DNA of 46,157 bases from Acidobacteriota bacterium (GTDB taxonomy: Bacteria > Acidobacteriota > Terriglobia > Acidiferrales > UBA7541): NCBI GenBank assembly GCA_003224525.1, contig QHZB01000217.1, positions 1-46,157 on the forward strand, given 5' to 3'. Positions 1 to 46,157 of this stretch are shown piece by piece (the stretch's first letter is position 1; each line of letters begins with the position of its first letter). A program made the position numbers and the translations under genes. The notes beneath the pieces were generated by a model. That model was not told the DNA's origin, ran no database searches, and saw nothing but the letters and a program-made list of their open reading frames with translations.

Positions 1-1
1 C

Positions 2-988
2 ACCTGGACGGGCGACAACCTGGCGACCTGGAATCACATTTCCATGAGCACGCCGACGCTGCTGAGCATGGGTCTTTCTGGATATCCGCTCGTCGGAGAC
101 GACATTGGCGGCTTCGGCAGCTCGCCGCCGTCCGATTTATTAACGCGCTGGTATGAGGTAGGAGCCTTTAATCCGATTTACCGCAATCACGCTGCAAAAG
201 GCACGGCGGATCATGAGCCGTGGGTGAACGGTCCGGAACAGGAAGCGATTCGACGGAAATACATCGAACTACGTTACAAACTGATGCCTTACATCTATAC
301 AAATATAGAGGAAAGCACGCGGACGGGGATGCCTCTCATGCGCCCCATATTCCTCCAGTATCCGCAGGCCACGGAATTTTACGGCGACGATCGCGATTTT
401 CTCTTTGGCCCCGATTTATTTGTGGCGCCCGTAGTGTCGGAAACTGCCGACGCCCACGGAGTTTTCTTGCCTCCCGGAGAATGGTACGACTATTGGACCT
501 CGGAGAAGCACACCAACAAAGACCAAATTAACCTGCATCCGCGTATGGATGAAGTGCCGCTCTATGTCCGCGCCGGCGCCATTGTGCCCATGCAACCTGT
601 TGTGCAGTACACCGGTGAGAAGCCGAGCGGGCCGCTCGAATTGCGCGTCTATCTTCCCTCCACTACGTCGGGCAGTGATTGCCGGGGTGCGCTCTATCAG
701 GACGACGGACACACCTTCGCCTACCTGAAAGGTGAGATTCTGCGCGTCAACTATTCGTGTCAGGTTTCGAATAGCTCCGTAACGGTGGAGAGCAGCGTCG
801 AGAAGAATGCGTTTCAGCCTTGGTGGAAGAGTGCGGAAGTGACGTTGTACGGCGCCGCGGCTGCGCCCAAGGAAGTTCGCATCGGTGATGAAGTCATCCA
901 CGAATGGCGCTACGACGGCCCGGCGCGTGCCGTCACCCTGACGGTGCCCGAGGCCGCAAAGAATTGGAGCGTTCGATTCGCGTTCTAG
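2..988 (+). CDS. Glycoside hydrolase family 31 alpha-glucosidase, C-terminal part (5' end outside window)
   Basis: The reading frame is open from base 2, so the gene begins before the window. The first residues read TWTGDN.ATWNHI, the GH31 block whose Asp (TGDN) is the acid/base catalyst; the nucleophile block must lie upstream, outside the window. It continues with GYPLVGDDIGGF and RWYEVGAFNPIYRNHA, which line the GH31 active site, and ends in the beta-sandwich C-terminal domains. Family knowledge: these enzymes release alpha-linked glucose (or xylose) from non-reducing ends of oligosaccharides. It converges on a GH13 gene 20 bp downstream, which suggests a shared role in alpha-glucan use. 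The exact substrate cannot be told from this half. Confidence 0.9.
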   Translation, partial: TWTGDNLATWNHISMSTPTLLSMGLSGYPLVGDDIGGFGSSPPSDLLTRWYEVGAFNPIYRNHAAKGTADHEPWVNGPEQEAIRRKYIELRYKLMPYIYTNIEESTRTGMPLMRPIFLQYPQATEFYGDDRDFLFGPDLFVAPVVSETADAHGVFLPPGEWYDYWTSEKHTNKDQINLHPRMDEVPLYVRAGAIVPMQPVVQYTGEKPSGPLELRVYLPSTTSGSDCRGALYQDDGHTFAYLKGEILRVNYSCQVSNSSVTVESSVEKNAFQPWWKSAEVTLYGAAAAPKEVRIGDEVIHEWRYDGPARAVTLTVPEAAKNWSVRFAF

Positions 989-1008
989 GGGTAATGCCCT
1001 CTCCTGGC

Positions 1009-2973
1009 CTAGTTCAGAGAAAAAATCGAGAGAGATCTTGCTGGCATGGTTATGTGGATTTCGCTTCCCGCCAGCTCCGCCTTTGCTTCGCCGAAAAGAA
1101 GTGCGATTGCCACTGCTTTTTGCGCCGGCGCGTCGGCCAAAGGAATGCGAAGCTCCCGCTGCTGATCGGCATTGTTGAAGGCGACGACAATGCGCTCCTC
1201 CTCTGATTCGCGGGTAAAAACGTAAGATGATTCGTCCGAGGACAGATGCCATAGGTAGCCGCTACGCAGTGCGGGGTGTTCGCGGCGCAGCCTTAGCAGC
1301 GATTGAACGTAAGAGAAAATCTCCTGTTGGTCGTGCGTGCGGCCCGACGGCGTGAACGCGTCCTTCGCATCACCTATCCATCCGCCGGGGAAATCGCGCC
1401 GGTTGTCCGGATCGCCACCCCCCGGCATCCCGATCTCATCGCCATAGTAAATTTCAGGAATGCCCCGCAGCGTGAGCGTGAGTCCGAACGCCAGCTTCAG
1501 CTTCGTGGGTGAGCTGCCTTCGGCGCTCGCGAATCGCGGCACGTCGTGATTTGCAAAAAACGGGACGAGCATGTCGGGATGCACATACAAGGCATCGTGC
1601 CGCAGCACATCCGCGATGCGGCCCGTGGGTGCGCCCCGCAGCAACACATCCCTGAGCGTGAAGAACATCGGAAAATCGAAGACCGTGGAAAGCCCGCTAT
1701 CGATGCCGTCGTAGCGCCGCTCTCCTCCCACAAAAAAAGAAGTTACCGTGGGATCAGCATGAAACACTTCGCCAATCGTTGTCAGATAGGGATAGAGCCT
1801 GCGCAATTCCGTATGCCAGTGTGCCCAGAACTTCCGCCCGACATAGGGAAACGTGTCCATGCGATAGCCGTCCAGCCCGGATGTTTCCGCCCACCAGATG
1901 CTGTTTTGTAAAAGATATTGCTCGACCACCGGATTCTCCGTGTTCATGTCCGGCAGAATTCCGAAGAACCATCCTTCCGTGAGATTTCGTTTCATGCGCT
2001 TCGAGGCGTGCGGATCGACGAGCGATTCGAACGGATCGTTACCGATGGCCTGACCGCCCGCCTTGCCGTAGAAGCTGCCTTTGAGCGGCGAGAATGAATC
2101 GATGTGATGCGGCAGCGTGCCGTGAAACCAGTCGGGCAGCGGTGGATTCGCAACCCAGGGATGTTTCGGACCGACGTGATTCGGAACGACGTCAAAACAA
2201 ATCTTTATTTTTTCCTTGTGCGCGGCGGCGACCAGGTCCTGATAATCCTTCACCGCGCCAAGATGTGGATCGACGGCATACAGGTCCACGGCGCCGTATC
2301 CGTGATAGTCCTGCATCGCCCCGTTCTTCACGATGGGTGTTAGCCACAGCGCGGTCACGCCGAGATCCTTCAGATACGGCAGGTGGTTTTGAATCCCAAG
2401 CAGGTCGCCGCCGTGGTACGCACGGGGTTTCGAACGATCGTGGGAGCCCGGTGCTTCTGCAGGCTCATCATTCGTCGGGTCGCCATTCGCGAAGCGGTCC
2501 GGCATGATGAGATACATCACGTCATCTTGCGAAAGCCCTTGAAACTTTCCCACCGTCGGCACGCGGGCAGCAAGTGGCAATTCGAAAGACGTCCATCCCT
2601 TCGGCGCCTCAATTCGGCAGACGGCGGTTCCAGACTTCGTGTCCGCCCCAATCTTCAGCCAGACAAAGAGATAGTTCCCGCCCGCCGAAGCTTGTGTGCG
2701 CGAGACGCGGAGCGTTGGCAGATTGCACTCAACATGGGTCGCTTCCAGGTCGTGCCCGGAAAGCAGCAGCATCACCTCGGGCGTGAGTCCCACCCACCAG
2801 TTCGGAGGTTCGACTTTTGTGACCGCTGGAGCAGTTTCCTTGGCCGTCTGCTGCGGGCGGGCCCGCAGCGCCGAGCCGCCGCAGGCGTATGCGACAACGG
2901 ACAGAAAAGAGAAAAAAGCTCGGAGAAATCGCTCCGCAGCAAAATACCAAAAATGGCGTAGTCGTCTTTTCAT
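1009..2973 (-). CDS. Secreted GH13 alpha-amylase-family enzyme (cyclomaltodextrinase/neopullulanase-like)
   Basis: The protein has 654 residues. It starts with a basic, hydrophobic signal-like segment (about 1-35), then an N-terminal beta-sandwich of the cyclomaltodextrinase type (about 55-140), then the GH13 barrel. The four GH13 regions are visible: DVVPNH (261-266), GLDGYRMD with nucleophile Asp373, GEVF with acid/base Glu402, and ANHD with Asp477. A C-terminal all-beta domain follows. Family knowledge: such enzymes hydrolyse alpha-1,4 (and sometimes alpha-1,6) bonds in maltodextrins or cyclodextrins. The signal-like start suggests export to the periplasm. It converges with the GH31 gene, and a CBM9-like protein gene lies upstream on the same strand. 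The ribosome-binding site before the chosen ATG is weak. Confidence 0.9.
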   Translation of the reverse strand: MKRRLRHFWYFAAERFLRAFFSFLSVVAYACGGSALRARPQQTAKETAPAVTKVEPPNWWVGLTPEVMLLLSGHDLEATHVECNLPTLRVSRTQASAGGNYLFVWLKIGADTKSGTAVCRIEAPKGWTSFELPLAARVPTVGKFQGLSQDDVMYLIMPDRFANGDPTNDEPAEAPGSHDRSKPRAYHGGDLLGIQNHLPYLKDLGVTALWLTPIVKNGAMQDYHGYGAVDLYAVDPHLGAVKDYQDLVAAAHKEKIKICFDVVPNHVGPKHPWVANPPLPDWFHGTLPHHIDSFSPLKGSFYGKAGGQAIGNDPFESLVDPHASKRMKRNLTEGWFFGILPDMNTENPVVEQYLLQNSIWWAETSGLDGYRMDTFPYVGRKFWAHWHTELRRLYPYLTTIGEVFHADPTVTSFFVGGERRYDGIDSGLSTVFDFPMFFTLRDVLLRGAPTGRIADVLRHDALYVHPDMLVPFFANHDVPRFASAEGSSPTKLKLAFGLTLTLRGIPEIYYGDEIGMPGGGDPDNRRDFPGGWIGDAKDAFTPSGRTHDQQEIFSYVQSLLRLRREHPALRSGYLWHLSSDESSYVFTRESEEERIVVAFNNADQQRELRIPLADAPAQKAVAIALLFGEAKAELAGSEIHITMPARSLSIFSLN

Positions 2974-3041
2974 CGGGAGAGCATAAGGAAAAAAAAGGAG
3001 GGATGCCAGTCTCGATCTTCCGAGCCAGATCGGCCAGTCTG

Positions 3042-3857
3042 CTATTTTCGAGGAAGAGTGGACGGTGCAAAGACCAATTCGCCAAACGCTTCCGGAACGT
3101 GGAAATTAGGCGCCGGTGTTCGCGTGGGCTGCCAGGCGGAATAAAAGCGCGGTTCGGCGGCTCCTTCGACGCGGTAAAAATTCACTCTCCAAGTGGCCGC
3201 AGGATCGAAGCGCTCGACGAGATATTTCATTGGCAGCGCAATCTCCGCGACCCAGGTTTTAGCGGCTTCGTTCAAAATAACGCGGCGTCGCAGTCCACTC
3301 TTCATGTCGTGTTTCTCGCCTGACCCGATGTCCAGATCGATCCAAAAGCCATTCGGGCTGACTTCGAATTCTTTATAACGGCGGAGATGCGTCGGATCGG
3401 TCTGAAGGAAAGCTTCCACGACGTCGCGGTCCCAGAGTTGGTCGCGGCGGCCATTGGGCTCGGCATCCAAAAAAACGGTGATGACACGGTATCTGGCGCG
3501 GAATCGCAGATAGAGCGATTCCGGGGTCCAGAGCAGCCGCACTTCCGTTTCTCTTTCGGGATCAGCGTTCTTGCCTTGCCAGTCAGTGCTGAAACGCAGA
3601 GGCGCCGCCAGCTCCCAGGAAGACAGAGTTGGAAATCCATCAGCATCGGGCAGGTCCGGCATTCGAACAGCCACAGCAGTCCGCTCAGTGGACATAGCGT
3701 CGTTTCGAAACATCCCTATGAATCGCTTCGAGTGTTCCTCGGCACTCCAACTTGGGGGTAGCTTCCAGAATAACCAATGCATGGAGATGCACAAGAAAAA
3801 AGCTGAATAACAAAGCGAATGGTTTTTCCGTTGCAATGGCTTCAGCGCCTTTCTCAT
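3042..3857 (-). CDS. CBM9-like carbohydrate-binding protein
   Basis: From about residue 60 onward the sequence matches the pattern of the CBM9-like beta-sandwich fold: ETEVRLLWTPESLYLRFRA, then FLDAEPNGRRDQLWDRDVVEAFL, then FEVSPNGFWIDLDI and WVAEIALPMKYL. Such domains bind carbohydrate and occur in secreted proteins. I chose the ATG at 3857 because a purine-rich stretch (AGGGGGACAGGG) precedes it and the resulting N-terminus has a hydrophobic segment (SLCYSAFFLCISMHWLF) that could export or anchor it. An internal ATG at 3695 would give only the binding domain. It lies 68 bp upstream of the GH13 gene on the same strand, so the two may be co-transcribed for sugar-polymer use. Confidence 0.75.
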   Translation of the reverse strand: MRKALKPLQRKNHSLCYSAFFLCISMHWLFWKLPPSWSAEEHSKRFIGMFRNDAMSTERTAVAVRMPDLPDADGFPTLSSWELAAPLRFSTDWQGKNADPERETEVRLLWTPESLYLRFRARYRVITVFLDAEPNGRRDQLWDRDVVEAFLQTDPTHLRRYKEFEVSPNGFWIDLDIGSGEKHDMKSGLRRRVILNEAAKTWVAEIALPMKYLVERFDPAATWRVNFYRVEGAAEPRFYSAWQPTRTPAPNFHVPEAFGELVFAPSTLPRK

Positions 3858-4006
3858 CAACCCTGTCCCCCTGACCCGCGAACTATTTGCGCACCATGCA
3901 TTCTGCTCACCATAGATAGCACAGAACCCCGTGCTAGCATCAGATTTGGCTGCTCTCCACGATTTTCTCAAGTCAGAAGGGCAGTGAAAGCCTAGGAGCG
4001 CGGGAA

Positions 4007-4831
4007 ATGATCGAGCCTGTCAACACCCAAGATTTCACATCCCAACCGGAACGGCGCGAACCGGAACAATTTGAGCACGTGAAGTTCCGCATCGACGCCA
4101 GCGTCGCGAGGATAACTCTCAATCGTCCGGAACATAATCTTCTCAATGAAGCCATGCTCCGCGAAATCGCCGCCGGAATCGCTCATGCCGGCGAGCGCGC
4201 CGGCGTAAAACTGATTGTTCTCGATTCGGCCTGCAAAGTCTTCTGCGGCGGAATCGATATCGGTGAATACACCTCGCAGCGTGTTTTTCAAATGCTCGAC
4301 GCGTTTCACGCGGCGTTCGCTGGAATGTTGGAAGTTGGCAAGCCCGTGATCTGCGTGGTGAACGGACCGGCGATTGGCGGCGGCGCGGAGCTGGCGGCTT
4401 TCGGCGATCTCGTGATTGCCACCCCGAAGGCCCGGTTTGCCCAGCCGGAAATCAGCATCGGTATCTTTCCGCCGCTCGCATCCACAATTCTTCCTTTCCT
4501 CGTCGGACCTAAAATCGCGCTCGAGCTTGTTCTGACGGGTGAACCGGTGACTGCTGAGCGCGCCCTGGAACTCGGCATGATAAATCGCCTCGTGCCGGAG
4601 GCTCAACTCGAGCAGGCGGTGAACGCTCTCGTGGGCCGAATTAGCGGCCACTCTGGTCCAGTATTGACTATGGCGAAGAAAGCGATTCTCGGCGGCATGG
4701 GCTTGTCGCTGCGCGAGGGCCTCAAGCAGTCGATGAACATTTTCTTGAATGAGCTTTATCGCCTTGAGGATTCGCAGGAAGGGCTGCGCGCACTTGTGGA
4801 AAAGCGCAAGCCCAACTGGAAGAACCGCTGA
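4007..4831 (+). CDS. Enoyl-CoA hydratase/isomerase (crotonase) family protein
   Basis: The protein has 274 residues. The crotonase fold shows at ARITLNRPEHNLLNEAML, the first oxyanion-hole block KVFCGGIDIGEY, the second NGPAIGGGAELAAFGDLV, and PEISIGIFPP. Glutamates sit at both crotonase catalytic positions (GGGAEL and QPEISIG), so hydration of an enoyl-CoA double bond is plausible. The general look resembles proteins annotated as cyclohexa-1,5-diene-carbonyl-CoA hydratase, but I cannot establish substrate from sequence alone. The next gene is separated by a promoter and riboswitch, so it is not part of the B12 operon. TAGGAG at 3993 is the likely ribosome-binding site. Confidence 0.85.
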   Translation: MIEPVNTQDFTSQPERREPEQFEHVKFRIDASVARITLNRPEHNLLNEAMLREIAAGIAHAGERAGVKLIVLDSACKVFCGGIDIGEYTSQRVFQMLDAFHAAFAGMLEVGKPVICVVNGPAIGGGAELAAFGDLVIATPKARFAQPEISIGIFPPLASTILPFLVGPKIALELVLTGEPVTAERALELGMINRLVPEAQLEQAVNALVGRISGHSGPVLTMAKKAILGGMGLSLREGLKQSMNIFLNELYRLEDSQEGLRALVEKRKPNWKNR

Positions 4832-4888
4832 ACACCGGCGGCATTTCTTCAGTCACTCCATTTTCAGTCGTGCATTCTCAGTCGTGCA

Positions 4889-4917
4889 TTGACACTCCAT
4901 CCGGCGCGGCATACACT
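4889..4917 (+). promoter_or_regulatory. Sigma-70-type promoter for the btuFCD operon
   Basis: TTGACA at 4889-4894 and TACACT at 4912-4917 are separated by exactly 17 bp. Transcription would begin near 4924, just before the cobalamin riboswitch aptamer. The -35 hexamer lies at the end of a short direct repeat (TCAGTCGTGCATT, at 4864-4876 and 4878-4890). Confidence 0.7.
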
Positions 4918-4920
4918 CGA

Positions 4921-5062
4921 AATTCAATTTGCAGGCAAAGGAAGCGGGGAAGGCTGTGTGAATCGGCCGCGGTCCCGCCACTGTGATCGGCTGAAAAGCC
5001 GTAAGCCAGGCCACCCTTCCATGCCGCATAGGGCCGCGCTCTTCGCGAGAAAGAGCGATGCC
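4921..5062 (+). ncRNA. Cobalamin riboswitch aptamer (first)
   Basis: The conserved cobalamin aptamer blocks appear in order: GCGGGGAAGG near 4944, GTGTGAATC near 4956, CGGTCCCGCCACTGTGAT near 4970, and a B12-box-like GCCAGGCCACCC near 5004-5015. The B12 box departs slightly from the usual GCCAGGAGACC. It lies between a promoter and a terminator hairpin, directly before btuF, as expected for cobalamin-repressed uptake genes. Confidence 0.9.
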
Positions 5063-5064
5063 GG

Positions 5065-5094
5065 AAGCCCCAAGGTGTCTCGTGGGGCTTTTTT
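5065..5094 (+). terminator. Riboswitch-controlled intrinsic terminator
   Basis: AAGCCCC (5065-5071) pairs with GGGGCTT (5084-5090) around a 12-nt loop, and the stem runs into six T residues (5089-5094). Placed after the cobalamin aptamer and before btuF, it is the natural expression platform: cobalamin binding would favour termination. Confidence 0.85.
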
Positions 5095-5131
5095 GTTGGT
5101 GAAGTGAAATTCCCTGGGTCAAGGGAGATTT

Positions 5132-6214
5132 GTGAAAGAATTCGCCCGCCTGCGCCCCCGAAGCGCCGTCTCCGCCGCAACCGTGGCCCTGCTGTCCTGC
5201 GCGGCGCTGACGTGTGCGCAGAGCGCTCCTCCGGTCTCTTCCGCATCCCCAGCCTTCCGGGAAGTTACGGACGAAGTCGGCCGCACGGTTCGTGTTCCCC
5301 AGCCGGTCCGCCGCATCGTGTCGCTCGCGCCGAGTTTGACGGAAACCGTCTACGCGCTCGGTTTGCAGGATCGCCTCGTCGGAGACACCGACTACTGCGA
5401 TTACCCCGCGGACGCACGGAAAAAGACCAAGGTCGGCGGCGCGATCAACCCAAGTTTGGAACAGATTGTGGCTTTGCATCCGGATCTCGTTCTCGCGACC
5501 AAAGGATTGAACCGCCTCGAGACCGTCCATTCGCTCGATGGCCTGGGAATCTCTTCTTACGCTACCGATCCTCACACCGTCGAGGAAATCATCACTTCTT
5601 CGAAAAAACTTTCCGATGTGCTCGGCGTTCCGGAGGCAGGCGCATCGGTCGCCGGCGAAATGCAGCGCCGGCTCGCGGATCTGCAACAACGTGTTGGCTC
5701 TCTAGCCGCGAAACGTGTTCTGTTCGTTGTCTGGACTCAGCCGCTCATCTCCGTCGGCAAGGACACGTTTATCGCGGATGCGTTGCGCCACGCGGGAGCC
5801 GTCTCCATCGTGGATTCCGAGCAAGGATGGCCGCAGGTCAGCCTGGAAGAAGTCGCCCGGCTGCAGCCTGAATTCCTTGTTTTCGCGGATTCACATTCCG
5901 ACTCCGCTTTCCCAGCTGTCGAAATGCTCGCCACGCTTCCCGGATGGAGCATCTTAGATGCCGTGAGCAATCGCCGCTTTGCGGTGATCAGCGATGCCGT
6001 AAATCGGCCCGCCCCGCGGATCGTCACGGCTATCGAAGATCTCGCCAAGCAGCTTCACCCGGATGCCTTCGTTGAAAAACCGGAGAACGGCAAGGAAAAG
6101 ATGGAGAAGGAAAATCCCCCGCCGGACCAGCCGCCCTCGTGGCATTATTCCTTTTCTCCCGATGCCCTTCAAGACCGATTGACGACTCCTGGAGGCCGCG
6201 CATGCGCCCACTGA
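5132..6214 (+). CDS. btuF: Periplasmic cobalamin-binding protein of an ABC transporter (BtuF-like)
   Basis: The GTG start at 5132 follows AAGGGAGA. The protein has 360 residues with a signal peptide (VALLSCAALTCAQSA), then the helical-backbone-metal-receptor fold typical of B12 and siderophore-binding proteins: EVGRTVRVPQPVRRIVSLAP, SLTETVYALGL, GDTDYCDYP, then VGGAINPSLEQIVALHPDLVL. The LLSC stretch could be a lipobox, but this is not certain. The role as cobalamin receptor is inferred from the cobalamin riboswitch directly upstream and the btuC and btuD genes downstream. The C-terminus carries a proline-rich extension (about 320-345) beyond the usual fold. The 3' end overlaps the btuC start by 13 bp. 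Confidence 0.88.
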   Translation: MKEFARLRPRSAVSAATVALLSCAALTCAQSAPPVSSASPAFREVTDEVGRTVRVPQPVRRIVSLAPSLTETVYALGLQDRLVGDTDYCDYPADARKKTKVGGAINPSLEQIVALHPDLVLATKGLNRLETVHSLDGLGISSYATDPHTVEEIITSSKKLSDVLGVPEAGASVAGEMQRRLADLQQRVGSLAAKRVLFVVWTQPLISVGKDTFIADALRHAGAVSIVDSEQGWPQVSLEEVARLQPEFLVFADSHSDSAFPAVEMLATLPGWSILDAVSNRRFAVISDAVNRPAPRIVTAIEDLAKQLHPDAFVEKPENGKEKMEKENPPPDQPPSWHYSFSPDALQDRLTTPGGRACAH

Positions 6215-7239
6215 CGCTTCGGCGCCTCTTCCTCGAATGTTCGATCCTGGTGCTGATTCTGTTCGTCGTGGTGGTCATCGCCGTGAAGTTTGGCGCTGTG
6301 CCCGTTTCGCTCTACGCCCTCGGCCGGGATCTTTGGCACGTTCTTTTGGGCCAGCGCGCCGATCTCTCCAGTGATTATGTCTTGATCATCAAGAATATTC
6401 GTTTGCCGCGCATCCTTCTCGGCATCATTGTTGGCGCGTCGCTCTCCGTCGCGGGAACCAGTTTTCAAGCGCTGCTGCGCAATCCGCTGGCCGATCCTTA
6501 CGTGCTCGGCGTCTCCATGGGTGCTTCGCTGGGTTCCATCCTCGCGCTGATCGCGGAGCCACATCTTTCGATTTCACCGGCGCTTGCCTCCCTGCTGACT
6601 CCGCTGGGCGCTTTTCTCGGAGCGGGTGCGACGATTGCCGCGGTCTATTTTCTGGGCCGCCGGGAGGGCCAGATCGATAGCGCCACGCTGCTCCTCGGCG
6701 GCGTTATTATCTCCTCGTTCCTCTCGGCCATCATCATGTTCCTGATGAACACGCTCAGCGGCAATCTCCGCGGTCTATCGTTCTGGTTGATGGGCGATCT
6801 CTCCACGCCCTTGCAGAAAAGCGCCTACTGGTTCCTAGGAATCGGGTTCCTTTTGGCCGCCGGTGCGATTTACACCACCGCCGCGGATTTGAATTTACTT
6901 CTGTCCGGAGAGAAGGAAGCGATGCATCTGGGCGTGGACGTGCCGCGTGTGCGCCTGGTGGTCTACATTGCCGCGTCTCTGCTGACTGGATTGGCCGTCT
7001 CCGTGAGTGGTGCCATCGGCTACGTCGGCCTGATTGTGCCTCACGCGATACGCTTCATTTTCGGATCGGACCATCGCACTTTATTGCCGACGGCTGCACT
7101 CGGCGGGGCCATTGCTTTGGTCTTTGCGGACACGCTGGCGCGCACTATCGTTGCCCCGACGGAAGTTTCCGTTGGCGCGGTCACCGCCCTTGTCGGCGCG
7201 CCGCTCTTCATTTACCTGCTGCGCCGGAGGCTCTCATGA
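6202..7239 (+). CDS. btuC: FecCD-family ABC permease (BtuC-like)
   Basis: I chose the ATG at 6202 because GGAGG sits six bases upstream; a longer frame from 6139 lacks such a site. The 346-residue protein is very hydrophobic with about ten membrane segments. It shows FecCD hallmarks: RLPRILLGIIVGASLSVAG near the N-terminus, FQALLRNPLADPYVLGVSMGAS, then GAIGYVGLIVPHAIRF near the C-terminus. Family knowledge: two copies form the inner-membrane channel for corrinoids or siderophores. It overlaps btuF and shares an ATGA overlap with the ATPase gene, so the three are translationally coupled. Confidence 0.9.
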   Translation: MRPLTLRRLFLECSILVLILFVVVVIAVKFGAVPVSLYALGRDLWHVLLGQRADLSSDYVLIIKNIRLPRILLGIIVGASLSVAGTSFQALLRNPLADPYVLGVSMGASLGSILALIAEPHLSISPALASLLTPLGAFLGAGATIAAVYFLGRREGQIDSATLLLGGVIISSFLSAIIMFLMNTLSGNLRGLSFWLMGDLSTPLQKSAYWFLGIGFLLAAGAIYTTAADLNLLLSGEKEAMHLGVDVPRVRLVVYIAASLLTGLAVSVSGAIGYVGLIVPHAIRFIFGSDHRTLLPTAALGGAIALVFADTLARTIVAPTEVSVGAVTALVGAPLFIYLLRRRLS

Positions 7240-8090
7240 GCGCCGGTTCAGCTCACGCGCGGCATCTTGCCGAAGCCGGCCGCTTGGCCAACGAAATACG
7301 CTTGAGCGTCGAACAGGTCAGTTACGCCTATTCGGCAAATCCCGCGCAAGCCCCCCTTTTCACCCTGGAAGCGACAAGTTTGCAGGCCAGGCCTGGCGAA
7401 ATCGTCGCCATTCTCGGACCAAACGCCAGTGGTAAATCCACGCTGTTGCATTTGATCTCCGGCGCTCTCGCGCCCTTGTCCGGACGGGTTCTGCTCAACG
7501 GATTCGTCACTCAATCGCTTACGCCGCGCACCCGCGCGCAGCGCATCGCCGTGGTTCAGCAGGAAAGCGCTTTGCTCTTCCCTGCGCGCGCCTGGGAATT
7601 CGTCCTACAAGGCCGCCATTCCCATCGGCGCTCTCTGCGGTTCGAATCGGAAGACGATGTCTTGATCGCGAAAAACGCCCTGGCCCAGGTCGGTGCCGCT
7701 GATCTCAGCGACCGCTGGATGAATCAAATTTCCGGCGGAGAAAAACAGCGCGTGATCCTCGCGCGCGCTTTGGCTCAACAGCCGCTGCTCCTGCTGCTCG
7801 ATGAGCCCACTCTCCACTTGGATATCGCCGCGCAGATCGGCTTGCTGGATGCTCTTCGGCGGCTCGCCGCGGAGAACCGCTACACCGTCGTGGTCGTGAC
7901 GCACGAATTGAACCTCGCGGCGGAGTATGCCGATCAAGTTGTGTTGATGCAGCGCGGCCGATGTTTGCGCGTTGGTCCCCCGGCAAGCATTTATCAGCGC
8001 GAATTGCTCGAACAAGTTTTCCAGACGCCGCTCTCCGTGGAACTCGGTTCCTCCGGGCGGCCACGGGTCACCGTTTTGTCTGGAACATAA
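7236..8090 (+). CDS. btuD: ABC transporter ATP-binding protein (BtuD-like)
   Basis: The start overlaps the btuC stop as ATGA. The 284-residue protein has Walker A GPNASGKST (61-69), a Q-loop (AVVQQES), the signature ISGGEKQR, Walker B LLLLDEP, and the switch histidine in VVVTHE. This is a complete ABC ATPase of the FecE/BtuD type that powers import by the BtuC-like permease. The cobalamin assignment comes from the operon and its riboswitch. A palindromic repeat follows two bases after the stop. Confidence 0.9.
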   Translation: MSAGSAHARHLAEAGRLANEIRLSVEQVSYAYSANPAQAPLFTLEATSLQARPGEIVAILGPNASGKSTLLHLISGALAPLSGRVLLNGFVTQSLTPRTRAQRIAVVQQESALLFPARAWEFVLQGRHSHRRSLRFESEDDVLIAKNALAQVGAADLSDRWMNQISGGEKQRVILARALAQQPLLLLLDEPTLHLDIAAQIGLLDALRRLAAENRYTVVVVTHELNLAAEYADQVVLMQRGRCLRVGPPASIYQRELLEQVFQTPLSVELGSSGRPRVTVLSGT

Positions 8091-8091
8091 T

Positions 8092-8116
8092 GTAGGGGCG
8101 AACTTTAGTTCGCCCT
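8092..8116. repeat. Intergenic palindrome, copy 1 (GTAGGGGCG family)
   Basis: GTAGGGGCGAAC and GTTCGCCC form a perfect 8-bp inverted repeat around TTTA, starting two bases after the btuD stop and followed by a T/C-rich stretch. Copies 2 and 3 (10691, 13551) share the GTAGGGGCG start and CGCCC end but have a different stem interior. It may act as a transcription terminator for btuFCD. Confidence 0.7.
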
Positions 8117-8164
8117 TCTTCTCCTTAACCCCAACCCTGCGGCCTCGTGCTGCAGACCACATTC

Positions 8165-8400
8165 ACCGCGAACTTCGTGCTCGGGAAGACGGATTGCCGG
8201 TTCCAGCCTGCCTCTTCGGAATCGCCAAGTAGTAAGCCGTCGCCGCCGCGCGACTGTAAGGCGGATTAAGTGAATGCGCAGGCCACTGCGGCCAGTCGCT
8301 CCTTCGCTGGGCGACGCCGCGGGAAGGCCCCGCAACGGTCCTGATTCGAACGGGCCGGAGCTACCGCCAAGCCAGGAGACCGGCGAAGTTCGCAGCCGTG
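8165..8400 (+). ncRNA. Cobalamin riboswitch (second), upstream of btuB
   Basis: The blocks GTGCTCGGGAAGACGG (near 8178), CCGCGCGACTGTAAGGCGG (near 8246) and a perfect B12 box GCCAGGAGACCGG (8371-8383) appear in order. The arm between the ACTGTAA block and the B12 box is enlarged to about 110 nt with GC-rich hairpins. I do not see a clear terminator before the btuB start at 8463, so control at the ribosome-binding site (GCGGAGG) is the more likely mechanism. This is inference. Confidence 0.88.
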
Positions 8401-8462
8401 CGATTCATATTTGTCGCATCGGACAACCTTCAACTCCCGCGCGAGAGGGAGCGGAGGATAAA

Positions 8463-10679
8463 ATGAAAACGACTCTTCTTCGAACTGCCTTTCTTCTCTT
8501 CGCAGTCTCAGTCGTTAGCTTTTCCTTGCAAGCACAAAGCAATTCACCCGACGCGCATCTTTCCGGAACACTCATCGATGCCAGTGGCGCTGGTATCGGC
8601 GGCGTCCAAGTGACCGCTAGCCCGGAAAATCAGCCAAAAGCCCAGATTTGGTCAGCCATCTCCACCACAGTCGGCGAATACTCCCTCTCCGTTCCAGCAG
8701 GCCGTTACCATGTGCAATTCGGCCGGACTCCTTTTGTACCTCGTGATTTCGTTCTCGACCTCGCTGCTGGCGTGTCGCGCACACTCAGTTTCCGGCTCGA
8801 TCTCGAGATTCTGTCTTCAAGCGTCGTCGTAACCGCTCAGGCGGAACCCACTTTGGCACAGGAGACAACCGCGCCGGTAACGGTTATCACGCGGGAGGAG
8901 ATCGCCGCCCGGCAAGCGGTCTCGCTGCCGGATTTGCTTCTATACGTGCCGGGCATCTCGATTGGCCGGACAGGTGCCGAAGGCGGGACCGCGTCCATTT
9001 TCCTCAACGGCGGAAATTCCAATTTCACCAAAGTGCTCGTTGATGGCACGTCCATCAATCCTCCCGGCGGTGCCGTCGATTTTTCCAATCTCACCCTGGA
9101 CAACATCGATAAAGTGGAAATCGTTCACGGGGCCGAAAGCGCCATCTACGGCACCGATGCGGTTTCCGGCGTCATCCAGCTCTTCACCCACCGCGGCTCC
9201 ACGCGCATTCCGGAGTTCACCGTCTTTGGTGAAGGTGGCACTTTTTCCTCGGGTCGCGGCGGAGCACAACTCAGCGGCTTGCTCGGCGCGTGCGACTATT
9301 CCGCCGCCGCATCCTACCTGCAGACCGACGGCCAGGGACCGAACGATGATTTTCTGAATCGCACCCTCTCCGGCAATTTCGGCTACGCCTTCAGTGACAC
9401 CAATCAGCTCCGCCTGATGCTGCGCAACAACGACAGCATCGCAGGGATCCCCGGACAAACCCCGTTCGAACCGCCCAACCTGGGCCAGCGATATCTTCAG
9501 CATATTTTCAGCGCCGGCGCCCGGTGGGTTTTTGCCACTGGCAGGCACTGGCGCCCGGAGATCAGCGCCGGGGAATCTTACACTCGCCAGAACAACGACG
9601 ACCCGGTGAACGGTAACAGCCGGTTTCAGTATAACCGCGCTAACGCGAGCGCTCAATCGAGCTATCTGCTTTCGAACTTCGGCGTCACCGCAGGCTATCA
9701 ATACGAAGTCGAAAACGCTTTCCTTACGTTCATCAATGTCCCGCACGCTCGCCGGAACAATCAGGCGGGATTTCTGGATTTCCGCTACCGGCCGCATCGC
9801 CGCGTTTCTCTGAATTTCGGCGGGCGCGCCGAAGCCAATGCCAATTTTGGCACGCGCGTTGTTCCACGGGCCGGAGCAGCCCTGGTCTTGCGTTACGGAA
9901 AGGGATTTTGGGGCGACACGCTGTACCGGGTCTTCTACGGTCAAGGCATCAAGGAGCCACGCTTCGACCAAATCTATGGCGACAACTTCGGCGACTTCGG
10001 TAATCCGTCTCTGAAACCTGAAGAAAGCAAGACTTGGACTACTGGCATCGACCAGAAACTTCTCAACGATCGCGTACGGCTGTCCACCGAATACTTTTCT
10101 AGCCGCTTCTATGACATTGTCAGCTTTGAGTTCTGCACGCCCAATCCTCCGCCCGCTACAGGCAACACCTGCAACATCACCATTCCGGGAGCGGGTCCCG
10201 ACTTTGGGTATTACTTCAACACCGACCTTGCTCGCGCCAGAGGAGTTAATCTGACCGGAGAAACCAGGTTTACCCGCTGGCTGAACTTGGCGGGAAATTA
10301 CACCTATGACGATACCCGGATTCTTAAAGCGCCTAATGCCTTCGACCCGACGGAGACAGCTGGCAACAGGCTTTTGCGGCGGCCGGCAAACTCTGGTTCG
10401 CTTACCCTCAACGCTGCCTTCCGCCGGGTCAACTTTGCCTTGGCTGGTTATTTTACCAGTGCGCGAACCGACAGCGATTTTCTCGGATTAGGCTTCACCC
10501 GCAATCCCGGTTATGCGCGCTTCGATATCGCCACGCGTTACGACATCGGCCGCGGCGTTTCGCTCTACGCTCGCGCCGCCAATCTATTCGACAAGCAATA
10601 CCAAGACGCCCTCGGCTATCCCGCTCTTGGCCGCGATTTCCGCCTGGGCCTGAAGTATCGTTTCGCCGGCCGAAACTAG
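8463..10679 (+). CDS. btuB: TonB-dependent outer-membrane receptor, probable cobalamin receptor (BtuB-like)
   Basis: The ATG at 8463 has GCGGAGG upstream and starts a clean signal peptide (LLRTAFLLFAVSVVSFSLQA). An upstream in-frame extension to 8274 lies inside the riboswitch and is rejected. The 738-residue protein has a carboxypeptidase-regulatory-like domain (about 30-115), a plug domain (about 130-245: PVTVITREEIAARQA, LPDLLLYVPGISI, KVLVDGTSIN, GAESAIYGTDAVSGVIQLF), then a beta-barrel ending in the expected aromatic-terminated strand (LGLKYRF). The plug is of BtuB/vitamin-receptor type, and the riboswitch upstream makes cobalamin or another corrinoid the likely cargo. The extra N-terminal domain is common in Acidobacteriota and Bacteroidota receptors. 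Confidence 0.88.
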   Translation: MKTTLLRTAFLLFAVSVVSFSLQAQSNSPDAHLSGTLIDASGAGIGGVQVTASPENQPKAQIWSAISTTVGEYSLSVPAGRYHVQFGRTPFVPRDFVLDLAAGVSRTLSFRLDLEILSSSVVVTAQAEPTLAQETTAPVTVITREEIAARQAVSLPDLLLYVPGISIGRTGAEGGTASIFLNGGNSNFTKVLVDGTSINPPGGAVDFSNLTLDNIDKVEIVHGAESAIYGTDAVSGVIQLFTHRGSTRIPEFTVFGEGGTFSSGRGGAQLSGLLGACDYSAAASYLQTDGQGPNDDFLNRTLSGNFGYAFSDTNQLRLMLRNNDSIAGIPGQTPFEPPNLGQRYLQHIFSAGARWVFATGRHWRPEISAGESYTRQNNDDPVNGNSRFQYNRANASAQSSYLLSNFGVTAGYQYEVENAFLTFINVPHARRNNQAGFLDFRYRPHRRVSLNFGGRAEANANFGTRVVPRAGAALVLRYGKGFWGDTLYRVFYGQGIKEPRFDQIYGDNFGDFGNPSLKPEESKTWTTGIDQKLLNDRVRLSTEYFSSRFYDIVSFEFCTPNPPPATGNTCNITIPGAGPDFGYYFNTDLARARGVNLTGETRFTRWLNLAGNYTYDDTRILKAPNAFDPTETAGNRLLRRPANSGSLTLNAAFRRVNFALAGYFTSARTDSDFLGLGFTRNPGYARFDIATRYDIGRGVSLYARAANLFDKQYQDALGYPALGRDFRLGLKYRFAGRN

Positions 10680-10690
10680 TTTCCTTATGT

Positions 10691-10717
10691 GTAGGGGCGC
10701 AGCACCGCTGCGCCCCA
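10691..10717. repeat. Intergenic palindrome, copy 2
   Basis: GTAGGGGCGCAGC pairs with GCTGCGCCCC around a three-base centre (ACC), 11 bases after the btuB stop. It has the same outer sequence as the elements at 8092 and 13551. It may work as a transcription terminator or boundary. Confidence 0.7.
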
Positions 10718-10751
10718 TCTCGGCAAGGTCTATCGCTCTTTGGAGGTTTTC

Positions 10752-11438
10752 TTGACGTCACCCGAACCCACCCTCTTCTGCTGGAGCGGCGGCAAAGACA
10801 GCGCCATGGCGCTGCACGCGCTGCTCCAACAGAAACACTTCCGCGTCGTCGCTCTTCTCACCACCCTCACGGAAGGCTACGATCGCATCGCCATGCACGG
10901 CGTCCGCCGCGAACTCCTCGAGCGCCAAGCTCGCTCCATCGGCCTCCCGCTCCACGAAGTTCGCATCCCCCCGCAATCCGTCAATTCCGTCTACGAAGTG
11001 CGCATGGAAGAAGCGCTCCACCTCTTCTACAACCAAGGCGTTCGAGCGGTCGCCTTCGGCGACATCTTCCTCGAAGACCTCCGCGCCTACCGCGAGAAAA
11101 ATCTTGCCCGCGTCGGCATGACCGCGCTCTTCCCCCTCTGGAAACGCGACACCCGAGAGCTAGTCCAGTTCTTTCACGATCAGCATTTTCGCGCCGTCGC
11201 CGCTTGCGTCGACACCAAAGTTCTCGATCCCAGCTTCGCCGGCCGAGAACTGAACGATTCCTTCTTCCGCGATCTTCCGCCCCACGCCGACCTGTGCGGC
11301 GAAAACGGCGAGTTCCACACTTTCGTCTTCGATGGCCCGATTTTTCAATCTCCCATTCCCGTTCGAAAGGGAGACGTTGTGAACCGCGATGGCTTTGTGT
11401 TTTGCGATCTATTACCCCAAATGGAGGAAACAAAATGA
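10752..11438 (+). CDS. DUF71/COG2102 (Dph6-like) ATP-pyrophosphatase, predicted B12-salvage enzyme
   Basis: I chose TTG at 10752 because GGAGG lies five bases upstream. The PP-loop SGGKDS is at residues 12-17, followed by the family blocks MHGVRRELLERQA, VAFGDIFLEDLRAYRE, and the C-terminal GENGEFHTFVFDGP. The eukaryotic and archaeal members amidate diphthine. Published comparative genomics (de Crecy-Lagard and colleagues, 2012) split off a bacterial branch linked to B12 salvage, proposed to amidate corrinoid intermediates. Here the gene sits directly after a riboswitch-controlled BtuB-like receptor, which fits that branch. The biochemical activity is a prediction, not shown by sequence. It shares an ATGA overlap with the next gene. 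Confidence 0.82.
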   Translation: MTSPEPTLFCWSGGKDSAMALHALLQQKHFRVVALLTTLTEGYDRIAMHGVRRELLERQARSIGLPLHEVRIPPQSVNSVYEVRMEEALHLFYNQGVRAVAFGDIFLEDLRAYREKNLARVGMTALFPLWKRDTRELVQFFHDQHFRAVAACVDTKVLDPSFAGRELNDSFFRDLPPHADLCGENGEFHTFVFDGPIFQSPIPVRKGDVVNRDGFVFCDLLPQMEETK

Positions 11439-11992
11439 ACACCGAAATATCCCAAAAAGAAACTCTGCTCTATCGCACATTGCTTGCGCTCGCCCTTATC
11501 GCGCTTGCCGCCGCCTTGCGCATGGCTCCGCATCCGTGGAATTTCACGCCGGTCGGCGCGATGGCGCTCTTCTCCGGCGCGGTCCTCAAGGACCGCCGCC
11601 TCGCCTTCATCTTTCCGCTTGTTGCGCTGTTCGCGGGAGATGTCTTCATCGGCTTTCACAAATTACTCCCCATCGTCTACGCCAGTTTCCTCGTAAATGT
11701 TGCCATTGGCCTCTGGCTGCGTGACCGTCGCACCGTCGCCCGCATCACACTCGCCACGCTCCTCGGCGCCATCCAGTTTTTCATCGTCACGAATTTCGCC
11801 GTCTGGCAATTCCTGAGCGGCTTTCCGCATACCGCTTCCGGTCTCGCCGCTTGCTACATCGCCGGCATTCCGTTCTTCTGGAACACTCTGGCGGGCGACG
11901 CCGTCTACGCCGCGCTACTCTTCGGCGGCTACGCGCTTGCCGAGCGTTTGCTTCCCGTCCTGCGCCCGCTTTCACTGAAAACTGACAACTGA
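11435..11992 (+). CDS. DUF6580-type small membrane protein, putative transporter
   Basis: The ATG overlaps the previous stop (ATGA), with GGAGG upstream. The 185-residue protein has about five hydrophobic segments, with PVGAMALFSGAVLKDRR, FPLVALFAGDVFIGFH and FWNTLAGDAVYAALLFGGYAL. The size and topology resemble ECF-type S components. I recognise it as the family annotated DUF6580 ('putative transport protein'), with no firm function. Tight coupling to the DUF71 gene and position at the end of the B12 regulon suggest transport of a corrinoid, a precursor such as dimethylbenzimidazole, or cobalt. That is inference. Confidence 0.7.
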   Translation: MNTEISQKETLLYRTLLALALIALAAALRMAPHPWNFTPVGAMALFSGAVLKDRRLAFIFPLVALFAGDVFIGFHKLLPIVYASFLVNVAIGLWLRDRRTVARITLATLLGAIQFFIVTNFAVWQFLSGFPHTASGLAACYIAGIPFFWNTLAGDAVYAALLFGGYALAERLLPVLRPLSLKTDN

Positions 11993-12032
11993 GAACTGGC
12001 AACCGCGCCGGTGCTATAATCTTCACTCCTTT

Positions 12033-13511
12033 ATGGCGAAATTCACTCCAGAGGAAACGTCCATCGCCCCCGAAGTCCTGGCGAAATACGAGCCCGTCAT
12101 CGGCCTGGAAGTCCACGTCCAGCTGCTCACCAGAACGAAAATCTTCTGCGGCTGCTCGACGCGCTTCGGCGATCCGCCGAACACCAACGTGTGCCCCGTG
12201 TGTCTCGGCTTGCCCGGAACTCTCCCCGTCCTGAACAAACGCGCCGTCGAAATGGCCATGCGCGCCTCGCTGGCGCTGAATTGCACGGTCCACGAGCATT
12301 CGCGCTTCGCCCGCAAAAACTATTTCTACCCGGACCTGCCCAAGGGCTACCAAATCTCGCAATACGAATCGCCGCTCGCTACCGGCGGCTGGCTTGAAGT
12401 TGGTGGCGCCATAAGACGCATCGGCATCACGCGCCTACACCTGGAAGAAGACGCCGCAAAAAATCTTCACGAAGGCTTCGCGCAATCCACCCAGAAGACA
12501 TACATCGACTACAACCGCTGCGGCACCCCGCTCAGCGAAATCGTCTCCGAGCCGGACATGCGCACACCCGAAGAGGCCTACGCCTACCTCACCACGCTCC
12601 GCCAGATCCTCCTCTACACCGGCGTCAGCGATTGCAACATGGAAGAAGGCTCGCTGCGCTGCGACGCCAACGTCAGCGTGCGCCAGCGCGGCTCGAAGGA
12701 GTTCGGCACCAAGGTCGAGGTAAAAAATCTCAACTCCTTCCGTTACCTCCAAAAAGCCCTCGAATACGAAATCGACCGCCACATCGGCGTCCTCGAATCC
12801 GGGGGCCGCATCTCGCAAGAAACCCGCCTCTGGAACCAGGCCGAAAGCCACACCGTCTCCATGCGTTCAAAAGAAAAGGCCCACGACTACCGCTATTTCC
12901 CCGAGCCGGACCTCCTTCCCGTCCACGTGAGCGCCGCCTGGCGGGACGAAATCCTGCGCACCCTCCCTGAACTCCCCGAAGCCAAGCGCGCCCGCTTCGT
13001 TAGCTCCTACGACATCACGCCTTATGACGCCGAAGTCTTGACTACTTCACGGACCCTTGCCGATTATTTTGAAGCCGTGGTCAAAGCCGGAGCCCCCGGC
13101 AAAGCCGCCGCCAACTGGATGCAGACCGAGCTTCTTCGCGGCTTGAAGGACTCCGGCAAGGAAATTAATGCCAGTCCAGTCGCGCCCGCCGCGCTCGCTG
13201 AATTGGTGAAGCTAGTCGAATCCGCCAAAATCACCGGCGCCATCGGGAAAAAAGTTTTCGCCACCATGTTCGAATCCGGCCGCGGTGCAGCAGAGATTAT
13301 CGCCGCCGAAGGCCTCGGCGCGCAGGTCAGCGCCGCCGCCATCGAACAAGCCGCCCGCGAAATCATCGCCAAAGACCCCGCGAACGTCGCCAAGTTCAAA
13401 GCCGGCAACGAAGGCGTCTTCAAGTTTTTCGTCGGACAGGTCATGAAGGCCACGCGCGGCCAAGCCAGCCCGCAGGCCGTCAGCGATATCCTGCGCAAGC
13501 TGCTGTTCTAA
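12033..13511 (+). CDS. gatB: Aspartyl/glutamyl-tRNA(Asn/Gln) amidotransferase subunit B
   Basis: The protein has 492 residues, the usual GatB length. It starts with YEPVIGLEVHVQLLT, then IFCGCSTRFGDPPNTNVCPVC carrying the zinc-binding cysteines, followed by LPGTLPVLN and the kinase-like core (GYQISQYESP, LHLEEDAAKN, NRCGTPLSEIVSEPD, GSLRCDANVSVR), and ends in the YqeY-like tRNA-binding tail. GatB activates the glutamate or aspartate carboxyl on misacylated tRNA for amidation with ammonia from GatA. gatA and gatC are not adjacent, as is common in this phylum. It begins 41 bp after the DUF6580 gene. Confidence 0.96.
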   Translation: MAKFTPEETSIAPEVLAKYEPVIGLEVHVQLLTRTKIFCGCSTRFGDPPNTNVCPVCLGLPGTLPVLNKRAVEMAMRASLALNCTVHEHSRFARKNYFYPDLPKGYQISQYESPLATGGWLEVGGAIRRIGITRLHLEEDAAKNLHEGFAQSTQKTYIDYNRCGTPLSEIVSEPDMRTPEEAYAYLTTLRQILLYTGVSDCNMEEGSLRCDANVSVRQRGSKEFGTKVEVKNLNSFRYLQKALEYEIDRHIGVLESGGRISQETRLWNQAESHTVSMRSKEKAHDYRYFPEPDLLPVHVSAAWRDEILRTLPELPEAKRARFVSSYDITPYDAEVLTTSRTLADYFEAVVKAGAPGKAAANWMQTELLRGLKDSGKEINASPVAPAALAELVKLVESAKITGAIGKKVFATMFESGRGAAEIIAAEGLGAQVSAAAIEQAAREIIAKDPANVAKFKAGNEGVFKFFVGQVMKATRGQASPQAVSDILRKLLF

Positions 13512-13550
13512 TTCCGGAGCAGGCTACTAACACGCGGGGTTTCAGTTCTT

Positions 13551-13575
13551 GTAGGGGCGCAGCATGCTGCGCCCT
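13551..13575. repeat. Intergenic palindrome, copy 3
   Basis: GTAGGGGCGCAGCA and TGCTGCGCCC form a perfect inverted repeat centred on the CATG at 13563-13566, 40 bp after the gatB stop. It is nearly identical to copy 2 at 10691. It may terminate gatB transcription. Confidence 0.7.
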
Positions 13576-13613
13576 AACCAGCAAAATGCTGCGATTCATA
13601 AAGAGAGACTCTA

Positions 13614-14075
13614 ATGCTCAAAGTAGGTTCCAAAGCTCCCGCCTTCCGCCTCCAATCCGACGAAGGCCAAGAAGTCGCGCTCAAAGACTTCGCGGGTCAG
13701 CGTGTCCTGCTCTTTTTATTCCCCAAAGCCAACACCTCTGGTTGAACGATCGAAGCGTCCGAGTTTCGCGACGCAAAAGAAGACTTCGACAAGCTCGGCG
13801 TCGCCATCCTCGGCATGAGCGCCGATCCCGTCAAAGCCCAAGCCGCGTTCAAGGCCAAGCAAAATCTTAATTTTCCGTTGCTCAGCGATCCCACCCACAA
13901 GACCATCCAAAAGTTCGGCGCCTGGCAGAGAAAACAATTCATGGGCCGCACCTTCATGGGCATCGTGCGCAGTTCCTTCCTAATCGGCAAAACCGGCAAG
14001 ATCGAGGAAGTCTGGCCCCTCGTCAAAGCCAAAGGCCACCCCGCCGCAGTCCTAAAACGCCTCTCGCAGAAATAG
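13614..14075 (+). CDS. BCP/PrxQ-type peroxiredoxin with TGA (probable selenocysteine) at the catalytic position
   Basis: Reading through one TGA gives a 153-residue peroxiredoxin of normal BCP length. MLKVGSKAPAFRLQSDEG is the usual N-terminus. The active-site loop reads PKANTSG-TGA-TIEASEFRD, where family members have NTPGCTTEA...FRD, so the TGA at 13743-13745 (residue 44) replaces exactly the peroxidatic Cys. Thr41 and the active-site Arg119 (GIVRSSFLI) are kept, as are GMSAD and FPLLSDP. No Cys exists anywhere, and the PrxQ resolving position (five residues on) is Ser, so it would be a 1-Sec enzyme. The frame on both sides of the TGA is fully family-like, which argues against decay. Selenocysteine insertion is inferred and needs SelB, SelC, SelA and SelD elsewhere in the genome. 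Alternatives are a sequencing error or a fresh nonsense mutation. Family role: reduction of hydrogen and organic peroxides in the cytoplasm. Confidence 0.8.
13746..13774 (+). promoter_or_regulatory. Candidate bacterial SECIS hairpin for the in-frame TGA
   Basis: Downstream of the TGA, GCGTC (13755-13759) pairs with GACGC (13770-13774), and CGA (13760-13762) pairs with TCG (13766-13768), leaving one bulged base (C13769) and the loop GTT (13763-13765). The loop starts 17 nt after the TGA. Known bacterial SECIS elements sit inside the coding region about 16-37 nt after UGA, have a small apical loop with G (often GU) at its start, and often a bulge in the stem. All three features fit. The fold was made by eye. 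Confidence 0.6.
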
Positions 14076-14206
14076 CCAGCGGCGGCAATCCGCTCAACAG
14101 GTCGCACCTTGGGTCCTGGAACCCCTCCAACCAAGGCCTTTCATCGATGCAAAGACGTTGCGAATCGGCGCGAAACTGCCATCACTACTATGGCAGAAGC
14201 GGTTCT

Positions 14207-14908
14207 CTACTTTGCTCCTGTCGCCTTCGTTTTCGCTATCCCTTGGAATTCCAGCGGCAAATGCCCGTCCACCAGCGCCGCCCCGCCGTCAACATCGATC
14301 AACTGGCCGGTAATCCAATCTGCCTTTTCGGAACAAATCATCGCCACCGCGTTGCCAACGTCCGACGGTGTTCCCAAACGCCCCATGGGCGTCCATCCGC
14401 GTTCCTGCCATTCTCGCAATCCGGTTTGGAATGCTTCCGGCAAGCTGTTCAGCACGCTGTCTTCGACCCAGCCCGGGCTGATCGTATTCACGGTGATGCC
14501 GCGGCTGGCCAGCGCCACCGCGAAATAGCGCCCCAGAACTTCCATTGCTGCCTTTGCCGCGCCCATCGCCACCCAAGGTTGCCAGCTTCCAAATCGCCCG
14601 CCCGGCGCGAACGAGATGGCCACAATCCTTCCGCCCTTTGGCATCATCGCAGCCGCCTCGCGCGCTGCCACCAGGAATGCCTTCGCCTGCGAATCCATTG
14701 CTGTGTCCCATTTATCCAGCGTGATGTCCATCGGGGCTTCGTAAAAGGTCGGTGCTTCCGTTCGCGCGTTGCTAAAGAATATATCGAGCGACCCGAATTC
14801 CGAACGGACTTGCTCGAAGATCCGGCGCACCTCTTCCGGCCGACAAACGTCGGCCTGGACCAGGAATCCGTGCGACCCAAGTTTGCGGATTTTTCCTAAG
14901 GTCTCCGT
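14207..14908 (-). pseudogene. 5'-truncated short-chain dehydrogenase/reductase (SDR)
   Basis: From just after an in-frame stop at 14909-14911 the frame reads like the middle and end of an SDR: LVQADVCRPEEVRRIFEQV, then SLDIFFSNA, ITVNTISPGWVEDSVL, and WITGQLIDVDGGAAL. The first 40 or so residues, with the NAD(P)-binding TGxxxGxG motif, are missing, and I do not find them in any frame upstream. At the catalytic site the segment WVAMGAAKAAMEV keeps the Lys, but the Tyr is Trp or Met, depending on whether a YxxxxxxK (FabI/FabL-like) or YxxxK spacing is used. The only in-frame start would be the GTG at 14830. Both faults suggest a non-functional remnant. Confidence 0.7.
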
Positions 14909-14911
14909 TCA

Positions 14912-15360
14912 CCATTCTGGTATACAATTCTTGTTCAGTAGTCCGCCTCGCCTTCTGCGAAACCCACTTCCAACTTGAATCTTTGATTTCTGGAGACTTC
15001 CAGTTCTGCCAATCTCTCCTTCGCACCTCCATCCGCCGCACTTCTCCCTCCGCGGTCCAGGACTCACTCTGACGAGCCGCACTATGTCTCTAGAGCTAAC
15101 TCATTTAGATAGCAAATGCTCGAAAAACACGCCTTTAACTAACTACCTTTAGAATCAACAGGCTCGAAAGCCCCTCACTCGGAACCGACACCGTGCTGAA
15201 TACAAAGGGGTTAGCGCGATAGCCTGTTACCGGTCCGCTGTGACTCTCATATGAAAAACATCGGGGGAGCTGTTATGGTTAACTAATCACAGGGATTGAA
15301 GCGAGCACTGGCCTGCGTAGAGGGCCGCGGCAATTTGCTCGGCCCGCGCCGCGATTCGCC
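14912..15360. other. Non-coding stretch without recognisable genes
   Basis: This 449-bp stretch is less GC-rich than its surroundings in the middle (15080-15290). I see no convincing coding frame, tRNA or insertion-sequence end. Near the 3' end of the following minus-strand gene, GGGCCG (about 15322) and CGGCCC (about 15340) can pair, but no T-run follows on the minus strand. It begins at the point where SDR similarity stops, so it may contain replaced or deleted DNA. Confidence 0.5.
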
Positions 15361-15939
15361 CTAGTTGATCGTTACGGTCGCCCGGGTCGTAAACGCCAGC
15401 CTTGTTTCGGCGGGAAACCCGATGTCCTTCTTTCCCGTCGCCGCTGCGCCGGCCGTTCCGGCTCCCGCCCCGGCCCCTGCTCCGATCGCTGCGCCCTTGC
15501 CGCCTCCAGCGAGCGCTCCAATAATCGCGCCGCCTGCCGCGCCGCCTCCGATGAACCCGGCATCCCGTTTGCCCTTGCCGCCCTCCGTTCTTCCGGCGGA
15601 ACTTGTTGCAATCGTGTAGGTCTTGCCGCCTACAGTCACCGAACGCAGCCGCAGATACAATTTTGCCGGCGTCGACAGGCGCCCGGAAGCCTGCACGCTG
15701 CTCACCGACAATTTCACGGCCGATCCCTTGGGAATCACCACTTTGCCGCCCGACGTTACATCTTGCGCGACCGAGCCTGTCACCGTCTGCCCGGCTTTGG
15801 CAGTTTTGGAACTCACGGATTGGTCGGTCACCACCGAAATCTTCGCTCCTGCGGGAACCGTGCCGCCGGCCTCGGCCAGCGCAGGCACTAGCAGAGCTAG
15901 CGCAAGGAAAATCGAAACCAATCGAACTCGAGAATTCAT
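15361..15939 (-). CDS. Exported glycine-rich protein, glycine-zipper type
   Basis: ATG at 15939 has GAGG eight bases upstream; a GTG three codons earlier is the alternative start. The 192-residue protein has a signal peptide (LVSIFLALALLVPALAEA), a beta-rich domain (about 25-115: VPAGAKISVVTDQSVSS, GGKVVIPKGSAVKLSVSSV, RLRSVTVGGKTYTIATS), then a glycine zipper (about 125-170) with alternating Gly/Ala, then a short C-terminal strand. Proteins of this pattern are frequent in Acidobacteriota and resemble the TrbI/VirB10-like barrel of envelope proteins. The glycine zipper may insert in a membrane. Function unknown. Confidence 0.75.
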   Translation of the reverse strand: MNSRVRLVSIFLALALLVPALAEAGGTVPAGAKISVVTDQSVSSKTAKAGQTVTGSVAQDVTSGGKVVIPKGSAVKLSVSSVQASGRLSTPAKLYLRLRSVTVGGKTYTIATSSAGRTEGGKGKRDAGFIGGGAAGGAIIGALAGGGKGAAIGAGAGAGAGTAGAAATGKKDIGFPAETRLAFTTRATVTIN

Positions 15940-16027
15940 CTCCGTCACCTCAGGTATGGATTTGGGGCTGTAAGAAGATTCTAGCAGAAGGAATCGGCGA
16001 GAGCGGAACGACCGCGCTCGAAAGTCG

Positions 16028-16957
16028 CTAGAAGTGAAACACTAGTTCCTCCGAACTTGAGGATTTGGGCCCGATGTAGAAATTGTCGATCAGGCGAGTT
16101 TTGCCGATGAAAACCGCGAGGAGAACAAGACAAGGCTTGTTCACGCGCACGACTGGCTCAAATGTCTCCGCATCAACAACTTCCGCGTAATCCACCCTGG
16201 CTAGACGCTCCGAATCTAGTTTGCGACGCAAACTAGATTGCAGCTGCAGCGCATCGCGCACTCCAGCAGCGAGTTCATTTTTCGCCGCTTCCAGCGCGCG
16301 ATACAAAACAGTGGCCGCCTTGCGTTCGTCTGCATTCAAATAAACGTTTCGCGAGGAGAGCGCCAAGCCGTCGGGTTCCCGGACCGGCGGGCAAACCACG
16401 ATTTCGGTATCCAGATTCAAGTCGCGCGCCATTTGCGTGATGAGCCGCGATTGCTGCGCATCTTTCCGTCCGAAGTATGCAAAATTCGGCTGCACAATTT
16501 GCAGCAGCTTCATGACGACTGTCGTCACGCCGCGGAAGTGCCCGGGCCGCGAGCGCCCTTCGAGTTTGTCGCTCAATCCATCCACGTTAACGTAGGTCGA
16601 AAATCCATTGGGATAGATCTCCGAAGGTTCCGGCGCAAAAAGCGCATCAACCCCCGCGTGCCGAAGTTTTTCGCTATCACTCTGGAAAGTTCGCGGATAT
16701 TTTGAGAAATCTTCGTTGGGGCCAAACTGTTTCGGATTGATGAAAATGGAAGCAATCACGGGCGAGCACTCCCGCCGCGCTCGTTCGATCAACGACAAAT
16801 GCCCTGCGTGCAGCGCCCCCATCGTCGGCACCAGCCCGACGATACGGCTTTCCGCACGCGCCTGCCGCGCCTGTTCTTTCATCCACGCAATTGTTCGGAT
16901 GGTGTCCACAGGGCAGGGATGTCTGCTCGAACCTACGCGCCTGCCGCTGTAGCGCAT
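16028..16957 (-). CDS. panC: Pantothenate synthetase
   Basis: It condenses pantoate and beta-alanine with ATP to pantothenate in the cytoplasm. Visible motifs are PTMGALHAGH (44-53, the HxGH nucleotide site), INPKQFGPNEDF, KLEGRSRPGHFRGVTTVV, FGRKDAQQ, EPDGLALSSRN, and the C-terminal TRLIDNF. The longest frame starts at ATG 16957 and overlaps the dinB gene end by 25 bp. Family alignment begins at Val17 (GTG at 16909), which would give a 293-residue protein, closer to the usual length, so the shorter start is a serious alternative. panB lies just upstream, with a DinB gene in between. Confidence 0.95.
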   Translation of the reverse strand: MRYSGRRVGSSRHPCPVDTIRTIAWMKEQARQARAESRIVGLVPTMGALHAGHLSLIERARRECSPVIASIFINPKQFGPNEDFSKYPRTFQSDSEKLRHAGVDALFAPEPSEIYPNGFSTYVNVDGLSDKLEGRSRPGHFRGVTTVVMKLLQIVQPNFAYFGRKDAQQSRLITQMARDLNLDTEIVVCPPVREPDGLALSSRNVYLNADERKAATVLYRALEAAKNELAAGVRDALQLQSSLRRKLDSERLARVDYAEVVDAETFEPVVRVNKPCLVLLAVFIGKTRLIDNFYIGPKSSSSEELVFHF

Positions 16958-17442
16958 TCGCGATAGAAGTGCATCAGGTCCGTCAGTATCGGTTGTGCGC
17001 CAAGTTGCCGCAGCAGCGTGGTGACCTGTCCGCGGTGATAGGTGCCGTGATTAGCAAGGTGCTGCATCGATTCCCAAAGAGGATTGCTGTAAACGCCGAA
17101 CTTCAGCGTCTTGTATTCAATAACGCGGTCTAGGTCGGATTGCGTCAGTCCGCGCACGAAACCAAGCAGGCGCGATTCGTGTTCGTTCCAGCGCTCCCGC
17201 AAGCTGGCCACGTCCTTGAATTGCGTCGTATCCGGGAGCGATGCAGGTGAGCGGCCCTGAAAGCGTTCCAGCCAGATCCACTCGGCGCCATAGACATGCG
17301 CAAGTGTGTCCCGGACGGAATCGAAGCTGGAGCCCATCGGCTTGACAAACTGTTCCGTCGTGAGAGCAGAAGCCGCCTCCAGCGACCGGTGATTCGCCCA
17401 GGCGTTGTAGTCGTACAGCGTGCGCATTTCTTGGGGCGTCAT
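16933..17442 (-). CDS. DinB-family protein
   Basis: The ATG at 17442 has GAGGAG before it. The 169-residue protein starts with EMRTLYDYNAWANHRSLEAA, followed by DTLAHVYGAEWIWLERFQG, and ends with MQHLANHGTYHRGQVTTLLR, the four-helix DinB/YfiT fold with its three metal-binding histidines. Some members are thiol-dependent transferases (bacillithiol or mycothiol S-transferases); most have no known substrate. It lies between panB and panC on the same strand, so it is likely co-transcribed with pantothenate synthesis, though no link in function is known to me. Confidence 0.85.
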   Translation of the reverse strand: MTPQEMRTLYDYNAWANHRSLEAASALTTEQFVKPMGSSFDSVRDTLAHVYGAEWIWLERFQGRSPASLPDTTQFKDVASLRERWNEHESRLLGFVRGLTQSDLDRVIEYKTLKFGVYSNPLWESMQHLANHGTYHRGQVTTLLRQLGAQPILTDLMHFYRECATAAGA

Positions 17443-17482
17443 TTCAAGCTCCTCGTTGCACGTGGAGATATTTGTGAATGGT

Positions 17483-18373
17483 TTAGCTCTCGATGAAGAT
17501 GGTCTTGCGATCTTTCGTGGATTGCGGCGCATGATAAGACTCGGCGTCCGAAGGAAATCCGCCCTCGCGCACATCATCGCAGTATTCGCGCACGGCCTTG
17601 GAAATGATTTCTCCAACATTCGCATACTGGCGCGCAAATTTCGGCGTCTGGCCAAACGTGAGACCCAGAAGATCGTGAACGACAAGAATCTGCCCGTCAC
17701 AGTCCGGGCCGGCGCCGATGCCGATCGTTGGGATGCGCAATTCACGCGTAATCTGCGCTGCCAGCTCGCGAGGCACAGCCTCCAGAACAACCGCAAAAGC
17801 CCCCGCCGCTTCCACCGCGTGGGCATCGCGAATCAACTGCTCGGCAGCATCCGGCGTTTTTCCCTGCACGCGATACCCGCCGAGCGCGTTCACCGATTGC
17901 GGCGTCAAGCCGACGTGCCCCATCACCGGGATTTCCGCCTCCGTCAGCCGCGAGATCAGCTCCAGACGGCGTTCCCCGCCCTCCACCTTCACGGCCTCCG
18001 CGCCGGCTTCCTTTACGAAACGCATGGCATTGTGCAGCGACTCACCCAAGTCGGTGTGATAACTGCCGTAAGGCATGTCCGCCACAAGAAGCGCGCGGCG
18101 CATTCCGCGGCGCGCGGCGCGCGTATGGTGCAGCATCTCGTCAATCGTCACCGGCAGAGTACTCTCGTGCCCCAGCACGACCATGCCAAGGGAATCGCCG
18201 ACAAGAATCACGTCCACGCCGGCTTCGTCGAGCAGCCGCGCGGTCGGATAGTCGTATGCCGTGAGGCAAGTGATTTTCTGCGAGTTGGAATGGGGGCCTG
18301 CAGCCTGGATCTTGCGCTGCAGGAGATCGGGCACGGTGACTTTTCCGTTCCCGGAATTTGGGACAGCGCTCAT
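17483..18373 (-). CDS. panB: 3-methyl-2-oxobutanoate hydroxymethyltransferase
   Basis: The first step of pantothenate synthesis: ketopantoate from 2-oxoisovalerate and methylene-tetrahydrofolate. The 296-residue protein shows ITCLTAYDYPTARLLDEAG, VGDSLGMVVLGHESTLPVT with the metal-binding Asp, EGGERR, PVMGHVGLTPQSVNALGGY, and TIGIGAGPDCDGQILVVHDL. GGAGG precedes the ATG. It is first in the panB-dinB-panC run on the minus strand. Confidence 0.96.
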   Translation of the reverse strand: MSAVPNSGNGKVTVPDLLQRKIQAAGPHSNSQKITCLTAYDYPTARLLDEAGVDVILVGDSLGMVVLGHESTLPVTIDEMLHHTRAARRGMRRALLVADMPYGSYHTDLGESLHNAMRFVKEAGAEAVKVEGGERRLELISRLTEAEIPVMGHVGLTPQSVNALGGYRVQGKTPDAAEQLIRDAHAVEAAGAFAVVLEAVPRELAAQITRELRIPTIGIGAGPDCDGQILVVHDLLGLTFGQTPKFARQYANVGEIISKAVREYCDDVREGGFPSDAESYHAPQSTKDRKTIFIES

Positions 18374-18529
18374 GGTGGCCTCCGGTGCCGTTCCCTTAAA
18401 TGGGGATACAGCCCTGTACCTAATGCTCCCAAGAATAGCAAACTCAAATGCAAATCACCAGAATTTTCGATACTCCCTAGTGAGACACTTTCCCCCAGCA
18501 CGAAGCTATGGATTCCGAAGGACGCCGAA

Positions 18530-19415
18530 CTAGCGGGAACCGGAGGCGGGAGCTGAGGCGGGCTTCTCCGGGTACAGGCGCTCAAACTCCGGGTCGCCGT
18601 GAAGAAGGGTGAGGTCTGGGTCGCGGCGAGTCCACACCGTGTCCCTGTATCCCGCTTCCCAGGCTTTGTGCAGAGTATCCAGGGCTTCCGGCTTTCTCTT
18701 CAGGGCGCAGTACACGCAAGCCGCGTTGTAGAGAATCGAGGCCTCGTTGGCGCGCAAGGTGACGGCCAGATTGAGCTCACGCAAGGCGTCGTCCACTCGA
18801 TGCAATTCGGCATAGTAGTTGCTCATCAGGATCCGCGCTCGCGCATCCTCGGGCACATGTTTCAAGTGGTTCTCGAGCGCGGCGATGAACCTCTGGGCCA
18901 TGTTGCGCCTGGCTTCTTCTTTGCCCATGGCGCCGAGAGAGTTCATGATGGGCACATAAACGTTGTAGTCTTCACCGCTTGCTTCTATGGCGGCTCCCGC
19001 GATGTCCAGAACTTCCTGGTAGCGTCCCGCGGCGAACAGGGAGCGGCAGAACAGGTAATAGGCGCCCTCGCAGTCGCGCTTGCGGTCGATAGCCTTTTTG
19101 ACCATGCGCACGGCTTCGTCATGGAGTTCGGCGGCGTAGAGGACCCAGGCCTGGCTGACCTGCACTTCGGGCAGGTCCCAGCGCAGGGCCACGGCCCTGC
19201 CGGAAGCCTCCCGCGCGCGCTCGACCCACATCACGCTGGAAGCGCTCCAGCAACTGGCTGTCCTGGGCCATTTCAGGGGGAAGAAACTTTAGGGCCACGC
19301 GGCGGCCGAGCTGCGAATCCTCAGCTTCGTACACCACGCCCATACCGCCCGCGCCCAGCTTGCGGAGAATCTTGTAATGCAGAAGTGACTGGCCGATGAG
19401 TGAGTCCTGGCTCAT
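18530..19415 (-). pseudogene. Ser/Thr protein kinase-TPR gene with internal deletion and frame change
   Basis: The frame starting at ATG 19415 encodes the N-terminus of a PknB-type kinase: [20 protein letters not shown] with the glycine loop, then [20 protein letters not shown] with the ATP-binding Lys. Right after LLERF (about 19238) kinase similarity stops. From about 19234 a different frame encodes a TPR-like helical tail ([39 protein letters not shown], then NEASILYNAACVYCALKRKP) ending in GDPEFERLYPEKPAS, which is the usual C-terminus of acidobacterial kinase-TPR proteins. The catalytic HRD and DFG segments and the membrane span are missing. One internal deletion with a frame change explains this; an assembly collapse is the alternative. 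Confidence 0.7.
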
Positions 19416-19497
19416 GTTCTCCGGCTGATAGTATGCGGCGCTGTGGCCGCCGTCAAGGTGACCAGGCGGGGCTGCTCGTAAGGCGTTTGCGACCACC

Positions 19498-20649
19498 TCA
19501 CCCGTTCTGTGCTTGGGCGCGGCCTTTCCATTGTCCGCCGCGACCGAGCCAGTAGCGCACAGCGGAAACACACGTGGCGTAGCCGTAGAACGCCGCCGCG
19601 AAAGGCAGCGTCAAGGCCCAGGCTGCCGATAAGTTGTAAAACCGCACAGTCAGGAGAAAGGTTGCGGTCATTAGAGCAATGGCAGTGTCCACCAGGAGCC
19701 AGGCTTCACCGGGATAAGCGAAAAAGAGAATCCAGGGCAGAAGAAAAGTTCCGAACAAACCAGCCAGGGCAACGGCGAAAAATGCGAATGAATAGTGGAG
19801 TTGGGTGAAAGCGGTGCGCGCAATCATATCGCGAATTTCCGCGAAGGTTCCATAGCCCCGCAAGCTCACGCTCACGCGCGTCAGCCCCATCCAGATTTTC
19901 CCGCCGTTTTTCTTCACGGCGCGAGCGAGCGCACAGTCGTCAATCACCTCACCGCGAATTGAGGCCATCCCGCCGATGGGCGCGAGCACGTTCCGCCGCA
20001 ACAAAATACATCCGCCCGCGGCTCCGGCTGTGCTCGCGTTCGGATCCGCGATCCATCGCGGCGGATACAGCAACAGAAAAAAATATAGAAACGCTGGAAT
20101 CAGCAGGCGTTCAGCAAATGTGTTCGCCTGGAGCAGCACCATTAGGGATGTCAGGTCCAGTGAATTCTTTTCCGCGCGAAACACCAGGCGGCGCAGCGTG
20201 TCCGGCGCGTGTTCGATATCGGCGTCCGTGAACCAAATGAATTCCACTCCTTTCTCACTTGTCGCAGAAATGCCTTCGTTCAGCGCCCAAAGTTTTCCGG
20301 TCCAGCCTGGCGCAAGCGGAGCCGCAGAGTGAATTTTCAGGCGCTGCGATGCGCCAGATTCATTGGCGGCTTGTTGCGCGAGCGCGGCGGTGCCGTCTTC
20401 GCTGTGGTCGTCAACGACGACGATCGAGAACTCCCCGGGATAATCCTGTTTCGCTAAGGACGAAATTGCTTGGGAGATAGTCGTGGCCTCATTGCGAGCT
20501 GGAACGACTGCAACGACGTGCGGCCAGTCCTCGAGCCGCCGCGGTTCGATTTTGTCTTCGCTTAGCCGCCAAAAACTTCCGCGCGCGAGAAGGAGATAGA
20601 GCCAGATAGCAAGAGGAATGGCAGCAAGGAAGTTTAGATTCAGAGGCAC
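19498..20649 (-). CDS. hpnB: HpnB-like family 2 glycosyltransferase (hopanoid-associated)
   Basis: The 383-residue protein starts at GTG 20649 and opens with a membrane segment. It has a GT2 catalytic domain: [39 protein letters not shown], and [13 protein letters not shown] with the DxD metal site. Several membrane segments follow and the tail reads RGGQWKGRA. The order and the GGQWKGR end match the family named HpnB, often found in hopanoid clusters, where its substrate is not settled. No other hopanoid genes are in this window, so the pathway link is by family only. Confidence 0.85.
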
Positions 20650-20681
20650 GCGCTATTCTGCAATAAGCCGGTATCGGAGCG

Positions 20682-22898
20682 CTACGCCAGATCTTCCGCG
20701 CGAATGGGGAGCCGCCGAATTCTCTTCCCCGTCGCCGCGAAGATCGCATTGCACATCGCGGGAGCAACCACCGGCAATCCGGGCTCGCCGATTCCGGTAG
20801 GCTCTTCCTGGCTCATCACCACATGAACTTCGGTTTTCGGCGTCTCGCCAATCCGCGGCATCTGGTAGTCGTGGAAATTTGACTGCTCCACGCGGCCTCC
20901 GTTGATGGTGATCGCGTCATGCAAAGAGGCGGAGAGCCCGTAGATAGCCGCGCTCTCGACTTGCGCGCGCACGCCTTCCGGATTAATCGGCCGGCCGCAA
21001 TCCACGGCGTAAACGATGCGATGCACCTTCACGGCGCCGTCTTTCACGCTGACTTCAACGACAGCAGCGGTGTAGCTCTCAAAGGAATAGTATCCGGAGA
21101 TGCCGCGAGAAACTCCCTTTGGGAGCGGCTTGCCCCAAGCAGCTTTCTCCGCCGCAAGGCGCAACACGCCCTTCAGGCGAGCGGTGTCGAGCGGCTTGCC
21201 CTCCTTCAAGTTGGTGAAATCGGGGATTTTGCGATCCTCTCCGATGAGGCGCAGGCGAAATTCCAGCGGGTTGGCGCCGGCGGCAGCAGCGAGTTCATCC
21301 ACAAACGATTCGACCACGAAGCCGCTCGTGGAATGCTCGACGGAGCGCCACCAGGCGCGCGGCACGGACGACTTTGCGAGCGTGTATTCGACACGGTAGT
21401 TCGGCGTTTGATAAGGAATGAACGCGGCGGTGGCAAATTCGGACTTTTCCGGATTCTCTTCGCCCTTAGGGTTCCACATCGCTTCGATGGAGGTGGAAGT
21501 CTGGAAATGTTTCCACGCGGCGAGATTACCCTTCGCATCGAGAGCTCCCGAAAAATGGTGATAAGAGGCGGGACGATAGAAACCGTGCTGCATGTCGTCT
21601 TCGCGGGTCCAAAATACCATGACCGGCTTGCCAGAAACCTCTGCCACTTGCGCCGCTTCCATGACGAAGTCCGCCTGATAGCGTCTGCCAAAGCCTCCGC
21701 CCATCAGGGTGGTATGCACGATCACTTTCTCGGGAGGCAGTTTTGCGGTCTGAGCGATGATCTGCTGCGCCCATTGCGGGGCCTGCGTCGGCACCCACGC
21801 TTCCGCACAGTCAGGCCGGATATGCACTGTACAGTTCATGGGCTCCATGGTGGCGTGAGCCGCAAAAGGGAATTCGTAAATAGCTTCAATTTTTTTTGTG
21901 GCTTCGGCAAGGGCCGCTCCGGCATCGCCCTCGTTGCGGACAACCTTGCCCGGCTTGGCGGCGTTGTCAAGAAACTGCTGCCGGAGAGACGCGGAGGATT
22001 CCGATGCGGCCGGGCCTTCGTCCCAGATGATCTGGAGGGCTTTGCGGCCTTGAATAGCCGCCCAGGAATTATCTGCAAGGACAGCCACGCCACCCGCGGT
22101 AAACGCGCCCTGCCCCACGGGGTCGATCGCGAAGACGTCCCGAACGCCAGGCACGGCTTTGGTTTTTGTGGCGTCAAAAGATTTTACCTTTCCGCCAAAA
22201 ACCGGACAGCGCGCGATGACCGCGAACAGCATGCCGGGGACGCGTGAATCAAGACCGAATATTGCGGCTCCGGTAGCTTTGCCCTGGCCTTCAAAGCGCC
22301 GCGTGTCATGGCCGATGATGGTGAAATCGTTGGGATTCTTGAGCGGAACGGCGTTGAAGTCCGGCACGGGGAGTTTCGCCGCGTCCGAGACAAGTTCGCC
22401 GTAGGTCAGGAAATTCTTGCGCGCGCCGTGGAGAATGCCACCGTCCCGGGCTTTGCAAGTGTCGCGACTGACGTTCCAGCGTGCCGCCGCGGCAGAAACG
22501 AACATTTCGCGTGCCGCCGCGCCCGCACGGCGCATAGGCAGCCAGGAGCCAGAGACGCTGCCGCTGCCGCCGGTACCGTGGTCATAAATCTTGGGATTGG
22601 TGGGCGCTTGCTCGACCTTCACACGCTTCCAATCCAGGCATAGCTCCTCCGCCAGGATCATGGGGAGTGCCGTCATGATGCCTTGGCCCATCTCGGACTT
22701 ACCAAGAATCAGCGTGACGTTGTTGTCCGGAGTGACGCGGACCCAGGCGTCAAAAGGATTGGGAGTTTTCTTTTCCTGCTCCTGCGCTTGATCGGCAAAA
22801 GCGCTCGCAGACAGATGGAAGCCGATGACGAGCGCCACACCTCCTGCGGCACCGGTCTTCAAGAAATCGCGACGGTTTACAACGGAAGCATTCGTCAT
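20682..22898 (-). CDS. iorB: Molybdopterin-binding subunit of a xanthine-dehydrogenase-family oxidoreductase (IorB-like)
   Basis: The ATG at 22898 has GAGG upstream and starts a Tat signal ([20 protein letters not shown]), so the enzyme is exported folded. A longer frame to 23135 only reads through the neighbouring gene. The 738-residue protein shows [40 protein letters not shown], and the C-terminal [17 protein letters not shown] with TGIGEPGLP carrying the catalytic Glu. This is the single-chain large subunit type seen in isoquinoline 1-oxidoreductase and aldehyde dehydrogenases. The true substrate is unknown. Its small [2Fe-2S] partner is encoded 44 bp upstream. Confidence 0.9.
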
Positions 22899-22942
22899 TG
22901 GACACCTCGTGAGGTATTGCGGCAACTGCGGTTCAAGATGGC

Positions 22943-23422
22943 TTAAGCGGCGGACTTCGCCTTCCCCGCCTGCATGGACGCCGCGCGGTGGATGGCTTTG
23001 CGGATACGCTGGTAGGTGCCGCAGCGGCAGATGTTGCCGCTCATGGCGTCGTCGATGTCGGTGTCGGTGGGGTTGGGCTTTTTCGAAAGCAGCGCTACTG
23101 CGGACATGATCTGTCCGGACTGGCAGTAGCCGCACTGCGGAACGTCTTCTTCCATCCAGGCTTGTTGCACCGGGTGGCTGCCATCGGCAGAGAGACCTTC
23201 AATGGTGGTTATTTTCTTGCCGGCGACGCTCGAGACCGGAGTGATGCAGGAACGCGTTGCTTCGCCGTTGATGTGCACGGTGCAAGCCCCGCAGAGCGCC
23301 ATGCCGCAGCCGAACTTCGTGCCGGTCATGTTCAGGGTGTCGCGCAAGACCCAGAGCAGCGGCATGTCCGGGCTGACGTCGACGGATTGGGCTTTGCCGT
23401 TCAAGGTGAAACTAGTGGCCAT
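22943..23422 (-). CDS. iorA: [2Fe-2S] subunit of a molybdenum hydroxylase (IorA-like)
   Basis: The 159-residue protein has the plant-type ferredoxin cluster site [19 protein letters not shown] with a fourth Cys in RSC, and a helical domain with the second cluster site ([12 protein letters not shown] and [14 protein letters not shown]). It carries electrons from the molybdopterin centre of the IorB-like subunit. There is no FAD subunit gene, and no cytochrome gene beside it, so the electron acceptor is unknown. It probably travels with the Tat-exported large subunit, since it has no signal of its own. Confidence 0.93.
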
Positions 23423-23636
23423 GGAGTCCTCCCTCTAGCAGGGCAATATCCTACAACAACTCAGGGTATGGATGAAAATCCGCGAATCGCGTCCAGGGGG
23501 AGCGCAGATAGGCGGTGCGGACCGGCAGTCGCCGAACGCGGCAGAAGTTTTCAGGAAACTGCCGCGTGTAACATTTGAGGACAAGAGAATGGACCTCAGG
23601 GAATCAGACGCCCGGCATCCGGAGGCGTGAGCAAGC

Positions 23637-26600
23637 TCAGTTTCCCTCAGCAGGGGCGGGCTTGGGAGGGGCTTTGGGAGGCGGTGGCGGAGCTTCCGAT
23701 TCGACGCCGCGCCAGCCCACGGGACGCCCGCTCACCGCTTCCTTCACGGATCGGAACAGCACCACGTACATCAACTGGCGGTAGTAGAAGCGCTGCAACA
23801 AGACGGGGAACAGCAGCGTCCAGTCTTCCTTGTGCTCCAAGGCAAAAGCCACCATGCACGTGAGTACGTCGATGAGCAGAAAGCCCAGGAAGAAGAGCAC
23901 CGATTTTTCCACGTCCGCAGTGGTCCACAACTGAGGCAGCCGCGTGACGCGGAACTGCGCCAGGACCCAGAGCAACAGCGAGCCAAAGAACATGAGGTCG
24001 ATGATCGGCGAAATCAGCGGCAACACCAGCTGAAATACAAAGATGTTCGGAAGCGCGATCCAGCCGAGCGTTCCGTATTTTGGCCGGAGAAGCGTGTCGC
24101 CATGCTTCCAGAAGGATTGCAACGTGCCAAAGGTCCAGCGGAAACGCTGGCGGATGAGTTGCCCCGCGGTTTCCGGGGCTTCCGTCCAGGCGGTGGCCTC
24201 TTCGTCGTAGCTGACGCGCCAACCGAGGCGGCGGATCGCAATGGTCAGATCGGCGTCTTCGGCTACGGTGTCCGCAGTGATGCCGCCCGCGGCTTCAATG
24301 GCTTTCTTGCGCCACGCACCGAGCGCTCCGGGCACGACGGTAATGCAATTCAAGAGGTCAAACGCGCGCTTCTCCATGTTCTGGCTGGTGATGTACTCCA
24401 GCGCTTGCCAGCGCGTCAGCCAGCGCGAGCGGTTGCCGACCTTCACATTGCCCGCGACCGCGCCAACCTGGGGATCCGAAAAGTGGCGGATCAGGTTGCG
24501 AATGGCGTCCGGCTCAATTTCCGTGTCCGCGTCGATGGTCACCACAATTTCAGTATCCACCAGCAGGGACATGGCGTGGCTCAGCGCCGCCGCTTTTCCA
24601 CGATTCACCTGGTGAATGATGTGGACACGCGGCTCATGCGAAAAGTTTGCATCCAGCAACTCGCCTGTTTTGTCCGCTGAGCCATCGTCCACAACGATGA
24701 CCCGCAAGTCCTCTAGATCCGAGAGCAGGACCGAGGCGATGGTCTGCACGATGACGTTCTCTTCGTTGTGCGCCGGGATCAGTACGGTCACGCTCGGCGG
24801 CGGATTTGACATTACCGCACGGTCCGGCCGCAGCTTCTCGATCAGCGCCAGCAGGCCGATGACCACAGCGCGTCCACTTACCAAAAAGATGCCGAGGACG
24901 AAAATGATGCCAATGAAGAAACGGAAGTATTGAAAAATCCCGAAGATGAATCCGTCGGCGCGAGCTTCAAACTGTTCTTCAGGTGAAAGAGGCAGCATCA
25001 CCTGCGCGCGGGTTTTCCCGATCAGGTCCGAAGCGGAAACGAACTGGTAGCCCTCCGCGCGAAGAGCGTCGATGATCTGTGGCAGCGCGGCAAGGGTCTG
25101 GCTGCGATCCCCGCCGCCGTCGTGCAGAAGAATAATATTGCCTTTGTTCGCTTGCCTCAGAACGCGATCAACAGTCTCTTTGGCGGGGATCGGCTTGCCG
25201 TCCCGCAGGCTCCAGTCATCCGGATCGATGCGCTGGCCGACAATCAGGTATCCGAGCTCCTGGGGATAGGGAAGTTGCGCCACTTCCTCGGCATATTCCG
25301 GCTGGTGATCAATCCCGTAAGGCGGGCGGAATAGGATGGACTTTGCCCCGAGCGTGCTTTCAATCAGGCGCTCCGTCAAATTCAGCTGCCAGCGAATTTC
25401 CGTGCGTGAAATGGTGTCGTCGAACTTTGGATGCGTGAAGGTATGATTTCCAATTTCATGGCCTTCGGCGTACTCGCGCTTCAGTATATCCGGCCGCTGG
25501 TTGGCCATGTTGCCGATCACGAAGAATACTCCGGGTACGTTCTTCTGCTTCAGAACGTCCAGGATCTTCGGGGTCCATTTCGGATCGGGGCCATCGTCAA
25601 AGGAAAGGGCGATTTTTTTATTTGCGGCGCCGAACTGGTCAATGTTGTAGGAGAGCGGGATGGCTTCGTAGGTTTCGTCGGTGAAAAGGTCGGCCGTGGC
25701 GTCGTATTCGAAGGAGCGCCGGCCGTGCTTGGGAGTATCCGTGATATGCCAGAAGTCGCCGTCGCCTTCGAGGATCAGGTCGGGACCGGGTGCGAGGTCG
25801 GTCAATTTTTGCCGGGCCGCGTCGTCTGCGTGCGCGGCATCCCAAATCGGCCAGAGAGAGGTGTCCGCGGATCCCAGCCGCCATAGCGCCGTGCCCTGAA
25901 CTCCGAGCCTTTCGCTGGCGCGCAATTGGTTGTAAGCCGTGACGGCGTCCAGCATCCACACCTGATGCGCATGGTTGTGCTCGTCGTAATAGGAATAGTG
26001 CGGATTCAGCGAATCGCTATCAAACTCGACGTCCGTCTCCGATTCCTTGACGTGCAATAGCGCTCCTTGAATGTCGAACTCGGCGGCCGGCTCATTCTCT
26101 TTCTTCGGTGCGGTGGACCAGTCGTAGGCATAATTCGCAATGCCCACGACGATCTTCTGCGCGGGAACAACCTCGAGTACCTGACGCAAATTCTCAACGA
26201 ACCAGTCCTGCGCCGCGATGGGGCCGGGCGCGGAGGTCAGCCAGTGCTGGTCGTAATTCATCAGCACAATCGCGTCGCACTTCTTGCCGAAATACTCGTA
26301 ATCGTAGGCATCATCGCGTGCGGGCAACGCGATCATTAACTTCAACCCCACAGAGTGGAGGGCAGGCGCCAGCCCGCCGATGAAGGCGCGGAAGTGCGCC
26401 TGGCTCGCGTCGGGCACTTCTTCAAAGTCAACGACAATGCCGGCCTCGTGCGCTTCCACCGCGTATTCAACAGTGTCCCGTATGAGTTTCTGGCGCGCGG
26501 AGGGACTCGCCAGCAAGTGGGCCATTTCCTTGATGCGCCATTCCACCCCATCGTAGTTGTTGACGAGACCCATCATGGGCAGCTCGATGGGCGGATTGAA

Positions 26601-27098
26601 AGACTTCATCCACTGGTGCAGCTTGTCGTCCCTCAGCAGCGCGATAGCTTCCGCGGGCGAGGCTTTGACGGTGTTCTGCCCGTGTTCGTAATCCACGACC
26701 GTCAGCGCGCCGTCCGCCGTGACCGCGTGCAGTTGCTCGGGAATCAGAAGGTCGATGTCCTTGTAATGTTTCTTCAGGGAAGCGAGGCTGTTGGCATCCC
26801 AGCTCACGAAAAACGCCGCGCGCAATGGATCGTAACTCGCCGGCACGGTTCCGATATTTGCGACGCGGCGATGCTGGCCTTCTCGCGCGGGCACCGGCTT
26901 CTTTTTCGATTTCAGGGCGCGGTACGCGGGCTTGGCGTCTGGCAGTAGTCCGGCGGGCAACTCCACGCTGATAGCGATGGTCACGAAAAAATAGGCCAGC
27001 AGCAACGTTAGAAGTGCGCCCGTGATTTCCATCACGCGCCGCGTGCGGCCCCAGCGGACACGCTCCGCGTCGTAAAAGATTGGACCGCGTTCCTTCAT
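23637..27098 (-). CDS. GH18-like / polysaccharide deacetylase / GT2 three-domain membrane protein
   Basis: ATG at 27098 has AAAGG upstream; a TTG four codons earlier is weaker. Counting from that TTG: a membrane segment (27-48); a GH18-like domain (about 90-440) with GIVVDFEEVP, where Glu230 fits the catalytic acid; a NodB/CE4 deacetylase domain (about 498-695) with SFDDGP (503-508), NHTFTH (555-560), RPPYG and LLHDGGG; two membrane segments (720-760); a processive GT2 domain (about 772-1000) with VVDDGS, TIDADTE, AEDADL and QRFRW; more membrane segments; and a proline-rich tail. A synthase, a deacetylase and a hydrolase-like domain in one chain suggest coordinated synthesis, deacetylation and trimming of an N-acetylhexosamine polymer such as PNAG or chitin-like glycan. 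The polymer is inferred. The hydrolase and deacetylase domains would face outside. Confidence 0.9.
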   Translation of the reverse strand: MKERGPIFYDAERVRWGRTRRVMEITGALLTLLLAYFFVTIAISVELPAGLLPDAKPAYRALKSKKKPVPAREGQHRRVANIGTVPASYDPLRAAFFVSWDANSLASLKKHYKDIDLLIPEQLHAVTADGALTVVDYEHGQNTVKASPAEAIALLRDDKLHQWMKSFNPPIELPMMGLVNNYDGVEWRIKEMAHLLASPSARQKLIRDTVEYAVEAHEAGIVVDFEEVPDASQAHFRAFIGGLAPALHSVGLKLMIALPARDDAYDYEYFGKKCDAIVLMNYDQHWLTSAPGPIAAQDWFVENLRQVLEVVPAQKIVVGIANYAYDWSTAPKKENEPAAEFDIQGALLHVKESETDVEFDSDSLNPHYSYYDEHNHAHQVWMLDAVTAYNQLRASERLGVQGTALWRLGSADTSLWPIWDAAHADDAARQKLTDLAPGPDLILEGDGDFWHITDTPKHGRRSFEYDATADLFTDETYEAIPLSYNIDQFGAANKKIALSFDDGPDPKWTPKILDVLKQKNVPGVFFVIGNMANQRPDILKREYAEGHEIGNHTFTHPKFDDTISRTEIRWQLNLTERLIESTLGAKSILFRPPYGIDHQPEYAEEVAQLPYPQELGYLIVGQRIDPDDWSLRDGKPIPAKETVDRVLRQANKGNIILLHDGGGDRSQTLAALPQIIDALRAEGYQFVSASDLIGKTRAQVMLPLSPEEQFEARADGFIFGIFQYFRFFIGIIFVLGIFLVSGRAVVIGLLALIEKLRPDRAVMSNPPPSVTVLIPAHNEENVIVQTIASVLLSDLEDLRVIVVDDGSADKTGELLDANFSHEPRVHIIHQVNRGKAAALSHAMSLLVDTEIVVTIDADTEIEPDAIRNLIRHFSDPQVGAVAGNVKVGNRSRWLTRWQALEYITSQNMEKRAFDLLNCITVVPGALGAWRKKAIEAAGGITADTVAEDADLTIAIRRLGWRVSYDEEATAWTEAPETAGQLIRQRFRWTFGTLQSFWKHGDTLLRPKYGTLGWIALPNIFVFQLVLPLISPIIDLMFFGSLLLWVLAQFRVTRLPQLWTTADVEKSVLFFLGFLLIDVLTCMVAFALEHKEDWTLLFPVLLQRFYYRQLMYVVLFRSVKEAVSGRPVGWRGVESEAPPPPPKAPPKPAPAEGN

Positions 27099-27191
27099 GT
27101 CACCTTTCAACCCGGCGGCACGGCAGGCAAATATACATCAGGCTGGGGCTGAGTCCGTCTGCGCGATTCCGTCTGCTCTATTGTAAGATGC

Positions 27192-28655
27192 GTGGCATTG
27201 ATGAAGCGAATTTTCTCGAACCCCCTTGTCGCCTTAATCGCGGGCCTCTGCCTGCGGCTGTTTTTCGTGCTGAAGTTCCCCGCCAATTCCGGCGACACGG
27301 TTCTTTACGAGCAGATCGCCACGAACTGGCTCAAGCACCACGTCTATGGCATGGACGTGGGTGGCGTTATCACTCCCGTCGATCTGCGCTTGCCCGGCTA
27401 CCCTGCGTTTCTTGTCCTCATGTATGCGCTCACCGGACGTACCGGCGCGGACGCGCGCCTCTGGGTCATGCTGGCGCAGTTCGTCGTGGATCTTCTTTCC
27501 TGCCTGGTGACCGCCCGTTTGGCGGCGCTTTTGGCCTGCGTCTCTCTAGACTCCGCGCCGAACAAACGCGTGTATTCCATCGCGCTCTGGCTCGCTATTT
27601 TGTGTCCCTTCACCGCGAACTACGCGGCGGTTCCGCTGACCGAAGTTTTCGCCGTTCTGTGGACCGGGCTCGCCTGCAATTTCCTTGTGCTTGCACTTCG
27701 GCGAGCCGCAAGGCCGGATTTTCTGCCGCAGAGTTCACACCTGTCTCTTCAGAGGAGCGTAAATTACACTTCCTTTGCAGGGGGATGCGTTGTTGGCATG
27801 GGAACGTTGTTTCGCCCTGAAGCTCCCATTCTCATGGTCGCTGCGTCCATCGTGTTGGGAGTGCTATTTCTTACCCTCGGGAGTATGAGGCGCTGGTTTT
27901 CGAATAGCCTTGCAATGATACTCGGTTGCCTGGTCGTCCTCTCTCCGTGGGCCTTGCGCAACTGGGTGACGCTGGGCGAACCGCAATTCCTCGCGCCAAA
28001 AAACTCAAATCTGCCGGGAGAACTGGTTCCCTACGGTTTCATGGCCTGGGAAAAGACCTGGCTCTACCGCGTCCGGGATTGCTACCTGGTGCCGTGGAAG
28101 CTCAACGAAGAATCCATCTCCGTGGATGACATTCCGGCGCGCGCCTTTGATACGCCGGAAGAAAAACAGCGCGTCGCCGCCATTCTCGAACAATACAACA
28201 ATGATTTAACGCTGACGACGGAAGAGGATGCGGAGTTCTCGAAACTCGCACGGGAGCGCACCTCGCGCCATCCCATGCGGACGTACCTCTGGTTGCCCGC
28301 TGCTCGCGCCGTCACCATCTGGTTCACGCCGCGCATTGAATTGCTGCCGGTTTCAGGACACGTTTTTCCTCTTGCGCAAATGCGCGAGGATGACCCCGTC
28401 GATCAGGAAGTCACCAGCCTGTTTTTTGTTGTGAATTTGTTTTATGTGGGTCTAGGCGTCTGGAGCGCTGCGCGGCTTTGGCGTTCGAATCCAGCGGCGC
28501 GGCCGGCGGTTGCCTTCCTGGCGCTATTCATGGTGCTCCGCACCGCCTTCCTGACCACGCTGGAAACGCCCGAGCCACGCTATGTTCTGGTTTGTTTTCC
28601 CGCATTGATCGCGCTGGGCGCGCAGGTCTTCGTCCGCCGTTCCGAGGGGCAGTAG
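27192..28655 (+). CDS. Membrane-embedded glycosyltransferase-like protein (GT-C/ArnT-PMT type)
   Basis: Either GTG 27192 or ATG 27201 starts the frame; the ATG gives a natural MKRIFSNPLVALIAGLCLRL opening. The roughly 485-residue protein has many membrane segments. After the first one, SGDTVLYEQIATNWL is the acidic loop typical of GT-C enzymes that use lipid-linked sugars, and the loop DLRLPGYPAFLVLMYALTG fits the same fold. Large C-terminal periplasmic parts follow, ending in TPEPRYVLVCFPALIALGAQ, a common ending in these proteins. It diverges from the GH18-CE4-GT2 gene, so both may act in the same envelope glycan, but the substrate is not visible. Confidence 0.8.
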   Translation: MALMKRIFSNPLVALIAGLCLRLFFVLKFPANSGDTVLYEQIATNWLKHHVYGMDVGGVITPVDLRLPGYPAFLVLMYALTGRTGADARLWVMLAQFVVDLLSCLVTARLAALLACVSLDSAPNKRVYSIALWLAILCPFTANYAAVPLTEVFAVLWTGLACNFLVLALRRAARPDFLPQSSHLSLQRSVNYTSFAGGCVVGMGTLFRPEAPILMVAASIVLGVLFLTLGSMRRWFSNSLAMILGCLVVLSPWALRNWVTLGEPQFLAPKNSNLPGELVPYGFMAWEKTWLYRVRDCYLVPWKLNEESISVDDIPARAFDTPEEKQRVAAILEQYNNDLTLTTEEDAEFSKLARERTSRHPMRTYLWLPAARAVTIWFTPRIELLPVSGHVFPLAQMREDDPVDQEVTSLFFVVNLFYVGLGVWSAARLWRSNPAARPAVAFLALFMVLRTAFLTTLETPEPRYVLVCFPALIALGAQVFVRRSEGQ

Positions 28656-28676
28656 CACGGGCTGCAGTTTGTGCCG

Positions 28677-30101
28677 TTATTTCTCCCCGAATGGTTCGGG
28701 GTGAATTGTCACGCGATAGATCTGCGGAAACTTTTCCTTCACTCGGTGTTCCAATGCCGCGGTCACGTCGTGTATCTGTGTGATGGGCAGATCGCCTTTC
28801 ATTGTGCCGTGGCAGGACACCAGGATGTGTTGTTCAACTTGCCGGGCTCGGACGTCATGGCAGTTCACCAGCTCGTCGAATTCCAAGGGCAACCGGTTGA
28901 GAAACTCCCCGATGGCCATGGAAAGCTGTTTCATCTCCCCAATACCCGCGTCGGGTGTTGCGATGTGCCTCCCCAGCGGTTCGATGTGAATGTTCACCTC
29001 AATCGGTCCGTCGCGCAATTCGCGAATTTTCTCCTCCAGTCCCGTGGCCTGACGGTGTGCTTCACGCAGGCTCAAATTCTCATCCACTTCCAGGTGCAGT
29101 TCGATAAACAGTTGCCCGGCTTGCTGCGCGGCCGTCAGGTCGTGAACCGCGAGGCCCAAACTTTGTGCCACCGCGCGAATCGCTTCGAATAAGTGCTCGC
29201 CCTGAGGCGCGCGAGGTTCCGCGTGCACCATCACATCCGCGGGAACGATCTCGCCAATGCGTTTTTCGATCGCGTCGCTCAAGGCATGCACTTGCTCGAG
29301 GCTCGCCGTCCTCGCCACGCTCACCGTCGCGTCGACAAAGTGGCGATTCCCGGCGCGCCGCACCCGCACGCGATCGACATCCAGCACGCCATCCATGCGC
29401 GCCACGGTCTTGGCGATTTCCTGCTGCAAGCCTTCTGGCGCCGCGTCCAGCAAGGCATCCAGCGTGCGTCTGCCGAGCTGTGCGCCGACCCACAAAATGA
29501 CGGCCGCAACCGTCAGCCCCGCCAGCGCATCGGCGTAATTCAGCCAGGGCAAGTTCCACGTTTCACCGGCCCACACCAGCCCGATGCCGGCGCTAACTAC
29601 GACGGTGCTCCACACATCCGTAGAAAAATGCAGCGCGTCGGCCTCCAGGGCGTCGCTGGAATATTTTCGCGCGACGCGTCCCAGGGCCCGCGCCCGCGTT
29701 ACGTCGATCGACAAAGCAACCAGCAGCACCAGGATTGCCGTGAGGCTAGGCTGGATGTGCACGTTGCGGAAGAACAGCCGGTCAAACGCCTCATAGACGA
29801 TGTAGAGAGCCGTCAGCGCCAGCAGCCCGGTCTCGACGAATGCGGAGAAGTTCTCAAACTTTCCATGCCCGTAGGGATGCTTCTCATCCGCAGGCTGGTC
29901 GGCCATGCGCACCGACAGAAACGTGATGATCGCGGCAAGCAAGTCGAGACTAGAGTGCAGCGCCTCCGAAAGTACGCCCAGGCTTCGCGTCCGGACGACC
30001 AAAAACGTCTTGAGGGAAACCAACAGCAGTGCCGAGCCAACGCTCAAGAGCGCGGCCCGCTTCTTCTCACGTCCTTCCTCGATTTGGTTGATCGCCGCCA
30101 T
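28677..30101 (-). CDS. Cation diffusion facilitator transporter with three tandem C-terminal domains
   Basis: The N-terminal 205 residues are a six-helix CDF domain: SLGVLSEALHSSLDLLAA carries the first HxxxD, KHPYGHGKFENFSAF is the loop block, and EADALHFSTDVWSTVVV the second HxxxD. These are the family's metal sites for export of Zn, Fe, Mn or Co. Instead of one cytoplasmic ferredoxin-like domain there are three: about 212-300 (ends VMVHAEP), 305-385 (ends VNIHIEP) and 395-470 (ends VTIHPEP). The metal cannot be predicted. It converges with the upstream glycosyltransferase gene, 21 bp apart. Confidence 0.92.
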   Translation of the reverse strand: MAAINQIEEGREKKRAALLSVGSALLLVSLKTFLVVRTRSLGVLSEALHSSLDLLAAIITFLSVRMADQPADEKHPYGHGKFENFSAFVETGLLALTALYIVYEAFDRLFFRNVHIQPSLTAILVLLVALSIDVTRARALGRVARKYSSDALEADALHFSTDVWSTVVVSAGIGLVWAGETWNLPWLNYADALAGLTVAAVILWVGAQLGRRTLDALLDAAPEGLQQEIAKTVARMDGVLDVDRVRVRRAGNRHFVDATVSVARTASLEQVHALSDAIEKRIGEIVPADVMVHAEPRAPQGEHLFEAIRAVAQSLGLAVHDLTAAQQAGQLFIELHLEVDENLSLREAHRQATGLEEKIRELRDGPIEVNIHIEPLGRHIATPDAGIGEMKQLSMAIGEFLNRLPLEFDELVNCHDVRARQVEQHILVSCHGTMKGDLPITQIHDVTAALEHRVKEKFPQIYRVTIHPEPFGEK

Positions 30102-30219
30102 CGCCCGCCTAGACTACCGCAGATTCAGGTTTGTTCGCTGGCACAGGAGAATGCGCACTTCAGACGCGCATGCATCCGTGAGCGGATCGGCATCCGTTCC
30201 TAAGGCATTTTGCGCGAAG

Positions 30220-30804
30220 CTAGCTTTTTAGGGGGATAAAGAGCAGCGCCGCCGAGTTCATGCAGTAGCGCAAGCCGGTCGGCTCCGGTCCGTCTGGGAA
30301 GACATGCCCCAAATGCGCCTCGCACACCGTGCATTTGACTTCCGTTCGCAGCACGCCGGCGCTGAAATCTTTTTTCTCGCGCACATTTTCCGCGGCGATT
30401 GCTTCGCAAAAGCTCGGCCAGCCCGTGCCGGAGTCGAATTTCGCTCTTGAATCGAACAGTACATTGTTGCAATCGAGGCAACGATATAACCCCGGCGCAT
30501 GTTGATTGCAGAGCGCACCGGAGAACGCGAATTCAGTCGCCGCGCGCCGCGTCACGTCGTATTCGAGCGGGGTGAGCTGCTTCTTCCATTCAGACTCGTT
30601 CTTCCGCACTCTTGCCAGCGTATAAATCCCCAGCCTCGCGCCATCGTCTGCGAATTTCACGATCTTGACCGGGCCCGGATCGTCTTCCGGCTCGGCGTTC
30701 TGGGCGAAAGCCGCAAGGCAAATACGCTCCACGCCCACCAGCAAGCCGTACGCTGCCGCCGTGGCCGCGCCAAAGATAAGTCCGCGTCGCGTGATTTCAT
30801 TCAT
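30220..30804 (-). CDS. msrB: Peptide methionine-(R)-S-oxide reductase, Tat-exported type
   Basis: The 194-residue protein begins with a Tat-like signal (TRRGLIFGAATAAAYGLLVG), then the MsrB domain: EWKKQLTPLEYDVTRRAATE, LYRCLDCNNVLFDSRAKF and KCTVCEAHLGHVFPDGP supply the four zinc cysteines. The catalytic Cys is in RYCMNSAAL. MsrB reduces methionine-R-sulfoxide, here probably in the periplasm. This member uses Cys, not selenocysteine. It lies 22 bp downstream of the TldE-like gene, so it may be transcribed with it. Confidence 0.95.
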   Translation of the reverse strand: MNEITRRGLIFGAATAAAYGLLVGVERICLAAFAQNAEPEDDPGPVKIVKFADDGARLGIYTLARVRKNESEWKKQLTPLEYDVTRRAATEFAFSGALCNQHAPGLYRCLDCNNVLFDSRAKFDSGTGWPSFCEAIAAENVREKKDFSAGVLRTEVKCTVCEAHLGHVFPDGPEPTGLRYCMNSAALLFIPLKS

Positions 30805-30826
30805 AGCGGCGATTCCTGAAAAAAAC

Positions 30827-32662
30827 TTATTTCGTTGCGCTCATCGGCGGCGGTGGCAAGAGCGGCAGCCGCTTGGCTTCTCCGCGCGCCCCGCGCACTT
30901 CCAATTCCTCGAACAGCAGCGAGGGCGCCACGACCGAGGCCGGTAAGCCAAGTTGTGCCGAGCCAAACGCCCCCAGCGCCGTGCCGGCGAATCCGTTCAT
31001 CTGGCTCTGCATGTAGTTGTAAACAAAACTATCGTTGCCGATTCCGGCGAGGTTTCGCAACGCGCGCGAGTTCAATCCAATGATGCGCGATCCGCGGATC
31101 ATCTCTTCCCGTCCGGTTTCCGGATAGATTCGGTAAACGACCAGCGGCAGGCGATCGCCTGTCCCCGCGCCGCCGCCGTAACTTGCCAGAAGTTCGGAGA
31201 AATCTTCCTGGTGCAGCAGACTCAGCGCGGGATTGTCCATTTCGCGCACGACCAGACAATAGGCCAGCTTTTCCGCGCGGCACGTGTCCAGAAATTTCTT
31301 CTTCATCTCTTCCGCGGAAAGTGTTTCCGCCGAGGAAAAGAACAGATTGCTCATCGTCGGCTTGGCATCGTTTAAGAACGCGGCGCGGCCGTGTCCGTTG
31401 GACTCATTGGAGTCCGGCCCGGGCCTGCGGGACATCAGCTCGCTCTTCAGGTTGCCGTTCTCCACCAGAGTGACTTTCTGATGGCGCACACCCTCATTGT
31501 CCACGGTGTAGCCGCCGATCAGCGGCGTGCCGTTGAAATCCTTTGCGCCCGGATCATCCACCACCGACACCCCGGAGGGCAATACACGCGCGCCAAGCCG
31601 CGACACCCAGTCGCTCTTTCCCCCCAAACCACTGAGCATCTGTTCCATCACCGGGCTGAAGGAAATCGGAGGCCGCGCGCCGTTCAATGCAGGACCAAGC
31701 ACTTGCGCCACCATCGGCGCCGCAGCGCGCGCCTCGAAAAGGACGGGACCGGTATAGTCCTGCGCCGGAGGCGCGGCTCGCAGAGCCATGAGTTCACTAC
31801 CGGCAACGTTCAATCCCTGGCGCACCGTCTCTACGCTGGGCAGGTCGGCCGGCCGCGCCATGTACGCCGCGTAAAAATGGTTCAGCGGCACGCCATCGTC
31901 GGCCAGGGCGCTCATTCCTGCTTCGATCGCTGCAAAATGACGATTCTGGCGGATTTCCGTTCCTTCGCTGGTCAGCAGATATTCCGTCGCGTAAACCAGG
32001 TAATAGGTCACCCGCGATTCGTGAATCTCAGAAAACGCCCGCAGCGCTGCCGACGTCTCGCGCGCTTCCTGGTCCCAGTTGCGGCTGGTCCAATCCGCCG
32101 TCTCCAGCGGTTCGATGAGTTGCACTGGCTCGGCCTTTGCGAAATCGTCGATGTCCGATTGCCTCGCCAGGCTGCTAAGATACGCCTGCTTCCGCGAATA
32201 AGTCTCCACCGCTTCTTTGAAGGCCTGATCGGTCGCGATCCACAAGTCCTGCCTCAGCGAATCGTAATCGCGATCGATTCCCACGGAGCCGGTCGGTCCG
32301 ATGAAGCCGCGGAAGCCGTCGTCGCTTACAAAATTCGAGCTGTCCAGCTTGTAGCTCCCGACACGCGCTTCCACGTCCATGAAGCGGTTCCGCGTATGCG
32401 AGCTGGAGAACAATGTGCCGAATTCCGCGACGACTTCGCGCACCTCCAGATCGAGCAATCGATATTCGACGTAGTACGGCCGCACCGGCTGGTCGACGTT
32501 CGGAATTTTCAGTTCCAGGCGCGTCTTCGCGCGGGCCATCTCATCGCGCATGGCTTCGAGCGTGTGGTCGTTATCCTGCGGAGCCTGCGCCCCCGCGGCC
32601 CCTCCAGGCCGCATCGCCGCCAAGAGCAAAATCAGTCCTGCTATTCTTTCTGCTCGCCTCAC
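30827..32662 (-). CDS. TldE/PmbA-like partner of a secreted TldD-type protease
   Basis: The GTG start at 32662 overlaps the stop of the TldD-like gene (GTGA), so translation is coupled. The 611-residue protein has a signal-like start (RIAGLILLLAAMRPGGAAGA), then a TldD/PmbA fold of the same layout as its neighbour: LLDLEVREVVAEFGTLFSSS, GYTVDNEGVRHQKVTLVENG, and NESNGHGRAAF. The HExxxH zinc motif of TldD is absent at the matching place (FEARAAAPMVAQVLGPAL), so it is the non-catalytic half, like TldE/PmbA. In Escherichia coli TldD and TldE form a cytoplasmic heterodimer that trims unfolded peptides; both members here appear exported. Confidence 0.85.
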   Translation of the reverse strand: MRRAERIAGLILLLAAMRPGGAAGAQAPQDNDHTLEAMRDEMARAKTRLELKIPNVDQPVRPYYVEYRLLDLEVREVVAEFGTLFSSSHTRNRFMDVEARVGSYKLDSSNFVSDDGFRGFIGPTGSVGIDRDYDSLRQDLWIATDQAFKEAVETYSRKQAYLSSLARQSDIDDFAKAEPVQLIEPLETADWTSRNWDQEARETSAALRAFSEIHESRVTYYLVYATEYLLTSEGTEIRQNRHFAAIEAGMSALADDGVPLNHFYAAYMARPADLPSVETVRQGLNVAGSELMALRAAPPAQDYTGPVLFEARAAAPMVAQVLGPALNGARPPISFSPVMEQMLSGLGGKSDWVSRLGARVLPSGVSVVDDPGAKDFNGTPLIGGYTVDNEGVRHQKVTLVENGNLKSELMSRRPGPDSNESNGHGRAAFLNDAKPTMSNLFFSSAETLSAEEMKKKFLDTCRAEKLAYCLVVREMDNPALSLLHQEDFSELLASYGGGAGTGDRLPLVVYRIYPETGREEMIRGSRIIGLNSRALRNLAGIGNDSFVYNYMQSQMNGFAGTALGAFGSAQLGLPASVVAPSLLFEELEVRGARGEAKRLPLLPPPPMSATK

Positions 32663-34422
32663 TGCAGGCCTCCGGTCTTGATTACGTCGTGCGCGGGCGC
32701 CGGCAGAATGGGCGGCCGGTCCGTCGAACTCTCCTTTTTCTGTACTTCCAATTCCGAAGTCAAAATCGCGGGCGACGCGGCAGCAACGGGAACGGATCCC
32801 GATTCCGCGCCGCAATAGCCGTTAAAAACCTCCGGTGTGTCGCCCGTCGCGACGATCTTCGTCAGCGCGGCCAGCGGCGTGCCGACGATATCCACCCCCC
32901 GCACCAACTCGTCAGGCCGCCCGTCGGCATAAACCTTGTAGACCACCAGGGGCAATACCTGGAACGCCTGCGGCTGCCCGCGTCCGGTGAATGTAAATCC
33001 CCCGGCGATGTCGTCGATCAACAACCCAAACGGCTTGCCCTGTGCCTTGATCAATTCAATCAGCTTGGCGCGCAGCTGCGCGTTGGTTACCGTCTTGCTG
33101 CTTTGCACGATCAGGTTGCCCTGCCGCGAAACCGGCGTTGCGCCGAGTTGCCGCCTGCCATGCCCGTTCGAACGGGGAAACCCGACCAGCGGCGACCGCG
33201 ACATCTCGAAATTCTTCAGCACACCGTGATCCACCAGGGCTACGCGCTGCGCCGGCACGCCTTCGTCATCGAACTGGTAGTAGCCCAGAAGATCCTGCTT
33301 TCCGAGCTTTTTCATGGTCGTGTCGTCGGTGATGCTCAGAAATTCCGGCAGGATCTGCTCGCCTACTTTTTTCGAAAACGTTTGTCCCTCGCTCACGTCT
33401 TTTTGGCGGTGGCCTTCGGCGCGATGGCCGAAGACTTCGTGGAAAAACACCGCCGCGGCGCGTCCCGTCAGCAAGGCCGGCCCGACGGTCGGATCGTTGA
33501 TGGGCGCGGCGACCAGCCCTTCCAATTCCTTGCGCATGGTGGCTTCCGCTGCGTAGACGGCTTTGTCGTCCGGGGCGTCCTTGGGGTCGACCCAATCGAA
33601 ATTGTAGTAGCGGTCGATGTCCATGCCGTCCGGCGCCTTGCCCTGTATGAACAGCTCCAGCCGGTAGCGAATCTGCCCGAATTGCAGTTGCGTCCCTTCG
33701 CTGGTCACTTGATAGGCGTTTTGCGCTTGCGCCGTGAACGTCACGATGGAATTGATGATCGCCGGCGACTCGCGAAAGGCTCTTGTATAAGCGCGGACTC
33801 TTTCTTCCCACGGCTTGCGGTCCACGGCCAGGGAAGCCTGCGGTCCGATGAAAGCGTGGGCCTCTTCCCGCGAAAAGTCTGGTGCGCGCCCTTCTGCCGT
33901 TTCTACTTTTATTTCTTTGCCCGTCTTGATTTTGATCAGCGCCTCGGATGCGGCCCGGTATTGCTTGTCGGTCTCCAGCCAAATCGCCCGGCGCACCACT
34001 TCGGCGTCATCGTCGATGGGCACAGACGTGCCCGGCCCGCCGCTTGCCATCTGCCGTTCTCCGACCTTGTGGGAATTGTCCAGCTCGTACTTTCCCGTTC
34101 GAAGCGAAACCTCCAGCCAGCGGTTGCGCGCTTCGTTGCTGTTGAGCAATGCCCCGTTCGAACCGGACACATCCGCGCGCTGCGTCTCCGTGATCGTATA
34201 GCCCATGTAGTAGGCGGGAGGATCCAGCGCGCTCAGCGTCTTCATCGAGCGTTCCAGCTCCGCTTGCAGTGCCGCGAGCAGCGGCGAGCGCTTCGCCTGC
34301 GCATCCGGCGGCGCCGCGTGCGCCGCTTGCTCCCTGGCCAGAGCCAGGGTGGCGAGCAAAACAAGCCCGCAGAAGATCGGAATTGAGCGACTACGATTCG
34401 AATTGGTCAAAGGAAGCCTCAC
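32659..34422 (-). CDS. Secreted TldD-like metalloprotease (catalytic subunit)
   Basis: The 587-residue protein starts at GTG 34422 with a signal peptide (IPIFCGLVLLATLALAREQA). The zinc motif is AAVFFHEVFGHRAEGHR (HExxxH), the TldD hallmark, followed by KKLGKQDLLGYYQFDDEGVP, NGHGRRQLGATPVSRQGNLI, then LLIDDIAGGFTFTGRGQPQ. Family knowledge: TldD cleaves peptides in a heterodimer with TldE. Its stop overlaps the TldE-like start. Export of the pair is inferred from signal sequences, and the periplasmic substrate is unknown. Confidence 0.9.
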   Translation of the reverse strand: MRLPLTNSNRSRSIPIFCGLVLLATLALAREQAAHAAPPDAQAKRSPLLAALQAELERSMKTLSALDPPAYYMGYTITETQRADVSGSNGALLNSNEARNRWLEVSLRTGKYELDNSHKVGERQMASGGPGTSVPIDDDAEVVRRAIWLETDKQYRAASEALIKIKTGKEIKVETAEGRAPDFSREEAHAFIGPQASLAVDRKPWEERVRAYTRAFRESPAIINSIVTFTAQAQNAYQVTSEGTQLQFGQIRYRLELFIQGKAPDGMDIDRYYNFDWVDPKDAPDDKAVYAAEATMRKELEGLVAAPINDPTVGPALLTGRAAAVFFHEVFGHRAEGHRQKDVSEGQTFSKKVGEQILPEFLSITDDTTMKKLGKQDLLGYYQFDDEGVPAQRVALVDHGVLKNFEMSRSPLVGFPRSNGHGRRQLGATPVSRQGNLIVQSSKTVTNAQLRAKLIELIKAQGKPFGLLIDDIAGGFTFTGRGQPQAFQVLPLVVYKVYADGRPDELVRGVDIVGTPLAALTKIVATGDTPEVFNGYCGAESGSVPVAAASPAILTSELEVQKKESSTDRPPILPAPAHDVIKTGGLQ

Positions 34423-34632
34423 TTACAATTTGACGGGACCGCTAAACATTCAGTGTACGCCACCGCACAGCAGCGCACAAAGCGCGGCACGTTGAGGAGT
34501 CGCGGTTCGAACAACACTGTCTTAGACGGTCTCCACAGCACGGAGCGTTGCACCGGCGGAAAAACCGAAGCCCTCGGCGGTTCGAATTGCCAACACTTAA
34601 GACCAGCGCAATTTCGCTGAACTACGCGGCTA

Positions 34633-35433
34633 TCAGCCGCAGTTCGCCGTGCAGCCCTTTGGCGGCAGTATCACCCTGGTACCCCCTCCACGCGTCAACC
34701 CAACACCCAAACCAACTCCGACGGCTCCCGCGACGATTCCGACCGTCCCCCAAACACCGAGGTGCGCCCCTGCCCCTGTCACTCCCGACAGGGCTCCTGG
34801 ATCCGTATCCTTGCTGGAAGTCACCAGCAGATCCAGCGTCGCCTGCTGCGGCGGCAGCGGCCCGGAGTTGTCTCCGCTGCGCACGCTGGTCATCTGCCCG
34901 GCCTTGACGAGCACGCAAACTCCGGCTAGGTTGCAGACTTTCACCAGTCCTTCGAACGCGATCACATTCATCGTGCCGTTCGCATATTCCACAAAAAAAT
35001 CGGTTCCCACCACGCCTGCCACCCCTGCCGGTGTACGCACCTCGAATTTCCCGTCCGGTTTGGCGATCTTTTGCGCCTGTGTCCGGAGCTTCCCGTAGGT
35101 CAGCTCCAGCTCGGTCTGTTGCGCTCCCGCGTCATGCTTGACCACCTTCATGGACGATTCTGAACCCACATTCAGCACCGAACCGTCGTCCAGCGCGATG
35201 CGCGCGCGCGCATTCGCCTGGGTATTCACCAGGTCTTGCCAATCGACGGCGGTCTTCGCCGAAGCGGTGATGGTCTTCCCGCTGCGAGCTATGTTCACGG
35301 CCGGAATCACGCGGGAGACTTCACCGGCTCGCTGTCCCCCCGCCTGGGGCGCGGCCCAAACGTCTGCCGGGATCGCGATGAGGAACGACAGCAATAGGGC
35401 CAGCCCGAAGGCATACGGGGACTTCGTCTTCAT
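34633..35433 (-). CDS. Exported FecR-domain protein
   Basis: ATG at 35433 has AGGAGAG upstream. The 266-residue protein has a signal peptide (YAFGLALLLSFLIAIPADVWA). It carries a FecR domain (about 60-180) with ARIALDDGSVLNVGSESSMK, ELTYGKLRTQ, and FEVRTPAGVAGVVGTDFFVE. A proline/glycine-rich region and a hydrophobic Gly/Val segment (about 225-250) follow. Unlike true FecR it has no anti-sigma N-terminus, and no sigma factor gene is near, so this is the stand-alone envelope type seen in many environmental bacteria. It has an unusually long leader on its 5' side. Confidence 0.82.
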   Translation of the reverse strand: MKTKSPYAFGLALLLSFLIAIPADVWAAPQAGGQRAGEVSRVIPAVNIARSGKTITASAKTAVDWQDLVNTQANARARIALDDGSVLNVGSESSMKVVKHDAGAQQTELELTYGKLRTQAQKIAKPDGKFEVRTPAGVAGVVGTDFFVEYANGTMNVIAFEGLVKVCNLAGVCVLVKAGQMTSVRSGDNSGPLPPQQATLDLLVTSSKDTDPGALSGVTGAGAHLGVWGTVGIVAGAVGVGLGVGLTRGGGTRVILPPKGCTANCG

Positions 35434-35695
35434 CGAGGACTCTCCTGGTGTTACCCGTCCTAGCCGTAAAGCTCCGGCGTTCAGGCCGGGGATATAAGGC
35501 TACTTTGTTTTTTCTTCGGTTCGTTCTATTATCCTCGCGCCCAAAGACCTATGGGCGGATAGCCCAAAAGTTAAGCCTCTTCGTTGTCCTCGCCTGAAGT
35601 AAAGCGCTGTGCGAGGAACCCACCGAAGAGACCGGACCAACATCCGGCTCCGTAGGAATCCTCTCCCTTTACGGAGAGGAGGATGTCAAAGCCTG
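35434..35695 (-). ncRNA. Long structured leader or independent small RNA upstream of the FecR-domain gene
   Basis: This stretch of about 260 bp has no coding frame but several hairpins on the minus strand. CCTCTCC (from 35679) pairs with GGAGAGG (to 35660). CCGGA (35647) pairs with TCCGG (to 35632). A long arm pairs CTCTTCG (35630-35624) with CGAAGAG (35583-35577) and CCTCGC (35616-35611) with GCGAGG (35593-35588) around symmetrical internal loops. TAGCC (35502) pairs with GGCTA (to 35461) around an inner CCGGC/GCCGG stem. GCCC at 35553-35556 can pair either with GGGC at 35562-35565 or with GGGC near 35541, so two folds compete. It could be an untranslated leader with switch function, or a 6S-like RNA; I could not match it to a known class. 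Confidence 0.5.
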
Positions 35696-35700
35696 TATCT

Positions 35701-35733
35701 ATTGTAGTTACTGGAGAGCCGCGGACCTGTCAA
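35701..35733 (-). promoter_or_regulatory. Sigma-70-type promoter for the FecR-gene leader
   Basis: On the minus strand TTGACA (35733-35728) is followed after 17 bp by TAACTA (35710-35705), with an overlapping TACAAT (35706-35701). It lies just after the stop of the phosphatase gene and directs transcription into the structured leader. Confidence 0.6.
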
Positions 35734-35762
35734 CGCCAAATGGGGAGCGGTTTGCCCACTCT

Positions 35763-36569
35763 CTACATGGTCTTGTGAGCACACGCACCGGCATCGCTCA
35801 ACTGCAAAGATGTAAAGAGTGCCGCAGCCATATCGTCTTGCTGTTCCCGCGGGCGGGAAAAATTCTCGACCGCAGCGAAGACCCGTCCTAGCAACTGGGT
35901 AGGCAAGGCGAACTGCTGGGCGTCGCAAGTCTCTTGCAGCCGTTCGATTCCGAATTGTTCTTCCTTGCGGCCAAATGCATCCGAGATGCCATCCGTCGAG
36001 AAGAGCGCCGAATCACCTGCCAGCAATCGCAGGGTCAGCGTCTGGTAGTTCGCCGCGGCGAATAAGCCGGGGGGGATCCCGCAGAGCTTCAGGCTGCGGC
36101 AGCCGCTGGCGGAGAGATGAAAGGGCCCGGGCATGCCCGCGCTGGCAATTTGCAGTTCGGGGCTGTGCGCGTTGAAAACCGCATCCTGGATGGCCGTGTA
36201 CCGCCGGGGCATGCCGCGAATCATCAGCCGCCGGTTCAAAGTCGCAAGCACATCGTGCGGCGAGGTGCCCGTCTGGTGTACGCCGCGCCATGTTCCCACC
36301 GCCAGTGCCGCATACAGCGCCGCTGGTAGTCCTCTCCCTGAAACAGCGCCCAGGTGGAGCCCGACGCTCCCGTCGGTCAGCTCGAAATAATCCGGAAAAT
36401 CGCCGCCCACCGAGGCCACCGGCTGAAATTCGTGCGAGATCATCACCGCGCCGGCGCGCAGCGATTTCGCTGGCAGTATCACGCTATGGATCGCGCGAGC
36501 TTCTTCGAGCTCCTCTTCCCTCAGTTTTTCGAGGGCATGCAGTTCGAACGGCGACGCAGTCATGTTCAT
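35763..36569 (-). CDS. SpoIIE/RsbU-type PP2C serine phosphatase with an altered metal site
   Basis: The 268-residue protein has an N-terminal helix (about 8-28) of the type that links RsbU-like phosphatases to sensor domains, here without any sensor. The PP2C core shows SVGGDFPDYFELTDGSVGLH (Asp57, Asp60), AVSGRGLPAALYAALA, SALFSTDGISDAFG, and PREQQDDMAAALF. In normal members the block reads GDVSGKG; here it is GAVSGRG, so one metal ligand (position 75) is Ala. Family role: dephosphorylating anti-sigma antagonists in partner-switching cascades. Activity may be reduced. Confidence 0.85.
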   Translation of the reverse strand: MNMTASPFELHALEKLREEELEEARAIHSVILPAKSLRAGAVMISHEFQPVASVGGDFPDYFELTDGSVGLHLGAVSGRGLPAALYAALAVGTWRGVHQTGTSPHDVLATLNRRLMIRGMPRRYTAIQDAVFNAHSPELQIASAGMPGPFHLSASGCRSLKLCGIPPGLFAAANYQTLTLRLLAGDSALFSTDGISDAFGRKEEQFGIERLQETCDAQQFALPTQLLGRVFAAVENFSRPREQQDDMAAALFTSLQLSDAGACAHKTM

Positions 36570-36735
36570 TCGTCTGTGCGAAGGGGGAGCGTTACACCGG
36601 AGAGGGAAATTCGGCGGTAGGCAGAAGTCTAGCAGAGCGTGCGATTCAGGACGAAAAATGGGTGAAGTTGTTTCCTAACGCACCTCGTCGTGCGTTCCGC
36701 TTGCCGCGCACGGCGAGCAGGCCCACAATTCTTCC

Positions 36736-37125
36736 ATGCGCTCTCTTGTCGGCGTCTTGGTAGGTGCCGCCCTTCTCTTTGTCGTATATCACTTCTATTT
36801 GAAGAGAATGCCGGTCACCGATGAAGGTACGGCTCCGACGCAGGCCATCAGCCTGACGGGCATTCGAAGCGACCTCCTGCAGATCGCCCAGGCGGAACGC
36901 GGCTACATCGCCACGAATGGCCATTGCGCTTCTCTCGACGAACTCATCTCCTCCAATTCTCTTTCCATGACCCGCGCCGAGCGCGACGGTTATTCCTACA
37001 CGCTCGAGTGTTTGGGCGGTGAATTCACCGCCACGGCACGGCATCTGCCAGCGCCGGCGGGCTCCCCCATTCGCTATCCCAATCTCGCCATCGACGCCAC
37101 CATGAATGTCCACGAAATCGAGTGA
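36736..37125 (+). CDS. Small membrane-anchored pilin-like hypothetical protein
   Basis: The 129-residue protein has one N-terminal membrane segment (LVGVLVGAALLFVVYHFYL) and then SLTGIRSDLLQIAQAERGYI, HCASLDELISSNSLSMTRAE and RDGYSYTLECLGGEFTATAR. This resembles the globular part of type IV pilin/pseudopilin-like proteins common in Acidobacteriota, but a prepilin peptidase site (GFTLxE) is missing. I do not assign a function. It stands divergent from the phosphatase gene. Confidence 0.65.
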   Translation: MRSLVGVLVGAALLFVVYHFYLKRMPVTDEGTAPTQAISLTGIRSDLLQIAQAERGYIATNGHCASLDELISSNSLSMTRAERDGYSYTLECLGGEFTATARHLPAPAGSPIRYPNLAIDATMNVHEIE

Positions 37126-37171
37126 CACTTCGTCAGGGCACACGACCTCACGCTCCGGTGTCTAAAGTATC

Positions 37172-38413
37172 GTGGGTCGAATTCGCTCATTGCGACGGGC
37201 CCTCCTCGCCCTATTCCTGAGTCTTTGTGTGCTGCTCTGTCTAGCGTTGGTTGTTAGCCGAGTTGAACAACATCTCTATCGCCGCCGTGCCGAACTCCTG
37301 TTAGCTGAAATTCAATCACTCGAATTGCGCAAGACACCATGGCATGAGGCGCAGTCTCAATTCCGGCGGTGGGGCCGCGATAGCAAATCGGACGACCAGT
37401 GCAATGAACACAAGTGCTCTCTGAAAATAACCCTAGATGAACAGGTGCTCGGCTATCTCTTCAAGAGAAACGTTTTCGTTCGCTTGGACGATTATTTTCG
37501 TTGGCGGTTGAAGTTGTCCTATGACATCGGGCCATTTGTTCCTCTAGAGTTGGTCTTGCTTCGAGCCTATATGCGCGTTGGGGGCCGGCCAGCAAGAATT
37601 GTCGCCAATGTCGGTATGCGTGATGGAATTGTATGGAGCAAAGGTTTTTCAGTATTCATCGAGACTTACGCGCACGATATCCCCGTTTTTTTTGGAGGCA
37701 CGTTGGGCAGTTATACGTTGATAGCGGAGACGCGTAGCGTTCCACGATTTGATTTCTACGGATCCAAGTGGATCAGCGCGCAGTTGAGGCTTCACCCGGA
37801 CTACATGATGGGCCACCCCGGAGGGTGCGAAATTTGCGTGGAGGGATGGGCAAAGTTTACGCCGTACGCTGACTCTTTGGTTGTCCACCGCCTAATGCAA
37901 TTGGATCTTTCCTGCCTGACCCGATGGCATCCCTGTCTCAATCAAAGCGACATCATGCCTGCCGCATGGACACAGTATCTGGCGGAAAGTCCTCGCGTGG
38001 ACGAGCTACGGGACCAGCTTGCGTGTACGCCGTCAATCATCGAAATGCTCGGCCGAGATAGTGCCAACATGGTGACGGCCGAGATCCTTGGGTATCACGA
38101 AAGCATGGATGAATGGGGTTCCCAACATGTTGGTACCAGAATACGCGTGCTGGAGCGGCTCAAAGGTGCTGCCGATTGGAAGGTTGGTGAAACTCGTGAA
38201 GTTTCCGATCTTTCGGGGATCGGAGGTGACAGCACAAGGCTTCCGCCGGGAACGCAATTAGTCTTTTTTGGCGGTTGGGGTCCGCTGAGCATAAGTGGAA
38301 TGCGAATCGATCCCGGCTACGCTTGCCCCGTTCTCCCAGCTAACGAAACGAACCTGCGCCTTGTCCGCAGCGGAATCGCTCAGGACTACACGGCAAATGA
38401 CCAAGCAGAGTAG
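37172..38413 (+). CDS. Hypothetical membrane-anchored protein
   Basis: The frame starts at GTG 37172 and encodes 413 residues with one N-terminal membrane segment (ALLALFLSLCVLLCLALVVS). The C-terminal 140 residues (AEILGYHESMDEWGSQHVGT, then RIRVLERLKGAADWKVGETR, DLSGIGGDSTRLPPGTQLVF, and YACPVLPANETNLRLVRSGI) look like a small extracellular beta domain with paired Cys. I do not recognise a family. Codon use and base composition are less GC-rich than the neighbours (many TTG, TAT and GTT), a possible sign of foreign origin. Confidence 0.7.
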   Translation: MGRIRSLRRALLALFLSLCVLLCLALVVSRVEQHLYRRRAELLLAEIQSLELRKTPWHEAQSQFRRWGRDSKSDDQCNEHKCSLKITLDEQVLGYLFKRNVFVRLDDYFRWRLKLSYDIGPFVPLELVLLRAYMRVGGRPARIVANVGMRDGIVWSKGFSVFIETYAHDIPVFFGGTLGSYTLIAETRSVPRFDFYGSKWISAQLRLHPDYMMGHPGGCEICVEGWAKFTPYADSLVVHRLMQLDLSCLTRWHPCLNQSDIMPAAWTQYLAESPRVDELRDQLACTPSIIEMLGRDSANMVTAEILGYHESMDEWGSQHVGTRIRVLERLKGAADWKVGETREVSDLSGIGGDSTRLPPGTQLVFFGGWGPLSISGMRIDPGYACPVLPANETNLRLVRSGIAQDYTANDQAE

Positions 38414-38556
38414 ACGCACGGCGCTTCTCGGGAAGCGACCAGTTACCGTTCCTAAATTCCGGGAACTTTTCTCGTTGGCGCCACGTACTTCCTATTGAAA
38501 GCGGTTCCCTCAATAAAACGCGCCTCACCGGCGCCTCAAAGAAAGAAGAGCACACC

Positions 38557-38913
38557 ATGGGCGGAGAATTGATTGGATTGGTAGCCGTGATTCTGGGGAT
38601 GGGAGTCCCTCTCGGCGCGCTGTATACCTATTACCGGGTGCGCAAGCTGCGCGGCGAAGAGCGGCTGGCGGCGATTGCCCGCGGAGTCGACATTCCGATG
38701 GAGCCTGAATTGAACCAGGCGGCGCGTTCCCGCCGTGCAGGCATCCTGCTGGTCAGCGGCGCGCTCGGCTACATCGCGACTTTTGGATTGATTGCCAGCA
38801 TCCAGGCGGATCGTGACATTTGGACGGCTGCCGCGCTCGGCATCATTCCTCTCGCGATTGGTATCGGGTATTTTCTCGATTGGTCGTTCATCCGCCGCGA
38901 CGCCCGCGCCTGA
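38557..38913 (+). CDS. DUF6249-type small membrane protein
   Basis: The 118-residue protein has an N-terminal membrane segment (ELIGLVAVILGMGVPLGALY), a basic loop (YYRVRKLRGEERLAAIARGV), then two more membrane segments (about 60-105). The loop-plus-helices layout is that of the DUF6249 family, frequent in Acidobacteriota and often near RNA polymerase ECF sigma genes. No function is known. It stands alone, with 80 bp before the convergent minus-strand gene. Confidence 0.7.
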   Translation: MGGELIGLVAVILGMGVPLGALYTYYRVRKLRGEERLAAIARGVDIPMEPELNQAARSRRAGILLVSGALGYIATFGLIASIQADRDIWTAAALGIIPLAIGIGYFLDWSFIRRDARA

Positions 38914-38992
38914 GAACGCAGAGATTCAGCCGGCGTTCAGAAGAAAAACGCGAATCGGTCCTTACGATTCCCGCGAAGGGCCGGCCCGCATT

Positions 38993-39523
38993 TCATTTGA
39001 TTTCGAGCGGTGTAAACGTGTCTCCCTTCTTCACTGCCAGCCGGATCGGCCGCGGCGGGCCTTTTGCCGGAACCGTGACCTCGACCCACAATTCTTCGCC
39101 CGGCTGAGGCCGCGATGGATCGATAGGGTGTTCCGGCAAAAAGTACGACACCGGCTCGTTGAGGACTGCAGGCACATCTCCGGTGCGCGCCCTCCATCGC
39201 GTAACGCGCAGTCCTGTCGGCGTGGGAGCGGGACTTGCTACCAGGCGACCGTTCTCGGCGTGCAAATATATATCCCGCATCTCGCCCCAGAAATTGCCCA
39301 GGTTGCCTTTTGGCAGTTCCGAACCGGCGTAGACTCGATCCGCGTCGACGCGCAATCGCACGCTCAAATACCGGCCGCGAATCGGTAGATCGGGATCATA
39401 GGCCACCGTCTGCGCCCAAACGCGCGGAAACCGGGCGCGATCGATTGCATATTTCGCTGCCAGGCTTGCGACAATTGCCAACTGCAGCACCGCCAGGATG
39501 ATCCCCTTCCGAGACGGACTCAT
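38993..39523 (-). CDS. GDYXXLXY-domain membrane-anchored protein
   Basis: ATG at 39523 overlaps the stop of the DUF2157 gene (ATGA), marking coupled translation. The 176-residue protein has a short N-terminal membrane segment (ILAVLQLAIVASLAAKYAID) and an outer domain with DLPIRGRYLSVRLRV, the place where the family has RGDYxxLxY, so the Asp is replaced here. Partner of DUF2157 proteins in many genomes, with unknown role. Confidence 0.75.
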   Translation of the reverse strand: MSPSRKGIILAVLQLAIVASLAAKYAIDRARFPRVWAQTVAYDPDLPIRGRYLSVRLRVDADRVYAGSELPKGNLGNFWGEMRDIYLHAENGRLVASPAPTPTGLRVTRWRARTGDVPAVLNEPVSYFLPEHPIDPSRPQPGEELWVEVTVPAKGPPRPIRLAVKKGDTFTPLEIK

Positions 39524-40689
39524 TGCGTTCCTCCCGCGACTCGCGCGACCAGTTGCCGGCGCGTTCGCTCCAGTGCCCATCCACCGAACAAGAACAATAC
39601 TCCCAGCCCGATCAGGCTCGCCGAGCGGCCCAGCTTATCCATGACGTCCGAGAAATAGAAAATGATCACCGTTAGCGCGAAGCCCGCGACTCCCAGATTG
39701 ATGCGCTCGCGCCGTCGCTCCAGCAATCCCCAGCCCACCATTCCCAGCGCTCCAACCCCGGCCCAAAAATAGGGGCCGAGTGAATTCCAAGCAAAGACGG
39801 AGATGCCTCCGCCGGTGTTCCCATGCGCAGGGCGGAATGTTCCGATCACGAGGACCCACACGGTCACCACTGCGTTTGTCCACCCCGCACTCTTGCGCAG
39901 TACAAATCCCAGCGCCAACGGCGCACAGATCGCGATGGCCCAACCTGTGAGGTGCAGCAGAGGCGAAATACCCGCCCGATTCTGCCAGCCCCACCCCCAG
40001 GTTTCGCGCTCTTCGACGAACGCGACTACGCTGAGGGGCAACACGGCGAGTCCGCCAACCCAGGCCAACGCCCGCCGCGCCGGAGAATCTTCTCCGCTCG
40101 TTCTCGCGCTTAAATAGGTAATCGCGATTAGCAGCAGCCCTTCGGCGAGCAACCGGTTGCTGACGGCAAAACCCTGGGTACGTACTTCCCACTCTCCGGC
40201 AAGCCACGCGGGGACAAGCAGTGCCATCAGCGCTGCCTGCGTCCAATGCCGCAAGAGAAGCCAGCCAGCAAGCGCGCCGATGGCCCACATCAGAATCCCG
40301 CTCGGCCAGTGTTCCTGCAGATTGAAGATTTGTGCCGTGAGAAAAATTCCCGCGCCAACGCAAACCGTTCCGATGGCGTAGAACGTCGTCGACAGCGCAG
40401 GAAACCGTTCCTCTGTCAGAGCCCCGGCGATAGGAAAAATTGCCACGAGGAAAAGGACCAGCGTGAAACGCCAGGCAGGCGAGAGCTCGTCCCAATGCGC
40501 GGCGACAAACAGCAAGACGCCGGCGCAGAGCAGCACTCCGCCCAGAGCGACCGCCAGCAGGACTGGCCAGCGCAGGCGTTCGCTCGATCCTTGCGATTCT
40601 TCAAACGTTCGAATGCGCGCGGCCGTGCTTGCATCCACAACTCTGGCGGAAATCCAGCGCTCGAGCTGTTTGTCCAGGGGATTAGCCAC
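39520..40689 (-). CDS. DUF2157-type polytopic membrane protein
   Basis: GTG at 40689 follows GAGGAGG, which fixes the start (the ATG at 40743 lacks a site). The 389-residue protein has a soluble N-terminus (PLDKQLERWISARVVDASTA) and about ten or more membrane segments (LRWPVLLAVALGGVLLCAGV, FTLVLFLVAIFPIAGALTEE and others). Its layout is that of DUF2157. No function is known. It forms a two-gene unit with the GDYXXLXY protein. Confidence 0.8.
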   Translation of the reverse strand: MANPLDKQLERWISARVVDASTAARIRTFEESQGSSERLRWPVLLAVALGGVLLCAGVLLFVAAHWDELSPAWRFTLVLFLVAIFPIAGALTEERFPALSTTFYAIGTVCVGAGIFLTAQIFNLQEHWPSGILMWAIGALAGWLLLRHWTQAALMALLVPAWLAGEWEVRTQGFAVSNRLLAEGLLLIAITYLSARTSGEDSPARRALAWVGGLAVLPLSVVAFVEERETWGWGWQNRAGISPLLHLTGWAIAICAPLALGFVLRKSAGWTNAVVTVWVLVIGTFRPAHGNTGGGISVFAWNSLGPYFWAGVGALGMVGWGLLERRRERINLGVAGFALTVIIFYFSDVMDKLGRSASLIGLGVLFLFGGWALERTRRQLVARVAGGTQ

Positions 40690-40778
40690 GTGAAATCCTC
40701 CTCTTTGCGAATATTGCTTACGCGCGTACAGCGAGCCTGACATGTGCCTTTAGCGCGAGCCTCGCCGCGCTTACGCGT

Positions 40779-40976
40779 TCACGGCGTGCGCTTCTGGTCC
40801 ACCACCAGCACGCCGGCTTCGGCGTAATTCGTCGATGGAACATCGTGAAAAGACACGTGAATATTCTCGCGTTTGGCCCTGCCATCTTCGATCAGCACGG
40901 CCGTGACGCGTTCCGCGATTTTCCGTTTTTGCTCCGGCGTCCGGCCCTCCACCCAGGTAATTTGCACGTGCGGCAT
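40779..40976 (-). CDS. 4-oxalocrotonate tautomerase family protein
   Basis: AAGGAGG precedes the ATG at 40976; this places Pro as residue 2, which becomes the N-terminal catalytic Pro after Met removal (MPHVQITWVEGRT). The 65-residue protein keeps EQKRKIAERVTAVLIEDGRA and HVSFHDVPSTNYAEAGVLV, a DmpI-like subgroup. It would tautomerise 2-hydroxymuconate-like enols, but such small proteins serve several substrates. Confidence 0.88.
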   Translation of the reverse strand: MPHVQITWVEGRTPEQKRKIAERVTAVLIEDGRAKRENIHVSFHDVPSTNYAEAGVLVVDQKRTP

Positions 40977-41094
40977 GTTCACTCCTCCTTAGAACGAGCA
41001 ACTCCCGAACTCTTGCATGCAAAACGCAGGCATTCTATCCGCCGCCGCGGTTCCCGCAAAGCCTGCCGCGTCCCTGTGCTAGAATTACTTACCC

Positions 41095-41871
41095 ATGCAT
41101 CCGGCGATTCCTCACCTTATTGAGCTGCAACGCGTTGACCACCAGATCGCCGTTTTGCTCGCGGAACTGGACGGATTTCCGAAACGTATGCGCGAAGCGG
41201 AAACCAAACTCGGCAGCGCGCGCGCCGAGGTCGCCTCCGCCAAAGAGGCCCACGCCCAAGCCGTGGCGGAACGCAAGAAGTTCGAATTCGACGGGCAGCA
41301 GTGGAAAGACCGCGCGCGCAAATACCGCGATCAAAGCGGAGCCGTGAAAACCAACGAAGCCTACAAAGCATTGCAGCACGAAATCGCCAATGCCGAAGCC
41401 GAAGTGGCCAAGGCCGATGACCGCCAGCTCGAAGTGATGATGGGCGCGGAAGAAGTCGAACGCCGGGTAAAAATCGCGGAGTCCAGACTGAAGGAAGCCG
41501 AGCAGGCCGTCGCAGCGGAACGAAAAGAAATTCAGCTGCAAGGTGCGGAGAAGAAAAAACAACTGGAAGCCGCCACCGCCGAGCGCGAACGGATCATCGC
41601 TCCGGTGCCGGAAGATTTGCGCGAGCTTTACGCGCGCATCGCCAAGCGCCACAACGGCACCGCCATGGCCGAGGCCCGCGACGGGCAGTGCCGTGGTTGC
41701 GGCATGCGCGTCCTGCCGCATATCCTCCAGGAACTGCGCACGGAAAACAACGAGGAGGTTTACCGCTGCGAAAGCTGCGGCCTCATCCTCTACACCCTGG
41801 AACCAATTCCTATCGCGAGTCCTGCAGTTGGTTCCACCGGCACATCCTCCACGGCTTCGACAAATTCCTGA
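41095..41871 (+). CDS. Coiled-coil zinc-ribbon protein (C4-type, DUF164/CT398-like)
   Basis: The 258-residue protein is mainly a long coiled coil (about 10-180, rich in Ala, Glu, Lys) and ends in a zinc ribbon with CRGCGMRVLPHILQEL and YRCESCGLILYTLEP (two CxxC pairs). Family members are widespread, thought to bind nucleic acid or act as scaffold; no defined role. The stop overlaps the start of the RNase H-like gene (TGATG), which suggests the two act together. Confidence 0.88.
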   Translation: MHPAIPHLIELQRVDHQIAVLLAELDGFPKRMREAETKLGSARAEVASAKEAHAQAVAERKKFEFDGQQWKDRARKYRDQSGAVKTNEAYKALQHEIANAEAEVAKADDRQLEVMMGAEEVERRVKIAESRLKEAEQAVAAERKEIQLQGAEKKKQLEAATAERERIIAPVPEDLRELYARIAKRHNGTAMAEARDGQCRGCGMRVLPHILQELRTENNEEVYRCESCGLILYTLEPIPIASPAVGSTGTSSTASTNS

Positions 41872-42566
41872 TGCCGCGCCGCCCGCCAACTCCCCGTGGA
41901 AAAGGCCTCTTTGGCGAGGCTCCCTCGGAGCCCAAGCCGGCTGCGGCGGCTTATCGCGCAAACATTGACGGCGCCTCTCGCGGCAATCCCGGGCCGGCTG
42001 CTTACGGCGTGGCCATCCGCGATGGACGCGGCGAAATCGTCGCCAAGCTGAAGAAATACATCGGCCGCATGACCAACAACGTCGCCGAATACTACGGACT
42101 GATCGCGGCGCTAGACTATGCGGAATCGCACGGCGTGCGCGCGATTCGCGTCGAGAGCGATTCCGAGCTACTGGTCAAGCAACTGCGCGGGCAGTACAAA
42201 GTGAAGAGCGAGGATCTGCGCCCGCTCTTCGAGCGCGCCCAAAAAATGTCGAAGGCCTTCGATTCCTTCCGCATCGAGCACGTCTATCGTGAGCAGAACC
42301 GCGAAGCTGACGTACTCGCCAACGAAGCGCTGGATGAAACGGAAGGAAAGACGCCCGGCGCGACAACAACAAAGAAGATCGAAGCGCCCGGCATCAAAAC
42401 CGAACCGGCCAGCCCCAAATCCGCACCACCCAGCTCCCAACCCGAACCTCGAAAAATCCAAGCGCGTTTCCGCGGCGGAGTTCTGTATCTCCTGGAAGAT
42501 GTCGAATTGCCCGACGGGATGGTCGTCGATGTCTCGATTCACCTGCGCCCCAAACCTCCAGCTTAG
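41871..42566 (+). CDS. RNase HI-like protein with C-terminal extension
   Basis: The ATG at 41871 overlaps the previous stop. The 231-residue protein has a proline-rich start, then an RNase HI-like domain (about 27-160): YRANIDGASRGNPGPAAYGV with the first Asp, MTNNVAEYYGLIAALDYAES with the Glu, VESDSELLVKQLRGQY with the second Asp, and REQNREADVLANEALDE with the last Asp. All four acidic residues are present, so it can be active on RNA:DNA hybrids. A low-complexity linker (about 162-200, PSSQPEP) leads to a small beta domain (about 200-231) of unknown role. Confidence 0.88.
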   Translation: MPRRPPTPRGKGLFGEAPSEPKPAAAAYRANIDGASRGNPGPAAYGVAIRDGRGEIVAKLKKYIGRMTNNVAEYYGLIAALDYAESHGVRAIRVESDSELLVKQLRGQYKVKSEDLRPLFERAQKMSKAFDSFRIEHVYREQNREADVLANEALDETEGKTPGATTTKKIEAPGIKTEPASPKSAPPSSQPEPRKIQARFRGGVLYLLEDVELPDGMVVDVSIHLRPKPPA

Positions 42567-42601
42567 TTCCGGCGCGCCGCATAGCTCTGCAACCTCTGGA
42601 C

Positions 42602-43636
42602 TCATTTCAGTACATAACTCCGGTAAAGGGTATCGCGTTGGGCGGGGAGGAAGCCGGCGTCGGAGATGATGCGGCGGAGTTCGCCTTCGTTGGTGCGGTT
42701 CTTCACGCCGGCAGCAAAGACGACGTTTTCTTCGATGAGAATGCTGCCGACGTCGTCGGCACCGAATTGCAAACCGACCTGGCAGACTTTGATTCCGGGC
42801 GTGAGCCAGCTTGACTGGATGTGGTCGATGTTGTCGAGATACAGGCGGCTGACGGCCAGCGTCTTCAGGTAATCGACCGCGGTGGCTTCCTGCACTTTTT
42901 TTCCGAGGGCGGTATTTTCGGCGGCAAACATCCAGGGAATGAACGCCGTGAAGCCGCCGGTATCTTCCTGAATCCGCCGCAGCCTTTCGAGATGGTTGAC
43001 GCGATGGCGCAATTCTTCGCCGCAGCCAAACATCATGGTGGCGGTGGTGCGCAGTCCCAGCGAGTGGGCCATGCGGTGCATTTCTTCCCAGTCGTCACTC
43101 GTGCACTTCAACCGGGCAATCTTGGCGCGGACTTCATCGTCGAGAATTTCCGCGCCGCCGCCGGGAATGGATTGCAGTCCGGCGTCCATCAGCCGCTGAA
43201 TTGTTTCGCGGATGCTGATTTCAGAAACTTCCGCGACGCACAGAATTTCGGGTGCCGAAAAGCAATGCAGATGCACTTGCGGATAGCGTGCCTTCAGAGA
43301 GCGCAGTAGATTTTCGTAATAGCCGATCTGCAAGTCCGGGTGCAGTCCGCCCTGGAGCAAAATTCCTGTGCCGCCGAGTTCCAGCATTTCGTCGATTTTC
43401 TTGTAGATTTCCTCGAACGACAGGATGTAGCCGTCCTTGGCGCCCATGGGGCGATAGAAGGCGCAGAAGGAACAATACTCGGTGCAGAAATTCGTGTAGT
43501 TGATGTTGCGGTCGATCTGATAAGTGACGACGCGGGGGTCGTTTTTCTTCAGGCGCATTTGGTGCGCGGCCATGCCGAGACCCACGAGGTCATCGGATTC
43601 GAGCATTTCCAGAGCTTGTTGTTTCGTCAGTCCCAA
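42602..43636 (-). CDS. mqnC: Dehypoxanthine futalosine cyclase, menaquinone pathway
   Basis: Radical SAM enzyme that cyclises dehypoxanthine futalosine in the futalosine route to menaquinone. TTG at 43636 is the start, with AAAGGA upstream. The 344-residue protein has the cluster motif CTEYCSFC (Cys51, Cys55, Cys58), GGTGILLQGGLHPDLQIGYY, SIPGGGAEIL, and SSWLTPGIKVCQVGLQFGAD. This order and size are specific to MqnC rather than MqnE. mqnA lies upstream, 96 bp away, on the same strand. Confidence 0.93.
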   Translation of the reverse strand: MGLTKQQALEMLESDDLVGLGMAAHQMRLKKNDPRVVTYQIDRNINYTNFCTEYCSFCAFYRPMGAKDGYILSFEEIYKKIDEMLELGGTGILLQGGLHPDLQIGYYENLLRSLKARYPQVHLHCFSAPEILCVAEVSEISIRETIQRLMDAGLQSIPGGGAEILDDEVRAKIARLKCTSDDWEEMHRMAHSLGLRTTATMMFGCGEELRHRVNHLERLRRIQEDTGGFTAFIPWMFAAENTALGKKVQEATAVDYLKTLAVSRLYLDNIDHIQSSWLTPGIKVCQVGLQFGADDVGSILIEENVVFAAGVKNRTNEGELRRIISDAGFLPAQRDTLYRSYVLK

Positions 43637-43732
43637 GATAATCCTTTGCGATCTTTCGATTCCATTGTAACCAATGCCTTATTCAATCTCGATGACGCGA
43701 TTTCGCCGAGACGGGCGCAGCATGTTTCGCCA

Positions 43733-44629
43733 CTACAACTTCACGGCCTCCACTTTCGCCGCGGCGTATTCGAGCGCTTTCGCTGGGGGGATCAGGCCGT
43801 ATTTTGCGGCATAGGTGAAATACAATTCCAGGCCGCGGCGATTTTCCTCATCCAATGAATAGTCAATGTTGTGGCGCAAGTATGACTCGAGCGTCCGTTG
43901 CGACAATTCCAGTTCGCGCGCCGCGGCGAAGCAGATTTCGGTGATGCGCGACAAGCCGAAATCCCGGGAGGCGAGGAAATCGGCGGTCAATTCGGGAGTA
44001 GCGATTTCTCGCCTGGAGGCCCAGAGCGCCAGGACGACAGGCAATCCCGTCAAGTTCCGCCATTCGCCGACCACGTCGTAGACGTAGAAGAATTCCGAGC
44101 TGGTAATCCCGAGCGTTGCCGCCTGGCATACCGCTTGGCCTTGCGTGCCGGGCCGAGCATCCTTTTCGATCGCCACGGCAATTCGCAGTGCCGGGTCCCC
44201 AATCAGGAGCGCCGCGTCTGTTTGGTTCAACATGGCGCCCAAGTCCGGCGGAACTTCAAAGAACTGCGGCGCGATCTTCCACTTTTCCGCGCACAGGATG
44301 CGCGTCAGCGTCTGCGTGCTGCGCGAACTGCCGTCCAGCGCGAAGCTCTTCACCTGATCGATGGGCTTCTTGGCAATGATCAACAGGCTTCGCACCTGCT
44401 GTTTCGAGGCAATGGCCATGTCCGGCAGGATCACCAAATCATCGATACGCTGGTATTCGATGGCCGGGATAATCGCCACGTCCGCCTGGCCGGTTCGCAA
44501 CTGTTCGGCGCACTGCGAGGGCACGGTGAAGGACAAATCGTACTTGCCGCGTAGCGGGCCGCTGGTGAAGCCCCAGACGAGCGGCGCGGTGTTCAGGTAT
44601 TGAACGATGGAGATGCGAAGTTTGGTCAC
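43733..44629 (-). CDS. mqnA: Chorismate dehydratase, menaquinone pathway
   Basis: MqnA removes water from chorismate as the first step of the futalosine pathway. The 298-residue protein (GTG start) has RISIVQYLNTAPLVWGF, the substrate-binding SQCAEQLRTGQADVAIIPAI, SSRSTQTLTRIL, and NQTDAALLIGDPALRI. It has the periplasmic-binding-protein fold typical for MqnA, without a signal peptide. It is close to MqnD, but the YLNTAPL and IGDPALR blocks favour MqnA. Together with mqnC it indicates menaquinone synthesis by the futalosine route. Confidence 0.9.
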   Translation of the reverse strand: MTKLRISIVQYLNTAPLVWGFTSGPLRGKYDLSFTVPSQCAEQLRTGQADVAIIPAIEYQRIDDLVILPDMAIASKQQVRSLLIIAKKPIDQVKSFALDGSSRSTQTLTRILCAEKWKIAPQFFEVPPDLGAMLNQTDAALLIGDPALRIAVAIEKDARPGTQGQAVCQAATLGITSSEFFYVYDVVGEWRNLTGLPVVLALWASRREIATPELTADFLASRDFGLSRITEICFAAARELELSQRTLESYLRHNIDYSLDEENRRGLELYFTYAAKYGLIPPAKALEYAAAKVEAVKL

Positions 44630-44727
44630 GGTCGGGCTCGTTTAACCCTTAGTATAGCAGACGCGAATTTCCCGCACGGTAGACATCATCTGTTATAAAC
44701 GTTTCATCGCCTTTGGAGGGTTTGAAT

Positions 44728-46157
44728 ATGTCGAAGCTTTCGGGCTGGTTTTTCCCCATTCTCATGGTTTCTGCGGCGTCCGGTGTAGCGGCTGCTCGGC
44801 CCGAAACGCCGCAAACGTCCACGATCGCTGAGAAAACCGCGGGCGCCCAGAAACTTCCTGGTTATTTCAACCTTTACTGGGATGCAAAGCAGGGGAAGCT
44901 CTGGCTCGAAATCGACAAATGGAGCAGCGAATTTCTGTACCAGAGCGGGCTTCCGGCGGGGATCGGTTCGAATGATATTGGGCTGGACCGTGGGCAGCTT
45001 GGCGCGACGCGCATCGTGCGCTTTGAGCGCAGCGGCCCGAAGGTCCTGTTCATTCAGGAAAACCTTGATTACCGGGCGGTGAGCGATGACCCCGACGAAA
45101 AGCGGGCGGTGCACGACTCCTTTGCGGAGTCCGTGTTGTGGGGCTTCAAGGTGGAGGCGGAGGAAAGGGACCACGCGCTGGTGGACGCCACGGATTTTTT
45201 TCTGCGCGATGCCCATGGCATTCCCGCAACGCTGCACCGGACGAAGCAGGGCACTTATCATTTGGATGCGTCGCGCTGCGCCATCTATCTTCCGCAGACG
45301 AAGAATTTTCCGCTGAATACGGAAGTGGAGGCCACACTCACGTTTGCGGGAGAGGAACCGGGCCGGTGGGTCCGTGATGTGACGCCTTCTCCCGAATCGA
45401 TCACGGTGCGCGAGCATCACTCGTTCGTGCAGCTTCCGCCGCCGGGGTACAAGACGCGCGCCTACGATCCGCGGGCGAGTTTTTTCGGCATTGGCTACAT
45501 GGATTACGCCACGCCCATTAGCGAACCGATCGTGAAGCGCTTTATCGCGCGGCACCGGCTGGAGAAAAAAGATCCGAAGGCGGCGGTCAGCGAGGCGGTG
45601 CAGCCGATCGTGTACTACCTGGATCGCGGAGCGCCGGAGCCGATTCGCTCCGCGCTGCTCGAAGGCGCGCGGTGGTGGAATCAGGCGTTTGAGGCCGCTG
45701 GCTACAAAAACGCTTTTCGAGTGGAGCTCCTGCCGGAAGGCGCGGACCTGATGGACCTGCGGTACAACGTGATTCAGTGGGTGCACCGCGCGACGCGCGG
45801 GTGGTCGTATGGCGCGGCGGTAATTGATCCGCGCACGGGCGAAATCATCAAGGGGCACGTGACGCTGGGGTCGCTGCGCGTGCGGCAGGATTATCTGATT
45901 GCGGAAAGTCTCCTGGCGCCCTACGAGAAGGGCAAACCGGTCTCGCCGAAGATGCAGGAGATGGCGCTGGCGCGGCTGAGGCAGCTTGCGGCACATGAAG
46001 TCGGGCACACCCTGGGCCTGATGCACAATTATTCCGCGAGCACGGTCAACCGTTCTTCCGTAATGGATTACCCGCCGCCGTACGTGAAACTCGCGGCGGA
46101 CGGCACGCCGGACGTTTCTTCGGCTTACGCGACGGGAATCGGCGAGTGGGACAAAGT
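44728..46157 (+). CDS. Secreted zinc metalloprotease, DUF5117/DUF4953 type (3' end outside window)
   Basis: ATG at 44728 has TTGGAGGG upstream; the open frame runs off the window (476 codons seen). A signal peptide (WFFPILMVSAASGVAA) is followed by a beta-rich N-terminal domain (LPGYFNLYWDAKQGKLWLEI, FLYQSGLPAGIGSNDIGLDR) and then the metzincin site AAHEVGHTLGLMHNYSAS (His423, Glu424, His427, His433), near the visible end. The remainder of this family, usually 800-900 residues, lies outside. It is a predicted exported protease of Bacteroidota/Acidobacteriota type; substrate unknown. Confidence 0.88.
   Translation, partial: MSKLSGWFFPILMVSAASGVAAARPETPQTSTIAEKTAGAQKLPGYFNLYWDAKQGKLWLEIDKWSSEFLYQSGLPAGIGSNDIGLDRGQLGATRIVRFERSGPKVLFIQENLDYRAVSDDPDEKRAVHDSFAESVLWGFKVEAEERDHALVDATDFFLRDAHGIPATLHRTKQGTYHLDASRCAIYLPQTKNFPLNTEVEATLTFAGEEPGRWVRDVTPSPESITVREHHSFVQLPPPGYKTRAYDPRASFFGIGYMDYATPISEPIVKRFIARHRLEKKDPKAAVSEAVQPIVYYLDRGAPEPIRSALLEGARWWNQAFEAAGYKNAFRVELLPEGADLMDLRYNVIQWVHRATRGWSYGAAVIDPRTGEIIKGHVTLGSLRVRQDYLIAESLLAPYEKGKPVSPKMQEMALARLRQLAAHEVGHTLGLMHNYSASTVNRSSVMDYPPPYVKLAADGTPDVSSAYATGIGEWDK

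Follow-up and report, generated by a model that had tools for sequence, protein, structure and literature searches.

The window, that is, the whole stretch of 46,157 nucleotides analysed here, is contig C370 of a draft genome of 6.47 Mb (516 contigs; completeness 98.15%, contamination 2.8%). It contains a forward-strand open reading frame that starts with an ATG at 13614, ends with a TAG at 14073–14075 and encodes 153 residues when an internal TGA is read as an amino acid. This TGA, which corresponds to residue 44 in the context NTSG-U-TIEASEFRD, is the sole in-frame stop inside the frame, as the original prediction had stated. It had also been anticipated that standard gene callers would truncate the product to a start at 13815; an in-frame ATG does exist at that position, although a caller obeying the stop could also start later or miss the gene. 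The upstream neighbour, which from its translation we take to be gatB-like, was present (tblastn) in fetched loci both of homologues with TGA at codon 44 (denoted here as Sec forms) and of those with a Cys codon (Cys forms). The coordinates of all these elements are collected in Table 1.

Table 1. Elements of the peroxiredoxin locus, in window coordinates
Feature	Position	Strand	Basis
Gene for a probable Sec-containing Bcp/PrxQ peroxiredoxin	13614–14075	+	Translation, PF00578, NF006960, AlphaFold, Foldseek
Probable Sec44 codon TGA, peroxidatic position	13743–13745	+	Codon survey of 106 distinct homologous DNAs: 56 TGA, 50 TGC/TGT
Thr41 codon, P-x3-T-x2-U active-site motif	13734–13736	+	Invariant in alignment A1; T in 56 of 56 Sec forms
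Codon of the conserved active-site residue Arg119	13968–13970	+	Invariant in alignment A1
Ser49 codon TCC, +5 position, within the hairpin	13758–13760	+	Residue counts, Sec vs. Cys forms
Putative bacterial SECIS: 8-bp hairpin with a single-base bulge in its 3' strand	13755–13774	+	Comparative test, codon bias
Upstream neighbour gene, gatB-like, not part of the enzyme	12033–13511	+	Adjoins the gene; conserved

The assignment of the product to the Bcp/PrxQ family came from several sources. The translation matches PF00578 (E 2.2e-35) and scores 167 bits against the Bcp equivalog model NF006960, whose cut-off is 140, and its best solved relatives are mostly bacterioferritin comigratory proteins by name. 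Both the PxxxTxx(C/U) motif and the active-site Arg are present, with P37, T41, C/U44 and R119 being invariant in an alignment of 23 sequences (A1), so the conservation of Thr41 and Arg119 and the length of 153 residues put forward in the original prediction hold. An AlphaFold model derived from A1, with Cys in place of Sec, had a pLDDT of 95.4 and placed residue 44 close to the start of a helix comprising residues 42–60, and the best 20 Foldseek matches of this model in the PDB were mostly Bcp/PrxQ proteins, with some matches labelled alkyl hydroperoxide reductase. The PrxQ of Xanthomonas campestris (5iph and 3gkm) shares the fold (TM 0.91; rmsd 1.7 and 1.9; identity 35 and 34%), but its peroxidatic residue is a Cys, in contrast to the probable Sec of the window protein. 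Presumably, its resolving Cys also lies at a different place, and the structure title shows a C84S mutant.

A key piece of information came from the codon found at position 44 in the relatives, since the TGA had been proposed to fall exactly at the site of the peroxidatic Cys. This codon was read in 112 homologues, including the window, 61 of which carry TGA and 51 TGC or TGT; once identical DNAs were removed, 106 distinct DNAs remained, 56 with TGA and 50 with TGC or TGT, and thus the position alternates between Sec and Cys codons and does not show random stops. As these 106 DNAs comprise the best matches plus 40 stretches chosen from the listed rows of the relatives, TGA rows first, the proportion of 56 to 50 does not represent a prevalence. 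Left out of the fetched set were L023, L066 and L067, which duplicate the window, L024 and L036, respectively, and L068, which corresponds to SelD. Among the matches listed, the genus (36 genomes, the window's included) shows the Sec form in 30 and the Cys form in 5 (G297, G299, G302, G330 and G331), and for G298 no close PrxQ copy appeared. Extending the count to 81 relatives gave 47 genomes with the Sec form among the matches listed, again counting the window's own: 30 in the genus, 8 in the rest of the family and 9 in the rest of the class.

These data bear on the notion that the TGA is a nonsense mutation or a sequencing error, in which case the locus would encode a dead or truncated peroxiredoxin or would contain a misread Cys codon. 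A single base separates TGA from the Cys codons and the genome is a draft, which would make such an event easy to envisage; however, the presence of the same TGA in more than half of the distinct DNAs, from many assemblies, in effect refutes it. In addition, in a sample of 25 Sec homologues with at least 60% identity and gap-free alignment, the median dN/dS was 0.17 before the TGA (computable in 22) and 0.22 after it (computable in 23), indicating purifying selection on either side and, specifically, that the reading frame 3' of the TGA is under such selection. Considering also that the hairpin described below is kept in TGA forms but not in Cys forms, both sequencing error and pseudogene were rejected, and the chances of this explanation are practically negligible.

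A few irregular copies were observed in the same searches. Among the matches listed for the phylum sample and the relatives, the single case of a TAG or TAA within a match was G368:C100, a distant second copy that contains one TGA and one TAG. This copy, together with G356:C11 and G362:C7, forms a set of distant second copies (40–42% identity, one TGA each) in genomes whose best copy is of the Cys type. In G299, G355 and G361, the single TGA is not at the catalytic codon, which is TGC; in the two latter, it is found 107 residues past that codon, near the C-terminus. Finally, the PrxQ copy of G344:C68 appears as two overlapping matches in different frames, with three TGA codons in the N-terminal piece, which may mean either that the gene is broken or that the assembly is wrong at this place.

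The search for the selenium decoding genes had been named beforehand as a test of the selenoprotein proposal, and selA, selB, selC and selD were all found in the genome. SelB (364 bits), SelA (568 bits) and SelD (351 bits) each scored over the cut-off, and SelD has an in-frame TGA of its own near the N-terminus (AAG-U-AAKLSPG). The tRNA-Sec, with anticodon TCA, scored 63.8 bits; because the tRNA model, which gave 14 matches in the genome, also recognizes plain tRNA-Ser loci, the assignment was decided by ARAGORN, which on four loci called three plain tRNA-Ser and one tRNA-Sec. SelA over the cut-off is present in 191 of the 297 genomes of the phylum sample and in 73 of the 81 relatives. In the phylum sample, all nine genomes with a PrxQ TGA among the matches listed have SelA, compared with the overall 191 of 297, and in family f2 (16 genomes among the matches listed), strong SelA was found in 5 of 5 genomes with the TGA vs. 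2 of the 11 that have none (p 0.005, Fisher test). Likewise, SelA exceeds the cut-off in 45 of the 47 Sec-form genomes of the relatives set (host genome counted in, among the matches listed), the exceptions being G307, in which a SelA fragment lies at the edge of a contig, and G321, with weak pieces only. The five Cys-form genomes of the genus all have SelA and, therefore, loss of the machinery does not account for their Cys forms.

An intact frame would also be preserved by any other readthrough, for instance, if UGA were decoded as Trp, Cys or a similar amino acid by means of suppression or an altered code. In contrast to what an altered code would produce, the long open reading frames of the window, among them the gatB-like gene of 492 codons, lack in-frame TGA in an ORF list made under table 11; UGA is therefore not a general sense codon, and general reassignment was rejected. 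The alternation of TGA and Cys codons at codon 44 across the 106 DNAs, as well as the coexistence of a complete Sec machinery and a SECIS-like hairpin, also argues against it, making insertion of a different amino acid very improbable.

Bacterial SECIS elements are hairpins located just 3' of the UGA, with a small apical loop containing a G. A conserved hairpin beside the UGA, which was absent from the original prediction, spans nucleotides 12–31 downstream of the T of the TGA and has an apical loop G-U-U at 13763–13765, and 54 of the 56 Sec forms have G as the first base of this loop. Accepting the bulge at either of two places, the complete eight-pair structure was found in 43 of 56 Sec forms vs. 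1 of 50 Cys forms, while in 2000 rounds of synonymous recoding of the Sec forms it was reached, on average, by 2.2 and never by more than 9 of 56. In the 13 remaining Sec forms, at least one of the eight pairs is missing, and L124 and L125 fold differently. Two pairs show compensatory changes: pair 19–23, which couples a Phe codon (TTT or TTC) to the adjacent codon, is A-U in 42 forms, G-C in 9 and unpaired in 5, and pair 14–29 is G-C in 50 and A-U in 3. Codon choice within the stem of the Sec forms is strongly skewed, with GCG making up 0.92 of Ala, TCC 0.98 of Ser and GAG 1.00 of Glu codons, compared to 0.31, 0.24 and 0.46, respectively, in pooled use. The median pS in the same 25 Sec homologues was 0.19 in the hairpin, compared with 0.55 upstream of the TGA and 0.47 downstream of the hairpin; this low value, confined to the hairpin, indicates that its conservation exceeds that expected from shared descent alone. 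A plain fold of the 58 nucleotides from the UGA gave a different structure, with no excess stability (z +0.40) and without the hairpin, and the energy of the hairpin, taken sequence by sequence, was significant in only 14 of the 56 Sec forms, compared with 5 of the 50 Cys forms; for these reasons, the case for a SECIS is built on the comparison. On that basis, the hairpin fits a bacterial SECIS element.

A further observation concerns the 5' side of the UGA. The Gly codon directly preceding it (13740–13742 in the window) is GGT, a codon found at this place in 36 of 39 Sec forms vs. 1 of 8 Cys forms of the family clade, and in 8 of 17 vs. 6 of 42 outside it, while GGT represents 13% of the Gly codons pooled over these genes. 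The combination GGT-TGA is also present in SelD (L068) and in L139, another peroxiredoxin gene of the host described below. This preference may reflect an influence of the 5' context on how the UGA is recoded.

The codon, the machinery and the hairpin, taken together, make it very probable that the gene encodes a selenoprotein, as originally predicted: a Bcp/PrxQ peroxiredoxin in which UGA codon 44 specifies Sec under the direction of the downstream hairpin, with incorporation in vivo being what we infer from the sequence evidence. Briefly, SelB and the Sec-tRNA(UCA) would decode the UGA guided by the putative SECIS. Sec44, aided by Thr41 and Arg119, would then reduce H2O2 or organic hydroperoxides, the likely substrates, becoming a selenenic acid, and this intermediate would be re-reduced by an outside thiol, the presumed reductant, in a 1-Sec cycle. 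An active-site Sec would be shared with PrxU of Eubacterium acidaminophilum, which was reportedly described as a Sec-containing peroxiredoxin by Sohling in 2001. The model peroxi_PrxU (NF040737, 233 positions), which we take to stand for that protein, gave 41 bits with the window peroxiredoxin, under its cut-off of 270.

The existence of Sec peroxiredoxins in bacteria, which the original prediction had invoked from family knowledge, is documented. In the portions of the sources at hand, the COG1225 (Bcp) peroxiredoxin with a TxxU motif is listed among prokaryotic selenoproteins (PMC9312934), 43 COG1225 selenoprotein sequences are given for the Sargasso Sea set (PMC1088965), Prx (PF00578, TxxU) is a listed selenoprotein family (PMC13188914), and 91 'Peroxiredoxin (Prx)' selenoproteins are counted in 78 organisms, with no COG shown (PMC5029168). 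Because Sec-containing COG1225/Bcp proteins are a listed family, the gene belongs to an already known kind, to which it adds another member. It resembles them in family, in the TxxU position and in the hairpin beside the UGA, whereas the acidobacterial clade has Ser (once Thr) at +5, a residue that those portions do not state for the earlier members. The table of PMC1794560, as available, attributes to Prx 12 selenoproteins, with five Cys-to-Sec and no Sec-to-Cys events, and to Acidobacteria four selenoproteins in three families.

The replacement of the resolving Cys by Ser was likewise part of the original prediction, and the translation agrees: the Cys that many PrxQ carry at +5, and that marks the 2-Cys subtype, is absent, its place being taken by Ser49, and no Cys is found anywhere in the translated protein. 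With Ser where the resolving Cys would be and not a single Cys elsewhere, the protein would require an outside thiol, and a 1-Sec enzyme is the simplest reading. In this respect, it would share a one-chalcogen cycle with outside reductant with AhpE of Mycobacterium tuberculosis (1xxu), titled as a 1-Cys peroxiredoxin, although the relation between both proteins is weaker (43.5 bits, TM 0.83). The +5 residue of the 56 Sec forms is Ser in 44, Cys in 7, Asn in 3, Thr in 1 and Ile in 1, and it is Cys in 39 of the 50 Cys forms. The resolving Cys is thus absent from 49 of 56 Sec forms vs. 11 of 50 Cys forms (Fisher 4e-12), a statistic that ignores kinship and, because firm pairs are few, is not a count of independent events. 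In the family clade, none of the 39 Sec forms has it, in contrast to five of the eight Cys forms. Any Cys at all is lacking in 35 of 56 Sec forms, and in 28 of 39 within that clade.

Part of this pattern might have its origin in the RNA. Codon 49 lies within the stem, and TCC is used in 43 of the 44 Ser cases, compared with the pooled 0.24; as the hairpin overlaps this codon, RNA constraint may contribute to Ser49. A stricter version, according to which the protein is a selenoprotein whose Ser49 is chiefly a by-product of the SECIS, the resolving Cys having been lost for RNA reasons, must nevertheless face the fact that seven Sec forms retain Cys (TGC) at +5. Several of them (L060, L062 and L063) still make an eight-bp stem, with the bulge moved one base and, therefore, the SECIS tolerates Cys at this place. 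This stricter version is considered unlikely, and RNA constraint and a dispensability of the Cys brought about by Sec may both act.

On the tree, forms with Cys at both positions are nested within groups of Sec/Ser forms, and their hosts retain SelA. The best tree contains 13 Sec/Cys changes, counted without orientation, at least five of them forced by starred branches, the midpoint root serving for drawing only. In an underpowered test of independent pairs on starred branches (five pairs; median p 0.5), the mean number in which Sec and resolving Cys changed the same way was 0.0, with 1.9 changing in the other, expected way and 3.1 showing no difference. These data can be integrated, somewhat tentatively and with chances judged a little short of even, in a model in which PrxQ swapped repeatedly between 2-Cys and 1-Sec forms in the acidobacterial lineage, the gain of Sec going with the loss of the resolving Cys. 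A search of the literature for this link returned no bacterial Sec peroxiredoxin by title, which is weak evidence of absence. If the model is correct, the genus would represent a natural experiment on the benefit of Sec, with a selenenic acid that has no need of an internal resolving thiol, and the close Sec/Ser and Cys/Cys relatives in SelA-containing hosts would provide natural variant pairs with which to ask whether Sec replaces the resolving Cys. Sec-to-Cys returns in the genus, if real, would depart from the available table of PMC1794560, the direction here being unoriented. A candidate for such a return is L129 (G364), a Cys form with Asn at +5 and no other Cys that groups with the Sec form L117 (G359) on a starred branch. 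A hairpin remnant is possible in L129 (p 0.024).

The practical consequence of these findings is that gene calling with TGA as a stop would miss or shorten this gene in most of the genus (30 of 36 genomes, among the matches listed), concealing an antioxidant selenoenzyme and the use of selenium by the lineage. A PF00578 search of the host genome gave 24 matches, four of them with one TGA: the window peroxiredoxin, L139, L142 and L148. L139 (contig C90), whose frame is open over 262 codons, encodes a peroxiredoxin with the motif TGGU, L142 (contig C51) has a UPFC Prx-like domain with the in-frame TGA, and L148 (contig C117) is a WASWUGC protein for which WAxxUGC_long was the best match in NCBIfam (156 bits across 113 residues, under the whole-protein cut-off of 300). 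Being of the AhpC/TSA type with the TGA at a redox position, these three are likely further selenoproteins, judging from their sequences. Elsewhere in the window, two matches to cobalamin riboswitches, at 4921–5066 and 8158–8402, exceeded the gathering score; they lie next to genes that, from their translations, we take to be B12 transport-like and to encode a TonB-type receptor.
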